Positions 1 to 64,000 of a stretch of DNA of 64,000 bases are shown here, one piece after another. The stretch comes from Microbacterium luticocti DSM 19459 (GTDB lineage Bacteria; Actinomycetota; Actinomycetes; Actinomycetales; Microbacteriaceae). The notes beneath the pieces are model-generated. The model did not search any database, was not told the origin of the DNA, and saw only the letters and a list, made by a program, of their open reading frames with translations. Numbering within the stretch: the stretch's first letter is position 1; each line of letters starts with the position of its first letter. Both the position numbers and the translations under genes were made by a program. The stretch is taken from contig NZ_AULS01000008.1 in the NCBI RefSeq assembly GCF_000422405.1, forward strand, positions 62,001 through 126,000. The letters are read 5' to 3'.

Positions 1-30
1 CGGTGGCGGAGCGCGGCCTGGGACTTCCGG

Positions 31-200
31 TCACACGGCAAACAAAAACGCTCCGGCGCAAGCGCACGGAGCGAATCGATCGTTCGGTGTCACCTGCGCG
101 GGCCCCTGCAGTGCAGTGCTTCGATCGTCCTGTTCGCACACGACGATGACCGGCGGTCTTCGGCTCAGATCAGTGTACGGGATGCCGCGGGCCCCGCCAA
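31..200 (-). promoter_or_regulatory. Promoter and L10-type leader of an rplJ-rplL operon (genes off the left edge)
   Basis: On the minus strand a -35 TTGGCG (200-195) and a -10 TACACT (177-172) sit 17 bp apart. The predicted transcript then carries GCCGAAGACCGCCGGTC, which resembles the conserved core of the ribosomal protein L10 leader, and further on CGCGCAGGTGACA, before a terminator hairpin at 37-72. In this family L10/L12 bind the leader and repress translation or readthrough of rplJL. The position fits: rplK-rplA lie upstream on the same strand, and rplJL would follow beyond base 1. The promoter and hairpin are seen directly; the L10 identity is by recognition of the core and by context. 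Confidence 0.68.
37..72 (-). terminator. Rho-independent terminator/attenuator in the L10 leader
   Basis: Read on the minus strand, GCTCCG and CGGAGC form a stem with further GCGC pairing inside, followed at once by GTTTTTGTTTG. This is the clearest U-tract terminator in the window. No complete gene ends just before it, so it probably acts as an attenuator in front of rplJ. Confidence 0.7.
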
Positions 201-246
201 ATCGCGGGCGGGATGGGTCATGCCGCGCCAGATCGCGGGCGGGATG
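195..246. repeat. 21-bp direct repeat over the rplJ promoter -35 box
   Basis: Two near-identical 21-mers (195-215 and 226-246, one mismatch) lie 31 bp apart. Each begins CGCCAAATCGCG or CGCCAGATCGCG. The first contains the TTGGCG -35 hexamer on the minus strand and the second a CTGGCG variant. It may be a duplicated regulator site or only local duplication. Confidence 0.55.
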
Positions 247-292
247 CCGCATCCTGGCCGCGGCGCGTCATGCCAGGCACCCGGAGGGGTCG

Positions 293-601
293 TCACCCCT
301 CAGACTCGGCCGCGACGCCGAGCTCCCGCGCCGCGTGCGAGATCGCGGCCGCGAGCTGGGCATCCTTTCGCGTCAGGCCGCCGGCCTCATGGCTGATCAG
401 GTGCACGCGCACGCTCGGATAGGTGATCTCGACGTCGGGGTGGTGGTTCGCGGCTTCGGCGAGCTCGGCGATGACCGCGAACAGCCGGGCGCCCGTGGCG
501 AAGTCGCCGGTGTGGAATCGGACGGCGGCGCCGTCGCCATCGGCCCGCCAGTCATCGACGCCGTCGAACCCGCTGAACTGCTCGAAGGTGAGAGTGTCCA
601 T
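293..601 (-). CDS. Pterin-4a-carbinolamine dehydratase family protein
   Basis: 102 aa, the usual length for this family of small cytosolic proteins. The enzyme dehydrates 4a-hydroxytetrahydropterin to regenerate the cofactor used by aromatic amino acid hydroxylases. The family signature is visible: ANHHPDVEITYPSVRVHL around residues 51-68, with the His-His-Pro triad (53-55), a second His (71) and an Asp (80). The start chosen is the ATG at 601 (MDTLTF); an in-frame extension upstream would run into low-complexity repeat DNA. No phenylalanine hydroxylase is nearby, so it may be a stand-alone paralogue. The fold assignment is firm; the physiological substrate is not. Confidence 0.88.
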   Translation of the reverse strand: MDTLTFEQFSGFDGVDDWRADGDGAAVRFHTGDFATGARLFAVIAELAEAANHHPDVEITYPSVRVHLISHEAGGLTRKDAQLAAAISHAARELGVAAESEG

Positions 602-891
602 GCTCCGACCCTGCCACTCTCGCCGACGGACGCAACCCCCTGGCAGCACAAGAGCCGGCGGCACATGCCCCGCGCGCCCGCCGGCACAGCCCCCACCGGC
701 GCGGGCGCCGGCGGCACACGCTCCGCGCGCCCGCGGGCACAACCCCCCACCTGCGCGGGCGCCGGCGACACCAGGCGCCGGCATCATCGCCGCCTCCCCA
801 CCCCGAGGCCGGCTACCGCCGTCCACCGTTGCGGGCGCGTTCAGCCCGGAATGCCGCCATCGCGTCCGGCCCCGCTCCTACGCTGGCCGAC
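602..891. repeat. Gene-free gap with imperfect ~53-bp tandem repeat
   Basis: The gap between the pterin dehydratase and the next gene has no credible gene. Bases 654-770 hold about 2.2 copies of an imperfect 53-54 bp unit, each starting GCCGGCGGCAC or GCCGGCGACAC (starts at 654, 707 and 761). The last bases before 892 carry the leaderless promoter TACGCT of the next gene. Confidence 0.6.
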
Positions 892-1197
892 ATGCTGCGA
901 TCCATCGAACGTCATGAGCGACCCCACGAAGTCGCCTACCTGGTGCCGTGGCTGGTGATCCGCGACGACCTGCCCTGGTGCACGGTGCGCAACATCGGCG
1001 ACGAGCGCCTGAGTTGCGTGTCGACCCAGTTCTTCGGCGAGGGGTGGGCGGAGCCCGCGGTTCCGCGCGCGTCGCTCGACCCGGGCGAGGAGCTGCGGTT
1101 CCTCTTCTTCGGGCAGCGGGCGATCGAGACCGGCCGGGTGACCCTGCATTGGCGACGACCCGACGGACGGGAGTACGCCTGGACGTTCGTGTGCTGA
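892..1197 (+). CDS. Hypothetical protein (101 aa)
   Basis: Not recognised. It is a soluble, mixed alpha/beta-looking 101-aa protein beginning MLRSIERHERPHEVAY, with repeated aromatic and charged residues (VPWLVIRDDLPWCTV, EYAWTFVC at the very end) and no membrane segment or signal peptide. The start is supported by a -10 box TACGCT (879-884) seven bases before the ATG, which matches the leaderless pattern of other genes here. The alternating hydrophobic strands and the central GEELRF/GRVTLHWRR pairing suggest a small beta-sandwich. It stands alone between a gap and the YqaJ gene. No function can be given. Confidence 0.6.
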   Translation: MLRSIERHERPHEVAYLVPWLVIRDDLPWCTVRNIGDERLSCVSTQFFGEGWAEPAVPRASLDPGEELRFLFFGQRAIETGRVTLHWRRPDGREYAWTFVC

Positions 1198-1471
1198 ACG
1201 GCTCGCTGCCGGTCGTCGAGGGGACCGCGTGCCGCGCGGACGACGACCGGCAGCCACCTCCGTCATCGAGCGGGGTCGCGCGCAGCGCGGCCGGTCATCG
1301 CTCTCCGTGCACATGAGGTTCCATGAGGGTGCGAGGCTCCCCGCGTCTCGAATGAGTGCCACACCGACGCTCGCGCTTCCTGGGCCGGCTTGACGATCAC
1401 GGGCTCTTGCGCATCCTGACCGCGCCGCGTCGCGACCGGGCACCGTCCGCAGCCGGGTCTACCCTCAGAGG

Positions 1472-2098
1472 GTGACCCCCGATCTAGCCGAGCGCATCGT
1501 CGCGGACTCCCGCGACCGGGTCGCCTGGCTACGGGCACGCTCGCGCGGCATCACCGCGACCGATGTTGCCGCGCTCACCGGTGAGCGGGCCATCCCTCGC
1601 GCCGCGCAGACCAAGCTGCGCGGCAGCGGCTTTTCGGGCAACGCCTACACCGACCACGGCCGCCGCCGCGAGCCCGAGATCGCCCGCTGGATCGCCGCCA
1701 CCCACGGTATCCAGCCCTCCTCCGCCCTGTTCCGCGCGGTCGTGGAACCCCGTCACCTCGCCACACCCGACGGGCTGGTCCAGGATGACTCCGGCCGCAT
1801 CGTTCTCGCCGAGATCAAGACCACGAACAAGGCATGGCGCAGCATCCCCCGCTCATATCTGCGTCAGGTGTGGTGGCAGCAGCACGTGCTCGGCGCGGAG
1901 CGCACCCTGGTCGTCTGGGAACAGCACGACGACTTCGTGCCCGTCGCCGACGAACCCCGGTGCGCCTGGGTCGACCGCGACGACGCCGAGATCGCCCGGC
2001 TGGTTCGACTGGCCACCGCGCTGATCGACGAACTGCACCGGCGCACCCACCCGGCTCCTGCCCGCGAGCAGTACCGCGCCCTCGCCCTGGCCGACTGA
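1472..2098 (+). CDS. YqaJ-type exonuclease/recombinase (PD-(D/E)XK nuclease)
   Basis: 208 aa. It matches the YqaJ viral-recombinase fold, a lambda-exonuclease-like PD-(D/E)XK nuclease that resects double-stranded DNA. Visible elements are GITATDVAAL near residue 27, the conserved Glu in RREPEIARW (67), Asp100 in ATPDG, and the E-x-K pair Glu114/Lys116 in LAEIKTT, then the helix YLRQVWWQQHVLG. The start is a GTG with TACCCT six bases upstream, a leaderless arrangement. Such genes are common in phages but also occur as chromosomal single copies in actinobacteria. No RecT-like partner or phage gene is adjacent, so a prophage origin is not supported. Confidence 0.8.
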   Translation: MTPDLAERIVADSRDRVAWLRARSRGITATDVAALTGERAIPRAAQTKLRGSGFSGNAYTDHGRRREPEIARWIAATHGIQPSSALFRAVVEPRHLATPDGLVQDDSGRIVLAEIKTTNKAWRSIPRSYLRQVWWQQHVLGAERTLVVWEQHDDFVPVADEPRCAWVDRDDAEIARLVRLATALIDELHRRTHPAPAREQYRALALAD

Positions 2099-2191
2099 CG
2101 TAGGCGCCGGCACGGCCACCCGGACCGCACAACCACCCGATCCGCACGACCACCCGATCCGCACGGCGGCCCGTCCGGAACCCGATCTTGT

Positions 2192-2251
2192 TTGACAGAT
2201 GTCAACCATCGGCATATAGTTGACTCTTCTCAACCGTTGACTCCGATCAAC
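2192..2251 (+). promoter_or_regulatory. Sigma-70 promoter overlapped by three GTTGA/TCAAC inverted repeats (MarR operator)
   Basis: A near-consensus promoter, TTGACA (2192-2197), 17 bp, TATAGT (2215-2220), precedes the efflux gene. Three inverted repeats cover it: TTGAC/GTCAA at 2192-2205, GTTGA/TCAAC at 2219-2234 and again at 2236-2251. The last two are 17 bp apart. Because the operon also encodes a MarR repressor, these are the likely self-regulating operators: repressor bound here would block polymerase until a ligand releases it. Confidence 0.8.
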
Positions 2252-2301
2252 CTTTCGCGCCAGCGACGCCGCGACTGACATCCGAACCGCGAAGGACCCG
2301 C

Positions 2302-4005
2302 ATGACAGACGCACCCCATTCCGCCGGCATGAAGCCGGCCATGACCCATCGACAGGTTCTCGAGGCCCTCTCCGGCCTCATCCTGGGCATGTTCGTGTCG
2401 ATGCTCGCATCGACCGTCGTGTCGAGCTCGCTGCCGGTCATCGTCCACGACCTGGGCGGTGACCAGACCGCGTTCACCTGGGTGGTCACCGCAACCCTGC
2501 TGACCACCGCGATCGCCACGCCGATCTGGGGCAAGCTCGCCGACCTGTTCAACCGCAAGCTGCTCTTCCAGCTCGCGATCGTCATCTTCATCCTCGCCAC
2601 TGCCGCCGCCGGCTTCTCCCAGAACCCCGGCATGCTCATCACCGCGCGTGCTGTGCAGGGCATCGGCGCGGGCGGTCTGGCCGCCCTCAGCCAGGTCATC
2701 ATGGCCGACATCCTCAGCCCCCGCGAACGCGGTAAGTACATGGGCCTGTTCGGCGCCGTCATGGCCGTCTCGACCGTGGGCGGACCGCTTCTGGGTGGTG
2801 TCATCACCGACGCCTGGACCTGGCGCTGGAACTTCTACGTCGCCCTTCCGGTCGCCGTCGTCGCCCTGATCATCGTGCAGAAGACACTGCACCTGAGCCC
2901 GCTGGTGCACCGCAAGGTCCGCATCGACTACCTCGGCATCGTGCTGCTGTCGGCAGCCGCCTCGCTGCTGCTCATCTGGGTGTCGTTGGCCGGTACCGCC
3001 ACCGGGTTCCCGTGGAACAGTGTGCAGACCTACCTCATGGTCGGCGGCGCCGTGCTCGCCACCGTGCTGTTCATCATCGTCGAGCTGCGCTCGAAGGAGC
3101 CGCTGGTGCCGCTGTCGATGTTCCGCAACCGCACCTTCAGCCTTGCGGTCGTCGCATCGATCTCCACCGGCATCGCCATGTTCGGCGCGTCGGTCTTCCT
3201 CAGCCAGTACATGCAGCTGGCCCGCGGCGCCACGCCCACCCAGGCGGGACTGATGACCATCCCGATGATCGCCGGCCTGCTTCTGGCATCCGTCATCATC
3301 GGCGCTCTCATCTCGAAGTACGGGCACTGGAAGCCGTATCTGATCGTCGGTGGCGCCCTGCTGATCGCCGGCTCGTACACCCTGTCGACCATCCACTACG
3401 ACACGAACTTCGCCCTCGTCTCGCTGTACATGTTCCTGCTCGGCGCCGGGGTCGGCATGACGATGCAGAACCTCGTGCTGGTCGTGCAGAACACCTGCAA
3501 GCCCAGCGAGCTGGGCGTGGCAAGCTCGGGCGTCACGTTCTTCCGCAGCCTCGGCGGCACCATCGGCGTCTCGGTCATGGGCGCCGCACTGGCCTCGAAG
3601 GTCGTCGACCTCATGAAAGAGCACATGCCCGACCTGGTCAAGGCCATCATGGGCCTGGGCGACAAGGCGCAGTACTGGCAGCAGCAGCTGTCCAGCGGCA
3701 CCATGCCCGAGGTCTCGACGATGCCGCAGACGCTGCGCGTGATCATCGAGGACATCTACGCCCAGGGCATCTCGCACTCGTTCCTGATCGGCGTGCCGTT
3801 CGCGGTGCTCAGCCTGCTCGCGATCCTGTTCATTCCGAACAAGCCGCTCAACCGCATGACCAACGTCGAGCGCATGCAGGCGGGCGAGGCCGACCTGGCG
3901 ACTGTCTCGGTGCCCGAGGCGATGGAGACGCTGGCCCACACCGGCAGCATCCCCGTCGGCGGCAGCACGGATGCCTCGACCCGGCGCGGTCCGGACGACC
4001 GATGA
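2302..4005 (+). CDS. DHA2-family (EmrB/QacA-like) MFS multidrug efflux transporter
   Basis: 567 aa, the size of 14-helix proton/drug antiporters that export toxic cations, dyes or antibiotics. Hydrophobic segments run from about residue 20 to 525, with a soluble loop near 440-475. The first cytoplasmic loop carries a motif-A-like GKLADLFNRK, and the motif-C-like GGPLLGGVI occurs near residue 155. The ATG has GAAGGA upstream. It forms an ATGA-overlapping pair with the MarR gene, and the shared promoter carries MarR-like operators. This is the standard layout of a drug-inducible efflux operon; the substrate cannot be told from sequence. Confidence 0.9.
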   Translation: MTDAPHSAGMKPAMTHRQVLEALSGLILGMFVSMLASTVVSSSLPVIVHDLGGDQTAFTWVVTATLLTTAIATPIWGKLADLFNRKLLFQLAIVIFILATAAAGFSQNPGMLITARAVQGIGAGGLAALSQVIMADILSPRERGKYMGLFGAVMAVSTVGGPLLGGVITDAWTWRWNFYVALPVAVVALIIVQKTLHLSPLVHRKVRIDYLGIVLLSAAASLLLIWVSLAGTATGFPWNSVQTYLMVGGAVLATVLFIIVELRSKEPLVPLSMFRNRTFSLAVVASISTGIAMFGASVFLSQYMQLARGATPTQAGLMTIPMIAGLLLASVIIGALISKYGHWKPYLIVGGALLIAGSYTLSTIHYDTNFALVSLYMFLLGAGVGMTMQNLVLVVQNTCKPSELGVASSGVTFFRSLGGTIGVSVMGAALASKVVDLMKEHMPDLVKAIMGLGDKAQYWQQQLSSGTMPEVSTMPQTLRVIIEDIYAQGISHSFLIGVPFAVLSLLAILFIPNKPLNRMTNVERMQAGEADLATVSVPEAMETLAHTGSIPVGGSTDASTRRGPDDR

Positions 4006-4577
4006 CCACGCGACCCGGCCCCGAGGCGACCTCCCCTGCGGATGTCGCCTCGGGGCGCTCGCCCCACGAAGGCACCCCGCGCTCGCCCCGCGAAGGCACC
4101 CCGCGCTCGCCCCGTGAAGGCACCCCGGACGCCGCCACACGCGGCGCCGCGGTGCGCGCGCTGGAGGCGTCGTTCGCGGGCCTGTTCACTCAGCTGCGCG
4201 ACGCCTACGCGCGCGCGGCCGCATCGGTCAGCCCCGGCATGATGCCCGGCACCTTCAAGGTGTTCACCACCATCGAGCGGATGGGACCGGTCACCCTGTC
4301 GGCGGTCGCCGAGCTCATGCAGGCCGACAAGGGCATGCTCAGCCGCGCCGTCAGCGAGCTGGAATCGCTCGGCTTCGTCGAGCGCAGCCCCGACCCCTCC
4401 GACGGCCGTATGCGGCTCATCGCCGTCACCGACCTCGGCCGCTCCCGACTCGAGGCCGTGCGCTACCCGTACATCGACCGACTCGGCGAAGCCCTGGCCG
4501 ACTGGCCGGTCGACTCGATCGAGAAGCTCACCGACATGCTCAACGCGCTGGCGACCGGCATCACCCCCGAGCCCTGA
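4002..4577 (+). CDS. MarR-family transcriptional regulator with repetitive N-terminal tail
   Basis: 191 aa. Residues about 55-185 form a MarR winged-helix domain: MMPGTFKVFTTIERMGPVTL, then the recognition region ADKGMLSRAVSELESLGFVE and the wing DPSDGRMRLIAVT. The first ~45 residues are unusual for the family: a disordered Pro/Arg/Ser stretch with three copies of an eight-residue unit (SPREGTPR) encoded by a 24-bp DNA repeat. The ATG overlaps the stop of the efflux gene. Likely role: ligand-released repressor of its own operon through the GTTGA/TCAAC sites upstream of 2302. The tail probably does not affect DNA binding. Confidence 0.9.
   Translation: MTTRPGPEATSPADVASGRSPHEGTPRSPREGTPRSPREGTPDAATRGAAVRALEASFAGLFTQLRDAYARAAASVSPGMMPGTFKVFTTIERMGPVTLSAVAELMQADKGMLSRAVSELESLGFVERSPDPSDGRMRLIAVTDLGRSRLEAVRYPYIDRLGEALADWPVDSIEKLTDMLNALATGITPEP
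4056..4127 (+). repeat. Three 24-bp tandem repeats inside the marR gene
   Basis: Units at 4056-4079, 4080-4103 and 4104-4127 begin CGCTCGCCCC and differ at one or two positions. They encode repeated SPREGTPR. As an in-frame repeat, copy number could vary without breaking the gene. Confidence 0.85.
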
Positions 4578-4780
4578 CTCCCGTGCCCTGATCCCCGAGC
4601 CGGACCCCCGAGCCCCGACTCGCGCGGCCGTGATCCCGCACCGCCGAACCGGCGGGCGCCGAGAGCCGCTGCTCCGGATGCGTTCAGCCCGATTGCCGCG
4701 ACCCGCCCGGTCGGCGACGTGTGACGGCATGTGAAGCCCGGACTGGGTGCACCACCGCCTGTCACGTAGCATCCCCACAC

Positions 4781-6235
4781 GTGACCGACCGCACAAGCGC
4801 ACCCCACCTGATCCGCTCCGCCGACGACGTCCACGCCCTGCTGGCACGCTTCGGCTCGCAGAGCCGGCGCACCCGCGGCGTGATCCTGCTGGCGCTCGGC
4901 GGCATCTTCATGGACGCCTACGACTTCTCATCGCTCGCGTTCGGCATCACCGCCATCAAAGAGCAGTTCGGCCTCGACGGATTCACCACCGGCCTGGTCA
5001 ACGCGGCGATCATGATCGGCGCCGTGGTCGGGGCCCTGGCCGGCGGTGTGCTGGTGGACCGGTTCGGCCGCTACAAGCTCTTCATGGCCGACATGGTGTT
5101 CTTCGTCGTCGCCGCCATCGGATGCGCGCTGGCGCCGAACGCCGCCGTGCTCATCGCGTTCCGGTTCGTCATGGGCCTGGGCGTCGGCCTCGACCTGCCG
5201 GTGGCGATGGCCTTCCTCGCCGAGTTCTCGAAGCTCGCCGGCCGCGGCAGCCGCTCGCAACGGGTCAACGCCTGGTCGCCGGCCTGGTACATCGCCACCG
5301 GCTTCGGGTACCTCGTGGTGCTCGCGGTGTTCCTGCTCCTGCCGCACGACCAGCACACGATCCTGTGGCGGATCGTGGTCGGCTTCGGCGCGGTGCCCGC
5401 ACTCGCGGTGCTCATCGCCCGCCGCCGCTACCTCGCCGAGTCGCCGCAGTGGCTCGCCGACCAGGGCGACCTGCGCGGCGCGGTCGACGTGATGCGCTCG
5501 CACCACGGCCTCGACGTCGCACTGGCCCCCGACGCCCGCACCGGCGCCCGTCGTGACACCGGACACTGGCGCAACATCGCCGAACTGTTCTCGCGCCGGT
5601 ACCGGCTGCGCACGATCGCGACGCTGAGCGTCTCGGTGTTCTCCACCATCGGATACAACGCCGTCGCCTACGGCACGCCGCTGATCATCTCGCTGTTGTT
5701 CCTGCAGAGCGAGATGGTGACGATCGTCTCGGCGCTGGTCATCAACCTGGGCTTCGGCGCGGCAGGCGGCATTCTCAGCGTCGTCGCCGTGAACCGCGTC
5801 GGCGCCCGACGGCTGACCCTCATCGGCTTCGCCGTGCAGACCGCGTCGCTGGGATGCCTCGCCCTGGTCGGCGTGCCCACGTCAGCCGTGGTCGTGGTCG
5901 CACTGGCGATGCTCGCCGCGTTCGTGTTCGCCCAGTCGTTCGGCCCCGGCGCGAACCTGATGAGCTATGCGACGCTGTCGTACCCGACCCGCCTGCGCGG
6001 CGTGGGCGTCGGCTTCAACCAGGCCGTGCAACGCACCTTTTCGATCCTGTCGCTGCTGTTCTTCCCGGTGCTGACCGCGGCGTTGTCGACGAACGTGTTC
6101 TGGCTGCTGGCGTGCGCACCGCTGGCCGGCGTGATCGCCATCGCCGCGATCCGCTGGGACCCCACCGGCAAAGACGTCGACGGCGAGGACGCCGCCGCAG
6201 GCCGGGCGGCGCCCGCTCTCGTGCGGGAGGCGTGA
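4781..6235 (+). CDS. MFS transporter, metabolite:proton symporter type
   Basis: 484 aa with about 12 hydrophobic segments and a central cytoplasmic loop (residues ~215-265), as in the sugar-porter/aromatic-acid symporter branch. Near the N-terminus it has FMDAYDFSSLAFGITAIK, then the motif-A-like VDRFGRYKLF and RFVMGLGVGLDLPVAM. The GTG at 4781 was chosen because TAGCAT (4767-4772) lies eight bases upstream, a leaderless promoter; an upstream in-frame ATG would overlap that promoter. It stands alone, downstream of but not overlapping marR. It probably imports an organic acid or sugar-like solute; the substrate is unknown. Confidence 0.85.
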   Translation: MTDRTSAPHLIRSADDVHALLARFGSQSRRTRGVILLALGGIFMDAYDFSSLAFGITAIKEQFGLDGFTTGLVNAAIMIGAVVGALAGGVLVDRFGRYKLFMADMVFFVVAAIGCALAPNAAVLIAFRFVMGLGVGLDLPVAMAFLAEFSKLAGRGSRSQRVNAWSPAWYIATGFGYLVVLAVFLLLPHDQHTILWRIVVGFGAVPALAVLIARRRYLAESPQWLADQGDLRGAVDVMRSHHGLDVALAPDARTGARRDTGHWRNIAELFSRRYRLRTIATLSVSVFSTIGYNAVAYGTPLIISLLFLQSEMVTIVSALVINLGFGAAGGILSVVAVNRVGARRLTLIGFAVQTASLGCLALVGVPTSAVVVVALAMLAAFVFAQSFGPGANLMSYATLSYPTRLRGVGVGFNQAVQRTFSILSLLFFPVLTAALSTNVFWLLACAPLAGVIAIAAIRWDPTGKDVDGEDAAAGRAAPALVREA

Positions 6236-6262
6236 GGCGCGGCATCCTGCGATGATGGCCTC

Positions 6263-6538
6263 ATGCGACGCGTGCATGTGATCGTGAGCGGCGACGTGCA
6301 AGGGGTGGGATACCGCTACACGATGCGACTGGAGGCGCGGGAGGCGGGCGTCGCGGGCTGGGTGCGCAACCGCCGCGACGGCTCCGTCGAGGCCGAGATC
6401 GAGGGCACCGACGAGCAGGTCGACGCGCTGCTGGCGTGGATGGCGCAGGGCCCACCCGGTGCCCGCGTCGACGACGCGCGGCTCACGGATGCCTCACCCA
6501 CCGGCAGCACCGGATTCGAGGTGCTCCCGACCGTCTGA
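6263..6538 (+). CDS. acyP: Acylphosphatase
   Basis: 91 aa, the normal length. It hydrolyses acyl phosphates such as 1,3-bisphosphoglycerate or carbamoyl phosphate in the cytosol. The active-site loop VSGDVQGVGYRYTMR (residues ~8-22) contains the catalytic Arg, and GWVRNRRDGSVEAEIEG (~32-48) contains the catalytic Asn. The residue before the Arg is Tyr where Phe is more common, a conservative change. It lies 27 bp downstream of the MFS gene and could be co-transcribed. The identification is secure; the in vivo substrate is not. Confidence 0.93.
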   Translation: MRRVHVIVSGDVQGVGYRYTMRLEAREAGVAGWVRNRRDGSVEAEIEGTDEQVDALLAWMAQGPPGARVDDARLTDASPTGSTGFEVLPTV

Positions 6539-6666
6539 GCCCCGGCGGCCCGTCGCCGGTGCGCGAACCGCACCGCACGCGAACCGGGCCCGGCGCGAAA
6601 CGGGTGCGGCGCGAACCGCGCGCGGTGCGCGAGTCGCGCCGCACGGAACATCGCCCCGGACGCGAA
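6539..6666. repeat. Degenerate GCGAACCG/GCGAAACGG-type repeats in intergenic DNA
   Basis: The space between acyP and the rplA terminator is filled with loosely repeated words of the form CGCGAACCG, CGCGAAACGG and GCGCGAGTCG. No gene is seen. It looks like a decayed short tandem repeat. Confidence 0.4.
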
Positions 6667-6696
6667 ACGGGGCCCCGCCCGAAGGCGGAACCCCGT
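6667..6696 (-). terminator. Terminator after rplA
   Basis: On the minus strand ACGGGG TTCCGCC - TTCG - GGCGGGG CCCCGT forms a strong stem with a stable UUCG tetraloop, about 20 bases after the rplA stop. Only a short T-run (GTTTCG) follows, which is common in high-GC actinobacteria. It separates rplKA transcription from the rplJL leader further left. Confidence 0.75.
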
Positions 6697-6714
6697 CTCA
6701 CTTGACGCTCAGGC

Positions 6715-7404
6715 TCAGATGGCGTTGACGTCCAGCGGGATGCCGGGGCCGAACGTGGTCGACACGGCGCCCTTCTGGATGTAGCGACCCTTCGAGCTGG
6801 CAGGCTTGAGGCGCACGATCTCGTCGAGCGCGGCCTTGAGGTTCTCATCCAGCTGCTCGGCGGTGAACGACGCCTTGCCGACGATGAAATGCACGTTGGC
6901 GTGCTTGTCGACGCGGAACTCGATCTTGCCACCCTTGATCTCCTCGACGGCCTTGGCCGGGTTGGGGGTCACGGTGCCGGTCTTCGGGTTCGGCATCAGG
7001 CCGCGGGGGCCCAGCACCTTGCCGAGTCGACCGACCTGGCCCATGAGCTCGGGCGTGGCGACGGCCGCGTCGAAATCGGTCCAGCCGCCGGCGACCTTCT
7101 CGATCAGCTCAGCGCCGCCGACCTCGTCGGCTCCGGCCGCGATCGCGGCCTCGGCCGCCGGGCCGTTGGCGAACACGATGACCCGGGCGGTCTTGCCGGT
7201 GCCGTGGGGCAGCATGACGGTGCCGCGCACCATCTGGTCGGCCTTGCGCGGGTCGACCGACAGCTTGAGGGCGACCTCGACGGTCGAGTCGAACTTCTTC
7301 GACCCGGTCTGCTTCGCCAGCGCGACGGCCTCGCTCGGGGTGTAGTACTTGTCCGCCTCGATCTTCTCGACGGCGGCGCGGTATGCCTTGGACTTGGTGG
7401 CCAT
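6715..7404 (-). CDS. rplA: 50S ribosomal protein L1
   Basis: 229 aa, full length. L1 binds 23S rRNA at the L1 stalk and helps release deacylated tRNA from the E site; in many bacteria it also represses translation of the L11-L1 operon. Typical stretches are [29 protein letters not shown] and [15 protein letters not shown]. The ATG has GGGGAG upstream. It is 14 bp downstream of rplK on the same strand and is followed by a terminator. In many genomes rplJL follows directly; here about 6.5 kb of plus-strand genes intervene. Confidence 0.98.
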
Positions 7405-7418
7405 GTTCGTTACTCCCC

Positions 7419-7850
7419 TCAGTCCTCGACCGTGATGCCCATGGAACGGGCGGTGCCGGCGATGATCTTCGAGGCGGCCTCGATGTCGTTCGCGTTCAGG
7501 TCGGGCTGCTTGGTCTCGGCGATCTGACGCACCTGCTCACGGGTGAGCTTTCCGACCTTGTCGGTGTGCGGGGTCTTCGAGCCCTTCTGCACGCCGGCGG
7601 CCTTCTTGATCAGCTCTGCGGCCGGCGGGGTCTTCAGGATGAAGGTGAAGCTGCGGTCCTCGTAGACGGTGATCTCCACGGGGATGACGTTGCCGCGCTG
7701 CGACTCGGTCGCCGCGTTGTACGCCTTGCAGAACTCCATGATGTTGACGCCGTGCTGACCGAGCGCGGGCCCGATCGGCGGCGCCGGGTTGGCGGCGCCG
7801 GCGTTGATCTGAAGCTTGATCAGGCCGGTCACCTTCTTCTTCGGTGCCAT
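7419..7850 (-). CDS. rplK: 50S ribosomal protein L11
   Basis: 143 aa, full length. L11 binds the GTPase-associated centre of 23S rRNA and is needed for stringent-factor sensing and thiopeptide binding. Recognisable stretches are [35 protein letters not shown] and GTARSMGI near the C-terminus. The ATG has GAAAGGAA upstream. It sits between nusG and rplA on the same strand. A small GGATGCC/GGCATCC hairpin lies in the leader before it. Confidence 0.98.
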
Positions 7851-7871
7851 GTGTTGTTCCTTTCAACGAGC

Positions 7872-7889
7872 GGATGCCTCGTGGCATCC
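7872..7889 (-). other. Intercistronic hairpin between nusG and rplK
   Basis: GGATGCC (7872-7878), loop TCGT, GGCATCC (7883-7889) make a perfect 7-bp stem about 20 bases before the rplK start. There is no U-tract, so it is more likely an RNA processing or stability element than a terminator. Confidence 0.5.
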
Positions 7890-7944
7890 CTCTCCCACGC
7901 ACCCGGGCGGGCGGTGGTGTCTGTGCGACCCGGGGAACCCCGGA

Positions 7945-9033
7945 TCAGAGCATCTTGGTGACCTGGTCGAAGCTCAGCTCGACCGGGGTCTCGCGCTCGA
8001 ACAGCGAGACGAGCACGGTGAGCTTGCCACTGGCAGGCTGGATCTCGCTGATCGTGCCGGGCAGACCCGCGAACGAGCCTTCCTTGATCGTGATGGTCTC
8101 GCCCACCTCGAAGTCGACCTCGGCGGGGATGACACGGGCCGCGGCCGCACCGCCCTTGGCGGCACCGCCCTTCGCGGTGGCGACCTCCTTGACCTCGACG
8201 AGGGATTTCAGCATGGTGAAGGCCTCTTCGAAGCGCAGCGGCGTCGGGTTGTGCGCGTTGCCGACGAACCCGGTCACGCCCGGCGTGTGCCGCACGACCG
8301 ACCAGGTGTCTTCGTTCAGCTCCATGCGCACCAGCACATAGCCGGGGATCCGCACGCGGGTGACCATCTTGCGCTGGCCGTTCTTGATCTCGACGACGTC
8401 CTCCATCGGGACCTCGACCTGGTAGATGTCGTCCTCGACCTCGAGCGTCGACTTGCGCTGCTCGATGTTGGCCTTCACCTTGCGCTCGAACCCGGCGTAC
8501 GAGTGGATGACGTACCACTTGCCCGGCAGCGACCGCAGTTCGGCACGGAACGCCTCGTACGGGTCCTCGTCGTCGGCCGCGTCTTCCTCGGCGTCCTCGA
8601 CCACCGCGGCGGCGGCATCCACCTCGTCGACGACGTCCTCGTCGAGCACCGGACGGTCCTCTTCGCCGTTGACGTCGGGGCCGTCGTACGGGGTGACCTC
8701 CTCGGCCGCTGCGGCGGCGCGCTCGGCGGCTTCGTCCGCCGCGTCGTCGCTGAGCACTTCGGCCGCGGCCTCCGCCTCAGCGGTCTCGTCGATGTGCAGT
8801 GCGTCGTTCACGATCGCGTCCGCCTCCGGGTCGTCGATGTCGATGTCGTCCAGATCCTGGTCGTCCTCGTCCTCGTTCTCGTCCTCGTCGACCACGTGCA
8901 GCGCGGTGTGCTCCGCCGGCTCGACGGCGCGCTCCTCGGCCGCGAGGATGTCGCCCTCCTGGGCTTCGTCGTCCTCGCTGGACTGCTCGGCGGCAGTCGC
9001 CCAGTCGACGTCGTCGGGGAATCTGTCAGGCAC
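7945..9033 (-). CDS. nusG: Transcription termination/antitermination factor NusG with long acidic N-terminal extension
   Basis: 362 aa, about twice the length of E. coli NusG. The core begins near residue 171 ([17 protein letters not shown], the NGN domain that contacts RNA polymerase) and ends in a KOW domain ([19 protein letters not shown]). A short [13 protein letters not shown] insert lies in the linker between them. The first ~165 residues are extremely acidic (Asp/Glu/Ala runs such as [15 protein letters not shown]) and probably disordered; acidic NusG extensions are known in actinobacteria. The start is GTG with AGAGGA upstream. It lies between secE and rplK, the conserved order. The core function is certain; the role of the extension is not. 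Confidence 0.96.
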
Positions 9034-9081
9034 TTGTCCTCTTCCGTTCGTGTGGGCCGGTGCGTGCGCGCAGGGCGCGAC

Positions 9082-9348
9082 TCACGCTCCCGGCGTGCCG
9101 AACACCCAGCCGGTCATCCACGAGAACAGGATGTCCAGCCCGTAGACGATCGCCATGACGACCACCACGAACGCGATCGACACCAGCGTGTACTTGATCA
9201 GTTCCTGGCGGGTCGGGGTGACGACCTTGCGCAGTTCGGCGAAGACCTGGCGGATGAAGATGGCGATGCGCTGGAAGAAGTTCGGCTTCTTCTCGCGCGG
9301 CCGGTCGCTCGCGGCGACGATTTCGCCGTTCGGCTCGTCCTGGACCAT
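9082..9348 (-). CDS. secE: Preprotein translocase subunit SecE
   Basis: 88 aa, the single-helix bacterial SecE that clamps SecY in the Sec translocon. The amphipathic region FFQRIAIFIRQVFAELRKVV and then TPTRQELIKYTLVSIAF lead into one transmembrane helix (VVVVMAIVYGLDILFSWM). The ATG at 9348 was chosen over a GTG nine bases upstream because AGGTGGGGG is well placed for it and overlaps the GTG. It follows tRNA-Trp and precedes nusG on the same strand, the classic arrangement. Confidence 0.95.
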   Translation of the reverse strand: MVQDEPNGEIVAASDRPREKKPNFFQRIAIFIRQVFAELRKVVTPTRQELIKYTLVSIAFVVVVMAIVYGLDILFSWMTGWVFGTPGA

Positions 9349-9394
9349 CGCCCCCACCTGGATCGTTCATCGTGAGTCAGCATGCGCTGACGCG

Positions 9395-9467
<73 letters not shown>

Positions 9468-9581
9468 AGAGGCCCATGGGGGCCTCGGCCTGTTCGCACT
9501 CCTGCGCTGCGACCAGACGATTCGGGGTTCGTGCCCCGGCCCGAGGGCACAGCGAAAGAATGCAGAAAAGACTGCCTCTCC

Positions 9582-9587
9582 AGTGTA
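9582..9587 (-). promoter_or_regulatory. -10 box upstream of tRNA-Trp
   Basis: TACACT on the minus strand lies about 115 bases before the tRNA 5' end. No good -35 is seen. It is the same hexamer as the -10 of the rplJ leader promoter, so it is a reasonable stable-RNA promoter candidate. Confidence 0.4.
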
Positions 9588-9630
9588 GAGCATGCCCTCG
9601 TCGGCCGCGAACCGGGCCGGTCGGCACCGC

Positions 9631-10065
9631 TCAGTACGGCTGGATGCCGTACCGGTCGGGCTCGGGCGCACGGCGGAACGCCCGTCCCGAGACCGTGCGC
9701 GGCTGGATGCGCACGTAGTTGTACTTCAGCGTCGGGATCCACGGTTCAAGGCCCAGCGTGTCGGCTCGGGCCACGTCGGCGGAGTGCACGAGCCGGTGCG
9801 CGTTGCCGCGCACCACGACGCTCCAGGCGTCGTCGTCGGTGTGGTCGTCGACCTCGAACAGCACCCGGTCGTCGACGGTCAGCTCGAACAGCTTGCTTCC
9901 TTCGGCGGTGCGGATCAGGATGGTGTGCTCGTCGACGATGTAGTTCACCGGAAAGATGTCCATGACATCGCCCACCCGCGTGACGATGCGCCCGAGCTGC
10001 TGACTGCGCAGCCGCTCCCAGCACTGCTCGTCGTCCAGGGCGTGCACCCCGTCGCTGTCGGTCAT
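9631..10065 (-). CDS. Pyridoxamine 5'-phosphate oxidase-related flavin-binding protein
   Basis: 144 aa, a single split-barrel FMN-binding domain. It begins LDDEQCWERLRSQQLGRIV and continues with PVNYIVDEHTILIRTAEGSKL and a strand pair WSVVVRGNAHRLVHSADVA, typical of the small PPOX-like group that binds FMN, F420 or heme rather than true PdxH. The C-terminus KYNYVRIQPRTVSGRAF is characteristic of this subgroup. A GATGAT box lies just before the ATG, suggesting a near-leaderless transcript. It is probably an oxidoreductase or cofactor-binding protein of unknown substrate. It is separate from the polyamine operon that ends beside it. Confidence 0.85.
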   Translation of the reverse strand: MTDSDGVHALDDEQCWERLRSQQLGRIVTRVGDVMDIFPVNYIVDEHTILIRTAEGSKLFELTVDDRVLFEVDDHTDDDAWSVVVRGNAHRLVHSADVARADTLGLEPWIPTLKYNYVRIQPRTVSGRAFRRAPEPDRYGIQPY

Positions 10066-10114
10066 GCCCCCATCATCGCACGCACCGGCCAGGGCGGGAC
10101 GGGACCGAGGTCCC

Positions 10115-11341
10115 TCATGCCAGGGCAGCTCCCACCGCGTCGAACGCCGCGATCGTCGACAGCAGCTTCTCTCCGTCCTGCGGTGTCGGCCAGGTCGACA
10201 CCTTGGCGGCGACCACCCGGGTGCGGCGGTTCACGTAGACCATCTGACCGTGGATCCCGAGTGCGAGCAGCACGTCGGATCCGGCGCGCGGGAACCAGAA
10301 GCCGTTGCGGTACATGCCGCCGTCCATGAGCGTGATCTCGGTGCTCGCCGCGAACGCCTCGCGCGAGTCGGCGGCGCCGGCGAGGGTGTCGGCGACCCAC
10401 GCCGGCGGCAACACCGGCACGCCGTCCAGCGCGTACCCGTCGTGCAGATAGAGCGTGCCGAAGCGCGCCAGGTCGCGCAGTGCGGCCGACACTCCCCCGT
10501 CGAGCATCGGCGCGGCCACCGAGTCGACGCCCACGTGCGCGTCCTGCTCGGCCCCCATCGGCTGCCACAGCCGCGCACTGATCACATCCGCCGCATGTGC
10601 GCCGGTGGCCCCGGCGATCACGAAGCCGAGCACGTCGGTCTCGCAGGACTTGTAGTCGAACCGGCCGCCGTGCGGGCGGTCGGCGCGCAGCGAGGCGAGA
10701 AACCCGAGCAGGGTCGCGGGAACGGTGGCATGGCGCCGGGGCGCCCAGTCGATCGCCTCTTCGAGCAGGCGCACCTCGGCGTCGCCGTCCAGATAATCCT
10801 CAGAGAAGTGGATGCCGGTGCGCATGTCGACGAGGTCGCGCACCCGCGCCCCGACGTACCCCGACGACGCGAGCGCCGGAACATAGTCGGTGACCTGGCG
10901 CGTGACATCCACCAGACCCGCCCCCGACAGCGCACCCACCGTCGCGCAGGTGAGCGACTTGCTCACCGACATGAGCAGGTGCAGGGACGCCACGGTCATC
11001 GGCGCCGTGTACTGCTCGTCGATGATCGCCCCGTCACGGGTCACGATCCATCCGTCCGTGCACGTGGCGAGCATGACCTCGGCGAAGGTGCGCACCGGGC
11101 CGCCCCACGGGTGCGGCACCGGCACCGCACCCAGCGGCTGCGGCGCGGCGCCGAACGCGGTCGTGCGCGTGCCGCGCGGGATCGGACGCACCGGCAGGAA
11201 GCGGGCGATGTTCTGCATCGACCAGCGCAGCCGGGCAGGCGACTGCCACTGCTGGTGTGCCGCGGACAGGGACGTGAGGTCGGGGCTGGGTGTGGACACG
11301 GCTGGTCGATCGGTTCCTTCCTGAAGGCGGGCGTCGGTCAC
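10115..11341 (-). CDS. Serine hydrolase, beta-lactamase/NylB (6-aminohexanoate-dimer hydrolase)-like
   Basis: About 408 aa from the GTG at 11341, which overlaps the previous stop as GTGA; a GTG at 11299 would give 394 aa. The class C beta-lactamase-like fold is shown by the nucleophile motif SVSK (LLMSVSKSLTCATVG) and by FDYKSCETDVLGFVI, which closely resembles the NylB Tyr-containing motif. No signal peptide is visible, so it is probably cytosolic. It is the last gene of the polyamine operon, coupled to an ATP-grasp gene. By family it should hydrolyse an amide or ester of an omega-amino acid; the true substrate is unknown. Confidence 0.8.
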   Translation of the reverse strand: MTDARLQEGTDRPAVSTPSPDLTSLSAAHQQWQSPARLRWSMQNIARFLPVRPIPRGTRTTAFGAAPQPLGAVPVPHPWGGPVRTFAEVMLATCTDGWIVTRDGAIIDEQYTAPMTVASLHLLMSVSKSLTCATVGALSGAGLVDVTRQVTDYVPALASSGYVGARVRDLVDMRTGIHFSEDYLDGDAEVRLLEEAIDWAPRRHATVPATLLGFLASLRADRPHGGRFDYKSCETDVLGFVIAGATGAHAADVISARLWQPMGAEQDAHVGVDSVAAPMLDGGVSAALRDLARFGTLYLHDGYALDGVPVLPPAWVADTLAGAADSREAFAASTEITLMDGGMYRNGFWFPRAGSDVLLALGIHGQMVYVNRRTRVVAAKVSTWPTPQDGEKLLSTIAAFDAVGAALA

Positions 11342-13335
11342 AGGCTCTTGGCCGCCCGCGCCGGCATGCGGGGCTCGGCGACCTCTTCCAGCGGCGTGGT
11401 GACGTACATGTCGCGGATGGCGTCGATGAACTGCGTGGCGCGGATGGTCAGGTTGCCTCGCGGCGTCTGCATGCGCCCCTTGGCGACGAGGATGCCGAGG
11501 TCGGCGCCCTTGAAACGATAGTCGCCCGGCCCGTACACCCGCAGGAAGAACGCCTCGTCCTCCCCGGTGAGCAGATGCCAGTCCGGGGCGAAGCGCGCGA
11601 ACCGCAGGGCGCCGTCCGCGCCGACGACATAGCGACCGGTCTCGGGCGCGGCATCGATGCGCTCGACGGCGGGGCCGAGCTGTTTGATGATCATCGTGCT
11701 CCACTCGTCACCGGAGGCCAGCTCGTCCCAGCGCATGTTGATCTCGCCGACGTCGAGGTCGAAGTCCACGCCCGCGTACTCGAGCAGGTGGAAGACGAAC
11801 AGCGGCACATCGGCGTAGGCGCCGGCGGTGACGTTGGTCACGGCCGAGGCCCCGCTGATGCGCGGGTTCAGCTCGCCCAGGTACGCCTGACCGGAGTCGG
11901 TGTCGACCAACAAGTCGACCTCGAAGAACCCGCGGTAGCCTTCCTGCGCCAGCCGGTCGCCCAGGCGCACCACGAGGTCGGCGGCGGTGCGACGGGTCGC
12001 CTCGTCGAGCACGTCCGAGAACATCTCGTTGCCGCTCCACCCGCCGCGGTAGGGCGTGAGCGCACGATGACCGGTGATCTCGGTCATGAACGGGCCGACG
12101 ACGGTGCCGTGCCGGGTGATGACGGCCTCGACGGCGATCGGCTGGTTGTTGATCCGTTTCATGATCTTCACCTGTTCGCCGACGACATCGTCCGCGATGC
12201 GCGCGAAGTCCTTCTCGTCGGCGACGAAGAACGTCGTCTTGCCCGAGTCGCCGTAGGCGGTCTGGATCACCAGGTCGGTGCCCAGCCGCGCGGCATCGGC
12301 GGCGGCGACGACGTCGTCCCAGCCGTGGACGGTCGTGATCACGTTCGGGACCGAGGGAACGCCCACCTCGTCGCCCAAGCGGGTGGTGACGATCTTCGAG
12401 TCGAGCCGTTCCCGCAGCGCCGCCGGGGGCAGGATGAGGTCGTACCCGAGCTCCTCGCAGATCTGCTCGGTCTCTTCGTCGAAGAAGACCATGGCGACCT
12501 GCGGGCGGGTTCCGGCCGGCGTGCGCCGGGCGATGTGCGCGCGCACCTCGGCGTTGCGCAGCAGCCAGTTGTTGATCTCTTCGCCGCTGTGGAACTCGAT
12601 GTACGGCTTGTGCGCCGGACTGAACACGTTCTGGTGGGCACCGTCCCAGCCGTCGTAGTAGACGATGTAGCTGAATCCCCGCACCCACCGGTCGAGCCCG
12701 AGCAGGTTGAACGCGGTCGCACCGACGAAGAACACCTGCTGGATGCTGGTGCGGAAGTGGTGCCGGATCTCGGACATGTTGCGCAGCGGGTGCGTGATGG
12801 CGGTCACCGTCGCCGCCGGGATCGCCGGGTGTGCGGGCTCGGGACGCACCACCGCGGGGCGTGCACCCGCTCTGACGGAGGCTGCGGTCTTCTGCGTCGC
12901 GGGGGCCTTCGGCGTGGCCGGGGCGTGCGAGGCCGCGATGGCCTTCGGCTCAGCTGCGGTCCGCGCCTTCGCGGCGGACCTCGGCGTGCCCGAGGCGTAC
13001 GGCGTCGCGGCGGACTTCGGCTCCGCCGCGGCCGGCGTCTTCGCGGCGCTCTTTCGCTCAGCGGTGGCCCGCGCCTTCGCGGTGGCCTTCGGCCCAGCTG
13101 CGGTCGGCGCCTTCGCGGCGCTCTTCGACTCCGGCGTGGTCCGCGCTTTCGCGGCGCTCTGTCGCTCAGCCGTGGTCCGCGCTTTCGCGGCGCTCTTCGG
13201 CTTCGGCGTGGTCCGCGGGGCCGCCGCGGGCTTCGGCTCGGCCGCGGTGGAAGGTGTGCTCGTCGTCGTCGACGTGGCATCCGTCACCGCGGATGCCGCT
13301 TCGGTTGCGGCAGTGGATGCCGGTGTGCGCGCCAT
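11338..13335 (-). CDS. ATP-grasp (biotin carboxylase-like) protein with Ala/Lys repeat tail
   Basis: 665 aa. Residues about 1-165 are low-complexity, with eight consecutive 12-residue units from residue 47 to 142 (pattern KSAAKARTTAER), basic and like the tails of actinobacterial histone-H1-like proteins. The rest is an ATP-grasp domain: VIQTAYGDSGKTTFFV (ATP-binding loop), a strand with FFEVDLLVDTDSG, and the metal-binding LGELNPRISGASAVT. AGGAGG precedes the ATG. It lies downstream of two semialdehyde dehydrogenases and overlaps a NylB-like hydrolase. ATP-grasp enzymes ligate a carboxylate to an amine or thiol, so a ligase acting on GABA or a related omega-amino acid is a plausible guess, not shown. 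Confidence 0.82.
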   Translation of the reverse strand: MARTPASTAATEAASAVTDATSTTTSTPSTAAEPKPAAAPRTTPKPKSAAKARTTAERQSAAKARTTPESKSAAKAPTAAGPKATAKARATAERKSAAKTPAAAEPKSAATPYASGTPRSAAKARTAAEPKAIAASHAPATPKAPATQKTAASVRAGARPAVVRPEPAHPAIPAATVTAITHPLRNMSEIRHHFRTSIQQVFFVGATAFNLLGLDRWVRGFSYIVYYDGWDGAHQNVFSPAHKPYIEFHSGEEINNWLLRNAEVRAHIARRTPAGTRPQVAMVFFDEETEQICEELGYDLILPPAALRERLDSKIVTTRLGDEVGVPSVPNVITTVHGWDDVVAAADAARLGTDLVIQTAYGDSGKTTFFVADEKDFARIADDVVGEQVKIMKRINNQPIAVEAVITRHGTVVGPFMTEITGHRALTPYRGGWSGNEMFSDVLDEATRRTAADLVVRLGDRLAQEGYRGFFEVDLLVDTDSGQAYLGELNPRISGASAVTNVTAGAYADVPLFVFHLLEYAGVDFDLDVGEINMRWDELASGDEWSTMIIKQLGPAVERIDAAPETGRYVVGADGALRFARFAPDWHLLTGEDEAFFLRVYGPGDYRFKGADLGILVAKGRMQTPRGNLTIRATQFIDAIRDMYVTTPLEEVAEPRMPARAAKSL
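12910..13197 (-). repeat. 36-bp tandem repeats (8 units) encoding the ATP-grasp tail
   Basis: Eight consecutive 36-bp units encode variants of KSAAKARTTAER (first unit at the 13197 end). DNA similarity is strongest around GCTTTCGCGGCGCTC on the plus strand. The frame is kept in every unit. Confidence 0.8.
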
Positions 13336-13416
13336 GATGTGTCCTCCTTGACACTCGTGGGCTGTCATCCCCACCTCGGTGGGGCGGCTGCGAGGCCACC
13401 CCACCGAGGCCGGGAC

Positions 13417-14778
13417 TCATCCGATGCGGATGAGCTTCTTGTTGACGAACTCGTCGGCTGCCAGCAGCCCGAGCTCGCGCGAGGTGCCGCTGCGCTTGAC
13501 ACCGCCGAACGGCAGCTCGGGGCTGTCGGCGAGCACCAGGTTGACGTAGACCATGCCCGCCTCGATGCCGTCGGCCACCCGCTGCGCCTGCTCGGGGTCG
13601 GTGGTGAACACGTACGACCCGAGCCCGAACGTCGTGTCGTTGGCCACGCGCACCGCCTCGGCCTCGTCGGCCACCCGGTACACGACCGCCGCCGGTCCGA
13701 ACAGCTCCTCCCGGTACACGTCCATCTCGGGCGTGACGTCGGCCAGCACGGTCGGGGGGAAGAACGCCCCCTCGCGCTGTCCGCCGGTCAGCACCGTCGC
13801 GCCCTGCGCGCGTGCGGTGTCGATCTGCTGCTGCAGCCGCTCGGCCGCCGCCTCGGACGACAGCGGGCCCAGCACGGTGTCTTCCCGGGTGGGGTCGGAT
13901 GCGGTCACCTCGGCCATCTTCGCGACGAACCGCGACACGAAGTCGTCGTACAGCGCGTCGACGACGATCATGCGCTTGGCGCCGTTGCAGGCCTGACCGT
14001 TGTTGTCCAGACGGGCGTCGACGGCCGCCTGCACGGTGGCATCCATGTCGTCGGTGGACAGCACGATGAACGGGTCGGAACCGCCGAGCTCGAGCGCGAC
14101 CTTCTTGAGGTTGCGCCCGGCGATCTCGGCGACGGCCGCCCCGGCGCGCTCGGAACCGGTCACCGACACGCCCTGCACGCGCGGGTCGGCGACGATGCGC
14201 GCGGCCTGCTCGTTGGTGGCGAACACGTTGACGTAGGCGCCGGCGGGAAGGCCCGCGTCCTCGTAGATGCGCTCGAGCAGAAGCGCCGACTCGGGGCATT
14301 GCGGGGCGTGCTTGAGCAGGATGGTGTTGCCCAGCACCAGGTTCGGTGCCGCGAACCGTGCCACCTGGTAGGCGGGGAAGTTCCACGGCATGATGCCCAG
14401 CAGCACCCCGATCGGGGCACGGCGCACCACCGCGGAGCCGTCACCGAGGATGTCGATGGGCTGGTCGGCGGTGATCTTCTCGGCGTTGTCGGCATAGAAC
14501 TCGACGATGTCGGCGGCGAAGTCGACCTCGCCTTCCGCCGCGGCGATGGGCTTGCCCATCTCGCGCACGATGATCTCGGCGAACTCGTCGCGCCGCTCGC
14601 GGTGGAGCTGTGCGATGCGACGCACCACCGCGGCGCGCTCGGCGACCGGCGTGCGCGCCCAGACGAGGAACGCCTCGTGGGCGGCCGCGATCGCGTCGTC
14701 GATCTGGGCGTCGGTGAACGTGTCGTAGGTGGCCAGCGTCTGGCCGGTGGCGGGGTTGACGACGGCGTAGTCGGTCAT
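13417..14778 (-). CDS. NAD-dependent succinate-semialdehyde dehydrogenase family aldehyde dehydrogenase
   Basis: 453 aa, a short GabD-type ALDH. The cofactor region GIMPWNFPAYQVARF, the general-base Glu in KKVALELGGSDPFIV and the catalytic Cys in NNGQACNGAKR are intact. The start is the ATG at 14778 with GGACCGGAG just upstream, 11 bp after the previous stop. It is the second of two ALDHs in the operon. One probably oxidises 4-aminobutanal to GABA and the other succinate semialdehyde to succinate. Sequence alone does not say which is which, but this short form resembles the Sad/YneI-type SSADH group. Confidence 0.88.
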   Translation of the reverse strand: MTDYAVVNPATGQTLATYDTFTDAQIDDAIAAAHEAFLVWARTPVAERAAVVRRIAQLHRERRDEFAEIIVREMGKPIAAAEGEVDFAADIVEFYADNAEKITADQPIDILGDGSAVVRRAPIGVLLGIMPWNFPAYQVARFAAPNLVLGNTILLKHAPQCPESALLLERIYEDAGLPAGAYVNVFATNEQAARIVADPRVQGVSVTGSERAGAAVAEIAGRNLKKVALELGGSDPFIVLSTDDMDATVQAAVDARLDNNGQACNGAKRMIVVDALYDDFVSRFVAKMAEVTASDPTREDTVLGPLSSEAAAERLQQQIDTARAQGATVLTGGQREGAFFPPTVLADVTPEMDVYREELFGPAAVVYRVADEAEAVRVANDTTFGLGSYVFTTDPEQAQRVADGIEAGMVYVNLVLADSPELPFGGVKRSGTSRELGLLAADEFVNKKLIRIG

Positions 14779-14789
14779 CTCCGGTCCTC

Positions 14790-16256
14790 TCAATCGGTGG
14801 GGATCAGGGTGTACTTCGTGGACAGGTACTCGTGGATGCCCTCGGGGCCGCCCTCGCGGCCCATGCCGGACTGCTTGACACCGCCGAACGGGGCCGCCGC
14901 GTTCGAGACGACGCCGACGTTCAGGCCCATCATCCCGGTCTCGAGCCGGTCGATCATGCGGTGCCCGCGGGCGAGGTCCTCGGTGAACACGTACGAGACC
15001 AGGCCGTACTCGGTGTCGTTGGCCAACCGCACCGCCTCGTCCTCGTCGCGGAACGGGGCGATCGCCAGCACCGGGCCGAAGATCTCTTCGCGCAGGATGT
15101 CGGACCCGGCCGGAACGTCGGCGATGACCGTGGGCTCGAAGAACGTGCCCTCGGACTCAACGGCGTTCCCACCGGTGCGCAGCGTCGCACCCCGGCCGAC
15201 GGCATCCGCCACCAGCTCGCCGGCCTTCGCGACCGCGTCGGCGTCGATGAGGGGGCCGATCGTGACGTCCGCCTCGGTGCCGCGGCCGATCTTCATGGCC
15301 TTCACCCGCTCGGTCACCCGGTTCGCGAACTCGTCGGCGATCGACTCGTGCACGATGAACCGGTTGGCGGCCGTGCACGCCTGGCCGATGTTGCGGAACT
15401 TGGCGATCATCGCCCCCTCCACGGCCTTGTCGAGGTCGGCGTCCTCGAACACCACGAACGGGGCGTTGCCGCCCAGCTCCATCGACACGCGCAGCACGCC
15501 CTGGGCGGCCTGCTCGATGAGCTTGCGGCCGACCGGGGTCGATCCGGTGAACGACAGCTTGCGCAGCCGCGGGTCGGCGATGATCGGGCCCGAGACCTTG
15601 CTCGAGGTGGTCGTCGAGACGATGTTGACCACGCCGGCGGGAAGGCCGGCCTGCTCGAGCAGCCGGGCGAAGAACAGCGTGCTCAGCGGGGTGAGCGCGG
15701 CGGGCTTGACCACGACGGTGCAGCCGGCGGCCAGCGCCGGTGCGATCTTGCGGGTGGCCATCGCGAACGGGAAGTTCCACGGCGTGATGAAGAACGACGG
15801 GCCCACCGGGCGCTGCGAGACCACCATGCGTCCGGTGCCCTCGGGGTTCAGCCCGTAGCGGCCGCTGATGCGCACCGCCTCTTCGCTGAACCAGCGCAGG
15901 AACTCGCCCCCGTAGGCGACCTCACCGCGGGACTCGGCCAGGGGCTTTCCCATCTCGAGGGTCATCAGCAGCGCCAGGTCCTCCTTGTGCTCCTGCACGA
16001 GCTCCCAGGCACGGCGCAGGATGTCGCTGCGGGTGCGCGGCGGGGTGGCCGCCCACGCGTCCTGCGCGGCGACGGCGGCATCCAGGGCCCGGATGCCGTC
16101 GGCGGGTGAGGCGTCGGCGATGGTGTGGATGACGCGGCCGGTGGCCGGGTCCTGCACGTCGAACGTCTTGCCGTCTTCGGCGTCGATCCACTCGCCGCCG
16201 ATGAACAGACCGGTGGGAACCCGGTCGAGAAGCTCTGCTTCCTGCTGCGCGGTCAT
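14790..16256 (-). CDS. NAD(P)-dependent succinate-semialdehyde dehydrogenase (GabD-like)
   Basis: 488 aa, full length for GabD. It has PSFFITPWNFPFAMATRKI, SFTGSTPVGRKL, the Glu of MELGGNAPFVVFEDAD and the catalytic Cys in FRNIGQACTAANRF, all hallmarks of the GabD/4-aminobutyraldehyde dehydrogenase branch. The ATG at 16256 has AGGA correctly spaced; an ATG 12 bases earlier would overlap the permease stop but has no spaced ribosome site. In the operon it would complete conversion of GABA-derived succinate semialdehyde to succinate, or oxidise 4-aminobutanal. Its ALDH identity is certain. Confidence 0.9.
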   Translation of the reverse strand: MTAQQEAELLDRVPTGLFIGGEWIDAEDGKTFDVQDPATGRVIHTIADASPADGIRALDAAVAAQDAWAATPPRTRSDILRRAWELVQEHKEDLALLMTLEMGKPLAESRGEVAYGGEFLRWFSEEAVRISGRYGLNPEGTGRMVVSQRPVGPSFFITPWNFPFAMATRKIAPALAAGCTVVVKPAALTPLSTLFFARLLEQAGLPAGVVNIVSTTTSSKVSGPIIADPRLRKLSFTGSTPVGRKLIEQAAQGVLRVSMELGGNAPFVVFEDADLDKAVEGAMIAKFRNIGQACTAANRFIVHESIADEFANRVTERVKAMKIGRGTEADVTIGPLIDADAVAKAGELVADAVGRGATLRTGGNAVESEGTFFEPTVIADVPAGSDILREEIFGPVLAIAPFRDEDEAVRLANDTEYGLVSYVFTEDLARGHRMIDRLETGMMGLNVGVVSNAAAPFGGVKQSGMGREGGPEGIHEYLSTKYTLIPTD

Positions 16257-16264
16257 ATGCGTCC

Positions 16265-17875
16265 TCATTCCTTGTCTGCGGGTGCGGCGGCGACCGGCCG
16301 CCGCAGGCTGGGTGGGGCGTCCATGGCAAGTGTCTCACCACGGAAGAAGGCGGGGCGTGTGACGGCCTGCCAGATCATGACGACCACGCCGAGCAGGATG
16401 ACGGCGACGCCCAGCACGAACACCAGTCCGATGCCGAACACGCTCGACCCGCTGCCGTAGTCGGGGTCCATGCTGTCGATCAGGGTCGACACGAACAGCA
16501 CGGCCAGGATCGCGCCGCCGACCAGCGGGAACAGGAACGTGAAGAACACGTTGCGCACCGAGTCGAACCACTGCCGGCGGAAGTACCAGACGCACGCGAA
16601 CGCGGTCAGGCCGTAATAGAAACAGATCATCATGCCGAGCGCGGTGATGGTGTCCCACAGCACGTTCTCGCTGACGAAGCGCATCACGGCATAGAAGACG
16701 GATGCCACCACGGCCGAGGTGATCGTCGCATACCCGGGCGTGAAGAAGCGCGGGCTCACCCGGGCGAACCGCGGGCCCAGCGCCCCGTAGTGCCCCATCG
16801 ACAGCAGGGTGCGCGCGGGCGAGACGAAGGTGGACTGCAGCGACGACGCCGAGCTGGTGAGCACCGCCAGCGACACCAGGAACGCGAGCGGTCCGAGGAT
16901 CGGTCCGGACAGGTAGAAGAACACGTTCTCTTGGATGGCCTCGTTGCCCAGTCCGTATTCACCGGTGCCGACACCGGCGAACATGATCATCGCCACCGAC
17001 AGCAGCAGGTACAGCGACACGATGGTCAGCACGGTGACGGTCGCAGCCCGGCCGGGGGTCTTCTCGGGATTCCGGGTCTCTTCGTTCATGGTGAGGGTGA
17101 CATCCCACCCCCAGAAGATGAAGATCGACAGCGACAGCCCCGCCGCGAACGCACTGAAGGATGAGACCGCGAACGGATTGAACCAGCCGATGTCGAACGC
17201 CTGGTAGTCGAATCCGTTGCCGGCGACGGCCTGCGCGATCGCGGCGACCGCGAAGAACAGCAGCACCAGCACCTGGAAGCCGACCAGCACGTACTGCAGC
17301 TTCTGCGTGGTCTGCATGTCGCGGTAGGAGATGAACGTGGCGGCGAGCATGAACAGCAGGCACACCACGATGTTGATCCAGGTGACCTTCGACAGTTCGG
17401 CGATCTGGTCGTTGCCGGTGATCTGCGCGATGAGCAGGAACAGGAACTCCACGGCGATGCCGGCGAGATTCGAGAGCACCAGGATGGTCGCGGCGACCAG
17501 ACCCCAGCCCGCCATCCAGCCCACCCACGGGCCGAACGCGCGACTGGCCCAGGTGAACGAGGTGCCGGCGTCGGGCATGCGGTTGTTCAGTTCGCGGTAC
17601 CCGAAGGCCACCAGCAGCATCGGGATGAATCCGACCAGGATGATCGCGGGGATGTGGTCGCCGACCACCGAGGCGACCGGGCCGACGGCGGCGGTGAAGG
17701 TGTAGGCGGGGGCGATGCACGAGATGCCGATGACGACCGCACCGACAAGCCCCACCGCCCCCGCGGACAGTCCCTTGCGCGACAGGGCGCCGGCCTGGGC
17801 GTGCGTGCTCGTGTGCGTGGCGGTGTCGGTGGCCGGTTCTGCCGCCACCGGCGGGGTGCGGTCGGTCGCGGTCAT
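16265..17875 (-). CDS. APC-superfamily amino acid/polyamine permease
   Basis: 536 aa with about 12 hydrophobic segments, starting after a 40-residue soluble N-terminus. Family features are VVIGISCIAPAYTFTAAVGPV in helix 1, PDAGTSFTWASRAFGPWVGW after helix 2, and FIFWGWDVTLTMNEETRNPEKTPGRA, the conserved loop of this branch. It is a cytoplasmic-membrane, probably cation-coupled importer. Its place between a stress-protein gene and two semialdehyde dehydrogenases, downstream of putrescine oxidase, argues for putrescine or GABA as substrate; that is inference. Its ATG overlaps the stop of the stress-protein gene. Confidence 0.88.
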   Translation of the reverse strand: MTATDRTPPVAAEPATDTATHTSTHAQAGALSRKGLSAGAVGLVGAVVIGISCIAPAYTFTAAVGPVASVVGDHIPAIILVGFIPMLLVAFGYRELNNRMPDAGTSFTWASRAFGPWVGWMAGWGLVAATILVLSNLAGIAVEFLFLLIAQITGNDQIAELSKVTWINIVVCLLFMLAATFISYRDMQTTQKLQYVLVGFQVLVLLFFAVAAIAQAVAGNGFDYQAFDIGWFNPFAVSSFSAFAAGLSLSIFIFWGWDVTLTMNEETRNPEKTPGRAATVTVLTIVSLYLLLSVAMIMFAGVGTGEYGLGNEAIQENVFFYLSGPILGPLAFLVSLAVLTSSASSLQSTFVSPARTLLSMGHYGALGPRFARVSPRFFTPGYATITSAVVASVFYAVMRFVSENVLWDTITALGMMICFYYGLTAFACVWYFRRQWFDSVRNVFFTFLFPLVGGAILAVLFVSTLIDSMDPDYGSGSSVFGIGLVFVLGVAVILLGVVVMIWQAVTRPAFFRGETLAMDAPPSLRRPVAAAPADKE

Positions 17876-18792
17876 GGCCGGGCGTCCTTCGGTGCGGCGG
17901 TGCGGGCGGCGGTGAACCGGGCGACGCCCTTGGGCTTTCGGGGTACGACGATCATCGGCACCGGCAGGCTGCGCAGCATCTTGGCCGCGGTCGCGCCCAA
18001 GAACAGCCGGTGCTTGCGCGCGAGGCGGCTCGATCCCACCATCACCAGTTCACCGGGCTGCCAGTCCAGCCCGTTGACGGCGTCGTCGATGCTCTCGCCG
18101 TCGGCGATGACGGCTTCGGCGACGCCGCCGTCACCGAGCGCTGCCCGCACCTGCGCGAGCACGTCGTCGGCATGGGCGGTGCCGGCCAGCCGGATCGCAC
18201 CGGTGTCGACGCTGGACGGAAGGTCGACGGCGACCAGCGACACCAGCCGCAGCGGCGCACCGGTGGCGGCGGCCAGGTCTGCGGCGGCGGCCAGCAGCGG
18301 CTTGGCACCGGCCCGGGCGCCGGTGGCGACGGTGATGCGCGGGATGCCGGTGACCATGCTCTTGCGTTCGCCCTTCGGCGCCAGCAGCACCGGTACCGCG
18401 GCCGAGTGCAGCAGCGCCGCGGCGACCGAGCCCAACCGGTGGCGCCCGCGTGGGCCGCCGCCGGCGGTGCCGAGCACGATCAGCGACGCCCGCATCCGGT
18501 CGGCGGTCTCGCTCAGCCCGGCGGCGACCGAGTCGCCGTACCGCACGTGGGTGTGCACGTCGACGCCGGCCGGTACGGCGTCCGCAGCGGCGGTCAGCCA
18601 CTGCGTCGCCTGGTCGCGCAGATACCGGTCGTATCCGGGGCTTGTCGGGGTGATCACCGATCGCTCGTCGCCGGGCAGCACGAGCACCAGCTCGAGCACC
18701 GCACCGACGGCGTGCGCGAGCCGCGCGCCCAGGGCGACGGCATCCGCCCCCGCCGTGGTGGCGGTGTAGCCGACGAGGATGCGGACGGTCAC
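17872..18792 (-). CDS. Tandem universal stress protein (UspA family)
   Basis: 306 aa with two Usp domains. The first (residues ~1-150) starts MRILVGYTATTAGADA after a GTG and has the nucleotide-loop-like IVLGTAGGGPRGRHRLGSVA. The second (~155-290) has VMVGSSRLARKHRLFLGATA ending in PVPMIVVP, both fitting the G-x2-G-x9-G-S/T ATP-binding pattern of the family. It overlaps amine oxidase upstream (GTGA) and the permease downstream (ATGA), so it is translated with them. Why a stress protein sits between an oxidase and a permease is unclear; a response to the peroxide made by the oxidase is one possibility. Confidence 0.88.
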   Translation of the reverse strand: MTVRILVGYTATTAGADAVALGARLAHAVGAVLELVLVLPGDERSVITPTSPGYDRYLRDQATQWLTAAADAVPAGVDVHTHVRYGDSVAAGLSETADRMRASLIVLGTAGGGPRGRHRLGSVAAALLHSAAVPVLLAPKGERKSMVTGIPRITVATGARAGAKPLLAAAADLAAATGAPLRLVSLVAVDLPSSVDTGAIRLAGTAHADDVLAQVRAALGDGGVAEAVIADGESIDDAVNGLDWQPGELVMVGSSRLARKHRLFLGATAAKMLRSLPVPMIVVPRKPKGVARFTAARTAAPKDARP

Positions 18793-20156
18793 TCCCGGCT
18801 CCGCCCGACGATCGCGGCGGCGGCGGCCCGGCCCATGCGGATCGCGCCGTCGACGTGCTGGTAGCCGGCGCCGGCGATGTCGCTGCAGGCGAAGTGGATG
18901 GGACCGACCGGGGTGCGCAGGTCGGCGCCGTAGCGGGACAGTCCGCCCAGATCGAAGCTGGCGGCGTACGCGCCGCGGGTCCACTCCTCGCTGCCCCAGT
19001 CGCTCTCGTAGTAGACGACGGGGTTCTTCGCCTCGGGCCCGTAGTAGTGCGACAGTGACTCGAGGATGCGTTCCCGCCGCTCGGCGGCCGACAACCGGAA
19101 CACGTCGTCGGCGTGCCGGTCCGACACGAAGCCGACCAGGGTGCCGCGCTCGTCGCCGTGGTTGGTGTTGTCGTACGCCTCGTGCGAGAGCTCGTACGGG
19201 CTGAACGCGGTGCCCGACAGGCCCTGCTCGCGCCAGAACGGCCGGTCGTAGACGGCGTGCACCTTGATCACGAACCCCATCGACAGGTGCTGGTGCAGCT
19301 GCTGCTGCAGCCGCGGCAGCGGCGGGGTGAACGAGATGCGCTCGTACAGCACCGGGGCGTGCGCGAGGATCGCGTACCGGGCGCGCACCGTGATGCCGTC
19401 GGCCCGTGCGGTCACACCGTCCGCGTCCCAGTCCAGAAAGCGCACCGGCTGGTTCAGGAACACGTCCTCGCCGAGGCGCTCGGCGAGCAGGATCGGCACC
19501 TGCTGCAGGCCGCCGACGACGCGCTTGTCGAGGATGAAGTCGGCGTCGACCAGGTGCGAGAAGCTGCCGGCGCTGGCGGCCATGAGCAGCGCCTGCAGTG
19601 CTGAGAACGCGTGTGCGGGCTTGGTGAGCATGGCCCCGGCGATGAACAGGGCGATGTTGTCGACGGCCTCCTGGTCGTCGGTCTGGCTGCGCAGCCACGA
19701 CTCGAACGACACGGCGTCCAGGGCGTCGGCATCGGGCGTGGCCCAGGGGCGGTCGGGGTCGACCTGGGCGACGAGGGCGTCGAGCTTGTCGATCAGCTCG
19801 ACCATGGCCTGTTCGGTCGCCGGCGGCACCGGGAAGATCTCGCCGGTGAACCGGGTGCGCGTTCCGTCCGGGCCGATGTACACCGAGTCGCCCTCACGGT
19901 AGCGGCTGAAGGTCTGCAGGCCGAGCTCGTCGATGGTCTCGATGAGGGCGTCCTGGTCGGGAGAGACCCATTGCCCGCCGATCTCGAGCACGGCCCCGTC
20001 GACGGTGTCGGTCCAGACGCGTCCGCCGACGCGGTCCCGCGCCTCGAGCACCGCCACCGACAGCCCGGCCTTCTTCAGCTCGCCGGCCGCGGTGGTACCG
20101 GCGGCTCCCGCACCGATGACGACCACGTCACGGGTGATCAGGGGGTGTTCGGCCAT
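18789..20156 (-). CDS. Flavin amine oxidase, putrescine oxidase-like
   Basis: 455 aa. The FAD-binding Rossmann motif is at VVVIGAGAAGTTAAGELKKA (residues ~11-30), followed by EARDRVGGRVWTD and the substrate-side signature GGQWVSPDQDALIETIDELG, as in the Rhodococcus/Micrococcus putrescine oxidases. The C-terminal FAD clamp is GAGYQHVDGAIRMGR. The enzyme oxidises putrescine to 4-aminobutanal, ammonia and hydrogen peroxide. The ATG at 20156 has GAGGAAG upstream. It lies between gabT and a stress protein in a single operon with two aldehyde dehydrogenases, which supports the putrescine-to-succinate route. Another diamine or monoamine substrate is possible. Confidence 0.85.
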   Translation of the reverse strand: MAEHPLITRDVVVIGAGAAGTTAAGELKKAGLSVAVLEARDRVGGRVWTDTVDGAVLEIGGQWVSPDQDALIETIDELGLQTFSRYREGDSVYIGPDGTRTRFTGEIFPVPPATEQAMVELIDKLDALVAQVDPDRPWATPDADALDAVSFESWLRSQTDDQEAVDNIALFIAGAMLTKPAHAFSALQALLMAASAGSFSHLVDADFILDKRVVGGLQQVPILLAERLGEDVFLNQPVRFLDWDADGVTARADGITVRARYAILAHAPVLYERISFTPPLPRLQQQLHQHLSMGFVIKVHAVYDRPFWREQGLSGTAFSPYELSHEAYDNTNHGDERGTLVGFVSDRHADDVFRLSAAERRERILESLSHYYGPEAKNPVVYYESDWGSEEWTRGAYAASFDLGGLSRYGADLRTPVGPIHFACSDIAGAGYQHVDGAIRMGRAAAAAIVGRSRE

Positions 20157-20204
20157 GTCTTCCTCACTTCGTCGTGTGCGTGCACAGGGGTGCGGGCGGG
20201 TATG

Positions 20205-20252
20205 CGGCGGCATCCCACCCCCGGATTCGGGCGCGGGGCCGGGATGCCGCCG
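20205..20252 (-). other. Intercistronic hairpin between gabT and putrescine oxidase
   Basis: CGGCGGCATCCC (20205-20216) pairs perfectly with GGGATGCCGCCG (20241-20252) across a 24-base loop. It lies just after the gabT stop, without a T-run on the minus strand. It may be a partial terminator or an RNA-stability element that sets gabT apart from the rest of the operon. Confidence 0.55.
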
Positions 20253-20261
20253 GGGTGCGGC

Positions 20262-21614
20262 TCAGCGGGCGGCGAGCGCGGCCGCGACCTGGTCGAGACC
20301 CTCGGAAAGCAGCGCGTCGTCGATCGACAGCGGCGGCAGGAACCGGATGACGTTGCCGTAGGTGCCGCAGGTGAGCACGATCACACCCTGTGCGATGCAC
20401 TCCTTGGCGATCGCCGAGGCCAGCGCCGCGTCGGGCTCACCGGTGGTCGGGTCGACGAACTCGGCGGCGACCATCGCGCCGCGGCCGCGCACGTCACCGA
20501 CGCGCGGGTCGGCGGCCTGCATCTCGTGCAGCCGGCCGAGCAGGATCTCACCGATGTGGGCGGCGCGCGCGGCGAGTCCCTCGTTCTCGAACACGTCGAT
20601 CGCGGCAAGGGCCGCGGCGCAGGCGATCGGGTTGCCGCCGTAGGTGCCGCCCAGGCCGCCCGAGTGCGAGGCATCCATGATCTCGGCGCGTCCGGTCACC
20701 GCCGACAGCGGCAGACCGCCCGCGATCCCCTTGGCCGTGGTGATGAGGTCGGGCTCGATACCGAAGCCCTCGCAGGCGAACATCGCGCCGGTGCGGGCGA
20801 AGCCGGTCTGCACCTCGTCGGCGATGAACACCACGCCGTTGGCGCGGCACCAGTCGACGAGCGCGTTCAGGAATCCGTCGGCGGGGACGATGAAGCCGCC
20901 CTCGCCCTGGATCGGTTCGATGAGCACGGCCGCCACGTTGTCGGCGCCGATCTGCTTCTCGATCATCGCGATCGCGCGCTCGGCCGCCTCGGGCCCGGTG
21001 AGGCCGTCGCGGTATGGATACGACATCGGCGCGCGGTAGACCTCGGCGGCGAAGGGCCCGAAGCCGCTCTTGTACGGCATCGCCTTGGCGGTGAGCGCCA
21101 TGGTGAGGTTGGTGCGGCCGTGGTAGGCGTGGTCGAACGCGACGACGGCCTGGCGGCCGGTGTGCTTGCGGGCGATCTTGACGGCGTTCTCCACCGCCTC
21201 GGCACCGGAGTTGAACAGGGCGCTCTTCTTCGCGAACGAACCCGGGGTGAGGCGGTTCAGCGCCTCGGCGACCGCGACGTACGACTCGTACGGCGAGACC
21301 ATGAAGCAGGTGTGCGTGAACTGCGCGACGGCGTGCTGCACGGCCTCGACGACCTTGGGGTGCGCGTTGCCGACCGTGGTCACGGCGATGCCGCTGCCGA
21401 GGTCGATCAGCGAGTTGCCGTCGGCATCGACGACCACGCCGCCGCCCGCCGCGACGGCGGCGATCGGGGCGGTGTGCCCGACGCCGGCGGCGACGGCGGT
21501 GGACTTGCGCTCCAGCAGCTCCTGGGAGCGGGGACCGGGGATGGCAGTGACCAGGCGACGCTCCTGCGGGAGCGAAGGTCCGCCGACGGGGATGGTGACA
21601 GCCGCGTTACTCAT
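20262..21614 (-). CDS. gabT: 4-aminobutyrate--2-oxoglutarate transaminase
   Basis: 450 aa, normal for class III PLP aminotransferases. It moves the amino group of GABA to 2-oxoglutarate, giving succinate semialdehyde and glutamate. Motifs are VVVDADGNSLIDLGSGIAVT, NSGAEAVENAVKIARKHTGR, FIADEVQTGFARTG and the PLP lysine in DLITTAKGIAGGLPLSAV. The ATG at 21614 lies seven bases from a TACGCT -10 box (21627-21622), a leaderless promoter. It is the first gene of the polyamine operon and is divergent from a PucR-type regulator. Confidence 0.94.
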   Translation of the reverse strand: MSNAAVTIPVGGPSLPQERRLVTAIPGPRSQELLERKSTAVAAGVGHTAPIAAVAAGGGVVVDADGNSLIDLGSGIAVTTVGNAHPKVVEAVQHAVAQFTHTCFMVSPYESYVAVAEALNRLTPGSFAKKSALFNSGAEAVENAVKIARKHTGRQAVVAFDHAYHGRTNLTMALTAKAMPYKSGFGPFAAEVYRAPMSYPYRDGLTGPEAAERAIAMIEKQIGADNVAAVLIEPIQGEGGFIVPADGFLNALVDWCRANGVVFIADEVQTGFARTGAMFACEGFGIEPDLITTAKGIAGGLPLSAVTGRAEIMDASHSGGLGGTYGGNPIACAAALAAIDVFENEGLAARAAHIGEILLGRLHEMQAADPRVGDVRGRGAMVAAEFVDPTTGEPDAALASAIAKECIAQGVIVLTCGTYGNVIRFLPPLSIDDALLSEGLDQVAAALAAR

Positions 21615-21656
21615 ACCGGCGAGCGTAGGCGTCACTCGCGACATCACGCACTCGCC

Positions 21657-21696
21657 GTGAGGTACATTCTCACGAGATGGATGTACACCGCGTACA
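21657..21696. promoter_or_regulatory. Two inverted repeats in the gabT-pucR intergenic region
   Basis: GTGAG-7-CTCAC (21657-21673) and TGTAC-5-GTACA (21682-21696) lie in the 109-bp divergent region. They sit upstream of the leaderless gabT promoter and just before the ribosome site (TAAGGAG) of the regulator. These are the natural binding candidates for the PucR-type protein. Confidence 0.55.
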
Positions 21697-21723
21697 ACCC
21701 GATGTGACCGTAAGGAGTGCCGG

Positions 21724-23259
21724 ATGGCGCAGACGGATGGCACGACCGTGCGGGCGTTGCTCGCGCGCCGCGATCTGCATCTGCGCCTGGCACTGGACGA
21801 ACACCGACTCGCCCCGGGGGCGCTGGACGCCCCGGTCCGCTGGGTGCACAACTCCGACCTGACCGACCCGACTCCGTTCTTGACCGACGGGCTCGCGCTG
21901 CTGACCACCGGCACACAGTTCGCCGACGTCGACGACCCTGCGGCGTTCGACGGGTACGTGCGACGGCTGGTGCGCAGCGGCGTGGTGGCGCTGGGGTTCG
22001 GCACCGAGGTGGTGCGCGAGGGCATCCCGCCGCTTCTGGTGACGGCGTGCGCCACGCACCGGCTGCCACTGTTCGAGGTGCCCTACCGCACCCCGTTCAT
22101 CGCGATCGGGCGGGCCAACGCCGAGGCGATCGCCGCGCAGGCGTTCGCCCGGCGCAGCTGGGCGCTGGCCGCGCAGCGGGCGATCGCCCTGGCGGCCCTG
22201 CGGCCCGACGGCCTGGCCGCGACGCTGGCGGAGCTGGCACGGCAGCTGGACGCGTGGGTGGGGCTGTTCGATGCGGCGGGCGTGCTCACCCGCGAGCATC
22301 CGTCCGGCGCGCTGGATGCGGCGACGGCGGCCGCGCTGGCGGACGAGGTGTCGGCGGTGCTGCGGCGGGGGGCCCGGGCCGGATCGTCGCTGCGGCTGGG
22401 CGATGTGCCGTTCAGCCTGCAGACGCTCGGCCGGGGCGGGCACCTGCGCGGGGTGATCGCGATCGCGTCGGGCGAGCTCGACCAGGAGGGGCGCGGCGTG
22501 CTCACCTCGGTGATCGCGATGGCGGGGCTCGCGCTCGAGCAGAACGAGGGTCTGGCCCGGGCGCGGGCGCTGTTGCGTGCCGGCATGGTGCAGTCGCTGC
22601 GCACCGACGATCCGACCCTGGCGCGGCGGATCTCGCGGGACATGTGGGGCGGGTTGCCGGCGGCGCCGGTGCTGGTGGCGGCGACGGATGCCTCGGCCCG
22701 CCGCGACGCGGTGACCGAGTGGCTGGAGCTGCGGGCGCACGAGCGTGCCGGGCGGCTGTTCTTCGGGCGCGACGAGGACGGTCTGCTGCTGGTGGTGCCG
22801 GCGCGCAGCGACGCCGGGATGGCGGATCTGACCGAGCTCGCCGAGCGGTTCGACGTGCACATCGGCGTGTCGGACCCGGCGGCGTACGGGGAGTTCTCAC
22901 GGGCGGCGGGCGAGGCCGCGGTGGCGTTGCGCCGCGGATCGGCGCCGGTGTCGCGCTTCGGTGAGGTCGCCGCATCCGGCGTGCTGTCGGCGCTGGACAC
23001 CGAGGCGGGGCGCACCCTCGCGCGTGCGGCCATCGCGCCGCTGGCGGCATCGGACGCCGAGGACGGTACGGCGCTGGTCGAGACGGTGCGGGTCTGGCTC
23101 GAGCACGACGCCCGGTTCGACGCCGCCGCCACCGCTCTCGGCGTGCACCGCCACACCGTGCGCGCGCGCATCGCCCACGCGCAGCAGCTGCTCGGCGTAG
23201 ACCTGGCCGGCTTCGCCGCGCGCGCCGAGCTCTGGGCGGCGCTGCGCACGCTGGGGTGA
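21724..23259 (+). CDS. PucR-family transcriptional regulator of the polyamine/GABA operon
   Basis: 511 aa with the three-part PucR layout: an N-terminal purine-catabolism-regulator domain (VRALLARRDLHLRLALDE, then LALLTTGTQF), a central GGDEF-like CdaR domain, and a C-terminal helix-turn-helix (FDAAATALGVHRHTVRARIAHAQ, close to residue 480). TAAGGAG precedes the ATG. PucR-type proteins usually activate neighbouring catabolic genes when the substrate is present, as GabR- or CdaR-like regulators do. Being divergent from gabT, it most likely controls the 11-kb minus-strand operon. Its ligand is not known; GABA or putrescine are guesses. Confidence 0.9.
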   Translation: MAQTDGTTVRALLARRDLHLRLALDEHRLAPGALDAPVRWVHNSDLTDPTPFLTDGLALLTTGTQFADVDDPAAFDGYVRRLVRSGVVALGFGTEVVREGIPPLLVTACATHRLPLFEVPYRTPFIAIGRANAEAIAAQAFARRSWALAAQRAIALAALRPDGLAATLAELARQLDAWVGLFDAAGVLTREHPSGALDAATAAALADEVSAVLRRGARAGSSLRLGDVPFSLQTLGRGGHLRGVIAIASGELDQEGRGVLTSVIAMAGLALEQNEGLARARALLRAGMVQSLRTDDPTLARRISRDMWGGLPAAPVLVAATDASARRDAVTEWLELRAHERAGRLFFGRDEDGLLLVVPARSDAGMADLTELAERFDVHIGVSDPAAYGEFSRAAGEAAVALRRGSAPVSRFGEVAASGVLSALDTEAGRTLARAAIAPLAASDAEDGTALVETVRVWLEHDARFDAAATALGVHRHTVRARIAHAQQLLGVDLAGFAARAELWAALRTLG

Positions 23260-23681
23260 GGGCCTGCGCTCCGTCGCCGGGCCCGACCACGTCGCACGGC
23301 GGTGACGACGCCGCCAGCCGCCGGTCGATGGTGCCGCCATGGGTCGTCGCCGGCGCGCAACGCGGCGTAACCGAGACCCCACGCCGACACGTCGCACCCC
23401 GGGCAACCGCCGCGCACCGCGTCGGCATTCCGCAAGGATCGACGAGCGGTCCGCAGCCGCGCGACCGCGGGCGACGCGGGTCATGCCGGGCGGGCGGACC
23501 CCGGAATCACTCAGATCCGGTGAGCACTGCCAAAACGTAAACATCCGATGAGAAGACGGTGAAATCCGGGTGTGCGCTTTCGCCGAACGCAACCGGATCG
23601 TTACTGTAAGCGTCACGTCCCACCCTGGTGGGGCGAGCAGAGGTCGCGCCTGGCGTGCCCTCTGCGGGGGGAAGGACACAG
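23260..23681. other. 422-bp gene-free region before the AraC gene
   Basis: No gene is seen on either strand. The last 110 bases are less GC-rich and hold a weak plus-strand promoter, TTCGCC (23579-23584), 17 bp, TACTGT (23602-23607), and a short perfect inverted repeat CCCACC-CT-GGTGGG (23619-23632) between it and the AraC start. The first 300 bases show nothing I can name. Confidence 0.5.
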
Positions 23682-24608
23682 ATGCTGCACGAGCAGATCG
23701 CCGGGGCCGTCGCCGGCGTACCGAAATCGAAGACACCACACGTCATACCTCAACAGCGTCGTTGCGACCACGTCCGCGTGGGCGAGACGCTCGTGTTCGC
23801 CGGCGATCTGGCGACCCTGTGCGGACCGGCCGCGCCCGGCCCGCTGCCGCCGCCGCCCGACACGGCGGTGCTGCTGCTGATCACCCGCCCGCGCCCCGAT
23901 CACCGCGGACGCACCCACGGCGCGGTGGTCACCACCGGTGCCGAGCTGCCCGGCCTGATCAGCGCCGACGGCAGTCGTGCGGTGGGCGCCGCCGTGCCGC
24001 TGGACCGGCTGCGCCGGCACAGCCCGCTGGTGACCGCCTGGCTGCCGCCGTCTCCGCTGCTGCATGCGGCCCGACCCACCCTGCTCGGCATGCTCGAGGC
24101 GTTCCTGCGCGTGCCGACCCCGCAGCCGGCGGCCGAGGCGGTCGTGGTGAGCCTCATCCGCGGCCTGATGCCCTCCGGGCCGACGGTGCCTGTGGTCGCC
24201 CCCGGCGACGACGACTTCGAGCGCCGGGTCACCGAGCTGGTGCGCACCCGGCACCGCGACCCGTCGTTCGACGTGGACGCGCTGGCCCGCGAACTGTGCA
24301 TCAGCCGCCGCCACCTGTACCGGCGGGTGACCGGCAGCACCGGCATCGCCGACATGATCGCCCGCCAGCGCGTGCTCACCGCGCGCCGGCTCATCCAGCT
24401 CGACCCGGCGCTGCCGTTGGCCGAGGTGGCCAGGCTTTCGGGCTTCTACCGCCCTGCGAACATGCGCGCGCAGTTCGTCGCGCGCCTGGGCATCACCCCG
24501 AGCGCCTACCGTGAGCTGGCGTTGCAGGGCGGGATGCGGCGGGCCGGCCGCCCACGCGTCGAGCTGCTGTCACTGCGCGGTGATGCCGACCGGCCTGTCG
24601 CCGGCTGA
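23682..24608 (+). CDS. AraC-family transcriptional regulator
   Basis: 308 aa. The C-terminal double helix-turn-helix of AraC/XylS is clear: FDVDALARELCISRRHLYRRVTG, then LAEVARLSGFYRPANMRAQFVARLGITPSAYRE (residues ~205-285). The N-terminal ~180 residues form a separate ligand or interaction domain rich in Pro and Leu and are not recognisable. The ATG has GGGGGGAAGGA upstream; an earlier GTG in frame is less well supported. The last 39 bases overlap the 3' end of the convergent Fur-family gene. The target is unknown, because neither neighbour is an obvious regulon member. Confidence 0.88.
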   Translation: MLHEQIAGAVAGVPKSKTPHVIPQQRRCDHVRVGETLVFAGDLATLCGPAAPGPLPPPPDTAVLLLITRPRPDHRGRTHGAVVTTGAELPGLISADGSRAVGAAVPLDRLRRHSPLVTAWLPPSPLLHAARPTLLGMLEAFLRVPTPQPAAEAVVVSLIRGLMPSGPTVPVVAPGDDDFERRVTELVRTRHRDPSFDVDALARELCISRRHLYRRVTGSTGIADMIARQRVLTARRLIQLDPALPLAEVARLSGFYRPANMRAQFVARLGITPSAYRELALQGGMRRAGRPRVELLSLRGDADRPVAG

Positions 24609-25067
24609 GCACGCGGCGCACTCGCCGACCAGGGTGCTGGCCGCGGCATCCACCTGAAAACCCGTCGCCGCGCGCACCGCGGTGACGGTGGGCGCCATGG
24701 CCTCGCCCGGCAGCACCACCACGGCCCCGCACACCCGGCACATCCCGTGCAGGTGTGCGGCCGCCGGCGCCATCGTCGCCAGGTGGTAGCGCACCGCCCC
24801 CGACCCGGTCGGCCGCAGCGACACGACCCCGGCCGCGACCAGCAGATCGAGGGTGCGGTACACGGTCGCCCGATGCGCGTGCCCGGCCTCGACGGCGCGC
24901 ACGATCTGCTCCGCGCTCAGGTGCTCGCTGTGCGCGGCGAGCGCCTGCAGCACGGCGCGGCGCCCCGCGGTCACCCGATGCCCGCGCACACGCAACGCGT
25001 CCAGCGCGGCCTGCACCGCCTCGTCGGCGGCGTGCGCGTGCAACCGCGCGTGCTCGGACTGGGCCAT
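24570..25067 (-). CDS. Fur-family metalloregulator
   Basis: 165 aa. The winged-helix half has RVRGHRVTAGRRAVLQALA and HRATVYRTLDLLVAAGVV. The metal-binding half has HLHGMCRVCGAVV and a second Cys pair in GECAACSAG, giving the two CxxC structural-zinc pairs of Fur/Zur/PerR/Nur proteins. The sensor metal cannot be assigned from sequence. It is divergent from the MutS-like operon and tail-to-tail with the AraC gene. The nickel locus lies only 6 kb away, so a Nur-like nickel role is a possibility, without direct evidence. Confidence 0.88.
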   Translation of the reverse strand: MAQSEHARLHAHAADEAVQAALDALRVRGHRVTAGRRAVLQALAAHSEHLSAEQIVRAVEAGHAHRATVYRTLDLLVAAGVVSLRPTGSGAVRYHLATMAPAAAHLHGMCRVCGAVVVLPGEAMAPTVTAVRAATGFQVDAAASTLVGECAACSAGDRPVGITAQ

Positions 25068-25220
25068 GCCTCACATGGTGCCATGCCGGGTGGTTCTCGA
25101 CACCGGTTGCCCGCCCCCGCACGGTGTGTCATCCTGAAAACGACGGCGATGGAGTCCGCCGGGGCGAAGCGCCCGAACCGCCGAATCGGCTGATGGCACC
25201 TGTGACGAGAGGAGTCACGG

Positions 25221-26831
25221 GTGTCCACTGTCGAAACCGGCACCATGCCTGCCCGCACCGCCTTCCGCAGCATCCTCACGCCCACCGGCGAGGTCGCCGC
25301 CGGCGGGCGCCGCACGGCCGACGACGTGCTGCACGACCTTGCGCTCGACCAGGTGCTGGCGCGCACCATCGAGAAGGCGCCGGCCGCCGCAGACGCCTTC
25401 CGCACCCTGTGCGCCGACGAATCCGAGATCGCCTACCGCCACGAGGTGTTCGCGGCCCTCGGCGACGCCGACCTGAGGACGGCGGTCGACACCTTCTTGG
25501 AGGGCATGCGGCGCAGCGGCATCGCGGACGGTGCGACGTCCCACCCGCACTACCCGTTCGAGCACGATCTGTGGCGGCTGTCGGCGGTGCTGTTCTACAC
25601 GGGTGCCGTCACCGCCCTGGGCGATGCCCTCGCCGACAGCGAGGCGGCGGCGGGTTCTCGGGCGCTGCGCGGGCTGTCGGATCATCTGACGACCTACCGT
25701 TCGTCGCCGGCCTTCACCGACCTGCAGTCCGGCGCCGCAGCGTGCCGCGACCAGATGGATGCCGTGCGGTACAACGTCCTCATCCGGGACGCCCGGCTCA
25801 CGATCGCCCCCACCGACGACGAGGACGACCTGCGCCGACTCGTCCTCGACACGTTCGCGCGGTTCCGCACCCGGGAGCAGGCGGCACGCGTGGAGACGTT
25901 TCCGGATCGCGGCCTCGACCACGTGCAGGCCTGGGTGCTGGAGAAGGCCGCGCAGGTGCACCCCGAGGCATTCGCGCGACTGCGGCGCTTCGTGCAGACC
26001 ACCGACGGTTACCGCGATGCGACGATCGAACTGTTCACCGCTGAGATCTGGTTCTACCTCGCCTGGCTCGACCACATCGCACCGCTGCGCCGCGCGGGCC
26101 TGCCGTTCTGTACCCCGGTGGTGTCGGCCGAGGTCAAAGACCTCGACGCCCGCGACACGTTCGACGTGGCACTGGCCGGGCGCATGGTCGCCGACGGCGG
26201 TGACCTCGTCCGCAACGACCTGCGTCTGACGGGCGGCGAGCGGGTGATCGTGATCTCGGGGCCGAACCAGGGCGGCAAGTCCACGACGGCGCGGGCGTTC
26301 GGCCAGCTGCACCATCTCGCCGCCATCGGATGCCCCGTGCCCGGCCGCTCGGTGCGCATCTTTCTGTGCGACCAGGTGCTCACCGCGTTCGAACGCGAAG
26401 AGCAGCTCGACGATCTGGCCGGCAGGCTCGGCGCCGAGATCGGGCGCATGCACGAGATGATCGAGACCGCCACCGACCGTACGGTGCTGGTGCTCAACGA
26501 GGTGTTCTCGTCGACGGCGCTGCAGGATGCCCGCATCCTCACCCGCGACATCCTGGAGCGGATCCTGGCCAAAGACGCGCTGGCGGTGTGCGTCACGTTC
26601 ATCGACGAGTCGCGGATCGATGAACGCACGGTGTCGATGGTCAGCACCGTCGACCCTCACGACCCGGCGCGGCGCACGTTCCGGATCGAACGGCGGGTCG
26701 CCGACGGGCGGGCCTACGCTCGCGCACTCGCCGCAGTGCACGGCCTGACCGGTCCGCAGATCACCGAGCGGATCACCGCGCAGATGGCCGAGCGCGCGGC
26801 CGGCGACACGCAGACGGAGGCGGACCGATGA
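25221..26831 (+). CDS. MutS-like ATPase, first of a pair
   Basis: 536 aa, much shorter than true MutS. It keeps the C-terminal MutS ATPase domain: Walker A GPNQGGKSTTARAFGQ (residues ~352-367), then the Walker-B-like VLVLNEVFSST, with Asn-Glu instead of the usual Asp-Glu. The N-terminal half is an all-alpha region resembling the MutS core/lever helices, and no mismatch-recognition domain is present. The start is GTG with GAGAGGAG upstream. Most actinobacteria lack MutS1, so this is unlikely to be canonical mismatch repair. It overlaps the second MutS-like gene by ATGA, suggesting a heterodimer. Confidence 0.82.
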   Translation: MSTVETGTMPARTAFRSILTPTGEVAAGGRRTADDVLHDLALDQVLARTIEKAPAAADAFRTLCADESEIAYRHEVFAALGDADLRTAVDTFLEGMRRSGIADGATSHPHYPFEHDLWRLSAVLFYTGAVTALGDALADSEAAAGSRALRGLSDHLTTYRSSPAFTDLQSGAAACRDQMDAVRYNVLIRDARLTIAPTDDEDDLRRLVLDTFARFRTREQAARVETFPDRGLDHVQAWVLEKAAQVHPEAFARLRRFVQTTDGYRDATIELFTAEIWFYLAWLDHIAPLRRAGLPFCTPVVSAEVKDLDARDTFDVALAGRMVADGGDLVRNDLRLTGGERVIVISGPNQGGKSTTARAFGQLHHLAAIGCPVPGRSVRIFLCDQVLTAFEREEQLDDLAGRLGAEIGRMHEMIETATDRTVLVLNEVFSSTALQDARILTRDILERILAKDALAVCVTFIDESRIDERTVSMVSTVDPHDPARRTFRIERRVADGRAYARALAAVHGLTGPQITERITAQMAERAAGDTQTEADR

Positions 26832-28324
26832 AGGTGCGACTGATGGACCCCGACCGGGACTTCGACCCGGACCTGCCGGAGCCGGCGACCGCCGACGATG
26901 TGCGACGCGACCTCGAGCTCGACTTTCTGTGGGACGCCATGGCCGCCGGAGACGGCTTTCTGCGAGCGGTCGCCCGGGCTGCGACGGTGCAGTCGGTAAC
27001 CGATCCCGCCGTGATCGCCTACCGTCAGGACGCGCTGGCCGACACGATCGAGCACCCGGACGCGGTCGACGAGGTGTACGCCGTCGCGATGGATGCGCTG
27101 AGCGTGCGCCGCGGCATCCTCACCATGCCGGTGCGCGGGCACCCCGAACTGACCCTCTCGCACTCGGTGCGCATGCTGACCGCGTTGGCCGAGCGGCTGG
27201 AGCGCCTGCACGAGGTGTGCGGCCGCGTGGGCGGGCTGTTCCGCTCCCGCGCCTTCCGCGAGCTGTGTGCGGTGGTGGCGACCGAACTCGACGAGACGTA
27301 CCTGAGTCGGCTGCGTGGGCACCTGGCCGAGCTCGAGTTCGGCCAGGGCATGCTGATGAGCGCCGGCGTCGGCCGCGACGGCCAGGTGGTGCGCCAGGTG
27401 CTGCGCCGGCCCAAGCGCGAGAACCGCGGATTCTTCGACCGCACCCCGTTGCGCAGACCCCGATTCGGCTTCGCGATCCCCGAGCGCGACGAGGCCGGAT
27501 TCACCGCGCTGGCGGAACTGCGTGCCCGCAGCGTGGCCGACGTCTCGGCCGCAGCGGAACAGTCCGTCGACCACGTGCTGGGGTTCTTCCTGCAGCTGCG
27601 CATCGAGATCGCCTTCTACCTGTCGGTGCGCACCCTGCGCACGACGCTCGCCGCGCTGGGCGTGCCGGTGTGCCTGCCGGCGGTGTCACAGGACCCTGCG
27701 TGCACCGCCGAGGCGCTGTGCGATCCGTGCCTCGCGCTGCGCGCGTCCCGCGCCCCGGTCGGCAACGACCTCGACCTGCACGACGGCCGGGTGCTGGTGA
27801 TCACCGGCGCGAACCACGGCGGCAAGTCGACGTTCCTGCGCGCCCTGGGTGTGGCGCAGCTCATGGCCCAGGCGGGCATGGTGGTGGCCGCGCGGCGGTT
27901 CTCGTGCCCGGTCGTGCATCAGGTGCTCACACACTGGACCCGCGAGGAGGACGCCGAGCTGCGGCACGGCAAGCTGGACGAGGAACTCGACCGGATGAGC
28001 CGGCTCATCGACCTCGTGCAGCCGGGCGACCTGCTGCTGTGCAACGAGTCGTTCGCCTCGACCAACGAGGCCGAGGGTTCCCAGATCGCGTTGGAGGTGA
28101 CATCCGCGCTGGTGCGCGCCGGCGTGCGCGTGCGCTACGTGACCCACATGTACGACTTCGCACACGCCGTCGAACAGGCGGGCCTGGGCGCCGAGTTCCT
28201 GCGGGCGCCGCGGGATGCCGCGGGCACGCGCAGCTACCGGCTCGAGGCCGGGCCGCCGCTGCCCACGAGTTTCGGCGTCGACCTGTACGACCGCGTCTTC
28301 GGGACGAGCCTTGCCCAGGCCTGA
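26828..28324 (+). CDS. MutS-like ATPase, second of a pair
   Basis: 498 aa, homologous in layout to the preceding gene. Walker A is TGANHGGKSTFLRALG, and the Walker-B region LLLCNESFASTNEAEG again has Asn-Glu in place of Asp-Glu. A cysteine group, PACTAEALCDPC, just before the ATPase domain could bind zinc. The N-terminal helical part contains a Phe/Arg-rich insert (RRPKRENRGFFDRTPLRRPR) not shared with its partner. No mismatch-binding domain is present. Tight overlap with the first gene implies a stable pair. The role is unknown; DNA-structure recognition or recombination control is the family expectation. Confidence 0.82.
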   Translation: MKVRLMDPDRDFDPDLPEPATADDVRRDLELDFLWDAMAAGDGFLRAVARAATVQSVTDPAVIAYRQDALADTIEHPDAVDEVYAVAMDALSVRRGILTMPVRGHPELTLSHSVRMLTALAERLERLHEVCGRVGGLFRSRAFRELCAVVATELDETYLSRLRGHLAELEFGQGMLMSAGVGRDGQVVRQVLRRPKRENRGFFDRTPLRRPRFGFAIPERDEAGFTALAELRARSVADVSAAAEQSVDHVLGFFLQLRIEIAFYLSVRTLRTTLAALGVPVCLPAVSQDPACTAEALCDPCLALRASRAPVGNDLDLHDGRVLVITGANHGGKSTFLRALGVAQLMAQAGMVVAARRFSCPVVHQVLTHWTREEDAELRHGKLDEELDRMSRLIDLVQPGDLLLCNESFASTNEAEGSQIALEVTSALVRAGVRVRYVTHMYDFAHAVEQAGLGAEFLRAPRDAAGTRSYRLEAGPPLPTSFGVDLYDRVFGTSLAQA

Positions 28325-28433
28325 CGGCCCGGCGCGGATCGCGCGGAGTCGATCGCCCGGCCGGTGGAGCCGCCGGTCGGGCGGCGGGTCGGACCCCCGG
28401 GCGGGCGGGCGGCAGGGGAGCCGGTCGGGCACA

Positions 28434-29621
28434 GTGCCGCCGGCGGCCTGGGCCGTGGGCGCGGCGAGCTTCTTCTCGGACACCGGGCACGAGATCGTGA
28501 CGAGCGTCATGCCGACCTTCGTCACCGGCGTGCTCGGCGGCTCGGCCGCCGCGCTGGGGGCGATCGAGGGGATCAGCGACGCCTGCACCGGCATCGCCAA
28601 GGTCGTCGGCGGTCCGCTGGCCGACGACCCGGCGCGGCGGCGCGCCATGGCCACCGGCGGGTACCTCGTCACCGCGGCGGCCACCGCGGCGATCGGGCTG
28701 ACCACCGCGGTGTGGCAGGCCGGGGTGCTGCGGGCGGTGGCGTGGACGGCCCGCGGCGGCCGGTCGCCGGCGCGTGACGCCCTGCTCGGCTCGATCGCCT
28801 CGCGCGACGGCTACGGCCGCGCGTTCGGCCTCGAGCGCGCCGGCGACAACCTGGGCGCCGTCGCCGGCCCGCTGCTGGCGGCGGTGCTGGTGGGCTGGCT
28901 CGGCATCCGTCCCACGATGTGGTCCGCCCTGGTGCCCGGCGTGCTGGCCGCGCTCGCGATCACGCTCGCCGCACGTGCCGTGCACGCCGCACCGGACGGC
29001 GAACGACGCCGCGTGTGGCTCGACCTGCGCGGCCTGCACCGGTCAGGGCTGACCCGGCCGATGCTGCCGATCGTGCTGTTCGAGTGCGGCAACCTCGCCA
29101 CGACGCTGCTCATCCTGCGCGCCACCGACGCCCTCGACGCGTTCGGTGTCGCCGGGGCGGCGTCGCTGGCGATCGCGCTGTACGCGGGGCACAACGCGGT
29201 CGCCGCGGTGGTGGCCCTGCTCGGCGGCGCGTGGCTGGACCGCACCGGACCGCGCCGCGTGTTCGCCACTGGAGCGGCCGCCTACCTCGTCGCGTACGCG
29301 CTGCTGGCGGCCTCGGCCACCGGCCCGGCCGGCCTGATCGCCGGCTTCCTGCTCGCCGGCGCCGGCATCGGTCTGGCCGAGACCGCCGAGTCGGCCCTGG
29401 TGGCCGGCATCCTCCCCGACCGGCTGCGCGGCAGCGGGTACGGCGTGCTGGGCGGCGTGCAGGCCGTCGGCGACGTGGTGGCGACGGTGGTGGCAGGGAT
29501 GCTGTACACCGTCGCCGGTGCCGGCGCCGCGTTCGGCTACGCGGCCGGCTGGATGGTGCTGGCGGTCGCGGCATCCGTGCTCATCCGTCCCGCGCGACCG
29601 ACCGGAGGGGGGCAGCTGTGA
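28434..29621 (+). CDS. MFS transporter (unknown substrate)
   Basis: 395 aa from the GTG at 28434 (VPPAAWAVGAASFFSDTGHE); a TTG at 28311 would overlap the MutS-like stop and add 41 basic residues. About 11-12 hydrophobic segments are present. Characteristic stretches are SFFSDTGHEIVTSVMPTFV in helix 1, DALLGSIASRDGYGRAFGLE and YGVLGGVQAVGDVVAT, resembling a group of small-molecule efflux proteins. It is co-directional with, and 109 bp after, the MutS-like pair and overlaps the next small gene. No link between transport and the MutS-like proteins is apparent. Confidence 0.82.
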   Translation: MPPAAWAVGAASFFSDTGHEIVTSVMPTFVTGVLGGSAAALGAIEGISDACTGIAKVVGGPLADDPARRRAMATGGYLVTAAATAAIGLTTAVWQAGVLRAVAWTARGGRSPARDALLGSIASRDGYGRAFGLERAGDNLGAVAGPLLAAVLVGWLGIRPTMWSALVPGVLAALAITLAARAVHAAPDGERRRVWLDLRGLHRSGLTRPMLPIVLFECGNLATTLLILRATDALDAFGVAGAASLAIALYAGHNAVAAVVALLGGAWLDRTGPRRVFATGAAAYLVAYALLAASATGPAGLIAGFLLAGAGIGLAETAESALVAGILPDRLRGSGYGVLGGVQAVGDVVATVVAGMLYTVAGAGAAFGYAAGWMVLAVAASVLIRPARPTGGGQL

Positions 29622-29923
29622 CCGCGTCACGCCGGGTGTGCCGGCTCGCGAAGGTGCGCATCGCCGTCGCACGCAAGACGCTTCTCGAAGAGACCTCGCT
29701 CGAGGCCCACACGGCGTTCCGCACCGCCGGTGCTCCGGCCGTGCGCCTCGCACAGGACGGGTGCGGGAGCGCGACCGCCCCGAACCCGTTCGACATGCCC
29801 ACCGGCGCGCCCGCGCGCGGCGAGCGCATCGTGACGTACAACGTGGAGTACAACCGGCTCATGCAGATCGAGCAGGACTCCCCCGGCATCGGCTACGGCC
29901 TGACCGAAGGGACGGTGCGATGA
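29618..29923 (+). CDS. Hypothetical protein (101 aa)
   Basis: Not recognised. It is a small soluble protein starting at a GTG that overlaps the MFS stop (GTGA), with GGAGGGGGG as ribosome site, and its own stop overlaps the next ATG. The N-terminus is basic (RRVCRLAKVRIAVARK), the middle has EAHTAFRTAGAPAVRLAQDG, and the C-terminus is acidic and aromatic (YNVEYNRLMQIEQDSPGIGYG). No transmembrane segment is seen. The double overlap shows it is a real translated gene of this operon. Function unknown. Confidence 0.7.
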   Translation: MTASRRVCRLAKVRIAVARKTLLEETSLEAHTAFRTAGAPAVRLAQDGCGSATAPNPFDMPTGAPARGERIVTYNVEYNRLMQIEQDSPGIGYGLTEGTVR

Positions 29924-30474
29924 CGACCTCGATCCTCCTCGTGCGGCACGGCCGCACCGTGCTGAACGCGCAGGACCGGCTGCGCGGGCTCGCCGATCCC
30001 CCGCTGGACGAGGTCGGCCTTGCCCAGGCGGCTGCGGTCGCCGACGCGCTCGCGGACCGCGACGTCGCCGCCGTGCACTCCAGTCCGCTCGTGCGCGCCG
30101 TGGCCACCGCCGAGGTGATCGCGGCGCGCTTCGGGCTGACCGCACAGGCCGATCCGCGGTTCAACGACCGCGACTACGGGCCGTGGACCGGCCACGAGCG
30201 CGCCGCCGTCATCGCGCAGTTCGGGTCGGTCGGTGCCGCGCCCGGCGTGGAGCCCACCGACACCGTGCTGGCGCGGGTGCTGCCGGCACTGGACGCGGTG
30301 CGCCGGGATGGACGCGGGGTCGTCATCGTGTCGCACGACGCCGTCATCGGTCCGCTCGTGGCCGCGCTCGGTTCGGACATCGACGTGCCGATACCGACCG
30401 GCTCCTGGTCTGAGCTGGTGTGGCACGACGGACGCTGGGCCGTGCGGTCGGTCGGAAACATGCCCCAGCACTGA
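29920..30474 (+). CDS. Histidine phosphatase family protein
   Basis: 184 aa. The phosphoglycerate-mutase-like fold is marked by the nucleophile motif LLVRHGRTVLN at the N-terminus, SSPLVRAVATAEVI, and the second catalytic His in VVIVSHDAVIGPLVAAL. RFNDRDYGPWTG is the usual acid-base region. Substrates of this family range from phosphoglycerates to cobalamin and nucleotide phosphates and cannot be deduced here. It is the last gene of the operon that begins with the MutS-like pair and overlaps its neighbour by ATGA. Confidence 0.88.
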   Translation: MTTSILLVRHGRTVLNAQDRLRGLADPPLDEVGLAQAAAVADALADRDVAAVHSSPLVRAVATAEVIAARFGLTAQADPRFNDRDYGPWTGHERAAVIAQFGSVGAAPGVEPTDTVLARVLPALDAVRRDGRGVVIVSHDAVIGPLVAALGSDIDVPIPTGSWSELVWHDGRWAVRSVGNMPQH

Positions 30475-30516
30475 GGGCACAGCGCCGAAGGCACAGTGCT
30501 GCGGGCACAGCGGGGA

Positions 30517-30680
30517 GGGCACACGGACGCGGGATGCCGCGGATGTTCGCGCACTCGACGGCAGTGCCGACGGCACGCTGACGCCGGATGCCTCGCATGT
30601 CCGCACTCTCGACGGCACAGTGCTGAGGGCACGCCGACACAGGATGCCTCGGATGTCCGCACTCTCGGCCGCCACCGATC
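30517..30680. repeat. 55-bp tandem repeats, about three copies, before the nickel transporter
   Basis: Units begin at 30517, 30572 and 30627 with GGCAC, and each contains GGATGCC and ATGT(T/C)CGC followed by the word CACTC. The period is 55 bp, with perhaps 75-80% identity by eye. This fills most of the 308-bp gap between the phosphatase and the transporter operon. No gene is seen in the gap. Confidence 0.7.
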
Positions 30681-30730
30681 CGTGCCCGCAGGGTCGGATC
30701 CGCGCCGTCCCTCGCGACAGGTCTCGACTG

Positions 30731-30753
30731 ATGCGACGATGTCGCATTACTGT
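30731..30753 (+). promoter_or_regulatory. Perfect palindrome and -10 box before the CbiM-like gene
   Basis: ATGCGAC-GAT-GTCGCAT (30731-30747) is a perfect 7-bp inverted repeat, directly followed by a -10-like TACTGT (30748-30753), about 30 bases before the start codon. No cobalamin riboswitch sequence is visible. The position, just upstream of the -10, suits a metal-dependent repressor such as a nickel sensor. Confidence 0.65.
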
Positions 30754-30782
30754 GCGTGACAGACCCCGAGGATCGGAGCCAG

Positions 30783-31472
30783 ATGCACGTCCCAGACGGA
30801 TTCCTGAACATCCCGACATCCATCGCCACGGGCGTGATCGCCGCCGGCGGCATCGCCGTGGCGATCAAGCTCGCCGCCCGCGAACTGGTCGATGATCGCA
30901 AGGCACCCATGGTCGGCATCGTGGCCACGGTCGTCTTCGCGGCCCAGATGATCAACTTCCCCGTCGGCGCCGGCACCAGCGGACATCTGCTCGGCGGGGC
31001 GTTGGCGGCGGTGCTCGTCGGCCCCGGCACCGGCATCCTCTGTCTGAGCGTGGTGTTCATCGTCCAGGCGTTCCTGTTCGCCGACGGGGGCATCACCGCA
31101 CTGGGCACGAACATCACGCTGATGGGCATCGTCACCGTCGTGGTCGGCTGGTGGATCTTCCGCGGCGTCGTGGCGCTGCTGCCCCGCGCACGCTGGTCGA
31201 TCGCCGTCGCGGCGGGCGTCGGCGCGTTCGTGTCGGTGCCGGCCGCTGCGTCGTGCTTCACCCTGCTGTTCGCGATCGGCGGGCAGGTGCCGGTGCCGCT
31301 CGGCTCCGTGTTCGCCGCGATGGTGGGCTGGCACACGCTCATCGGCATCGGCGAGGCGGTCATCACCGCACTCATCGTCTCGGCCGTGCTCGCCACCCGC
31401 CCCGACCTGGTCTACGGCGCCCGCTTCGGCACCGTATCCGCCCGCCCCGCGATGACGGAGGCCCACGCATGA
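30783..31472 (+). CDS. nikM: Energy-coupling nickel/cobalt transporter, substrate-binding membrane subunit (CbiM/NikM)
   Basis: 229 aa. The mature N-terminus must be MHVPDGFL, because Met-His at positions 1-2 forms the metal site of this family; this fixes the start at 30783 (GGAG upstream) rather than an upstream ATG. Several transmembrane segments follow, with the conserved NFPVGAGTSGHLLGGALAAVLVGP. It captures Ni2+ or Co2+ for the ATP-driven complex encoded by the next three genes. Nickel is more likely than cobalt, because the locus converges on a urease operon and no cobalamin gene or riboswitch is near. Confidence 0.9.
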   Translation: MHVPDGFLNIPTSIATGVIAAGGIAVAIKLAARELVDDRKAPMVGIVATVVFAAQMINFPVGAGTSGHLLGGALAAVLVGPGTGILCLSVVFIVQAFLFADGGITALGTNITLMGIVTVVVGWWIFRGVVALLPRARWSIAVAAGVGAFVSVPAAASCFTLLFAIGGQVPVPLGSVFAAMVGWHTLIGIGEAVITALIVSAVLATRPDLVYGARFGTVSARPAMTEAHA

Positions 31473-31867
31473 GCACCCCGCCGAGGCCCTCCGGGCAGAG
31501 CCCGTCCGGGCAGACCCCATTCGGGGATGCCACGGCCACCGCGATCGCCGCACCCGGCCGCATCTCCACCCGCACCTTCACCATCGGCGCGCTGATCGCG
31601 GCACTGCTGATCGCCTGTGTGATCAGCCTGTGGGCGTCGTCGTCGCCGGACGGCCTCGAGTTCGTCGCCGCCGCGACCGGGTTCGAGAAGGCCGCCGCCC
31701 CGCACGCGATGGACGGCTCGGCCCTGGCCGGGTATGAGACCGCCGGGGTGCACAACACCTGGCTGTCGGTGGCCATCGCCGGGTTCGCCGGGTGTCTGGT
31801 CACGTTCGCGATCGCCTGGGTCATCGGCCGGCTCACCAAGCGCCGCGCCGCGCGCGCAGGGGCGTAG
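31469..31867 (+). CDS. nikN: PDGLE-domain subunit of the nickel/cobalt transporter (CbiN/NikN-like)
   Basis: 132 aa. Two transmembrane segments (around residues 40-55 and 100-120) flank an outside loop that starts SSSPDGLEFVAAATGFEKAA, the PDGLE motif of the small partner of CbiM/NikM. The first ~35 residues are Pro/Ser/Gly-rich. Its ATG overlaps the stop of the M subunit (ATGA), so the two are co-translated. In this family the small subunit inserts the extracytoplasmic loop that lets the metal load into the M subunit. Confidence 0.88.
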   Translation: MSTPPRPSGQSPSGQTPFGDATATAIAAPGRISTRTFTIGALIAALLIACVISLWASSSPDGLEFVAAATGFEKAAAPHAMDGSALAGYETAGVHNTWLSVAIAGFAGCLVTFAIAWVIGRLTKRRAARAGA

Positions 31868-31870
31868 CCG

Positions 31871-32656
31871 GTGGCATCCCCCGCCGTGTCGGCGTTCTCG
31901 GTGCCGTGGCGGCATCGCGCCGGCACCACCGTGGTGCACCGGACCTCACCGCGGGTCAAGCTCGTCGCGGTGATCGTGTTCGCGGTGATCGTGGTGGCGA
32001 CCCCGCGGGAATGGTTCGTCGCGTACGCCGGCTACGCGGCCGTGCTCGTCAGCCTGTTGGCGGTGGCGCGCATCCCGGTGGGCACGGTGCTGCGCCGCAT
32101 GACGATCGAGATCCCGTTCCTGGTGTTCGCGCTGCTGATGCCGCTGATCGCCACCGGCGAGCGCATCGACGTGTTCGGGATGTCGCTGTCGGTGGCGGGC
32201 CTGTGGGCGGCGTGGGGGTTGCTGGCCAAGGCCACGCTGGCGCTGCTGGCGGCCGTGCTGCTGGTGACCACCACCGAGCCGCGCCGGATCGTGCTGGCTT
32301 TGGAATCGCTGCGCCTGCCACGGGTGATGATCTCGATCATGGGCTTCATGCTGCGCTACCTCGACCTGATCGCCGACGAGTCGCGGCGGATGGCGATCGC
32401 CCGCGCCGCCCGCGGCTTCTCGGCCCGCAGCCCGCGGTCGTGGCGCGTGCTCGCCCAGGCGGTCGGCGCGCTGTTCGTGCGCGCGCACGCCCGCGGCGAG
32501 CGCGTGCACCTGGCGATGCTCGCCCGCGGGTACTCGGAGCAGGGTGCGCCGAAGCAGGACGTGCCGGAGCGGGAGACGCCGGAGCAGGGCACGCCAGGGC
32601 GTGGCGTGCCAGGGCCCAAAGCTTCGGAGCAGGGCGTTCTGGAGCAGTCCCGATGA
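31871..32656 (+). CDS. nikQ: Energy-coupling transporter transmembrane protein (CbiQ/NikQ, EcfT)
   Basis: 261 aa, starting with GTG. Four to five hydrophobic segments are followed by the cytoplasmic coupling helices with the EcfT motif region ESRRMAIARAARGF (around residues 173-186), which docks onto the ATPase. The last ~35 residues after RGYSEQG are a Pro/Glu/Gly-rich repetitive tail (QDVPERETPEQGTPGRGVPG) not needed for the family fold. It lies between the N subunit and the ATPase, overlapping the latter. Confidence 0.9.
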   Translation: MASPAVSAFSVPWRHRAGTTVVHRTSPRVKLVAVIVFAVIVVATPREWFVAYAGYAAVLVSLLAVARIPVGTVLRRMTIEIPFLVFALLMPLIATGERIDVFGMSLSVAGLWAAWGLLAKATLALLAAVLLVTTTEPRRIVLALESLRLPRVMISIMGFMLRYLDLIADESRRMAIARAARGFSARSPRSWRVLAQAVGALFVRAHARGERVHLAMLARGYSEQGAPKQDVPERETPEQGTPGRGVPGPKASEQGVLEQSR

Positions 32657-33441
32657 CCGCGGCCGCGGTGCGGGTGCGGGGTCTGCGGTTCGCGTACCCG
32701 GGGGCCGACACCCCGGTGCTCGACGGCGTGGACCTCGACATCGCGCCCGGTGAGCGGGTCGCCGTGCTCGGGCCGAACGGCGCGGGCAAGACCACGCTCA
32801 TGCTGCACCTGAACGGCATCAACCGGCCGCTGGCGGGCACCGTCACGATCGGCGACGACGTCGTGGACGCCGCCACCGTGCGCGAAGTGCGTCGTCGGGT
32901 CGGCATCGTGTTCCAAGACCCCGACGACCAGCTGTTCATGCCGACGGTCGGCGAGGACGTCGCCTTCGGGCCGGCGAACTTCGGCGTACCCCCCGACGAA
33001 CTCCCCCGCCGCGTGCACACCGCCCTGGCACGGGTCGGGCTGCCCGACGCGGCCGGCCGCGCACCGCAGCACCTCTCCCTCGGTCAGCGCCGCCGCGCGG
33101 CGATCGCCACGATCCTGTCGATGGACGTCGACGTGATCGTGCTCGACGAGCCCACCTCGAACCTCGACCCGGCATCGCGCCGCGAACTGTCGGCGGCCCT
33201 CGGCGATCTGGAGTGCACCCTCGTCGTGGTCACCCACGATCTGCCGTACGCGCTGGAGCTGTGCGAACGGTCGGTGATCCTCAACGGCGGCCGCATCGTC
33301 GCCGACGGGCCGACCCGTGACATCCTGGCCGATGCCGCGCTGCTGGCCGCGCACGGGCTGGAACTGCCGTGGGGGTTCGACCCGCACCGGGCACCGACGC
33401 TGCGCGAGCGGAGTCAGGTGCGCCGCAGCGACGTCACGTAG
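32653..33441 (+). CDS. nikO: Energy-coupling transporter ATPase (CbiO/NikO)
   Basis: 262 aa ABC ATPase. Walker A is GPNGAGKTT (near residue 40), the Q-loop is in GIVFQDPDDQLF, Walker B is VIVLDEPTSNLDP and the switch His is in VVTHD. The ABC signature reads LSLGQRRRAAIA, with Leu-Gly where most have Gly-Gly, a variation found in other CbiO-type ATPases. It powers nickel/cobalt uptake with the three preceding subunits. Its last 28 bases overlap the 3' end of the convergent urea transporter gene. Confidence 0.93.
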   Translation: MTAAAVRVRGLRFAYPGADTPVLDGVDLDIAPGERVAVLGPNGAGKTTLMLHLNGINRPLAGTVTIGDDVVDAATVREVRRRVGIVFQDPDDQLFMPTVGEDVAFGPANFGVPPDELPRRVHTALARVGLPDAAGRAPQHLSLGQRRRAAIATILSMDVDVIVLDEPTSNLDPASRRELSAALGDLECTLVVVTHDLPYALELCERSVILNGGRIVADGPTRDILADAALLAAHGLELPWGFDPHRAPTLRERSQVRRSDVT

Positions 33442-34337
33442 AAGGCGATGATCAGCGCCGCCCAGGTGGTGAGGATGTACGGCCAGGTGTAGGTGACAAG
33501 GCCCGCGCGGTGCATGAGCACGGTGACCACCGCGGTGATCACGATCCACGGCAGGCTGTACAGCCACGAGGCGCGCGAAGCCGTCACGAACGTGACGGTC
33601 AGCGCGATCGCGGTGAGCACCCCGGAGTAGTTCGCCAGGCCGTTCGCGATCTCGCTCCACGGCTCGCCCATTGCCATCGCGGTGAGCGAGCCGAGCGCGC
33701 TGCCCAGCACCGCCGCCAGGCCCACCTTCCAGCTCGCGATGAACAGGCCGAGCAGGATGAGCGCCCCCGAGAACACGTTGTCGACGAGCACCACCTGCGA
33801 CACGTTGGTCAGCAGCGAGGTGAAGAAGGCGGCCACCGGCTGATCGGGCAGGTGCGAGGCCGGTGCCGGCACGGCCAGGCGCAGCGTCGAGACCGTGATG
33901 ACGGTGGCGGTGATGCAGAACGGCGCGGTCGTGTACGGCAGCTCGAAGCGCTTCAGCGCGGGCGACGCGAACAGCTTCACGATCACCCAGGTCACCGGCC
34001 CGGTGACCAGTCCCCCGAGGAACGCCAGCAGATAGCACCACCATCCGTTGCCGCCCAGTGCCGCGAACACCGCGGCGCCGACGAGTGTGCCGCAGAACGA
34101 CTGCATGCCGGCGGCGATGTTCGCCAGGCCATTGCCGCAGGCCCGGCCGCCCAGCATCCCGCCGACCCCGCCGATCACGGCCAACACAGCCATGCGCCAG
34201 TCGGCGACGACGAAGGCGGCCAAGATCAGGATGCCGCAGGCCCAGTTGGTCTGGAAGTAGATCTGCGATGCACCGTTCAGCACGCCGACGCCCCACTGCG
34301 CGAGCGGTGTCGCGGTGCGCGCCCCTGCGGTCGTCAT
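33414..34337 (-). CDS. Urea transporter (UT family)
   Basis: 307 aa with about ten membrane segments in two similar halves, as in bacterial urea channels. Helpful stretches are LNGASQIYFQTNWACGILIL and LTNVSQVVLVDNVFSGALIL, the paired half-signatures, plus LPYTTAPFCITATVI after the first half. It lets urea enter down its gradient to feed urease. It is the last gene of the urease operon, 23 bp after ureD, and its 3' end overlaps the nickel transporter ATPase gene by 28 bp. I recognise the family but not a specific named gene. Confidence 0.85.
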   Translation of the reverse strand: MTTAGARTATPLAQWGVGVLNGASQIYFQTNWACGILILAAFVVADWRMAVLAVIGGVGGMLGGRACGNGLANIAAGMQSFCGTLVGAAVFAALGGNGWWCYLLAFLGGLVTGPVTWVIVKLFASPALKRFELPYTTAPFCITATVITVSTLRLAVPAPASHLPDQPVAAFFTSLLTNVSQVVLVDNVFSGALILLGLFIASWKVGLAAVLGSALGSLTAMAMGEPWSEIANGLANYSGVLTAIALTVTFVTASRASWLYSLPWIVITAVVTVLMHRAGLVTYTWPYILTTWAALIIAFYVTSLRRT

Positions 34338-34360
34338 AGCACTCCCGTCGCCTGTTCCGA

Positions 34361-35344
34361 TCAGTACTTTCTGATGTGCGGCGCGGGCAGCCCGGTGAGC
34401 AGCTCGTGCACGGCGGCCGCGGCGGCCGTGTTCACCCGGGTCGAGAGCACGGTGTCATCGCCGACCCAGCGCAGCCACGCACCGGCGTCATCCGGCAGGA
34501 TGCTCACGCCGAACCGGGCGCTGTCATCGTCCGCGGCGGCACAGACCGCCGTGACGGTCTCGTGCAGCACCTCGGCGATACGCGCCGCCGGAACCCGATC
34601 GGTGACCACGTACAGCGACGCCACCACGTCGCGGCCGCCGAGCACCGCGGCACCGCCGACATGGCCGTCGCGCGGCACCAGCCGCACCCGGTCGAACGCC
34701 ACCGGCGTGCCGTCGGGCCGTCGCACCTCGAAGTCGCTCGCATACGCGGCGTAGGCGTTCCGCTCCCCGCGCGAGAGCCGGCCGGCATAGATCGTCTCGC
34801 CCGCGACCAGGGTGGCCGACTCATCCAGTCGCACGGTCGTGCGCTGATAGAACCGGGAGTCGACGTACGGGATGATCGGGTCGGGCAAGTATTCCACGTA
34901 CGCGCCCGCCTCGATCTCCAGCCCGGCGAGCGCCGTCGCGTAGCCGGACTCCATGCGGTACACCTTGGTGTGCGCCTGGGTGGTCACGTGCGCTGCGGTG
35001 CCGGGGCCGAAACGCAGGTCCATGCGCTGCCGGTCGTTGTGCAGGATGCCCCCGCCCGTGGTGATCAGGTAGGTGTACGGCACGTCGGGGCGGTGCGGGT
35101 CGAAGTACAGCGGCTTCATGATCTGCAACGGGGACTTCTGGAAGTGCCCCACCAGCTCGGTGCGCCGGGCGTCACCTTCCCCGCGCAGCTCGAAGTCCAG
35201 CTCGAGGATGCCCACCTTGCCGGGGCTGCCCACCGGCAGGGTGTCGGGCTGCGTGCCGTACCGCGCGACCTCGATCGGCACATGCGCCGGCTCGAAGTGC
35301 GCCGGCTGCAGCCGCGGTCCGCCGTACGGCTCGGTCTGTGTCAC
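34361..35344 (-). CDS. ureD: Urease accessory protein UreD
   Basis: 327 aa. UreD (UreH) forms the UreDFG activation complex on apo-urease and has a tunnel for nickel delivery. The body is beta-rich, with typical stretches FQKSPLQIMKPLYFDP, YTYLITTGGGILHNDRQRM and VTTQAHTKVYRM. The start is a GTG at 35344 that overlaps the ureG stop (GTGA). Its position after ureG and before the urea transporter is normal for actinobacterial urease operons. Confidence 0.94.
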   Translation of the reverse strand: MTQTEPYGGPRLQPAHFEPAHVPIEVARYGTQPDTLPVGSPGKVGILELDFELRGEGDARRTELVGHFQKSPLQIMKPLYFDPHRPDVPYTYLITTGGGILHNDRQRMDLRFGPGTAAHVTTQAHTKVYRMESGYATALAGLEIEAGAYVEYLPDPIIPYVDSRFYQRTTVRLDESATLVAGETIYAGRLSRGERNAYAAYASDFEVRRPDGTPVAFDRVRLVPRDGHVGGAAVLGGRDVVASLYVVTDRVPAARIAEVLHETVTAVCAAADDDSARFGVSILPDDAGAWLRWVGDDTVLSTRVNTAAAAAVHELLTGLPAPHIRKY

Positions 35345-35976
35345 GCGACCAGCTCTCCGCGGCGCTGCGCCCACACCGCCATGATGGTGTCGAACAGCTC
35401 CTGCACGCCGACGCCTTCGAGCGAGTTGGTCATCACGACCGGCTTGTCGCCGCGCACGGCGTGCGCGTCGCGTTCCATCACCGCCAGGTCGGTGCGCACG
35501 TACTGGGCGATGTCGATCTTGTTGATCACGAGGATGTCGCTGTCGGTGATCCCCGGGCCGCGCTTGCGCGGCATCTTCTCGCCCTCCGAGGTGTCGAGCA
35601 CGAACACGAACACATCGGCCAGCGACGGCGAGAAGGTGAGGGTGAGGTTGTCGCCGCCGGACTCGTAGATGATCGTGTCGATCTCGGGAAACCGCTCCAC
35701 GAGCTCTTCGCCGGCGGCGAGGTTCATGGTGGGGTCGTCGCGGACCGCGGTGTGCGGGCAGGCGCCGGTCTCGACCCCCACCACCCGCTCCGGGTCGAGG
35801 ATGCCGGCAAGCTCCCGCCGCACATGGTGGGCGTCCTCCTGGGTGTAGATGTCGTTGGTGATCACGCCCGGGGTGCGCCCGGCGGCGATGAACACCGGCA
35901 CCAGCGCCTCGGTCAGCGCGGTCTTTCCCGAGCCGACCGGCCCGCCGATGCCCACGCGCAGCACGTTGTGGTCCAT
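35341..35976 (-). CDS. ureG: Urease accessory GTPase UreG
   Basis: 211 aa. The P-loop GPVGSGKT is at residues 12-19, and the conserved metal site is in GVETGACPHTAVRDD (Cys-Pro-His). It also has GDNLTLTFSPSLAD and the NKID base-recognition motif. GTP hydrolysis by UreG drives nickel transfer into the active site. There is no histidine-rich N-terminus, unlike mycobacterial and plant UreG; a histidine-rich tail is found instead on the CbiX-like protein of this operon. Confidence 0.97.
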   Translation of the reverse strand: MDHNVLRVGIGGPVGSGKTALTEALVPVFIAAGRTPGVITNDIYTQEDAHHVRRELAGILDPERVVGVETGACPHTAVRDDPTMNLAAGEELVERFPEIDTIIYESGGDNLTLTFSPSLADVFVFVLDTSEGEKMPRKRGPGITDSDILVINKIDIAQYVRTDLAVMERDAHAVRGDKPVVMTNSLEGVGVQELFDTIMAVWAQRRGELVA

Positions 35977-35989
35977 ATGTGTTCCTTCC

Positions 35990-36690
35990 TCAACTCGTGA
36001 ACAGTCGGGCCTCGGCGCGTTCGTGCGCCGCCGACATGATGTCGCCCGTCGGCGCGAAACCGCCGATGTCTTCCACCGGCCGCACCAGGGCGTCTTCAGT
36101 GACCGCCATGATGACCGGCTGCGCCCGGCGCAGGATCACCTGCGTGGACCGGTGATCGGTCAGCCGCAGCCGCAGTGCGGCGCCGGCGAAGCTGGTGGCG
36201 AACGCGAACAGATCGGATGCCACGGCCTGCGCCGTCGGCACCCCGGTGGCCGCGTACACCACGGCCGAGACCACCGCCTGGCATCCCGGGGTCTGCCGAG
36301 CCTTGACCCGCGCCGCCCACGCCGCGATGTCGTCACCACCGAACACCTCGGCGGCGATGTCGGCGACCTGCCGGCCGCTGCGCACGCTGGAGCGGCGCAG
36401 CTCGGCGTTCAGCTTCGAGGCGTACAACAGGCGGTCGATCTCGGCGACCGACTCCCAGTCCCCGCGAGCGGCGGCCTGGTGGGCCCGGGCGAGCGCGGTC
36501 GCGTCGCCCGGGCCGACGGTGGCCGTCAGCATGTCGTCGAGCAGATCGCCGATCGTGCCCGCGTCGACCAGTCCCGCCTGCGCGAACCCCTCGAGCCCGT
36601 GCGACATCGTGTAGAAGCCGCTCGGGAACGCCGAATCGCTCAGCTGCAGGCTGACCAGCAGGGCCGCCGGGTCGAACCGCTCCGACGTCG

Positions 36691-36694
<4 letters not shown>
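35990..36694 (-). CDS. ureF: Urease accessory protein UreF
   Basis: 234 aa, all-helical. UreF bridges UreD and UreG and controls UreG GTPase. Recognisable parts are [20 protein letters not shown] near the N-terminus, [15 protein letters not shown] and the C-terminal [17 protein letters not shown]. Its ATG overlaps the ureC stop. It keeps the conserved Ser-Gly-rich N-terminal helix, so it should be functional. Confidence 0.94.
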
Positions 36695-38415
<1,721 letters not shown>

Positions 38416-38417
38416 GA

Positions 38418-38843
38418 TTACTTGCTCCCCTTCTTCGCGGCCGCGGCCGGGGTCTTGCCCCGCGCGGGCGCACCGTTCTCGAATCCGCGTTCGGCGAGCA
38501 GTCGCATCGCCGCGGCCTTGGTGGCGGGGGCGTCCAACCCGCCGCTGACCAGACCGTTGAAGCCGATCAGATGCCGGGCGCCGCCGTAGGCGACCAGTGT
38601 CACTTCCTTGGTCTCGCCGGGCTCGAACCGCACCCCGGTGCCGGCGGGGATGTCCAGGTGCATGCCCCAGGCCTTCTCGCGCTCGAAGCGCATGGCGCGG
38701 TTGACCTCGAAGAAGTGGAAGTGCGAGCCGATCTGCACGGGCCGGTCACCGGTGTTGGTGACCCGCAGCGTGACCGAATCGCGACCCGCGTTGATCTCGA
38801 TGGTGTCGGCGCCGTGATGCACCTTCGCCTTCCTGCTGGCCAT
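38418..38843 (-). CDS. ureB: Urease beta subunit
   Basis: 141 aa, with the family core in residues ~1-105 ([51 protein letters not shown]). A C-terminal Ala/Lys/Gly-rich tail ([12 protein letters not shown]) extends past the usual end. GGGAGGAA precedes the ATG at 38843. It lies between a CbiX-like chelatase gene and ureC, an interruption of the normal ureA-ureB adjacency. Confidence 0.96.
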
Positions 38844-38857
38844 GATGTTCCTCCCGC

Positions 38858-39736
38858 TCAGTGGTGGTCGTCGTGTGCGGTGCTGCCGTGCACCGCGTGC
38901 TCTGCCGCGCGGCCGTGGCCGTGCGCGTGGTGATGGTGGTGACCGTGACCGTGGGTGTGGGGGTGCGACCCGGATGCCTCCTCGAAGGCGTGCGAGTGCG
39001 CGTAGCCGTGTCCGTGGTCGGCGTCCAGCCCCGCCGCGATGCCGTCGTCGCCGTGGCCGCGCAGCGCGTGCAACGCATCGTGCACGCGGTCGCGCACCTG
39101 CCGGGTGATCGCGGTGTCGCTCATCAGCGGGCCGACGTCGGCGACCCGGCACACCGGGATCTCGGCCGCGAACCCCGCCGGCACCCCCGCCACGGTCTGC
39201 GCGCCGAGCCGGCGCATCCGCTCGGCGGCCGCCTCGAGCTCATCGGCGTCGTCGGCCAGTGCCGCCTCCACGTTCGCGATGCCGCCGTGGGTGCGCACCA
39301 GGTGCGCGATGCGGAACAGCTCGGCTTCGTCGAACGGGTCGGAGTGGGCCCCGACGATCAGCAGCGCGTCGGCGTCGTGCCGGGCGACGGCGCGGTGGGC
39401 GGCGGTGCGCAGCCACGCGATCAGGTGGTCGGGCTGGCCGAACGGCGCCGCGAACGCGAGGCGCCCGGGGTGCTTGGCCGCCAGCCACGCCGCCGTCTTG
39501 GCGGCGTCGGCGACCATGGTCGGGTTGCGTCCGAACGTCATCGGCACGACGACGACCTCGCCGCCGGCCGTCAGTGACTGCTCGATCAGATCGTGCAACC
39601 GGCGACCGGTCGCGCAGGCCACAGCATCCGGAATGCGTGCACACAGCCGCTGCAGCTGCGCGCCGTCGCCACTCTCGTGACCGCCGACGAGCACGGTGCG
39701 CGCAGGTGCGGCGGGTGCGGGCGGGTGGGATGACAC
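38858..39736 (-). CDS. CbiX-like metallochelatase with histidine-rich tail, inserted between ureA and ureB
   Basis: 292 aa, GTG start. The first ~235 residues look like a two-part CbiX/sirohydrochlorin-chelatase fold: [35 protein letters not shown] and [20 protein letters not shown]. The last ~55 residues contain 20 histidines in short runs ([15 protein letters not shown]), a nickel-buffer type sequence. The operon has no ureE, the usual nickel chaperone, and UreG lacks a His-rich stretch. A role in storing or delivering nickel to urease is likely by context; a porphyrinoid chelatase role is less likely, as no tetrapyrrole genes are near. Confidence 0.8.
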
Positions 39737-39740
39737 CGGG

Positions 39741-40046
39741 TCAGCCGCCGATCGGGTCGTGGCACGAGATCAGCTTGGTGCCGTCGGGGAAGGTGGCTTC
39801 CACCTGCAGCAGCGTGACCCGTTCGCGTACGCCGGGCATGCAGTCGGCCTCGGCCACGACCTTCTTGCCCAGGGCCATGCACTCGGCGACCGACTTGCCG
39901 TCACGCGCGGCCTCGAGGATCGCCTCGGTGACCAGCGCCTGCGCCTCGCTGACGTTCAGTTTCGTGCCCCGCTCGCGTCGCCGACGGGCGAGCTCGGCGA
40001 CCTGATAGACGTACAGCTTGTCGATTTCACGCGGAGTGAGGTCCAT
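39741..40046 (-). CDS. ureA: Urease gamma subunit
   Basis: 101 aa, full length. Family stretches MDLTPREIDKLYVYQVAELA, LNVSEAQALVTEAILEAARD and MPGVRERVTLLQVEATFPDG are all present. It is the smallest urease structural subunit and the first gene of the minus-strand urease operon. About 230 bp of shared intergenic DNA separate it from a divergent MFS gene; an inverted GTGCC-GGCAC pair (40082-40105) lies there. Confidence 0.97.
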   Translation of the reverse strand: MDLTPREIDKLYVYQVAELARRRRERGTKLNVSEAQALVTEAILEAARDGKSVAECMALGKKVVAEADCMPGVRERVTLLQVEATFPDGTKLISCHDPIGG

Positions 40047-40238
40047 GTCAGCTCCTGACCCGGCGACGGCCGGACTCGTTTGTGCCGTTTCGCCCATCGT
40101 GGCACGCGATCGCCCGGCGCGCTGGGGGCGGGCACGGATCCGTGCCGACGGACGCGGCTCGGACACGGAACACACGCGCATCTGCGACCCGGTCGCGCCT
40201 GCGGGGTCCTGACCGCGTGCGGCCGGTGTCGCCGTCGC

Positions 40239-40244
40239 TATAGT
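40239..40244 (+). promoter_or_regulatory. -10 box of the DHA2 transporter gene
   Basis: TATAGT lies 33 bases before the ATG at 40277, which has GGGAGGTG as ribosome site. No clear -35 is seen. The divergent ureA promoter was not identified. Confidence 0.5.
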
Positions 40245-40276
40245 CGAGGCACTCCGTCCGCCGATCGGGAGGTGCG

Positions 40277-41698
40277 ATGACCCGGCGTGCCACCGGTGTG
40301 GGCGCCCCGGCACCTGCCGGTCTGGGGCTGCGCCTGGTGCTCGCCTGCTGCCTGGCCCAGTTCGTGCACACCGCGTACGGCAGCGTCGTCACCATCGCCC
40401 TGCCCGACATCGCCGGCCGGCTGCACGCGGGCATGGGCGCGCTGCAGTGGCTGCAGGCCGCGTACATCCTGCCACTGGCGGCACTGCTGACCTTCTCGGG
40501 CACCCTCGCCGACCGGTGGGGGCGGCGCCGGGTGCTGCTGTGCGGCACCGCGATCATGACCGCCGGGTCGCTGCTGTGCGCGCTGAGCCCGTCGGTGTGG
40601 ATGCTCGTGGCCGGGCGCGCGGTGCAGGGCGTCGGCTCGGCGATGGTCGCCCCGGCCGGGCTGTCGCTGCTGACGGCGGCGGCGCCGAAGGCGGGCCGGG
40701 CGGTGGCGGTCATGTGGTGGAGCACGGTGGGCACCGCGTCGCTGGCGGCGGCGCCGATCCTCGGCGGGCTGCTTGTGCGGGCGGCCGGGTGGCCGTCGCT
40801 GTTCTGGGCGGGGGTCGTGCTCGGCGTGCTCACGGCGGTGCTGGTGCTGGTGTTCGTGCCCGAATCGCACTCGGACGCCCCGGAACGGTTCGACCCGCTC
40901 GGCCAGACCCTGCTCACCCTGGGTCTGGCCGCCGTGACGTTCGTGCTCATCGAGGGCCCCCACCTGGGCTGGGTGTCTCTCGCCGTGCTGGTCGCGATGG
41001 TCGTCGCCGTGGCCGCCGGCGCGGGGCTGGTGCGCTCCGAGCGCGACCACCCGCATCCGGTCGTGCCGTTGCGGCTGCTGCGCACCCGGGCGTTCGTGGT
41101 GGCACTGACCACCGCGGTGCTCGGCTATCTGGCCCTGGCCGGACTGCTGTTCGTGAACACGTTCGCGCTGCAGTCCGAACGCGGGCTCGACGCGATCGGC
41201 GCGGGGCTGGCGACCATTCCGCTGGCGGCCGGGGCGACCCTGTCGGCGGTGTTCGCGGCGCGGCTGGTGGGCGAAGGCAGATCACGGCCGGCGCTGATGC
41301 TGGCCGGGACGCTGATCGCGGCGGGATCGCTCGCACTGTGGGCGACCGAGCACGCGCCGCTGTGGACGGTGCTGGTCCCGTCGCTGGTGTTCGGGCTCGG
41401 GTTCGGGCTGATCCCCGACCCGATCAGCGTGACCGCGCTGGCCGCACTCGACGAGTCCGAGGCGGGGCTGGCGTCGAGCCTGATCTCGACGTCGAAGCAG
41501 GTCGGGCAGATGCTCGGCGTGGCCCTGGTGGGCATGCTGCTGGCGGTGTCGGCCACCGGTGACCCCGCCGCCGAGTTCGACGACATGGGCGGGTGGGTGT
41601 GGATGCTGCTGGCGGTGGCCGGCGTCGTGATCGTGCTGGTGAACGGCCTGGAGCACCGGCGCGCGCGGCGGCAGGCTACAGGCCGCGGCCGAGCATGA
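40277..41698 (+). CDS. DHA2-family MFS efflux transporter
   Basis: 473 aa with about 14 predicted membrane segments. Motif A is in LADRWGRRRVLL, motif C appears in APILGGLLVRAAGW, and the N-terminal helix contains VVTIALPDIAGRLHAG, typical of EmrB/QacA/Stp-like drug:proton antiporters. It is leadered, with TATAGT and GGGAGGTG upstream. Its last 23 bases overlap the 3' end of the convergent CrcB gene. It is divergent from ureA. The substrate is unknown. Confidence 0.88.
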   Translation: MTRRATGVGAPAPAGLGLRLVLACCLAQFVHTAYGSVVTIALPDIAGRLHAGMGALQWLQAAYILPLAALLTFSGTLADRWGRRRVLLCGTAIMTAGSLLCALSPSVWMLVAGRAVQGVGSAMVAPAGLSLLTAAAPKAGRAVAVMWWSTVGTASLAAAPILGGLLVRAAGWPSLFWAGVVLGVLTAVLVLVFVPESHSDAPERFDPLGQTLLTLGLAAVTFVLIEGPHLGWVSLAVLVAMVVAVAAGAGLVRSERDHPHPVVPLRLLRTRAFVVALTTAVLGYLALAGLLFVNTFALQSERGLDAIGAGLATIPLAAGATLSAVFAARLVGEGRSRPALMLAGTLIAAGSLALWATEHAPLWTVLVPSLVFGLGFGLIPDPISVTALAALDESEAGLASSLISTSKQVGQMLGVALVGMLLAVSATGDPAAEFDDMGGWVWMLLAVAGVVIVLVNGLEHRRARRQATGRGRA

Positions 41699-42053
41699 GC
41701 CCGAGCCAGGCGCCGAGCACCGTGAGCACCAGCATCCCGATGCTGTTGCCGAGTGCGAGAGAGAACTTCTGCTTCTGCAGCATGTGCACGGTGTCGACCA
41801 TCGCGGTGCTGAAGGTGGTGTAGCCGCCCATGCAGCCCACGCCCAGCACCTGCATCCACTGCGCGTCCAGCACCGACGAGTCGGCCATGCCGGTGAGAAA
41901 CCCCAGCAGGATCGCGCCGCTCGTGTTGATGACGAACGTGCCCCACGGGTAGGTGCCGCCGGCCCGGCGCATGATGATGCCGTCGAGGGTGAACCGCACC
42001 GATGCGCCCACTCCCCCGCCGACGGCGATCAGCAGGAACAGTCCGGGGTTCAT
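41676..42053 (-). CDS. crcB: Fluoride ion channel CrcB (Fluc), subunit 2
   Basis: 125 aa with four transmembrane segments. The channel signature is clear: GGGVGASVRFTLD, GTFVINTSGAILLGFLTG and GVGCMGGYTTFSTAMVDT (the Gly-Gly-x-Thr-Thr-Phe-Ser track). Fluc proteins form antiparallel dimers that export fluoride. It is paired with a second CrcB gene whose stop overlaps its ATG, suggesting an obligate heterodimer as in other Gram-positive bacteria. Confidence 0.93.
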   Translation of the reverse strand: MNPGLFLLIAVGGGVGASVRFTLDGIIMRRAGGTYPWGTFVINTSGAILLGFLTGMADSSVLDAQWMQVLGVGCMGGYTTFSTAMVDTVHMLQKQKFSLALGNSIGMLVLTVLGAWLGLMLGRGL

Positions 42054-42523
42054 GCGTGCACCGTGCTCAGGTCGACGCGGCGGTGCACGAGGGCTTTGGC
42101 CGCGATCACGCCGATGCCGGCGCAGGCGACGCCGCCGAGAACCGTCAGGAGCGCAAAGCTGATCGCGAGTACCGGGTCGGTGCCGAAGATGACGGCGGAA
42201 TCGCTGGCCAGCTCGCTGTAGGTGGTGAACCCGCCCATGATGCCGGTGCCGGCGAACAGCCGGACGTCGCGTCGGGCGTCGGTCTCGGGGGTGCGCACGG
42301 CGAGCGCGGTGAGCAGAAAGCCCAGCACGAGCGCGCCGCACAGGTTCACGACGAGGATCGTCCACGGCACGGTTCCGGTCCACGGGAACGCGAACGCGAG
42401 CACCGCACGGATGGCCGTGCCGACCGCCCCGCCGACGAAGACGAACAGGATCAGCTTGGGGTGCAGCGCCACCGGCCGATGGTGACGGCGCCGATTGTCA
42501 CGCTGGTGTTCGACGAGGGTCAT
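42050..42523 (-). CDS. crcB: Fluoride ion channel CrcB (Fluc), subunit 1
   Basis: 157 aa. Four transmembrane helices follow a basic 25-residue N-terminus (QRDNRRRHHR). Signature stretches are VGGAVGTAIRAVLAF, ILVVNLCGALVLGFLLTAL and GIMGGFTTYSELASDS (here Thr-Thr-Tyr-Ser). The ATG at 42523 has AAGGAGAG upstream. It is translated with the second CrcB by ATGA overlap. No fluoride riboswitch consensus is seen in the leader; a strong hairpin is there instead. Confidence 0.92.
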   Translation of the reverse strand: MTLVEHQRDNRRRHHRPVALHPKLILFVFVGGAVGTAIRAVLAFAFPWTGTVPWTILVVNLCGALVLGFLLTALAVRTPETDARRDVRLFAGTGIMGGFTTYSELASDSAVIFGTDPVLAISFALLTVLGGVACAGIGVIAAKALVHRRVDLSTVHA

Positions 42524-42539
42524 GGCTCTCCTTGCGGCA

Positions 42540-42560
42540 GATGCCACACATGGTGGCATC
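42540..42560 (-). promoter_or_regulatory. Hairpin in the crcB leader
   Basis: GATGCCAC-ACATG-GTGGCATC on the plus strand is a perfect 8-bp inverted repeat directly upstream of the crcB ribosome site. It could be an operator or an RNA hairpin that limits translation. It does not match the fluoride (crcB) riboswitch motif. Confidence 0.5.
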
Positions 42561-42649
42561 CCCCCGCCGCGCGGGCAATCGCCGCCGACGGATCTGTGCC
42601 ATGCCGACACGGACGCGGCAGGCCCCGCCCGGCGCACCGGAGCGCGCCG

Positions 42650-44128
42650 TCAGTGCGGCGCGTGCGCCTGCAGGAACTCGTACACGTCGGTGGTGTCGAC
42701 CCCGGGAAAAGCCCCGGTCGGCAGGGTCGCCAAGAGCGTGCGCGGCGTCTTCACATTGGGCCAGGCGTTGTCGCGCCATGCCTGCTCGAGCTCGGCCGGC
42801 GCCCGCCGGCAGCACACCTCGGTGGCGTGCTTCGACACGGCGCGGTTGGTGGTGTCACGGCCGAGGAACCACTTGGTGTCGTCGAAGCGCACGCCCACGC
42901 TCACCGAGTGCGCGCCCTCGCTGGAGTTCTCGACCCGGGCGGTGCACCAGTAGGTGCCGTTGCCGGTGTCGGTGTACTGGTAGTACGGGTTGAAGTGGTC
43001 GTCGACGTCGAACACGACACGGCTGGTCCAGGTGCGGCAGCACATCTGTCCCTCGATGGCGCCCAGCCGGTCGGCGGGGAAGTTCACGTCGTCGTTCTCG
43101 TACGCCTTGGTGATCGTGCCGGATTCGTGCACCTTGAGGAAGTGCACCCGGATCCCGAGGTGCCGGGTGGCGAGGTTCGTGAACCGGTGTGCGGCCGTCT
43201 CGTACGACACCGAGTAGGCGTCGCGCAGGTCTTCGATCGAGATCGCCCGGTCCTTCTTCGCGTCCTGCAGGAACGGCACGGCGTGCGACTCGGGGATCAG
43301 CAGCGCCCCGGTGAGGTAGTTGGTCTCCACCCGCTGACGCAGGAACTCGGCGTAGCTGGCCGGTTCGCCGTGGCCGAGGATGCGGCTGCACAGCGCCTGC
43401 AGCACCGCTGTGCGCGGATCGCCCTTGGCGGTCAGCCGGCTCGACAGGTACAGCCGGCCGTGCTTGAGGTCGGCGACCGAGCGGGTGGTCTGCGGCAGGT
43501 CGGGCACGTAGTGCAGCGTGAAGCCGAGGTGCGCGGCGATGTCGGACGCGGTGCGCTGGGTGAGCGGCCCGCCGGGGTGGTCGACCGCCTTCAGGATGCG
43601 CTGGGCCTGCTGCTCGAGCTCGGGAAAGTGGTTGTCCTGCGTGCGCATCAGCCGCCGCAGCGCCACGTTCGCCCGGCGGGCCTCTTCGGGGGTCGCCGCA
43701 CGCTCGTCGCGCAGCCGTTCGATCTCGCCCTGCAGCGCCAGCAGGGCGTCGAGCACCTCGTCCGACAGCGAGCGCGGGATCCGGAACGGCTCGATCCCCA
43801 GCGACCGGAAGGTCGGCCCCTTCATGGCCCGTTCGAGCGCCACCTCGCGCTGCGCGCGCTCGTCCAGCGGCTCGGACTCCAGCAGCGCGTCCAGCGTGGT
43901 GCCGAGGGCCCGCGCGATCGACTGCAGCAGCGTCAGCTTGGGCTCGCGCCGTCCGTTCTCGATCATCGACAGCTGGCTCGGCGCGCGCGACACCGCCGCG
44001 GCCAGCTCTTCGAGCCGCATCCCGCGCGCGGTGCGCAGCTGCCGGATGCGCCGGCCGATGGTGAGGGTGTCCACCTCTTCATCGTCGACGGCAGCGGTCG
44101 CGTTTTCGAGGGCGAGCAGGTCGTTCAT
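42650..44128 (-). CDS. ramB: RamB-type regulator of acetate/glyoxylate metabolism
   Basis: 492 aa. An N-terminal XRE helix-turn-helix (IGRRIRQLRTARGMRLEEL through SQLSMIENGRREPKL, residues ~24-65) is followed by an ImmA/IrrE-like central domain and a cysteine-containing C-terminal short-chain-acyl sensor domain (GQMCCRTW, TEVCCRRAP). This is the layout of Corynebacterium RamB and mycobacterial Rv0465c, which control isocitrate lyase and malate synthase. It is divergent from aceA, with a 28-bp perfect palindrome between them. Activator or repressor action cannot be decided from sequence. Confidence 0.88.
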   Translation of the reverse strand: MNDLLALENATAAVDDEEVDTLTIGRRIRQLRTARGMRLEELAAAVSRAPSQLSMIENGRREPKLTLLQSIARALGTTLDALLESEPLDERAQREVALERAMKGPTFRSLGIEPFRIPRSLSDEVLDALLALQGEIERLRDERAATPEEARRANVALRRLMRTQDNHFPELEQQAQRILKAVDHPGGPLTQRTASDIAAHLGFTLHYVPDLPQTTRSVADLKHGRLYLSSRLTAKGDPRTAVLQALCSRILGHGEPASYAEFLRQRVETNYLTGALLIPESHAVPFLQDAKKDRAISIEDLRDAYSVSYETAAHRFTNLATRHLGIRVHFLKVHESGTITKAYENDDVNFPADRLGAIEGQMCCRTWTSRVVFDVDDHFNPYYQYTDTGNGTYWCTARVENSSEGAHSVSVGVRFDDTKWFLGRDTTNRAVSKHATEVCCRRAPAELEQAWRDNAWPNVKTPRTLLATLPTGAFPGVDTTDVYEFLQAHAPH

Positions 44129-44152
44129 CCGGCGATGATCTCACGAGAACAG

Positions 44153-44180
44153 AAATCCGGCAAAACTTCACGCCGGATTT
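44153..44180. promoter_or_regulatory. 28-bp palindrome between ramB and aceA (candidate RamB operator)
   Basis: AAATCCGGC (44153-44161), spacer AAAACTTCAC, GCCGGATTT (44172-44180): a perfect 9-bp inverted repeat in a locally AT-richer stretch. It is 25 bases from the ramB start and 85 from aceA. The spacer word GCAAAACTT resembles part of the known RamB motif of Corynebacterium. Confidence 0.65.
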
Positions 44181-44264
44181 GGTCGTGGATACCGCAGCAC
44201 TTCACTCAGAGTGGATGTCACAGCCCGGGCCCACCGCCCCGGCCGACCCCCGAAGGAGAACGCC

Positions 44265-45575
44265 ATGACCCCCACGCCATCCGCCGCCCCCCTCCGCGCC
44301 GGCGACCAGGTCCAGACCGCGGCCGAGCTCCAGGAGATCTGGGACACCGACCCGCGGTGGGACGGCCTCGAGCGCACCTACACCGCCGAGGACGTCATCC
44401 GGCTGCGCGGCACTGTCCGCGAAGAGAACACGCTCGCCCGCCGCGGCGCCGAGAGCCTGTGGAACCTCATCCACACCGAGGAGTACGTGCGGGCACTGGG
44501 CGCGTACACCGGCGGCCAGGCCGTGCAGCAGGTGCGCGCCGGGCTGAAGGCGATCTACCTGTCGGGCTGGCAGGTCGCCGCCGACGGCAACCTCGCCGGC
44601 CAGACCTACCCCGACCAGTCGCTGTACCCGGCCAACTCGGTGCCGGCGGTGGTGCGACGTATCAACAACGCGCTGCTGCGGCAGGACCAGCTCGAGCACG
44701 CCGAGGGCCGTGTCACCCGGGACTGGCTGGCCCCGATCGTCGCCGATGCCGAGGCCGGGTTCGGCGGACCGCTGAACGCCTACGAACTGGCCCAGTCGAT
44801 GATCCAGGCCGGAGCCGCCGGCATCCACTGGGAGGACCAGCTGGCCAGCGAGAAGAAGTGCGGTCACCTGGGCGGGAAGGTGCTGGTGCCCACCCAGCAG
44901 CACATCCGCACCCTGAACGCGGCGCGGCTGGCCGCCGACGTCGCGGGCGTTCCCACCGTCATGATCGCCCGCACCGACGCCCTGGCCGCCGACCTCATCA
45001 CCAGCGACGTCGACGAGCGCGACCGCGGGTTCCTCACCGGTGAGCGCACCACCGAGGGCTTCTACCGGGTGCGCCCGGGCATCGAGCCGGTGATCGCCCG
45101 CGGGCTCGCGTTCGCCCCGTACGCCGACCTGCTGTGGGTCGAGACCGGCGAGCCCGACATCGAGCTGGCCCGCGAGTTCGCGAACGCCGTCCACGCCGAG
45201 TTCCCGGGCAAGAAGCTCGCCTACAACTGCTCGCCGAGCTTCAACTGGAAGCGGCACCTGGACGACGCCCAGATCGCCACCTTCCAGGACGAGCTGGCCG
45301 ACCTCGGCTACGCCTTCCAGTTCATCACGCTGGCCGGCTTCCACGCCCTGAACCACTCGATGTTCGACCTCGCCCGCGGGTACGCGCAGCGCGCCATGAG
45401 CGCCTACGTCGACCTGCAGGAGGCCGAGTTCGCCGCCGAGGCCGACGGCTACACCGCCACCAAGCACCAACGCGAGGCGGGCACCGGCTACTTCGACGCC
45501 GTCTCGACGGCGCTCAACCCCGCCAGTGCCACCCTCGCCCTGGCCGGCTCCACCGAGGCCGCCCAGTTCCACTAG
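44265..45575 (+). CDS. aceA: Isocitrate lyase
   Basis: 436 aa. It splits isocitrate into glyoxylate and succinate, the first step of the glyoxylate shunt needed for growth on acetate or fatty acids. The active-site loop [11 protein letters not shown] (catalytic Cys) is intact, with [17 protein letters not shown] and the metal/substrate region [20 protein letters not shown] typical of the family. The ATG at 44265 has GAAGGAG well placed; an upstream in-frame ATG is not used. It is followed by a hairpin terminator and then aceB. Confidence 0.97.
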
Positions 45576-45599
45576 ACCGACCGGCGAACCCCCGGTCCC

Positions 45600-45639
45600 G
45601 GATGCCTCGGCCCACCGAATCCCTCGGGCCGAGGCATCC
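45600..45639 (+). terminator. Terminator after aceA
   Basis: GGATGCCTCGGCCC pairs perfectly with GGGCCGAGGCATCC (14-bp stem, 12-base loop), 25 bases after the aceA stop. The following CCCCCTTTCCC is a weak T-tract. It probably separates aceA and aceB transcription, at least in part. Confidence 0.7.
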
Positions 45640-45657
45640 ACCCCCTTTCCCTACGCG

Positions 45658-45724
45658 GTTCGGGGCGTATTCGTGCCTCAGATCACGCCCATATCCGCCC
45701 CGAACGCACATATCCGCCCCGAAC
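45658..45724. promoter_or_regulatory. Three GTTCGGGGCG boxes upstream of aceB
   Basis: A 16-bp direct repeat CATATCCGCCCCGAAC occurs at 45690-45705 and 45709-45724 (19-bp period). An inverted copy of its core, GTTCGGGGCG, is at 45658-45667. All lie between the aceA terminator and the aceB ribosome site. They are candidate binding sites for a regulator of malate synthase. Confidence 0.6.
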
Positions 45725-45752
45725 CGGGCTCACAGACAGACAAGGAACCATC

Positions 45753-47405
45753 ATGACCATCACCCTGGGCACGGTGCCGACCACCGGCCCGATCACGACC
45801 CACCGACCGACCATCGAGGTGACCGGCCCGATCCGTGAGAGGTACGACGAGATCCTGACGCCTGCGGCGTTGGAGTTCCTCACCGCACTGCACCACCGCT
45901 TCGCCGGGCGCCGCCACGACCTCCTGGCCGAGCGGATGCGCCGCCAGTTCGAGATCGGCAACGGCCACGACCCGCACTTCCGCGCCGACACCGCGCACAT
46001 CCGCGACGACCCGCACTGGCGGGTCGCCGGCGCCGCACCGGGCCTGCAGGACCGCCGCGTCGAGATCACCGGGCCCACCGACCCGAAGATGACCATCAAC
46101 GCGCTGAACTCGGGCGCGCGGGTGTGGCTGGCCGACCAAGAGGATGCCACCAGCCCCACGTGGGGCAACGTGATCGGCGGCCAGCTGTCGCTGTTCGACG
46201 CGATCCGCGGGCAGTTGACGTTCACCAACGACGCGGGCAAGCGGTACGAGGTGACCGCCGAGCGCACGCCGACGATCGTGATGCGCCCACGCGGCTGGCA
46301 CCTGGTCGAAGAGCACATCCGGTTCACCGACCGCACCGGGCGCACCATGGCGGCATCCGGCTCGCTGGTCGACTTCGGCCTGTACTTCTTCCACAACGCA
46401 CAGGCGCTGATCGACAGCGGCACCGGACCGTACTTCTACCTGCCGAAGCTGGAGAGCTCCGAAGAGGCGAAGCTGTGGGACGACGTGTTCACGTTCAGCG
46501 AGCGTGCCCTGCACATCCCGCACGGCACGATCCGGGCGACCGTGCTGATCGAGACGCTGCCGGCGGCGTTCGAGATGGAGGAGATCCTGTTCCAGCTGCG
46601 CGACCACTGCGCGGGCCTGAACGCGGGCCGGTGGGACTACATCTTCTCGATCATCAAGAACTACCGCGGCCGCGGCGCCCGGTTCGTGCTGCCCGACCGG
46701 AGCGAGGTGACCATGACCGTACCGTTCATGCGCGCCTACACCGAGCTGCTGGTCAAGACCTGCCACCGCCGCGGCGCGTTCGCGATCGGCGGGATGAGCG
46801 CGTTCATCCCCAACCGGCGCGACCCGGAGGTGACCGCTCAGGCGCTGGAGAAGGTGGCCGCCGACAAGAAGCGCGAGGCCGGCGACGGATTCGACGGCAC
46901 CTGGGTGGCGCACCCCGATCTGATCCCGGCGGCGCAGGCCGAGTTCGACGCGGTGCTGGGCGAGAGACCGAACCAGATCGACCGGCAGCGCGACGACGTC
47001 GAGGTGACGGCGGCCCAGCTGCTGGATCTGCGCATCGGCCGCCCGATCACCGAGGCCGGCGTGCAGGGCAACGTGTCGGTGGCGATCCGGTACATCGAGG
47101 CGTGGCTGCGCGGCCAGGGCGCGGTGGCGATCGACAACCTGATGGAGGATGCGGCGACCGCCGAGATCTCGCGGTCGCAGATCTGGCAGTGGATCCATCA
47201 GGACCGCTCCACCGCCGAGGGCACCGCGATCACCCGCGAGTACGTCGAAGGACTCATCGGCGAGGTGCTGGAGACGGTGGACCGGTTCGACGGCGACCGG
47301 TTCGACGACGCCGCCGCCGTGTTCCGCGAGGTCTCGCTGCGCGAGGAGTTCCCGGCGTTCCTGACCCAGGACGCCTACTCGCGGTACCTGGTCGAGCGCG
47401 ACTGA
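45753..47405 (+). CDS. aceB: Malate synthase A
   Basis: 550 aa, the length of the A isoform rather than the ~720-aa GlcB. It condenses glyoxylate with acetyl-CoA to malate. Typical stretches are ARVWLADQEDATSPTWGN, RPRGWHLVEEH, LNAGRWDYIFSIIKNYR, SAFIPNRRDP and DGFDGTWVAHPDLIP. The ATG has AAGGAACC upstream. With aceA it forms the complete glyoxylate shunt. Confidence 0.97.
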   Translation: MTITLGTVPTTGPITTHRPTIEVTGPIRERYDEILTPAALEFLTALHHRFAGRRHDLLAERMRRQFEIGNGHDPHFRADTAHIRDDPHWRVAGAAPGLQDRRVEITGPTDPKMTINALNSGARVWLADQEDATSPTWGNVIGGQLSLFDAIRGQLTFTNDAGKRYEVTAERTPTIVMRPRGWHLVEEHIRFTDRTGRTMAASGSLVDFGLYFFHNAQALIDSGTGPYFYLPKLESSEEAKLWDDVFTFSERALHIPHGTIRATVLIETLPAAFEMEEILFQLRDHCAGLNAGRWDYIFSIIKNYRGRGARFVLPDRSEVTMTVPFMRAYTELLVKTCHRRGAFAIGGMSAFIPNRRDPEVTAQALEKVAADKKREAGDGFDGTWVAHPDLIPAAQAEFDAVLGERPNQIDRQRDDVEVTAAQLLDLRIGRPITEAGVQGNVSVAIRYIEAWLRGQGAVAIDNLMEDAATAEISRSQIWQWIHQDRSTAEGTAITREYVEGLIGEVLETVDRFDGDRFDDAAAVFREVSLREEFPAFLTQDAYSRYLVERD

Positions 47406-47500
47406 GCGCCTGACTGCGGCGCCCGGTCGCACGCGGCTGATCGCGGTTACCCGGTCGCGGCTGATCGGCCACGCGCCGCCTGACCGGCGCAGCACGAACC

Positions 47501-47540
47501 ATCCGGCGCGGCCCGCTCACCCGAGCGGGTCGCGCCGGAT
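47501..47540. terminator. Bidirectional terminator hairpin between aceB and an acyl-CoA dehydrogenase
   Basis: ATCCGGCGCG-G-CCCGCTC pairs with GAGCGGG-T-CGCGCCGGAT, an about 18-bp stem with a four-base loop in the gap between two convergent genes. There is no T-run on either side, as is usual for such actinobacterial hairpins. The rest of the 223-bp gap holds no gene. Confidence 0.7.
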
Positions 47541-47628
47541 CGCGTACCGGCCCGGTCCGCCCTCGCCGAGCGCGGCCCGGGTGGGCCTTCGCGCAGGCCC
47601 CGGGCGGCCGCGCAGATCCCGGGCCGGC

Positions 47629-49338
47629 TCAGGCGATCTCGCCGGCGGCGACGGTCTCGGCGAGCATGTGCACGCGCGGCAGGTGGTGCGCGCCGTAGAA
47701 GTCCGCGTCGGTCAGCCGCGCGGCATCCGTCGCCTGTGCGGTGTCGTGGGCCAGCACCGCCGCCACGGCCAGGCCGTGCATCCAGCCGCCGGCGAGCGTG
47801 CCGAGCATCATCAGGTACGGCACGCCCACCGCGTAGGCGTCGCGGGTCGCGCCGAAACCGATCAGCCGGCCGGTGGCGCGGCGGGATGCCTCGACCGCAC
47901 GCGCGAGGCGCTCGGCCTGCCGGTCGGCCACCGGATGCCCGGCCGCGCGCAGGTCGGCGACGGTGCGCTCGATGCGGCCGAACAGCTGCTCGGCGGTGGC
48001 GCCGCGGTCGCGGATCACCTTGCGGCCGACCAGGTCGTTGGCCTGGATGGCGGTGGTGCCCTCGTAGATCGGCATGATGCGCGCGTCGCGGTAGTGCTGG
48101 GCGACGCCGGTCTCTTCGATGAAGCCCATGCCCCCGTGCACCTGGATCGCCTCGCTGGTGACGGTGACGGCGTCCTCGGTCGTCCACCCCTTGAGGATCG
48201 GCACGAAGAACTCCGCCAGCGCCGTCTCGTCGCGGTCGAACAGGTCGCCCACGCACACGCCGAGGGCGCGCATCGCGAAGATGCGGCTGCGCATCGACAG
48301 CAGCAGCCGCCGCACATCGGGGTGTTCGGCGATCGGGGTGCCGGCGGGCCGGTCGAGCACGGCACCCTGCAGCCGCGAGGCGGCGTACGCCGCGGCCTGC
48401 TGGTACGCGCGGTCGGCGATGCCGGTGGCCTGGAAGCCCATGCCGGTGCGCGCGGAGTTCATCATGACGAACATGCCCGAAAGGCCCCCGCCGACCTCGC
48501 CGACGAGGTAGCCGGTGGCGTCCTCGTACGCGAGCACGCAGGTGGGACTGCCGTGGATGCCGAGCTTGTGCTCGATCGCGACGGTGGTCACCGCGTTGCG
48601 ATCGCCCAGCGACCCGTCGTCGTTCACCAGGATGCGCGGCACGACGAACAGCGACAGTCCCTTGGCGCCGGCCGGGGCATCCGGCGTGCGCGCCAGCACC
48701 AGGTGCACGATGTTCTCGGCGAGGTCGTGGTCGCCCCAGGTGATGAAGATCTTCTGCCCGCGCACCGACCAGGTGCCGTCGGGCCGCGGCGTGGCCATGG
48801 TGCGGATCGCACCGAGGTCGGTGCCGGCGTCGGGCTCGGTGAGGTTCATGGTGCCGGTCCACCGGCCCGACACGAGCTTGCTCAGGTAGGTCTCGCGAAG
48901 TTCGTCGGATGCCGCGGCGTCGAGCGCATGGATCTGTCCGGCGGTGAGCAGCCAGCACAGGGCGAAGGCCGCGTTCGAGGCGTTCCAGATCTCGCCCAGG
49001 CCCGCCCGCACGACCCCGGGCAGTCCGTCGCCGCCCGCGGAGGCGGGGGCTTCGGCGGTGATCCAGCCGGCCTCGACGAACGCACGGTACGCGTCGGCGA
49101 AGCCGTCGGGCAGGTGCACGTCACCGTTCTGCAGGCGCGCGCCCACGCGGTCGCCGACCGTCTCGAGCGGGGCGAGCACCGAGCCGGCGAACTCGCCGGC
49201 AGCGGCGATGATCTCGGTGGCGTCGGCGGCGGTGAGCTCGCCGCCGGTGGCGCGGGCCGGCAGGTCGAGGCCGAACGCCTCGCCGTACAGGAAGGCGTAG
49301 TCGTCGACGGGCGGGGTGTAGGCGGTCTCGGCGGCCAT
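47629..49338 (-). CDS. Acyl-CoA dehydrogenase
   Basis: 569 aa, the longer FadE-like type with an extra C-terminal domain. Core motifs are [20 protein letters not shown], the FAD region [31 protein letters not shown] and the catalytic Glu in [14 protein letters not shown]. It oxidises acyl-CoA to trans-2-enoyl-CoA in beta-oxidation. The ATG at 49338 has GAGGAGAG upstream. It is alone on the minus strand, with its own promoter and a TetR-like palindrome. Its chain-length preference is unknown. Confidence 0.92.
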
Positions 49339-49368
49339 CGCACTCTCCTCGATAGTGAAACTGAAGCC

Positions 49369-49385
49369 CAGTGTAAGCGACACTG
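49369..49385 (-). promoter_or_regulatory. Promoter/operator of the acyl-CoA dehydrogenase gene
   Basis: CAGTGT-AAGCG-ACACTG is a perfect 6-bp inverted repeat. On the minus strand it includes a -10-like TACACT, 31 bases before the start codon. A regulator bound here would block transcription. FadR/TetR-type repressors of fatty acid genes use sites of this form. Confidence 0.55.
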
Positions 49386-49498
49386 AGTCTCACGTATACC
49401 CCGGGTCGTGGCATCCGGCACCCGCCCGGCGCCCGCCCCGCGTATTGTGCACGGGTCGGGCCGTGTCGGTGCTCGCGCCGGCGGGCTACGCTGGAGGG

Positions 49499-50698
49499 GT
49501 GACCGAACGCGCCCCGTTGTCCCGCAAGCTGTCCGCGATCGCCGAATCGGCGACCCTCAAGGTCGACGCCAAGGCCAAGGCCTTGAAGGCCGAGGGCAAG
49601 CCCGTCATCTCGTACGCCGCCGGCGAGCCCGACTTCGCCACACCGCAGTTCATCGTGGATGCCGCCGCCGACGCGTTGCGCGATGCGAAGAACTTCCGCT
49701 ACACGCCCGCGGCGGGGCTGCCCGAACTGCGGCAGGCGATCGCCGCCAAGACGCTGCGCGACTCGGGCCTGGCGGTCGACCCGACTCAGGTCATCGTCAC
49801 CAACGGCGGCAAGCAGGCCGTCTACCAGGCCTTCCAGGCCGTGGTGAACCCGGGCGACGAGGTGCTGCTGCCCGCGCCGTACTGGACCACGTACCCCGAG
49901 GCGATCAAACTCGCCGACGGTGTGCCGGTCGAGGTGTTCGCCGGCGCCGACCAGGACTACAAGGTCACCGTCGACCAGCTCGAGGCCGCGCGCACCGACC
50001 GCACCACCGCGCTCGTGTTCGTCTCTCCCTCGAACCCGACCGGCTCGGTCTACACCCGTGACGAGACCGCGGCGATCGGCCAGTGGGCGCTCGAGCACGG
50101 CATCTGGGTGATCAGCGACGAGATCTACCAGAACCTCGTCTACGACGGGGTGAAGGCGACCTCGATCGTCGAGGCGGTGCCCGAGGTGGCGAACCAGACG
50201 ATCCTGGTCAACGGCGTCGCCAAGACCTATGCCATGACCGGCTGGCGGCTGGGCTGGATGGTCGGCCCCGCCGACGCGATCAAGGTCGCCGCGAACCTGC
50301 AGTCGCACCTGTGCAGCAACGTCAACAACATCGCGCAGCGCGCGGCGATCGCGGCGCTGAACGGCCCGCAGGACGAGGTCGAGGCGTTCCGCGAGGCGTT
50401 CGACCGCCGGCGTCGGCTGATCGTGGCCGAACTGTCGAAGATCGACGGGATGACGGTGCCCACACCGCAGGGCGCCTTCTACGTGTACCCGGATGTGCGC
50501 GGGCTGCTCGGCCGCACCTGGGCGGGTAAGACCCCCAGCACGTCGCTGGAGCTGGCCGACCTGATCCTCGACGAGGCCGAGGTGGCCGTCGTGCCCGGTG
50601 AGGCGTTCGGTCCGAGCGGCTACCTGCGCCTGTCGTACGCGCTGGGCGACGACCAGCTGCTCGAGGGCGTGCAGCGGCTGCAGAAGCTGTTCGGCTGA
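49499..50698 (+). CDS. aspC: Aspartate aminotransferase (class I, subgroup Ib)
   Basis: 399 aa. It converts aspartate and 2-oxoglutarate to oxaloacetate and glutamate. Motifs are [45 protein letters not shown] and the PLP lysine in [18 protein letters not shown]. The start is a GTG with TACGCT (49487-49492) six bases upstream, so it is leaderless. It faces murB, with a short tandem repeat between them. Confidence 0.94.
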
Positions 50699-50737
50699 CG
50701 CGCCGGGCTGAGCCCGCCGACATCTCGAGCGCCCGCA

Positions 50738-50797
50738 GCTCGCCTGCCCGCAGGTCGCCCGCCGAGGGCTCGCCTGCCCGCAGGTCGCCCGCCGACG
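50738..50797. repeat. 30-bp tandem repeat between aspC and murB
   Basis: Two copies of GCTCGCCTGCCCGCAGGTCG plus ten more bases (30-bp period) start at 50738 and 50768; a degenerate third follows. It lies in the gap between convergent genes. Confidence 0.75.
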
Positions 50798-50807
50798 GCT
50801 CGTCCGC

Positions 50808-51944
50808 CTACAGCTCGACGTTCACGAGCACCGGTTCGGGCTGCAACAACAGCCCGAACTCGCTGTGCACGCGACTGCGCACGAAACGCGCGAGCTCGGC
50901 GATCTCATCGGCGGTCGCGCCGCCCCGGTTGGTCAGCGCGAGCGCGTGCTTGGTCGACAATCCGGCACGCGAGCGCGGCAGGCGGAACCCCTTGCCGAAG
51001 CCGGTGTGCTCGATCAGCCACGCCGCACTGACCTTGACGTCGGGCAGCGGCGCGGGCGGCAGCGGGTCGAGTCCCGCGTACTCGTCGAGCGGGATCACCC
51101 GCACCGGCGCCGGGTCGGGCGCCATCGGCCACCGCGGGCACTCCGGTGGCAGGGTGCGGGCGAACGCGTCGGTGACGATCGCGTTCTGAAAGAACGACCC
51201 GGCGCTGTAGGTGTCGGGGTCGGCGTCGTCGAGCACCATGCCCTTGCCGCGGCGGATCGCGATGATGCGCTCGCGGATCCAGGCGAGGGTCACCGCATCC
51301 TGCTCGTCCAGCCCGAGCGCCGTGCGCAGCTGGGAGCCGGGCACCGGCTGGGCGCCCGAGCCCACCTCGCGCAGTTCGAGGGTCAGCGCCACGATCACCG
51401 CCCGGCGGGCCGGTACCGACCCGTAGTGGTGTTTGAGCACCGAGGTGCGAAAGCCGAGCCCCAGATCGGATGCCGGCACCGTGGCGACCTCGCCGGTGTC
51501 TTCGTCGATCAGGTCGACCTCGACGAGGGTCTGCACGATCTCCTGCCCGTACGCGCCCACGTTCTGCACGGGAGCGGCCCCGGCGGTACCGGGGATGCCC
51601 GACAGCGCCTCGATGCCGGCGAGCCCCGCGTCCACGGCGTGGGCCGCCACCTCGTCCCACGGATGCCCGGCCTGGATGCGCAGCCGCACGTGCCCGTCGC
51701 GGGGTGACGGCATCCGTTCGATGCCGCGGGTGAGCACCCGCACGACGGTGCCGTCGAACGGGGCGTCGCCGACGAACAGGTTCGACCCGCCGCCGAGCAC
51801 GAGCCAGTCGTCGCCGTCGGCCCAGACCTCACGCAGGGCGTCGACGAGTTCGGCGGGGGTGTGCGCGTCGATCATGCGGGCCGGCGCGCCGCCGGTGCGC
51901 AGCGTGGTCAGCCGCGACAGCGGCTGCGGTGCGACCTCGGGCAT
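50808..51944 (-). CDS. murB: UDP-N-acetylenolpyruvoylglucosamine reductase
   Basis: 378 aa. FAD enzyme that makes UDP-N-acetylmuramate for peptidoglycan. FAD-binding LVLGGGSNLFVGDAPFDG, PVQNVGAYGQEI and the catalytic region SAGSFFQNAIV are present, and KVSAAWLIEHTGFGKGFR marks the actinobacterial type I form. It overlaps no gene but starts 2 bp after the end of a MaoC dehydratase gene, in one minus-strand operon. Its start is ATG at 51944. Confidence 0.96.
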   Translation of the reverse strand: MPEVAPQPLSRLTTLRTGGAPARMIDAHTPAELVDALREVWADGDDWLVLGGGSNLFVGDAPFDGTVVRVLTRGIERMPSPRDGHVRLRIQAGHPWDEVAAHAVDAGLAGIEALSGIPGTAGAAPVQNVGAYGQEIVQTLVEVDLIDEDTGEVATVPASDLGLGFRTSVLKHHYGSVPARRAVIVALTLELREVGSGAQPVPGSQLRTALGLDEQDAVTLAWIRERIIAIRRGKGMVLDDADPDTYSAGSFFQNAIVTDAFARTLPPECPRWPMAPDPAPVRVIPLDEYAGLDPLPPAPLPDVKVSAAWLIEHTGFGKGFRLPRSRAGLSTKHALALTNRGGATADEIAELARFVRSRVHSEFGLLLQPEPVLVNVEL

Positions 51945-51945
51945 G

Positions 51946-52353
51946 TCAGTCCAGCCGCACCCGCACCTGGGCCTTGCCCAGCACGGTGGTGCCGGCGCAG
52001 GTGACGGTCAGGTCGATGCGCGCGGCATCCGCCTCGACCGCGCCGACCTTCGCGGTGACGGTGACGTCGGCGCCGGTCTCGGGGTCGACGACCACCGGAC
52101 GGGTGAACCGCACGCCGTAGTCGAGGATGCGGCCGGCGTCGCCCAGCCACGGCACGATGGTCTCGACCGCCAGCCCCATGGTGAGCATGCCGTGGGCGAG
52201 CACGCCGGGCAGGCCCACCCGGGCGGCGACGTCATCGCGGTAGTGGATGGGGTTGAAGTCGCCCGAGGCGCCCGCGTAGCGCACCAGCGATTCGCGGGTC
52301 AGGTGCACGGTGCGCTCGGCGATCTGGTCGCCGACGGTCGGCGTGGCGGTCAT
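51946..52353 (-). CDS. MaoC/HadB-type (3R)-hydroxyacyl dehydratase subunit
   Basis: 135 aa hot-dog fold. The catalytic hydratase-2 motif is YAGASGDFNPIHYRDDVAARVGLPGVLAHGM, with the Asp and His of the family (near residues 32 and 37). It carries the active site; the following upstream gene has the inactive-type partner, as in mycobacterial HadB/HadA. The pair probably dehydrates 3-hydroxyacyl intermediates in lipid synthesis. The gene overlaps its partner (ATGA) and precedes murB. Confidence 0.88.
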   Translation of the reverse strand: MTATPTVGDQIAERTVHLTRESLVRYAGASGDFNPIHYRDDVAARVGLPGVLAHGMLTMGLAVETIVPWLGDAGRILDYGVRFTRPVVVDPETGADVTVTAKVGAVEADAARIDLTVTCAGTTVLGKAQVRVRLD

Positions 52354-52796
52354 TCGTCTCCCCCGATGAGCAGGACGGATGTGGCGGTGACCACGTGCGA
52401 GCCCGCGGCATCCGTGATCTCGGCCTCACTGGTGACCATGGCGCCGGTGCCGATCGGTCGGACCGCCGTGATCGACAGCCGCCCGGTCAGTTCGTCGCCG
52501 GCGACGATGGGGCGGGTGTAGCGGAACCGCTGCTCGGCGTGGATGGTGCGCTCGAGCGCGATGCCGGTGTCGGGTTCGGCCAGCAGCTGCTGCAGGGTCA
52601 GATCCTGCACGACCATGGCGAAGGTGGGTGGGGCGACCACGTCGGCATAGCCGAGCGCGCGGGCGGCGTCCGGGTCGGTGTGCTGCGGATCGGTGGCGAG
52701 CACGGCACGGGCGAACTCGCGCACCTTCTCGCGCCCCACCAGGTACGGCGCGGTCGGCGCGAACACACGGCCGACCAGATCGGGATTCACGCTCAC
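52350..52796 (-). CDS. HadA-type MaoC dehydratase partner subunit (FAS1-like dehydratase domain)
   Basis: 148 aa. The N-terminal part VGRVFAPTAPYLVGREKVREFARAV and APPTFAMVVQDLTLQQLLAEPD are typical of the HadA half, which binds the acyl chain and lacks the catalytic pair. ERTIHAEQRFRYTRPIVAGDEL follows. The start is GTG with TAGGAT six bases upstream, a leaderless promoter. In M. tuberculosis hadABC lie next to secE; here they are ~43 kb from it but still beside murB. Confidence 0.88.
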   Translation of the reverse strand: MSVNPDLVGRVFAPTAPYLVGREKVREFARAVLATDPQHTDPDAARALGYADVVAPPTFAMVVQDLTLQQLLAEPDTGIALERTIHAEQRFRYTRPIVAGDELTGRLSITAVRPIGTGAMVTSEAEITDAAGSHVVTATSVLLIGGDE

Positions 52797-52815
52797 CCTG
52801 TCATCCTATCCGGGA

Positions 52816-52875
52816 CGGTATGGCCGCCTCTCCGGCCCGGTATCGCCGCCTCTCCGGCACGGTATCGCCGCCCGA
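52816..52875. repeat. 22-bp tandem repeats upstream of hadA
   Basis: Units start at 52816, 52838 and 52860 with CGGTATGGCC or CGGTATCGCC; the last is partial. They lie directly upstream of the leaderless hadA promoter. The remaining gap to 53066 holds no gene. Confidence 0.75.
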
Positions 52876-52953
52876 GCGGCGCCGGGCGGCGCCCGGAGGG
52901 GTGCGTCGCGGCCAGGACTGCCCGGCCGCCAGGCCGCAGCATCCGTTCACAAG

Positions 52954-53002
52954 GTTCGGAGGATCGCATCAACCTCGGACCGATTCCCCCGGATCATCCG
53001 AA
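52954..53002. repeat. Long-spaced inverted repeat in the hadA-TauE gap
   Basis: GTTCGGAGGATCG (52954-52966) is nearly the reverse complement of GGATCATCCGAAC (52990-53002), with a 23-base spacer. It lies downstream of the TauE/SafE gene on the minus strand and could be its terminator, although no T-run follows. Confidence 0.4.
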
Positions 53003-53066
53003 CTTCGCGCGATGTTCCGAACTCTGCGAGGGGCGAGAAGGACCTCGTGGCGGCGCGGGGATGCGG

Positions 53067-53861
53067 TCAGGCCTTCTTCGGTCGACCGCCGCGCCACGCC
53101 TTGAGCGCCATCTGCACGGCGATGAACGCGACGAACACGGCGAACAGGATGTTGGCGGCGGTCGGGTTCAGCAGGGTGGCAAGCCACGCGCCGACCGCGG
53201 TCATGGTGCAGGCCGAGACACCGACCAGGGCCGCAGCGAACAGGTCGACGTTGCCGCGGCGCAGGTTGCCGATCGTGCCCGACAGGGCGGTCGGGATCAT
53301 CATGAGCAGCGAGGTGCCCTTGGCGATCAGGTCGCTCACGCCGAAGCCGAGCATCAGCGCGGGCACGATGATGACGCCGCCGCCCACGCCGAGAAGGCCC
53401 GACAGCACCCCGGTGAGCAGGCCCACTGCGATCAGCCCGAGCACGCTGAGCCAGGTCAGCGGCAGCTGCGCGTCACGCGACGGGATGACGAAGAACAGGC
53501 CGATGATCACCACCACGAGAAAGCCGACGAACACCCAGCGCAGCACGTTCACCGGCATCCGGGCGAGCAGCCACGTGCCGACCTGCGCGCCGATCACCGC
53601 CGCGGCGGCCAGGATGAGCGCGGGGATCCACGCCACGGCCCCGTGCACCGCGTACGAGATGACGCCCACCGCCGCGGTGGGCACGATCGCCGCCAGCGAC
53701 GTGCCGGCCGCCCGCCGGTGCTCGAACCCGGCCAGAAAGGTCAGCATCGGCACGATGACGGTGCCGCCGCCGACACCGAACAGCCCCGACAGCAGGCCGG
53801 CCGCCAGGCCGATGCCGATGAGCAGAAGGACGGTTCGGGCGCTGCGTTCACTCGTGCTCAT
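53067..53861 (-). CDS. TauE/SafE (TSUP) family membrane permease
   Basis: 264 aa, eight predicted membrane segments in two repeats. Each repeat starts with the family motif: GLLSGLFGVGGGTVIVPML near residue 22 and GVLSGLLGVGGGVIIVPAL near residue 150. TSUP proteins move sulfite, sulfoacetate or other organic anions across the membrane. The last residues are basic (KAWRGGRPKKA). No sulfur gene is adjacent, so the substrate is not known. It starts 11 bp after the end of the neighbouring LytR-CpsA-Psr gene and may share its promoter. Confidence 0.9.
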   Translation of the reverse strand: MSTSERSARTVLLLIGIGLAAGLLSGLFGVGGGTVIVPMLTFLAGFEHRRAAGTSLAAIVPTAAVGVISYAVHGAVAWIPALILAAAAVIGAQVGTWLLARMPVNVLRWVFVGFLVVVIIGLFFVIPSRDAQLPLTWLSVLGLIAVGLLTGVLSGLLGVGGGVIIVPALMLGFGVSDLIAKGTSLLMMIPTALSGTIGNLRRGNVDLFAAALVGVSACTMTAVGAWLATLLNPTAANILFAVFVAFIAVQMALKAWRGGRPKKA

Positions 53862-53872
53862 CGACCACGAGC

Positions 53873-55141
53873 CTACTGCTGCGGACGCGTGCAGGTGACT
53901 TCGGCGGCCGTGGTGCCGGTGATGCCGCTGGGCAGCTCGACGGCATCGGACGGCGCGCTCGGCGACGAACTGGGCGACGCACCCGGGGTGCCCGAGGCGG
54001 TCGGGCCCGGGGTGGGGCCGGATGCCTCGCCGGTGACCTCGACCCCGTTGCCGGCGCTGGCCGACCCGGTGATGGTCAGCGGCTTGTTCTCTTTGAGTGC
54101 GGTGAACAGCACCTCGGCCTGGCTGCGCACCGGCAGCACACGATCGTTGTCGGCCGGGTCGTACTGGGTCGGATACTGCACGAACACGATGTCTTTGTAG
54201 GGCACCGACTTCACGGCCATCGCGATCTGCACCATGCGCGTCGGGTTCGCCAGGTTCGAGTCGAGCACCAGCTGCTTCTCGTTCACCTGCTGCAGCGCCG
54301 TGGTCGCCAACGCGAACAGCTTCTGCGGGTCGGAGAGCACCCCGCCGGACTGCAACTTGCGCACCAGCGACGACATGAACTGCTGCTGGTTCGAGATGCG
54401 CCCGAGGTCCGAGCCGTCGCCGATGCCGTGCCGGATGCGCAGGAACTGCAACGCCTGGGCGCCCACCAGGGTGTGCTCGCCGGCCTTCAGATGCAGGCCG
54501 GTGTGCTTGTCGTTGATGTCACCGGCCACGCACACGTCGACCCCGCCGATCGCGTCGGACATGTGGATGACTCCGGTCCAGCGGATCGCCGCCGCGAACT
54601 GGATGTCGACGCCGGTGAGCTCCTGGATGGTCAACGCCGTGCAGGCCAGGCCCCCGTACATGTACGAGACGTTGAGCATCTGCGCGCTCATCGCCGAGTA
54701 CCGGCCGCCGTCCGGCGACGGGCACGACGGGATCGGCACGATCATGTCGCGCGGGAACGACACCACCGTCACCCGGCGCGGGTCGTCACCGATGTGCACG
54801 AGCATCGTCACGTCGTTGCGCTCGCCGCCGTCGTCGTGCTTGCACCGCGGGAACAGCTTGACGTCCTGCCCCTGGCACGAGTCGGTGCCCACCAGCAGCA
54901 GGTTCACCCCGCCCTCGATCTCACCGATCGACGGCGGCAGCGGCTTGCTCGACTCCAACGCGATCGCGTTGTCCTGTACTGAGCTGACCGCGTTCCACGC
55001 GGCGAACGCGGCCGTGCCCGCCAGCCCCACCAGCGCCACCACCAGGGTGGCCGCCACCACGACCGCGATCTGCGCGACCGGGTGCGGCGAGCGCAGCCGG
55101 CCGTGTCGCGCCAGCGGCGCACGCGGGGTCTTCGGGCTCAT
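53873..55141 (-). CDS. LytR-CpsA-Psr (LCP) cell-wall glycopolymer ligase
   Basis: 422 aa. A single N-terminal transmembrane helix (residues ~18-45) anchors an extracytoplasmic LCP domain: VNLLLVGTDSC, RNDVTMLVHIGDD, VTVVSFPRDMIVPIP (pyrophosphate-binding Arg) and LQFLRIRHGIGDGSDLGRISNQQQF. It attaches undecaprenyl-linked polymers to peptidoglycan. The C-terminus is a Pro/Ser/Thr-rich linker ending in TAAEVTCTRPQQ. The ATG at 55141 has GAGAGGACC upstream, and a -10-like TAGAAT lies at 55238-55233. Confidence 0.92.
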   Translation of the reverse strand: MSPKTPRAPLARHGRLRSPHPVAQIAVVVAATLVVALVGLAGTAAFAAWNAVSSVQDNAIALESSKPLPPSIGEIEGGVNLLLVGTDSCQGQDVKLFPRCKHDDGGERNDVTMLVHIGDDPRRVTVVSFPRDMIVPIPSCPSPDGGRYSAMSAQMLNVSYMYGGLACTALTIQELTGVDIQFAAAIRWTGVIHMSDAIGGVDVCVAGDINDKHTGLHLKAGEHTLVGAQALQFLRIRHGIGDGSDLGRISNQQQFMSSLVRKLQSGGVLSDPQKLFALATTALQQVNEKQLVLDSNLANPTRMVQIAMAVKSVPYKDIVFVQYPTQYDPADNDRVLPVRSQAEVLFTALKENKPLTITGSASAGNGVEVTGEASGPTPGPTASGTPGASPSSSPSAPSDAVELPSGITGTTAAEVTCTRPQQ

Positions 55142-55232
55142 GGCTCGGTCCTCTCGTGCGGGCGGCGGCACCGGCTCCAGGCGGTGACCACAGACGTGCA
55201 AAGACGGCGCGGCGGTGCCACGCGGCATCCGA

Positions 55233-55238
55233 ATTCTA
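55233..55238 (-). promoter_or_regulatory. -10 box before the LCP gene
   Basis: TAGAAT on the minus strand lies about 90 bases before the LCP start codon, after the end of the mevalonate operon. No clear -35 is seen. Confidence 0.4.
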
Positions 55239-55313
55239 TGGGATTCCTCCTGTGCACAGCCCGGGAGAAGACCCTCCGTCGCCCCTCAGGCAGCCGGGGA
55301 GGTCCCGGTGTCG

Positions 55314-56507
55314 TCAGCGGCCGGTGCGCTCGTAGCGGCGCACGTGGTCGCTCACCCCGGCGAACCGGAACGGGCCGGTCGTCTCGGCCGGGGTGCGATC
55401 GTCGCCACCGGTGGTGGCATCCACCCGCTCGTGCAGGGCGCGGTAGCGGTCGTAGCCGATCGGCGTGCGATCCGCCAGCGCCCGCGCGTCGGCCTCGGTG
55501 CGCAGAAGCGACCGGTACCCGGGCTGCACCACGCCCGTGAAGAACTCCGACACGCTGCCCGACCCGTAGCTGAAGAACCCGATGCGCCGGCCGGCGAGGT
55601 CTGCCTCGTCGTGCTCGAGCAGCGACAGCAGCCCGACATAGATGGATGCCGTGTAGCTGTTGCCGGTGCGCCGGTTCATGCGCAGGCTCGCCTCGATCTG
55701 GGCGAGCCGGCCCGCCTTGTCGAGGTCGGCGCCGGCGATCGCCACGAGCCGGTCGTGGGCCTTGACCGCCATCTTGGTGAACGGCTGGTGGTAGCAGAAC
55801 CGGTCGATCTTCTCGAACCCGACGCCGCCGCGCGCTCGGTACTCGTCCCACGCGCCCTCGAGCGAGCGCAGGTATGCGGCCAGCGAGTACTTGCCGTCCA
55901 CCAGCGCGGTGGACAGGTAGTTCGGCCGCCAGAAGTCGGCGATGTCGTCGGTGTGCAGCCCGGTGACCGGTTCGATCTCGACCAGGGCCGGGTCGGCGGT
56001 GACCAGGAACGCGACCGCCGCGGCGCCCTGCGTGGGCTCACCACTGGAGTCCAGCGCGTACCGGGCGATGTCGGCGGCGATCACCAGCACCTGCTCGCGG
56101 GGATCGCGCGCGACGATGCCCAGGGCGAACTGCAGCGCGGCGGTGGCCGAGTAGCAGGCCTGTTTGAGCTCGACCACCCGGCAGTTCTCGCCCATGCCCA
56201 GCAGCGAGTGCACGAACACACCCGCCGACTTGGACTGGTCGATGCCCGACTCGGTGGCGAACAGCAGGGTGCGGATGCCGTCGGTCGTGCCGTCTCGTTC
56301 CCGCAGCCGATCGAGGATCTGCGCGGCGGCTCCGGCCCCCATCGTCACGATGTCCTCGTCGGCGCAGGGCACGCTCATCTCGCTCTGCCCGATGCCGACG
56401 TAGTACTTGCCCACATCCACGCCGCTGTGCTCGGCGAGCACCGCCAGGTCGAGCACCTGGTGTGCGGTCGCGAACGCCAGGTCGTGGATGCCGACGCGCG
56501 GGGTCAT
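55314..56507 (-). CDS. mvaS: Hydroxymethylglutaryl-CoA synthase
   Basis: 397 aa, bacterial size. It condenses acetoacetyl-CoA and acetyl-CoA to HMG-CoA. The nucleophile Cys is in VELKQACYSATAAL, the N-terminus has VGKYYVGIGQSEMSVPCADED, and the catalytic His is in CYHQPFTKMAVKAH; SYGSGSVSEFFTG is near the end. It is the last gene of the mevalonate operon and its ATG overlaps the HMG-CoA reductase stop. It is functionally the first committed step, though last in gene order, as in Streptomyces CL190. Confidence 0.96.
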   Translation of the reverse strand: MTPRVGIHDLAFATAHQVLDLAVLAEHSGVDVGKYYVGIGQSEMSVPCADEDIVTMGAGAAAQILDRLRERDGTTDGIRTLLFATESGIDQSKSAGVFVHSLLGMGENCRVVELKQACYSATAALQFALGIVARDPREQVLVIAADIARYALDSSGEPTQGAAAVAFLVTADPALVEIEPVTGLHTDDIADFWRPNYLSTALVDGKYSLAAYLRSLEGAWDEYRARGGVGFEKIDRFCYHQPFTKMAVKAHDRLVAIAGADLDKAGRLAQIEASLRMNRRTGNSYTASIYVGLLSLLEHDEADLAGRRIGFFSYGSGSVSEFFTGVVQPGYRSLLRTEADARALADRTPIGYDRYRALHERVDATTGGDDRTPAETTGPFRFAGVSDHVRRYERTGR

Positions 56508-57550
56508 CGCGCCTTCCTCTCGATGGTCAGGTGGGCGGCCATCAGCTCGCCCGGGTTGGTCTGCGCGGCCATGAGGCTCAGCTCGCCGCACAGCACGGTC
56601 GCCGCGCACAGCACGGCCAGTCGGCGGGCGTTCTCGCCCGGCTCGCGGTCGTCGGCGCAGCCGAGCCGCGCCAGGTTCTCGCCGACGAACGGCAGGTCCT
56701 TGCCGTTGCCGACGGTGCCGACGATGAGGTTCGGCAGCGTGCACGAGAAGTACAGGTCGCCGTCGCGGGTCTCGGCGTGGGTGATGCCCTGCGACCCCTC
56801 GACGATGTTCGCGGCGTCCTGCCCGGTCGCCAGGTAGAACGCCAGCAACATGTTCGCGTAGTGCGCGTTGGCGCTGCGCAGCCCTCCGGCGGTGATGGTG
56901 CCGATGAGGTTCTTGCGCACGTTCAGCTCGGCGATCGCCTCGGGCGTGGTGTGCAGGCGCCGGGTGACCACCCCGCGCGGGATGAGCAGCTCGGTGACGA
57001 CGTTCTTGCCGCGTCCCAGGATGCCGTTGACCGCGGTCGCCTTCTTGTCGGAGCAGTAGTTGCCCGAGATCGACCCGTAGCGCAGCCCGGGCACGGTGGC
57101 CAGGATGTGCTCCATGAGCCGGTCGCTGGCCAGGGTGACCATGTTGTGCCCCGAGGCATCCCCCGTCGACAGCTCGAACCGCAGGAACAGCAGGTTGCCG
57201 ACGATCTGGTGGTGCATGTCGAGCAGCCGCGCGAACCGGCTCGCGCCCGAGATCACCTGCTGCAGTTCGTCGCGGCGGGCGTTCAGCGCCTGCACCGCTG
57301 CCAGAGCGGTGGCGGCGTCGTCGGCCTCGAACAGCACCGAGCGGGCCATGCGCTCGTCGACGAGGGTGGCGACGATCCCCCGCTCGGTGAGCGTGGAGAT
57401 CTTCGCGCCGCGGCCGACCGAGGGCCACAGCGGGGTCTCGTAGGTGGCCAGCGGCACCTGCTGCAGGCCGGTCATCACCGCCCCCGAGACCGAGATCGGC
57501 CCCACCCATTTCATCGGCACCGGCGCGGCGCCGATCGTCTCGTCCCTCAT
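56504..57550 (-). CDS. mvaA: Hydroxymethylglutaryl-CoA reductase (class I-like)
   Basis: 348 aa, soluble and without membrane anchor. It reduces HMG-CoA to mevalonate with NADPH. Typical stretches are VPMKWVGPISVSGAVMTG, SGNYCSDKKATAVNGILGRGK (catalytic Lys region), RSANAHYANMLLAFYLATGQ and VGTVGNGKDLPF. These match the Streptomyces-type, statin-sensitive class I form rather than the class II Pseudomonas enzyme. It overlaps fni and mvaS on both sides. Confidence 0.95.
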   Translation of the reverse strand: MRDETIGAAPVPMKWVGPISVSGAVMTGLQQVPLATYETPLWPSVGRGAKISTLTERGIVATLVDERMARSVLFEADDAATALAAVQALNARRDELQQVISGASRFARLLDMHHQIVGNLLFLRFELSTGDASGHNMVTLASDRLMEHILATVPGLRYGSISGNYCSDKKATAVNGILGRGKNVVTELLIPRGVVTRRLHTTPEAIAELNVRKNLIGTITAGGLRSANAHYANMLLAFYLATGQDAANIVEGSQGITHAETRDGDLYFSCTLPNLIVGTVGNGKDLPFVGENLARLGCADDREPGENARRLAVLCAATVLCGELSLMAAQTNPGELMAAHLTIERKAR

Positions 57551-58677
57551 CGGTGCTCCTCGTGTGCGCTGCGGCGGCTGTACGCGGCCGCGTCGATGCC
57601 GCGCAGCTCGCAGAACTCGTGCACGGCGCCGCGCAGCAGCAGGTCGGTGGCGGTCAGAGCCGCCGGGTCGGACGCGCCCAGCAGCGCGTGCAGCTGTCCG
57701 AGCTGGGTGAGCCATGCCCGGATCTTGGCGACCAGCGCCTCTTCTCCCCCGCCGAGCACCGCGTGCAGGAACACACCCGACACCCCGACCGCGCGGGCGC
57801 CCAGGGCGAGCGCACGCACCACGTCGAGCGGGGTGCGCACCCCGCCCGAGGCCAGCAGCGCGGGGATCGGGGACGGTGTCGCCGGTGTGGCGGAGGGTGT
57901 GGCATCCGCCGCCGTCGGGCCCGTCGTGTCGCGGTGCGCGGCGTCGAGCAGGCAGCACACCGCGGACTGACCCCACCCGGCCATGAACGCGTAGTCGGCC
58001 TCGGGGCGGCGGGAGTTCTCGATGCGGGCGAAGTCGGTGCCGCCCGCCCCGCTCACATCGGCGACGGCGACGCCCAGGCCGGCCAGGCGTTCGAGGGTGC
58101 GGCGGCTCAGCCCGAACCCCACCTCTTTGACCACGACCGGCACGTCGACGGCGGCGACGATCGCCTCGATGGCCGCCGGCCACGCCGAAAAGCCGCGGCT
58201 GCCTTCGGGCATGACGGTCTCTTGCACGCTGTTCAGATGCAGCTGCAGGGCGTTCGCATCGACGAGCTCGACGGCACGGCGGGCCTGGTCGGGATCGGCG
58301 TCGGCGCTCAGGTTGGCCAGCACGAACCCGTCGGGGTTCTCGTCGCGCAGCACCCGGAAGGTGGGCGCGGTGTCGGGTTCGCGCAGGGCGATGCTCATCG
58401 AACCCGACGCGATCGGGATGCCGGTCTCACGGGCCGCGATCGCCAGCGCCCGGTTGATGCGGCCGGTGCGGTCGCTGCCGCCGGTCATGCCGTTGATGTA
58501 CAACGGCACCGGCCAGGTGATGCCGGCGAACGAGGTGCGCAGGCTCACCCGGTCGCGGTCGATGCCGGCCAGGGCGTGGTGCACGAACGCGACGTCGTCG
58601 AAGTCGTTGCGGGACGGCGGGGCCGCCTGTTGCGCGGCGGCGAGGTCGACGTGCTGGTCTTTGCGCTCGCTGCTCAT
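57547..58677 (-). CDS. fni: Type 2 isopentenyl-diphosphate delta-isomerase
   Basis: 376 aa. FMN- and NADPH-dependent isomerase that interconverts IPP and DMAPP. Motifs are RKDQHVDLAAAQQ, LYINGMTGGSD, PIASGSMSIALREP, LQLHLNSVQETVMPEG and PVVVKEVGFGLS. A Pro/Thr/Ala-rich insert (PTAADATPSATPATPSPIP) lies between FMN-binding elements near residue 270 and is unusual. The ATG at 58677 follows the phosphomevalonate kinase stop by 6 bp. Confidence 0.95.
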   Translation of the reverse strand: MSSERKDQHVDLAAAQQAAPPSRNDFDDVAFVHHALAGIDRDRVSLRTSFAGITWPVPLYINGMTGGSDRTGRINRALAIAARETGIPIASGSMSIALREPDTAPTFRVLRDENPDGFVLANLSADADPDQARRAVELVDANALQLHLNSVQETVMPEGSRGFSAWPAAIEAIVAAVDVPVVVKEVGFGLSRRTLERLAGLGVAVADVSGAGGTDFARIENSRRPEADYAFMAGWGQSAVCCLLDAAHRDTTGPTAADATPSATPATPSPIPALLASGGVRTPLDVVRALALGARAVGVSGVFLHAVLGGGEEALVAKIRAWLTQLGQLHALLGASDPAALTATDLLLRGAVHEFCELRGIDAAAYSRRSAHEEHR

Positions 58678-58683
58678 GATCGC

Positions 58684-59763
58684 TCACCCATCGATGGCTC
58701 CCTGCGCCTGCTGCACGCGCAGGTCGAGGTGGCGGATGTCGTGCAGCTCCCACTGTGTCAGCATGCCGTGCACATCGGCGTCGGCGGGGGCCAGCACAAT
58801 GCCGCAGTCGCCGCCGCCGGCACCCGACGACTTCGCGGCGGCTCCGCACGCCTCGGCGATGTCGCACAGCGCGGTCAGCTGCGCGGTCTCGATCTGCAGT
58901 CCGGCGTGACGGGCCAACTCGCGCAGCACGGCGCGGGCGCGACGGATCGCGTCGAGCGCGGCCGGTGCGTCCTGCGCGTCGAGCGCGGCGGTCAGATCCT
59001 GCACGGCGGCGCGGCTGTCGCCCAGGAACCGCCGGTACCGGTCGGCGCCGGCGACGCTGCGGTGCACGCTGCCGACCAGCCGCTCGGTCGAGGCCGGCTG
59101 CCCGGTCCACCCCACCAGCAGCCGCAGGTCGCGCGGTGCGGGCACCCGGCGCACCGAGAATCCGGGCCAGTCGGCGTCGAGCGCGGCCTGCACGCCCGCT
59201 GCGGCCAACTCGCGCACCCGGGCGCGGTCGGGGGCGCTGTAGGCGATCCATCCGCCGAAGGTGCTGGCGGCGACATCCCCGCCGGATGCCGCGGGCGCGA
59301 CCCGCACGGTGGCGATGAGCGCGAGCCGGAACAGCTGCCGCGGGGTGAGCGCGAGGTCGTAGAAACGGTCGAGGGCGCGGACGGTCGCGACCGTGACGGC
59401 CGCCGACGAGCCGAGACCGAACTTGCGGCCCGACACGTCGTCGAGTTCGCTCGAGATGCGCAGGTCGCAGAACCGCACCGGGATGCCCCGTTCGGCGGCG
59501 AGCGCGTCGACGGTCGCCAGCGCCGACAGCACGTAGTCGTACGGGCGGTGGTCCTGGTCGAGCACGACGACGCCCCCGTCGCGGGTCCACAGCACCGGCT
59601 CGCGGCCGTACTGGTCGGACGAGATGCTGCCGCGGCCGGTGGCGGATTCGAGTTCGACGGTGATGTGCCGGTCGACGGCGACCAGTACGGCCGGTTCGCC
59701 GGGTTCGACGACCGCGTATTCGCCGGCGATGAACAGTTTGCCGGGCGCCTGGGCGCGGATCAT
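58684..59763 (-). CDS. mvaK2: Phosphomevalonate kinase
   Basis: 359 aa GHMP kinase. It starts MIRAQAPGKLFIAGEYAVVE and has the ATP loop KFGLGSSAAVTVATVRAL plus the C-terminal KSSGAGGGDCGIVL. The GHMP motif 1 form with GEYAVVEPGEPAVL is characteristic of phosphomevalonate kinase and separates it from the mevalonate kinase in the same operon. Its ATG overlaps the decarboxylase stop. Confidence 0.93.
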   Translation of the reverse strand: MIRAQAPGKLFIAGEYAVVEPGEPAVLVAVDRHITVELESATGRGSISSDQYGREPVLWTRDGGVVVLDQDHRPYDYVLSALATVDALAAERGIPVRFCDLRISSELDDVSGRKFGLGSSAAVTVATVRALDRFYDLALTPRQLFRLALIATVRVAPAASGGDVAASTFGGWIAYSAPDRARVRELAAAGVQAALDADWPGFSVRRVPAPRDLRLLVGWTGQPASTERLVGSVHRSVAGADRYRRFLGDSRAAVQDLTAALDAQDAPAALDAIRRARAVLRELARHAGLQIETAQLTALCDIAEACGAAAKSSGAGGGDCGIVLAPADADVHGMLTQWELHDIRHLDLRVQQAQGAIDG

Positions 59764-60734
59764 GCCGCGCCCTCGACCAGATGCGCCCCCGGGCCGGCAT
59801 GGGCGGCCACCAGACGGTCGGGTGCGATGCCGGCGGCCGGGTCGGCGGCCACCGCATCGCGCACCGCATCGACGTCGGCGCCGCGACACAGGAACACCAC
59901 GTTCGGGCCGGCGTCGGCGGTCGCGTACGCCTCGAGCCCGTCCGCGCGCAGCCGGGCAGCGGTGTCGAACAGCGCGATGCTCTGCGGCGCAAGGTAACGC
60001 ACCGGCGGCCGGGCGGCCATGATCGCGGCGTGCATGCGCAGCGCGTTCGACTCGGTCAGCTCGCCGATCGCCGTGACGTCGCCGCGGGCGAACGCCTGCT
60101 GCATCGCGGCCAGGTCGGCCTCGGTGGAGCTCACCCAGGCGGGCAGGTACGGCGAGGTCTCGATGGTGCGGCGCATGGCCTGACGGCTCGAGATCGGTTT
60201 GGCTGCGGCATCCACCACCGCGATCACCATGCCCAGGTCGGGACCGGCCACCGGCTCGGCGAACGACGAGTCATCGTCGCTGCCGGCGTGCCAGATCGCG
60301 GTGCCGCCGACGATCGAGCGGCAGGCCGAGCCCGATCCGCGACGGGCCAGTCGGCTCAGTGCCGCATCGTCCAGGGCGAGCCCGTACGCGGATGCGGCGG
60401 CGACGGCCAGCGCCGCGAACCCCGACGCCGACGAGGCCAGGCCCGCACCGGTGGGCACCGAGTTGCGGGTGTGCACGCGGGCGCGGGTGGTGCTGCCGGC
60501 CAGGCCGCGCACCAGGTCGAGGAATGCCACGATGCGTTCGGCGGCACCGGCGGGTGCGCCGTCGAATAAGACCTCGTCGACCGCGCTGTCGGGTGCGAGT
60601 GTGACGGTGGTGGTGGTCGGGAACACGTCGAGGGTGAGCGAGAGGCTGCCGGTCAGCGGCAGGATCAGTTCGTCGTCGCGCTTGCCCCAGTACTTGATGA
60701 GCGCGATGTTCGGGTGGGCGATCGCGGTACTCAT
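59760..60734 (-). CDS. mvaD: Diphosphomevalonate decarboxylase
   Basis: 324 aa GHMP-family enzyme that makes IPP from diphosphomevalonate with ATP. Signature NIALIKYWGKRDDELILPLTG at the N-terminus, TGAGLASSASGFAALAVAAA (phosphate loop) and a C-terminal ADAGPNVVFLCR are all typical. The ATG at 60734 overlaps the mevalonate kinase stop. It is the last ATP-using step of the route. Confidence 0.96.
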   Translation of the reverse strand: MSTAIAHPNIALIKYWGKRDDELILPLTGSLSLTLDVFPTTTTVTLAPDSAVDEVLFDGAPAGAAERIVAFLDLVRGLAGSTTRARVHTRNSVPTGAGLASSASGFAALAVAAASAYGLALDDAALSRLARRGSGSACRSIVGGTAIWHAGSDDDSSFAEPVAGPDLGMVIAVVDAAAKPISSRQAMRRTIETSPYLPAWVSSTEADLAAMQQAFARGDVTAIGELTESNALRMHAAIMAARPPVRYLAPQSIALFDTAARLRADGLEAYATADAGPNVVFLCRGADVDAVRDAVAADPAAGIAPDRLVAAHAGPGAHLVEGAA

Positions 60735-61720
60735 GCCGCGATGTCTCCGGGTCGCAGCATCCAGGTGCGCTCCGCACCGTTCTCGCGCAGTGCGGCGGCG
60801 ATGCGGCGGGCGTCGTCGTCGGTGTCGGCGAGGGCGAGCACGCAGCCGCCTCGGCCGCCGCCGGTGAGCTTTGCGCCCAACGCCCCGGCGGTGTCGGCGG
60901 CGGCGACGAGGCGGTCGAGGTGAGGGCTCGACACCGTCAGTTCGCGCAGCAGCGCGTGGGTGTCGCGCATACGGGCGCCGAGCGCGCCGCGGTCGTCGCC
61001 GGCGAGGTCGGCCGCAGCCTGCTCGGTGTGCTGCTGGATGCGGGCGAGGATGCCGGCGACCCGGGCCGGTTCGGCCGCTTTGAGGGCGGCGACCCCGGCG
61101 ACGGCCTCACGGGTGCGCCCGTGCACGCCGGTGTCGGCGATGACGAACACCCCACCGAACGCGGACGGCAACGGCTGCGCCTGCCCGGCACGGAACCACA
61201 TGGGCGCGGCGGACACGACAGAGCGGGCGTCGAGGCCGCTCGGGGTGCCGTGCGCCACGCGTTCGGCGGCCTGGATGAGCTCGAACTGCTCGTGCGGGTC
61301 GAGGTCGACGCCGTGCGCGCGTGCCACGGCGGTGCTGATCGCGGCGGCGACGGCAGCGCTGGAGCCCAGGCCCCGTTCGGCCGGGATCTCGCCGTCGATG
61401 CGCACCGACAGACCGGTGGCGGCGGCGCCGACGAAGCGCAGCGTCGCGGTGAGGGCGGTGACCGGGGCGGCCAGCAGGTCGGGGGCGTCGGCGACCGGGC
61501 CGCGGTAGAGCACCGAGTCGATCCACAGGTCACGGTCGGTGTGGGTCGCGGATGCCTGCAGGGTCAGGCTGTGCACGGGCAGGGCGATGGCGGGGGCGCC
61601 GTGCACGACCGCGTGCTCGCCGAGCAGGATCACTTTGGCGTGGGCGGTGCCGACCCCGGAGGCCGACGGCTGTGCGGGGGCGGCTGTCGGGAGGATGACG
61701 CGACCTGTCACGCCGGCCAT
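60731..61720 (-). CDS. mvaK1: Mevalonate kinase
   Basis: 329 aa GHMP kinase. It has GTAHAKVILLGEHAVVHGAPAI (motif 1), RGLGSSAAVAAAISTAVA (motif 2) and AKLTGGGRGGCVLALA (motif 3). It phosphorylates mevalonate to 5-phosphomevalonate. The ATG at 61720 (AGGAG upstream) is the first start of the six-gene operon; a longer upstream reading would add only a Pro/Arg-rich non-homologous stretch. Confidence 0.95.
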   Translation of the reverse strand: MAGVTGRVILPTAAPAQPSASGVGTAHAKVILLGEHAVVHGAPAIALPVHSLTLQASATHTDRDLWIDSVLYRGPVADAPDLLAAPVTALTATLRFVGAAATGLSVRIDGEIPAERGLGSSAAVAAAISTAVARAHGVDLDPHEQFELIQAAERVAHGTPSGLDARSVVSAAPMWFRAGQAQPLPSAFGGVFVIADTGVHGRTREAVAGVAALKAAEPARVAGILARIQQHTEQAAADLAGDDRGALGARMRDTHALLRELTVSSPHLDRLVAAADTAGALGAKLTGGGRGGCVLALADTDDDARRIAAALRENGAERTWMLRPGDIAA

Positions 61721-62010
61721 GTGTCGTCTCCTGGAGCTTGGTGAACGCGGGGATGCGGCCGGGTGCCTGCGCCGGGGCGCACGCTGCGGGTCCGTCCGCT
61801 GATCCTCGCGGGTGCGCTGCCGCGCACGCCATCGGTCGATTTTATCCGTACCGGCGGCCGGGTGGCTGGGACCGGGCCGTGTGTGATCGGCGTCGGTCAC
61901 GCGGGCGCGCCGGGAATCGGCATCCGCGCCACAGATCGGCGGCGCCGTCGCCGAACGATGGCGCAGTCGTGTGGCGCACGGGGAGCCCGGCCACATGCCC
62001 GATCAGACCG
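61721..62010. promoter_or_regulatory. Upstream region of the mevalonate operon
   Basis: A minus-strand -10-like TAAAAT (61844-61839) inside GGATAAAATCG stands out in this GC-rich gap, about 120 bases before the mevalonate kinase start. No -35 consensus is evident. No gene is seen. Confidence 0.45.
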
Positions 62011-62973
62011 TCACCGACCGGATGCGACGGGCTGCGCGGGCGGACGGCGCTCTCGATCGTGCATGCTCTCGGCGGCGGTCAGCCGTGCCCCGACCCGGCG
62101 TGAGGCACGGAACGCCCACCATGCCAGCGGGTGTCGGCTGCCCTTGCGGTACACCCGGTGCGGCACGTGCGCGTCCTGCGGGCGCGGATATCCGGCGGCG
62201 GCGCACACGCTCGGCAGGATCGCGTCGGCGGCCGCCCGGTAGCCCGCGTCGGACGGATGCAGGTGGTCGTGCGGCGAGAACATGCCCTGCGGGTCGTGCC
62301 GGAACAGCGGCCCGAGCGTGTCGGCCAGCGACACCGTGCGTCCGCCGGCGCGCAGCACGACGATGGCCTGCCCGGTGGCCGTGACCCGGCTGTACCAGTG
62401 TGCGAAAAAGCGCAGCGGCTGCGAGAACGGGTGCACGGTGCCGAGGTCGGGGCAGGTCGCCACCACGACCTGTACGCCGTCGCGACGCAGGTGCCGCACC
62501 ACCTCGGCGAGCGGCCACAGCGCGTCGGTGAGGCGCTTGAGCCGCATCACGTCGTTGGCCCCCACGACGATGACCACCACGTCGGGGTCGGTCAGCTCGC
62601 GCAGGTGGCCGAGCTGACCGAGCAGCGCGGTGGACTCGGCGCCCACCGCGGCGACGTTGGTGAGGGCGACGGGGCGAGAGGATGCCGCAGCCAGCCCGCG
62701 CGCCAGGAGCACACCGGGTGTGTGGTCGGGGTGGTCGGCGCCGTAGCCGACGGCGAGCGAGTCGCCCATCAGGCCCAGCCGGATCGGCGTGCCGGGCGAG
62801 TGTGCCCCGTACACGCCGCTGTGCGGCAGCACCGAGCCGAGCCGGGTGGGCGCGAGCCGTTCCCGGGCGAGCAGTCCCTCGGCCGTGGTGACGATGCCGA
62901 CCGTCGCGACGAGCCCCACGGCCGCGCCGGCGGCCACCCCGGCGGCGTGCGCGATCCGCCTCCCAGCGCCCAT
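62011..62973 (-). CDS. SGNH/GDSL-family hydrolase
   Basis: 320 aa. One N-terminal hydrophobic segment (VAAGAAVGLVATVGIVTTA, residues ~13-31) suggests membrane anchoring or export. The hydrolase domain has the nucleophile block LGLMGDSLAVGYGAD, the Gly/Asn block VVIVVGANDVMRL and the Asp-x-x-His pair in HDHLHPSDAGYRAA. Such enzymes deacylate lipids, peptidoglycan sugars or glycopolymers. The ATG at 62973 has GAGGGGG upstream. A DosR-type box lies 61-74 bases upstream of it. Confidence 0.9.
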   Translation of the reverse strand: MGAGRRIAHAAGVAAGAAVGLVATVGIVTTAEGLLARERLAPTRLGSVLPHSGVYGAHSPGTPIRLGLMGDSLAVGYGADHPDHTPGVLLARGLAAASSRPVALTNVAAVGAESTALLGQLGHLRELTDPDVVVIVVGANDVMRLKRLTDALWPLAEVVRHLRRDGVQVVVATCPDLGTVHPFSQPLRFFAHWYSRVTATGQAIVVLRAGGRTVSLADTLGPLFRHDPQGMFSPHDHLHPSDAGYRAAADAILPSVCAAAGYPRPQDAHVPHRVYRKGSRHPLAWWAFRASRRVGARLTAAESMHDRERRPPAQPVASGR

Positions 62974-63030
62974 GGCCGCCCCCTCTGCGCCCAGGCTACG
63001 CCCGTCCGCCCCGACCCGCCCGGCGCACGG

Positions 63031-63050
63031 CATGGGACTTTCGTCCCGTG
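63031..63050. promoter_or_regulatory. DosR/DevR-like 20-bp box
   Basis: CATGGGACTTTCGTCCCGTG contains GGGAC-TTTC-GTCCC, matching the core of the mycobacterial DosR motif (GGGACTNNNGTCCC) except in the central bases. It is 61 bases upstream of the SGNH hydrolase start and close to a DevS-like kinase gene. Confidence 0.65.
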
Positions 63051-63199
63051 CGCATCACGGGCGGCGGCGCACACTCGAGGCGTGCCGATGCGGGAGTTCC
63101 CTCGGGCGCCGCAGACGCCCGGCGGGTTTCCCCCTTCGGTCTGAGAGCATCGCGCCGCGACGATACGGGCATCCGCGGCCGCGTCTCCCGAAGGGGCAC

Positions 63200-63233
63200 A
63201 CGAGGGGCGCCGTCGAGGATCGGCGCTCCTCGT
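63200..63233 (-). terminator. Terminator after the sensor kinase gene
   Basis: ACGAGGGGCGCC (63200-63211) pairs with GGCGCTCCTCGT (63222-63233) with one G-T pair and a ten-base loop, about 45 bases after the kinase stop. There is no T-run. Confidence 0.6.
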
Positions 63234-63275
63234 CCGTGTGCGCGGGCCGCCTAGGGCCTGGCGGTCGGCCCACTG

Positions 63276-64000
63276 TCAGGCACGCAGCGGCACGCGCCAG
63301 CACAGCCGGGTGCCTCCGCCGTCGGCTCGGGCCACGGTGAGGGTTCCGCCGTGGCCGGCGGCCCGCTCGGCCAGGTTGGCGGTTCCGCCGGTGCGTGCGG
63401 CATCCGGGGCGATCCCGACGCCGTCGTCGACGACGGTGACGGTCAGCTCGCTGCCGCCGACGGTGACGTCGACGCTCACGTGGTCGGCATGGGCGTGCCG
63501 GGCGACGTTGGCCAGCGCCTCGCGCAGGACGGCGACCACGTCATCGGCGACCACTCCCGTCAGCACGAGGTCGACCGGCCCGGTGAACGTGATCCGCGGC
63601 GGGGCGGGCAGGGTGGGGGTGAGCGCGGCGACCACGTCGAGCATCCGGTGCCGGGCCGCCGCACCGCCGGTCGCGGAGCGGCTGCGCAGGGTGAAGATCG
63701 CCGTGCGGATGTCGGCGATCGCCGCGTCGATGTCGTCGACGTGGGCGCCGAGGCGTTCGGCCACCGCCGGTTCGGCCTCGGCGAGCGCCTGCAGCCCGAG
63801 CCCGGTCGCGAACAGTCGCTGGATGACGTGGTCGTGCAGGTCTCGGGCGATGCGACTGCGGTCTTCGAGCACGTCGAGTCGTTGCCTGTCGGCCCGCGCC
63901 CAGGCCAGCGAGATCGCGATGCCGGCCTGGGCGGCGAACTCGGCGACGGTGTCGAGTTCGGCGTGCGTGAACCCCGCTTCGCCGGGCGCGCGCGACACGC
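63276..64000 (-). CDS. DevS/DosS-like GAF sensor histidine kinase (3' part; runs off the right edge)
   Basis: About 240 C-terminal residues are present; the N-terminal sensor part lies beyond the window. The tail of a GAF domain (FTHAELDTVAEFAAQAGIAI) leads into the H-box DRSRIARDLHDHVIQRLFATGLGLQ (phosphorylated His), and the ATPase region has REALANVARHAHADHVSV (N-box), VVDDGVGI (G1) and AGHGGTLTVARADGGGTRL (G2). This form matches DosS/DevS, which sense oxygen, NO or redox and phosphorylate DosR. The partner response regulator is not in the window, but a DosR-like box lies just downstream. Confidence 0.88.
   Translation of the reverse strand, partial: VSRAPGEAGFTHAELDTVAEFAAQAGIAISLAWARADRQRLDVLEDRSRIARDLHDHVIQRLFATGLGLQALAEAEPAVAERLGAHVDDIDAAIADIRTAIFTLRSRSATGGAAARHRMLDVVAALTPTLPAPPRITFTGPVDLVLTGVVADDVVAVLREALANVARHAHADHVSVDVTVGGSELTVTVVDDGVGIAPDAARTGGTANLAERAAGHGGTLTVARADGGGTRLCWRVPLRA

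Follow-up and report, generated by a model that had tools for sequence, protein, structure and literature searches.

Organization of the urease operon

The window analysed here is a 64,000-nucleotide stretch of the Microbacterium luticocti DSM 19459 genome (contig NZ_AULS01000008.1, positions 62,001 to 126,000 of the forward strand). It contains a tightly packed urease operon in the order ureA-X-ureB-ureC-ureF-ureG-ureD, followed by a gene for a urea transporter of the UT family. X, the subject of this report, starts with a GTG codon 4 nt after the ureA stop, and its own stop lies 14 nt before the ureB start. Pfam names all six ure neighbours of X, and NCBIfam also names ureA, ureB, ureC and ureG. 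The features are as follows (window coordinates):

39741..40046, minus strand: ureA, urease gamma subunit (Pfam PF00547, E 2.6e-40; NCBIfam PRK13241 over cut-off)
38858..39736, minus strand: X, protein of 292 aa with a predicted chelatase fold and a His-rich tail (ORF, family alignment, fold, and CbiX homology of the family)
39020..39736, minus strand: X core, residues 1-239, two CbiX-like lobes with conserved H20, E21, R45, R70, H104, R110 and F135
38861..39019, minus strand: X tail, residues 240-292, 20 His in 53 residues, opening with a conserved 10-residue motif
38418..38843, minus strand: ureB, urease beta subunit (PF00699, E 7e-43)
36691..38415, minus strand: ureC, urease alpha subunit of the X-type clade (TIGR01792 over cut-off; tree)
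35990..36694, minus strand: ureF (PF01730, E 4.3e-33)
35341..35976, minus strand: ureG, without a His-rich N- or C-terminal extension (TIGR00101 over cut-off; termini read)
34361..35374, minus strand: ureD (PF01774, E 1.4e-49)
33414..34337, minus strand: urea transporter, UT family, directly past ureD (PF03253, E 6.8e-57)

Elsewhere in the window, a pair of neighbouring CrcB-family genes occupies 41676-42481 (minus strand), and the region 42650-47405 holds an HTH and M78-peptidase-like regulator divergent from isocitrate lyase- and malate synthase-like ORFs, the latter judged by eye. Upstream of ureA in five X-type loci (L003-L007) lie similar membrane-protein ORFs of 315-331 aa, which look FUSC-like by eye.

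Chelatase ancestry and predicted fold of the X core

With the window X as query, neither Pfam nor NCBIfam gave a match at E<=1. Among the cores of the 33 family members, 19 match the CbiX family PF01903 at E<=1, with a best value of 1.3e-5; the window member is among those unmatched. A search of 393 genomes of the class with the core profile ranked five X proteins first; of the 31 weaker places, the eight that were checked are all CbiX by Pfam. Six proteins drawn from these eight were compared with the X profile (33 rows) by hhalign, yielding a probability of 97.6 and an E value of 3.2e-12 over 199 columns. X is thus, by profile comparison, a remote homologue of CbiX.

The AlphaFold2 model of the core, built from 33 sequences, has a mean pLDDT of 96.0 and a pTM of 0.90. 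The top nine Foldseek matches of this model are SirB and CbiK, with a best E value of 7.8e-5. In the VIA search, the first 45 rows are chelatases or chelatase-like proteins with Z scores of 10.2-13.4, the next row having a Z of 9.2; they include SirB, CbiK, CpfC/HemH, human and yeast ferrochelatase, CbiX, FetB and DR2241. The best VIA match is SirB, with a Z of 13.4 and an rmsd of 5.1 Å over 219 residues. An earlier model from seven sequences, with the tail included, is in agreement (best Z 12.2). Judged from the model, the core is a class II chelatase fold of two lobes. When the PDB was searched by sequence with the core or its profile, we took all the matches for chance ones, the best being designed TIM barrels, and a defence function was set aside as the PADLOC scan of the core gave no match. 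Two actinobacterial CbiX proteins by Pfam (L067 and L081) carry a CDTC motif together with a His-rich C-terminus, and might represent the ancestor type of X.

Catalytic residues and the sirohydrochlorin pathway

The His pair of class II chelatases has been described as His10/His74 in CbiX-small of A. fulgidus and His14/His79 in CbiX-long of B. megaterium (PMC7689651), and the metal ligands of SirB as His10, Glu43 and His76 (PMC11301274). The first catalytic histidine, H20, is retained in 32 of the 33 X members, its register having been set by eye from the alignments. At the second position of the N-lobe, T73, which hhalign aligns to the His of the GHAKGD motif of CbiX, a histidine is found in none of the 33; likewise, no member has a histidine at the position of the first His in the C-lobe (G129). 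Invariant in all 33 members are G19, E21, G69, R70, R110, F135 and R142. The most divergent member, from Corynebacterium halotolerans (L061:7938-8849), is without H20 and R45 and has a long HGHSHS tail; the UreG of this locus has an N-terminus of 22 residues with two His. The N-lobe His pair is intact in three and broken in three of the six Pfam CbiX comparators, so that its loss is a softer mark and alone not decisive. Within a set of four Pfam-named CbiX proteins (L069, L072, L076 and L079), one or both N-lobe catalytic histidines are lost in the last three. Judged by such CbiX proteins with lost histidines, degenerate chelatases may be commoner in this actinobacterial class.

SUMT, the starter enzyme of sirohydrochlorin synthesis (TIGR01469, E<=1e-5), was present in 24 of the 36 genomes that carry X and undetected in 12; four of these 12 are at least 99% complete, and no completeness is given for the other eight. 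Over all 36, completeness is not given for 26, where absences are less sure. The 12 without detected SUMT include the window's own genome, which is 99.97% complete. A CbiX other than X was found in the same 24 genomes as SUMT and was undetected in the same 12, and in one genome (G696) the sole PF01903 match is X itself. A function as sirohydrochlorin chelatase was rejected on SUMT being undetected in 12 genomes, the separate CbiX in the others and the lost catalytic histidines, and X is probably not a working chelatase, as far as these comparisons tell. The earlier note on this DNA had likened the core to sirohydrochlorin chelatases; the likeness holds for ancestry and fold but probably not for the chemistry, with the two-His site broken and SUMT undetected in 12 of the 36 genomes.

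The His-rich tail

The last 53 residues of the window X contain 20 histidines, in line with the 20 that the earlier note had counted in the C-terminal 55 or so residues. Even if the His frequency of the core is taken as the expectation, the binomial probability of this is about 2e-12. The 10-residue motif that opens the tail is exact in 27 of the 33 members, occurs as a close variant in five and is unmatched in one. Such a conserved opening suggests a role beyond bulk histidine. In addition, H247 in the tail is kept in 33/33 members, while tail length ranges from 17 to 82 residues. The dN/dS values of six pairs of X are 0.19-0.37 for the core and 0.24-0.52 for the tail, by which selection on X is judged to be purifying; conservation and dN/dS together rule out a chance or misplaced ORF.

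His tails have been reported to be dispensable in two related settings, for nickel delivery by UreE of K. aerogenes (PMC7055735) and for cobalt insertion by CbiXL of B. megaterium (PMC7689651). A His tail is therefore no proof of function, and a function predicted from His tails alone is weakened. By analogy with these dispensable tails, the core of X is perhaps more important than its tail.

Distribution of X and its link to urease

A scan of genome contigs with two peptide patterns taken from X detected at least 28 X loci. The families concerned are Microbacteriaceae, Cellulomonadaceae, Micrococcaceae, Nocardiaceae, Nocardioidaceae, Catenulisporaceae, Corynebacteriaceae and others. Together with six loci from the family search, the scan gave 34 loci (32 distinct, with two repeats), in all of which X lies between ureA and ureB. 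The full order ureAXBCFGD is found in 33 of them, the remaining one ending at a contig edge. The class scan returned four X loci, one of them a repeat, all four in the same slot, and the plasmid collection added a Streptomyces operon of the same order with X between ureA and ureB. A plasmid of Embleya sp. NBC_00896 (NZ_CP108777.1, L161) has a decayed operon, in which X and ureB survive beside a ureA remnant; ureC was undetected within 12.6 kb. The total, with the window, is 38 distinct places, 37 of them between ureA and ureB and the 38th being the decayed operon. The earlier note had remarked that the gene splits ureA from ureB and had proposed a survey of the ureA-chelatase-ureB order. The split is confirmed in the window, and the order turned out to be conserved in 37 distinct operons.

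Among 299 genomes of the family, 24 have ureC. Seven of these encode a UreC 77-100% identical to that of the window, and they are exactly the same seven that have a strong X, whereas no X is found in the remaining 17, whose UreC identities are 50-60%. X therefore follows one urease lineage. A further 20 places gave weak matches in the family search, with E from 1e-3 to 3e-6; reading the ORFs at L014 and L019 showed that neither of these two is X. Two X-bearing genomes, G401 and G195, encode an additional urease of another type (UreG termini were read for G401), so that X is not the sole nickel route of those cells.

Likely alternative nickel modules

Among nickel carriers for urease, UreE is the best known. 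Neither UreE_N nor UreE_C was found over cut-off in any of the 36 X genomes, whereas three of three controls were positive; sub-cut-off matches in four X genomes (E 0.006-0.009) were taken as noise. The lack of ureE stated in the earlier note thus extends to the whole window genome, and the frequent co-occurrence with ureE that it had named as contrary evidence was seen in 0/36. However, a survey of the class found UreE_N over cut-off in eight of 393 genomes as against a ureC match in 173 (145 over the curated cut-off). As UreE is this rare across the class, a missing ureE is weak evidence by itself, and we dropped the stand-alone argument that X must be present because UreE is missing. Away from ureC, UreE_N-like ORFs also occur at L096 and L097 (genomes G531 and G639), as UreE-like proteins outside urease operons.

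The informative part is the contrast in UreG. The 173 genomes of the class that match ureC contributed 59 places to the comparison, hand-picked for genus spread, and the UreG sample covered 36 distinct X operons, seven with ureE and 48 with neither; UreG was located in 35, seven and 43 of them, respectively, being undetected in one X locus and five loci of the neither type. Histidines were counted in the residues before the P-loop plus the C-tail, from the nearest ATG in the main count; for L044, where UreG reads through an apparent frameshift, the C-tail count was put at 0 by hand. With a threshold of three terminal His, chosen after the data had been seen, His-rich UreG was found in 0/35 X operons, 0/7 UreE operons and 38/43 operons of the neither type. 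Taking the farthest start within 60 aa changed these counts to 3/35, 1/7 and 42/43. Accordingly, five of the 43 neither-type UreG proteins stay below three His with the cautious start, and one with the farthest.

The UreG of the window begins with MDHNVLRVGI, with one His, and has none in its C-tail, which bears out the earlier statement that a His-rich UreG is missing. X-type UreG proteins generally start with MSENVLRIGI or near to it, L057, L061 and L138 deviating more. Among the neither-type proteins, examples of the His-rich segments are MHLDHTHSGP (N-terminal) and PMAPHFHADGEEHTHDHDHGHPH (C-terminal). In the UreE-less loci L100-L157, the His-rich extension of UreG is N-terminal, C-terminal (often past DPGPMAPH) or, in a few, both. 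The other UreE-less operons thus mostly have a His-rich UreG and X operons do not.

HypA, which in H. pylori reportedly supplies UreE with nickel (PMC7055735), was present in four of the 36 X genomes and undetected in 32. With UreE, a His-rich UreG and mostly HypA absent, X is the sole recognised candidate for a nickel-binding module ahead of UreG in most X genomes. Each operon type, as read from the gene contents, likely has one nickel module, namely UreE, a His-rich UreG or X.

Putative nickel uptake genes

An ORF with the NiCoT signature (HAFDADHIAAIDNTT) is present in 13 of the 32 distinct X loci, a count based on the motif and not on a family search, and lies directly past ureD in 12 (loci L029-L060). 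In Humibacter (L036), the NiCoT-signature ORF is located about 5.5 kb upstream, and the window genome has one NicO transporter, on a different contig. NiCoT ORFs beside X operons make the nickel supply consistent with the role proposed below. On a Thermus thermophilus plasmid (NZ_LR027520.1, L162:3010-3639), the gap between ureA and ureB holds an ORF with the sequence LGLRHALEPDH, a NiCoT-like signature by eye. The slot in Thermus thus carries a different possible nickel gene.

History of the X-type operon

A tree of 95 UreC sequences, made by a quick method and rooted at the midpoint, places the 37 X rows in one group (SH-aLRT 99) and the 48 neither rows in another (100), the eight UreE rows falling on the same side of the root as the X rows (90). 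This tree rules out counting the 37 operons as 37 independent events. As X-type ureC is a single clade, the swap of UreE for X represents one event and the contrast in UreG only a few, and the association of X with missing UreE is one historical event that selection has kept and not repeated. The simplest account, on this tree, is the loss of ureE and the gain of X in one lineage: an operon of the order ureABCEFGD would have lost ureE, gained X between ureA and ureB, and later spread across many families.

Proposed role of X

Based on these comparisons, we propose that X is probably a urease maturation factor that replaces UreE in one actinobacterial operon lineage, serving as both a nickel store and a metallochaperone for UreG. 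The ancestor of X would have been a CbiX-like sirohydrochlorin chelatase of two lobes, in which the catalytic His pair was lost and a His-rich C-terminal tail was either retained or acquired. The tail would gather and store imported Ni2+. A tighter putative site in the old chelatase pocket, formed by H20, E21 and perhaps H104, would receive Ni2+ from the tail, and X would then play the part that UreE has in other operons by delivering it to UreG, here poor in His, within the UreD-UreF-UreG-apourease complex. What we infer is that the metal is nickel, that the pocket holds it, that X transfers it to UreG and that urease activity needs X. The reading in the earlier note, a repurposed chelatase supplying a missing nickel store or insertase, gains support on a comparative basis from the lack of UreE in 36 genomes and from the contrast in UreG.

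In its fullest form, the proposal holds that a tetrapyrrole metal-inserting enzyme was rebuilt as a protein-to-protein nickel carrier for one urease lineage, as a third independent solution, with the former pocket carrying Ni2+ to UreG; this we advance tentatively, as a real possibility falling a little short of an even chance. If true, it would clearly exemplify the conversion of a metal-inserting enzyme into a metal carrier. One His-rich nickel module per operon type also gives a simple testable rule for the nickel supply of UreE-less ureases. In addition, homology alone would name the X family a sirohydrochlorin chelatase, a function that 12 of the 36 sampled owners seemingly could not use.

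The same tail could belong to a mere nickel sponge or detoxifying buffer, which stores Ni2+ (or Zn2+ or Co2+) on a core serving as scaffold while UreG is loaded from the free pool. A tail that is always present, with H247 in every member, and yet varies so much in length would fit such a buffer, and two His-rich nickel-binding proteins have been described in Helicobacter (PMC4671568). However, purifying selection acts on the core about as strongly as on the tail, and the core's seven invariant residues exceed the needs of a scaffold, which makes the sponge unlikely. Less probable still is a role of X as partner of the urease subunits in structure or regulation, for instance as a chaperone or a metal sensor holding apourease, with no direct hand-over of nickel. 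In each of the 37 intact operons X is flanked by the genes of the two small structural subunits, which would suit such a partner, and the ligand of the invariant R70, R110 and R142 could be an anion and not a metal, whereas the conserved His tail and the complementarity with UreE and His-rich UreG point to metal handling. It is hardly credible that X is a working chelatase, acting on sirohydrochlorin or some other tetrapyrrole, and that its place in the urease operon is accidental: the fold, the CbiX homology, H20 in 32 of 33 members, the nickel chelation known for SirB and CfbA (PMC11301274) and the three comparators that also lack the N-lobe pair speak for it, but they are outweighed by the absence of His at the second N-lobe position and at the C-lobe G129 position in all 33, by SUMT undetected in 12 genomes and a separate CbiX in the 24 that have it, and by 37 of 38 places lying in a urease operon with the 38th beside the ureB of a decayed one.

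Comparison with known systems

The open-licence literature, judged by titles and the openings of abstracts, yielded no description of the X protein, though a mention inside the body of a paper is possible. A Frankia paper (PMC4531530) names CbiX among cobalt chaperones, with no urease link in the part concerned.

The proposed urease maturation factor resembles CbiX-long, SirB and CbiK (PF01903/PF06180) in that it is two-lobed, is their profile homologue and has the first catalytic His in 32 of the 33 members. A His-rich C-terminal region is also reported for CbiX-long of B. megaterium (PMC7689651) and is thus shared, whereas the 4Fe-4S centre of CbiX-long is not general in X, as 15 of the 33 members contain no Cys. 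Unlike class II chelatases, X is without the second His in 33/33 members, is tied to urease and occurs also in genomes with no detected substrate pathway.

Similar to UreE, X is encoded in the urease operon and is paired with a UreG without His extension; some UreE proteins likewise have a His-rich C-terminus, and both operon types fall on the same side of the UreC tree. X differs in having no PF02814 or PF05194 match at E<=1, with a predicted chelatase fold instead, and in its slot, which is between ureA and ureB, whereas UreE follows ureC in four of seven UreE operons and comes later in three. Operons with a His-rich UreG resemble those with X in supplying a His-rich segment where UreE is missing, but the segment is within UreG there and on a separate protein in X operons. 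CfbA, the nickel chelatase of coenzyme F430, shares with X the chelatase superfamily and, if our reading of X is right, nickel. However, CfbA is described as a homodimer with His9 and His75 in each subunit that acts on a tetrapyrrole (PMC11301274), whereas X combines two lobes in one chain and is without the second His.
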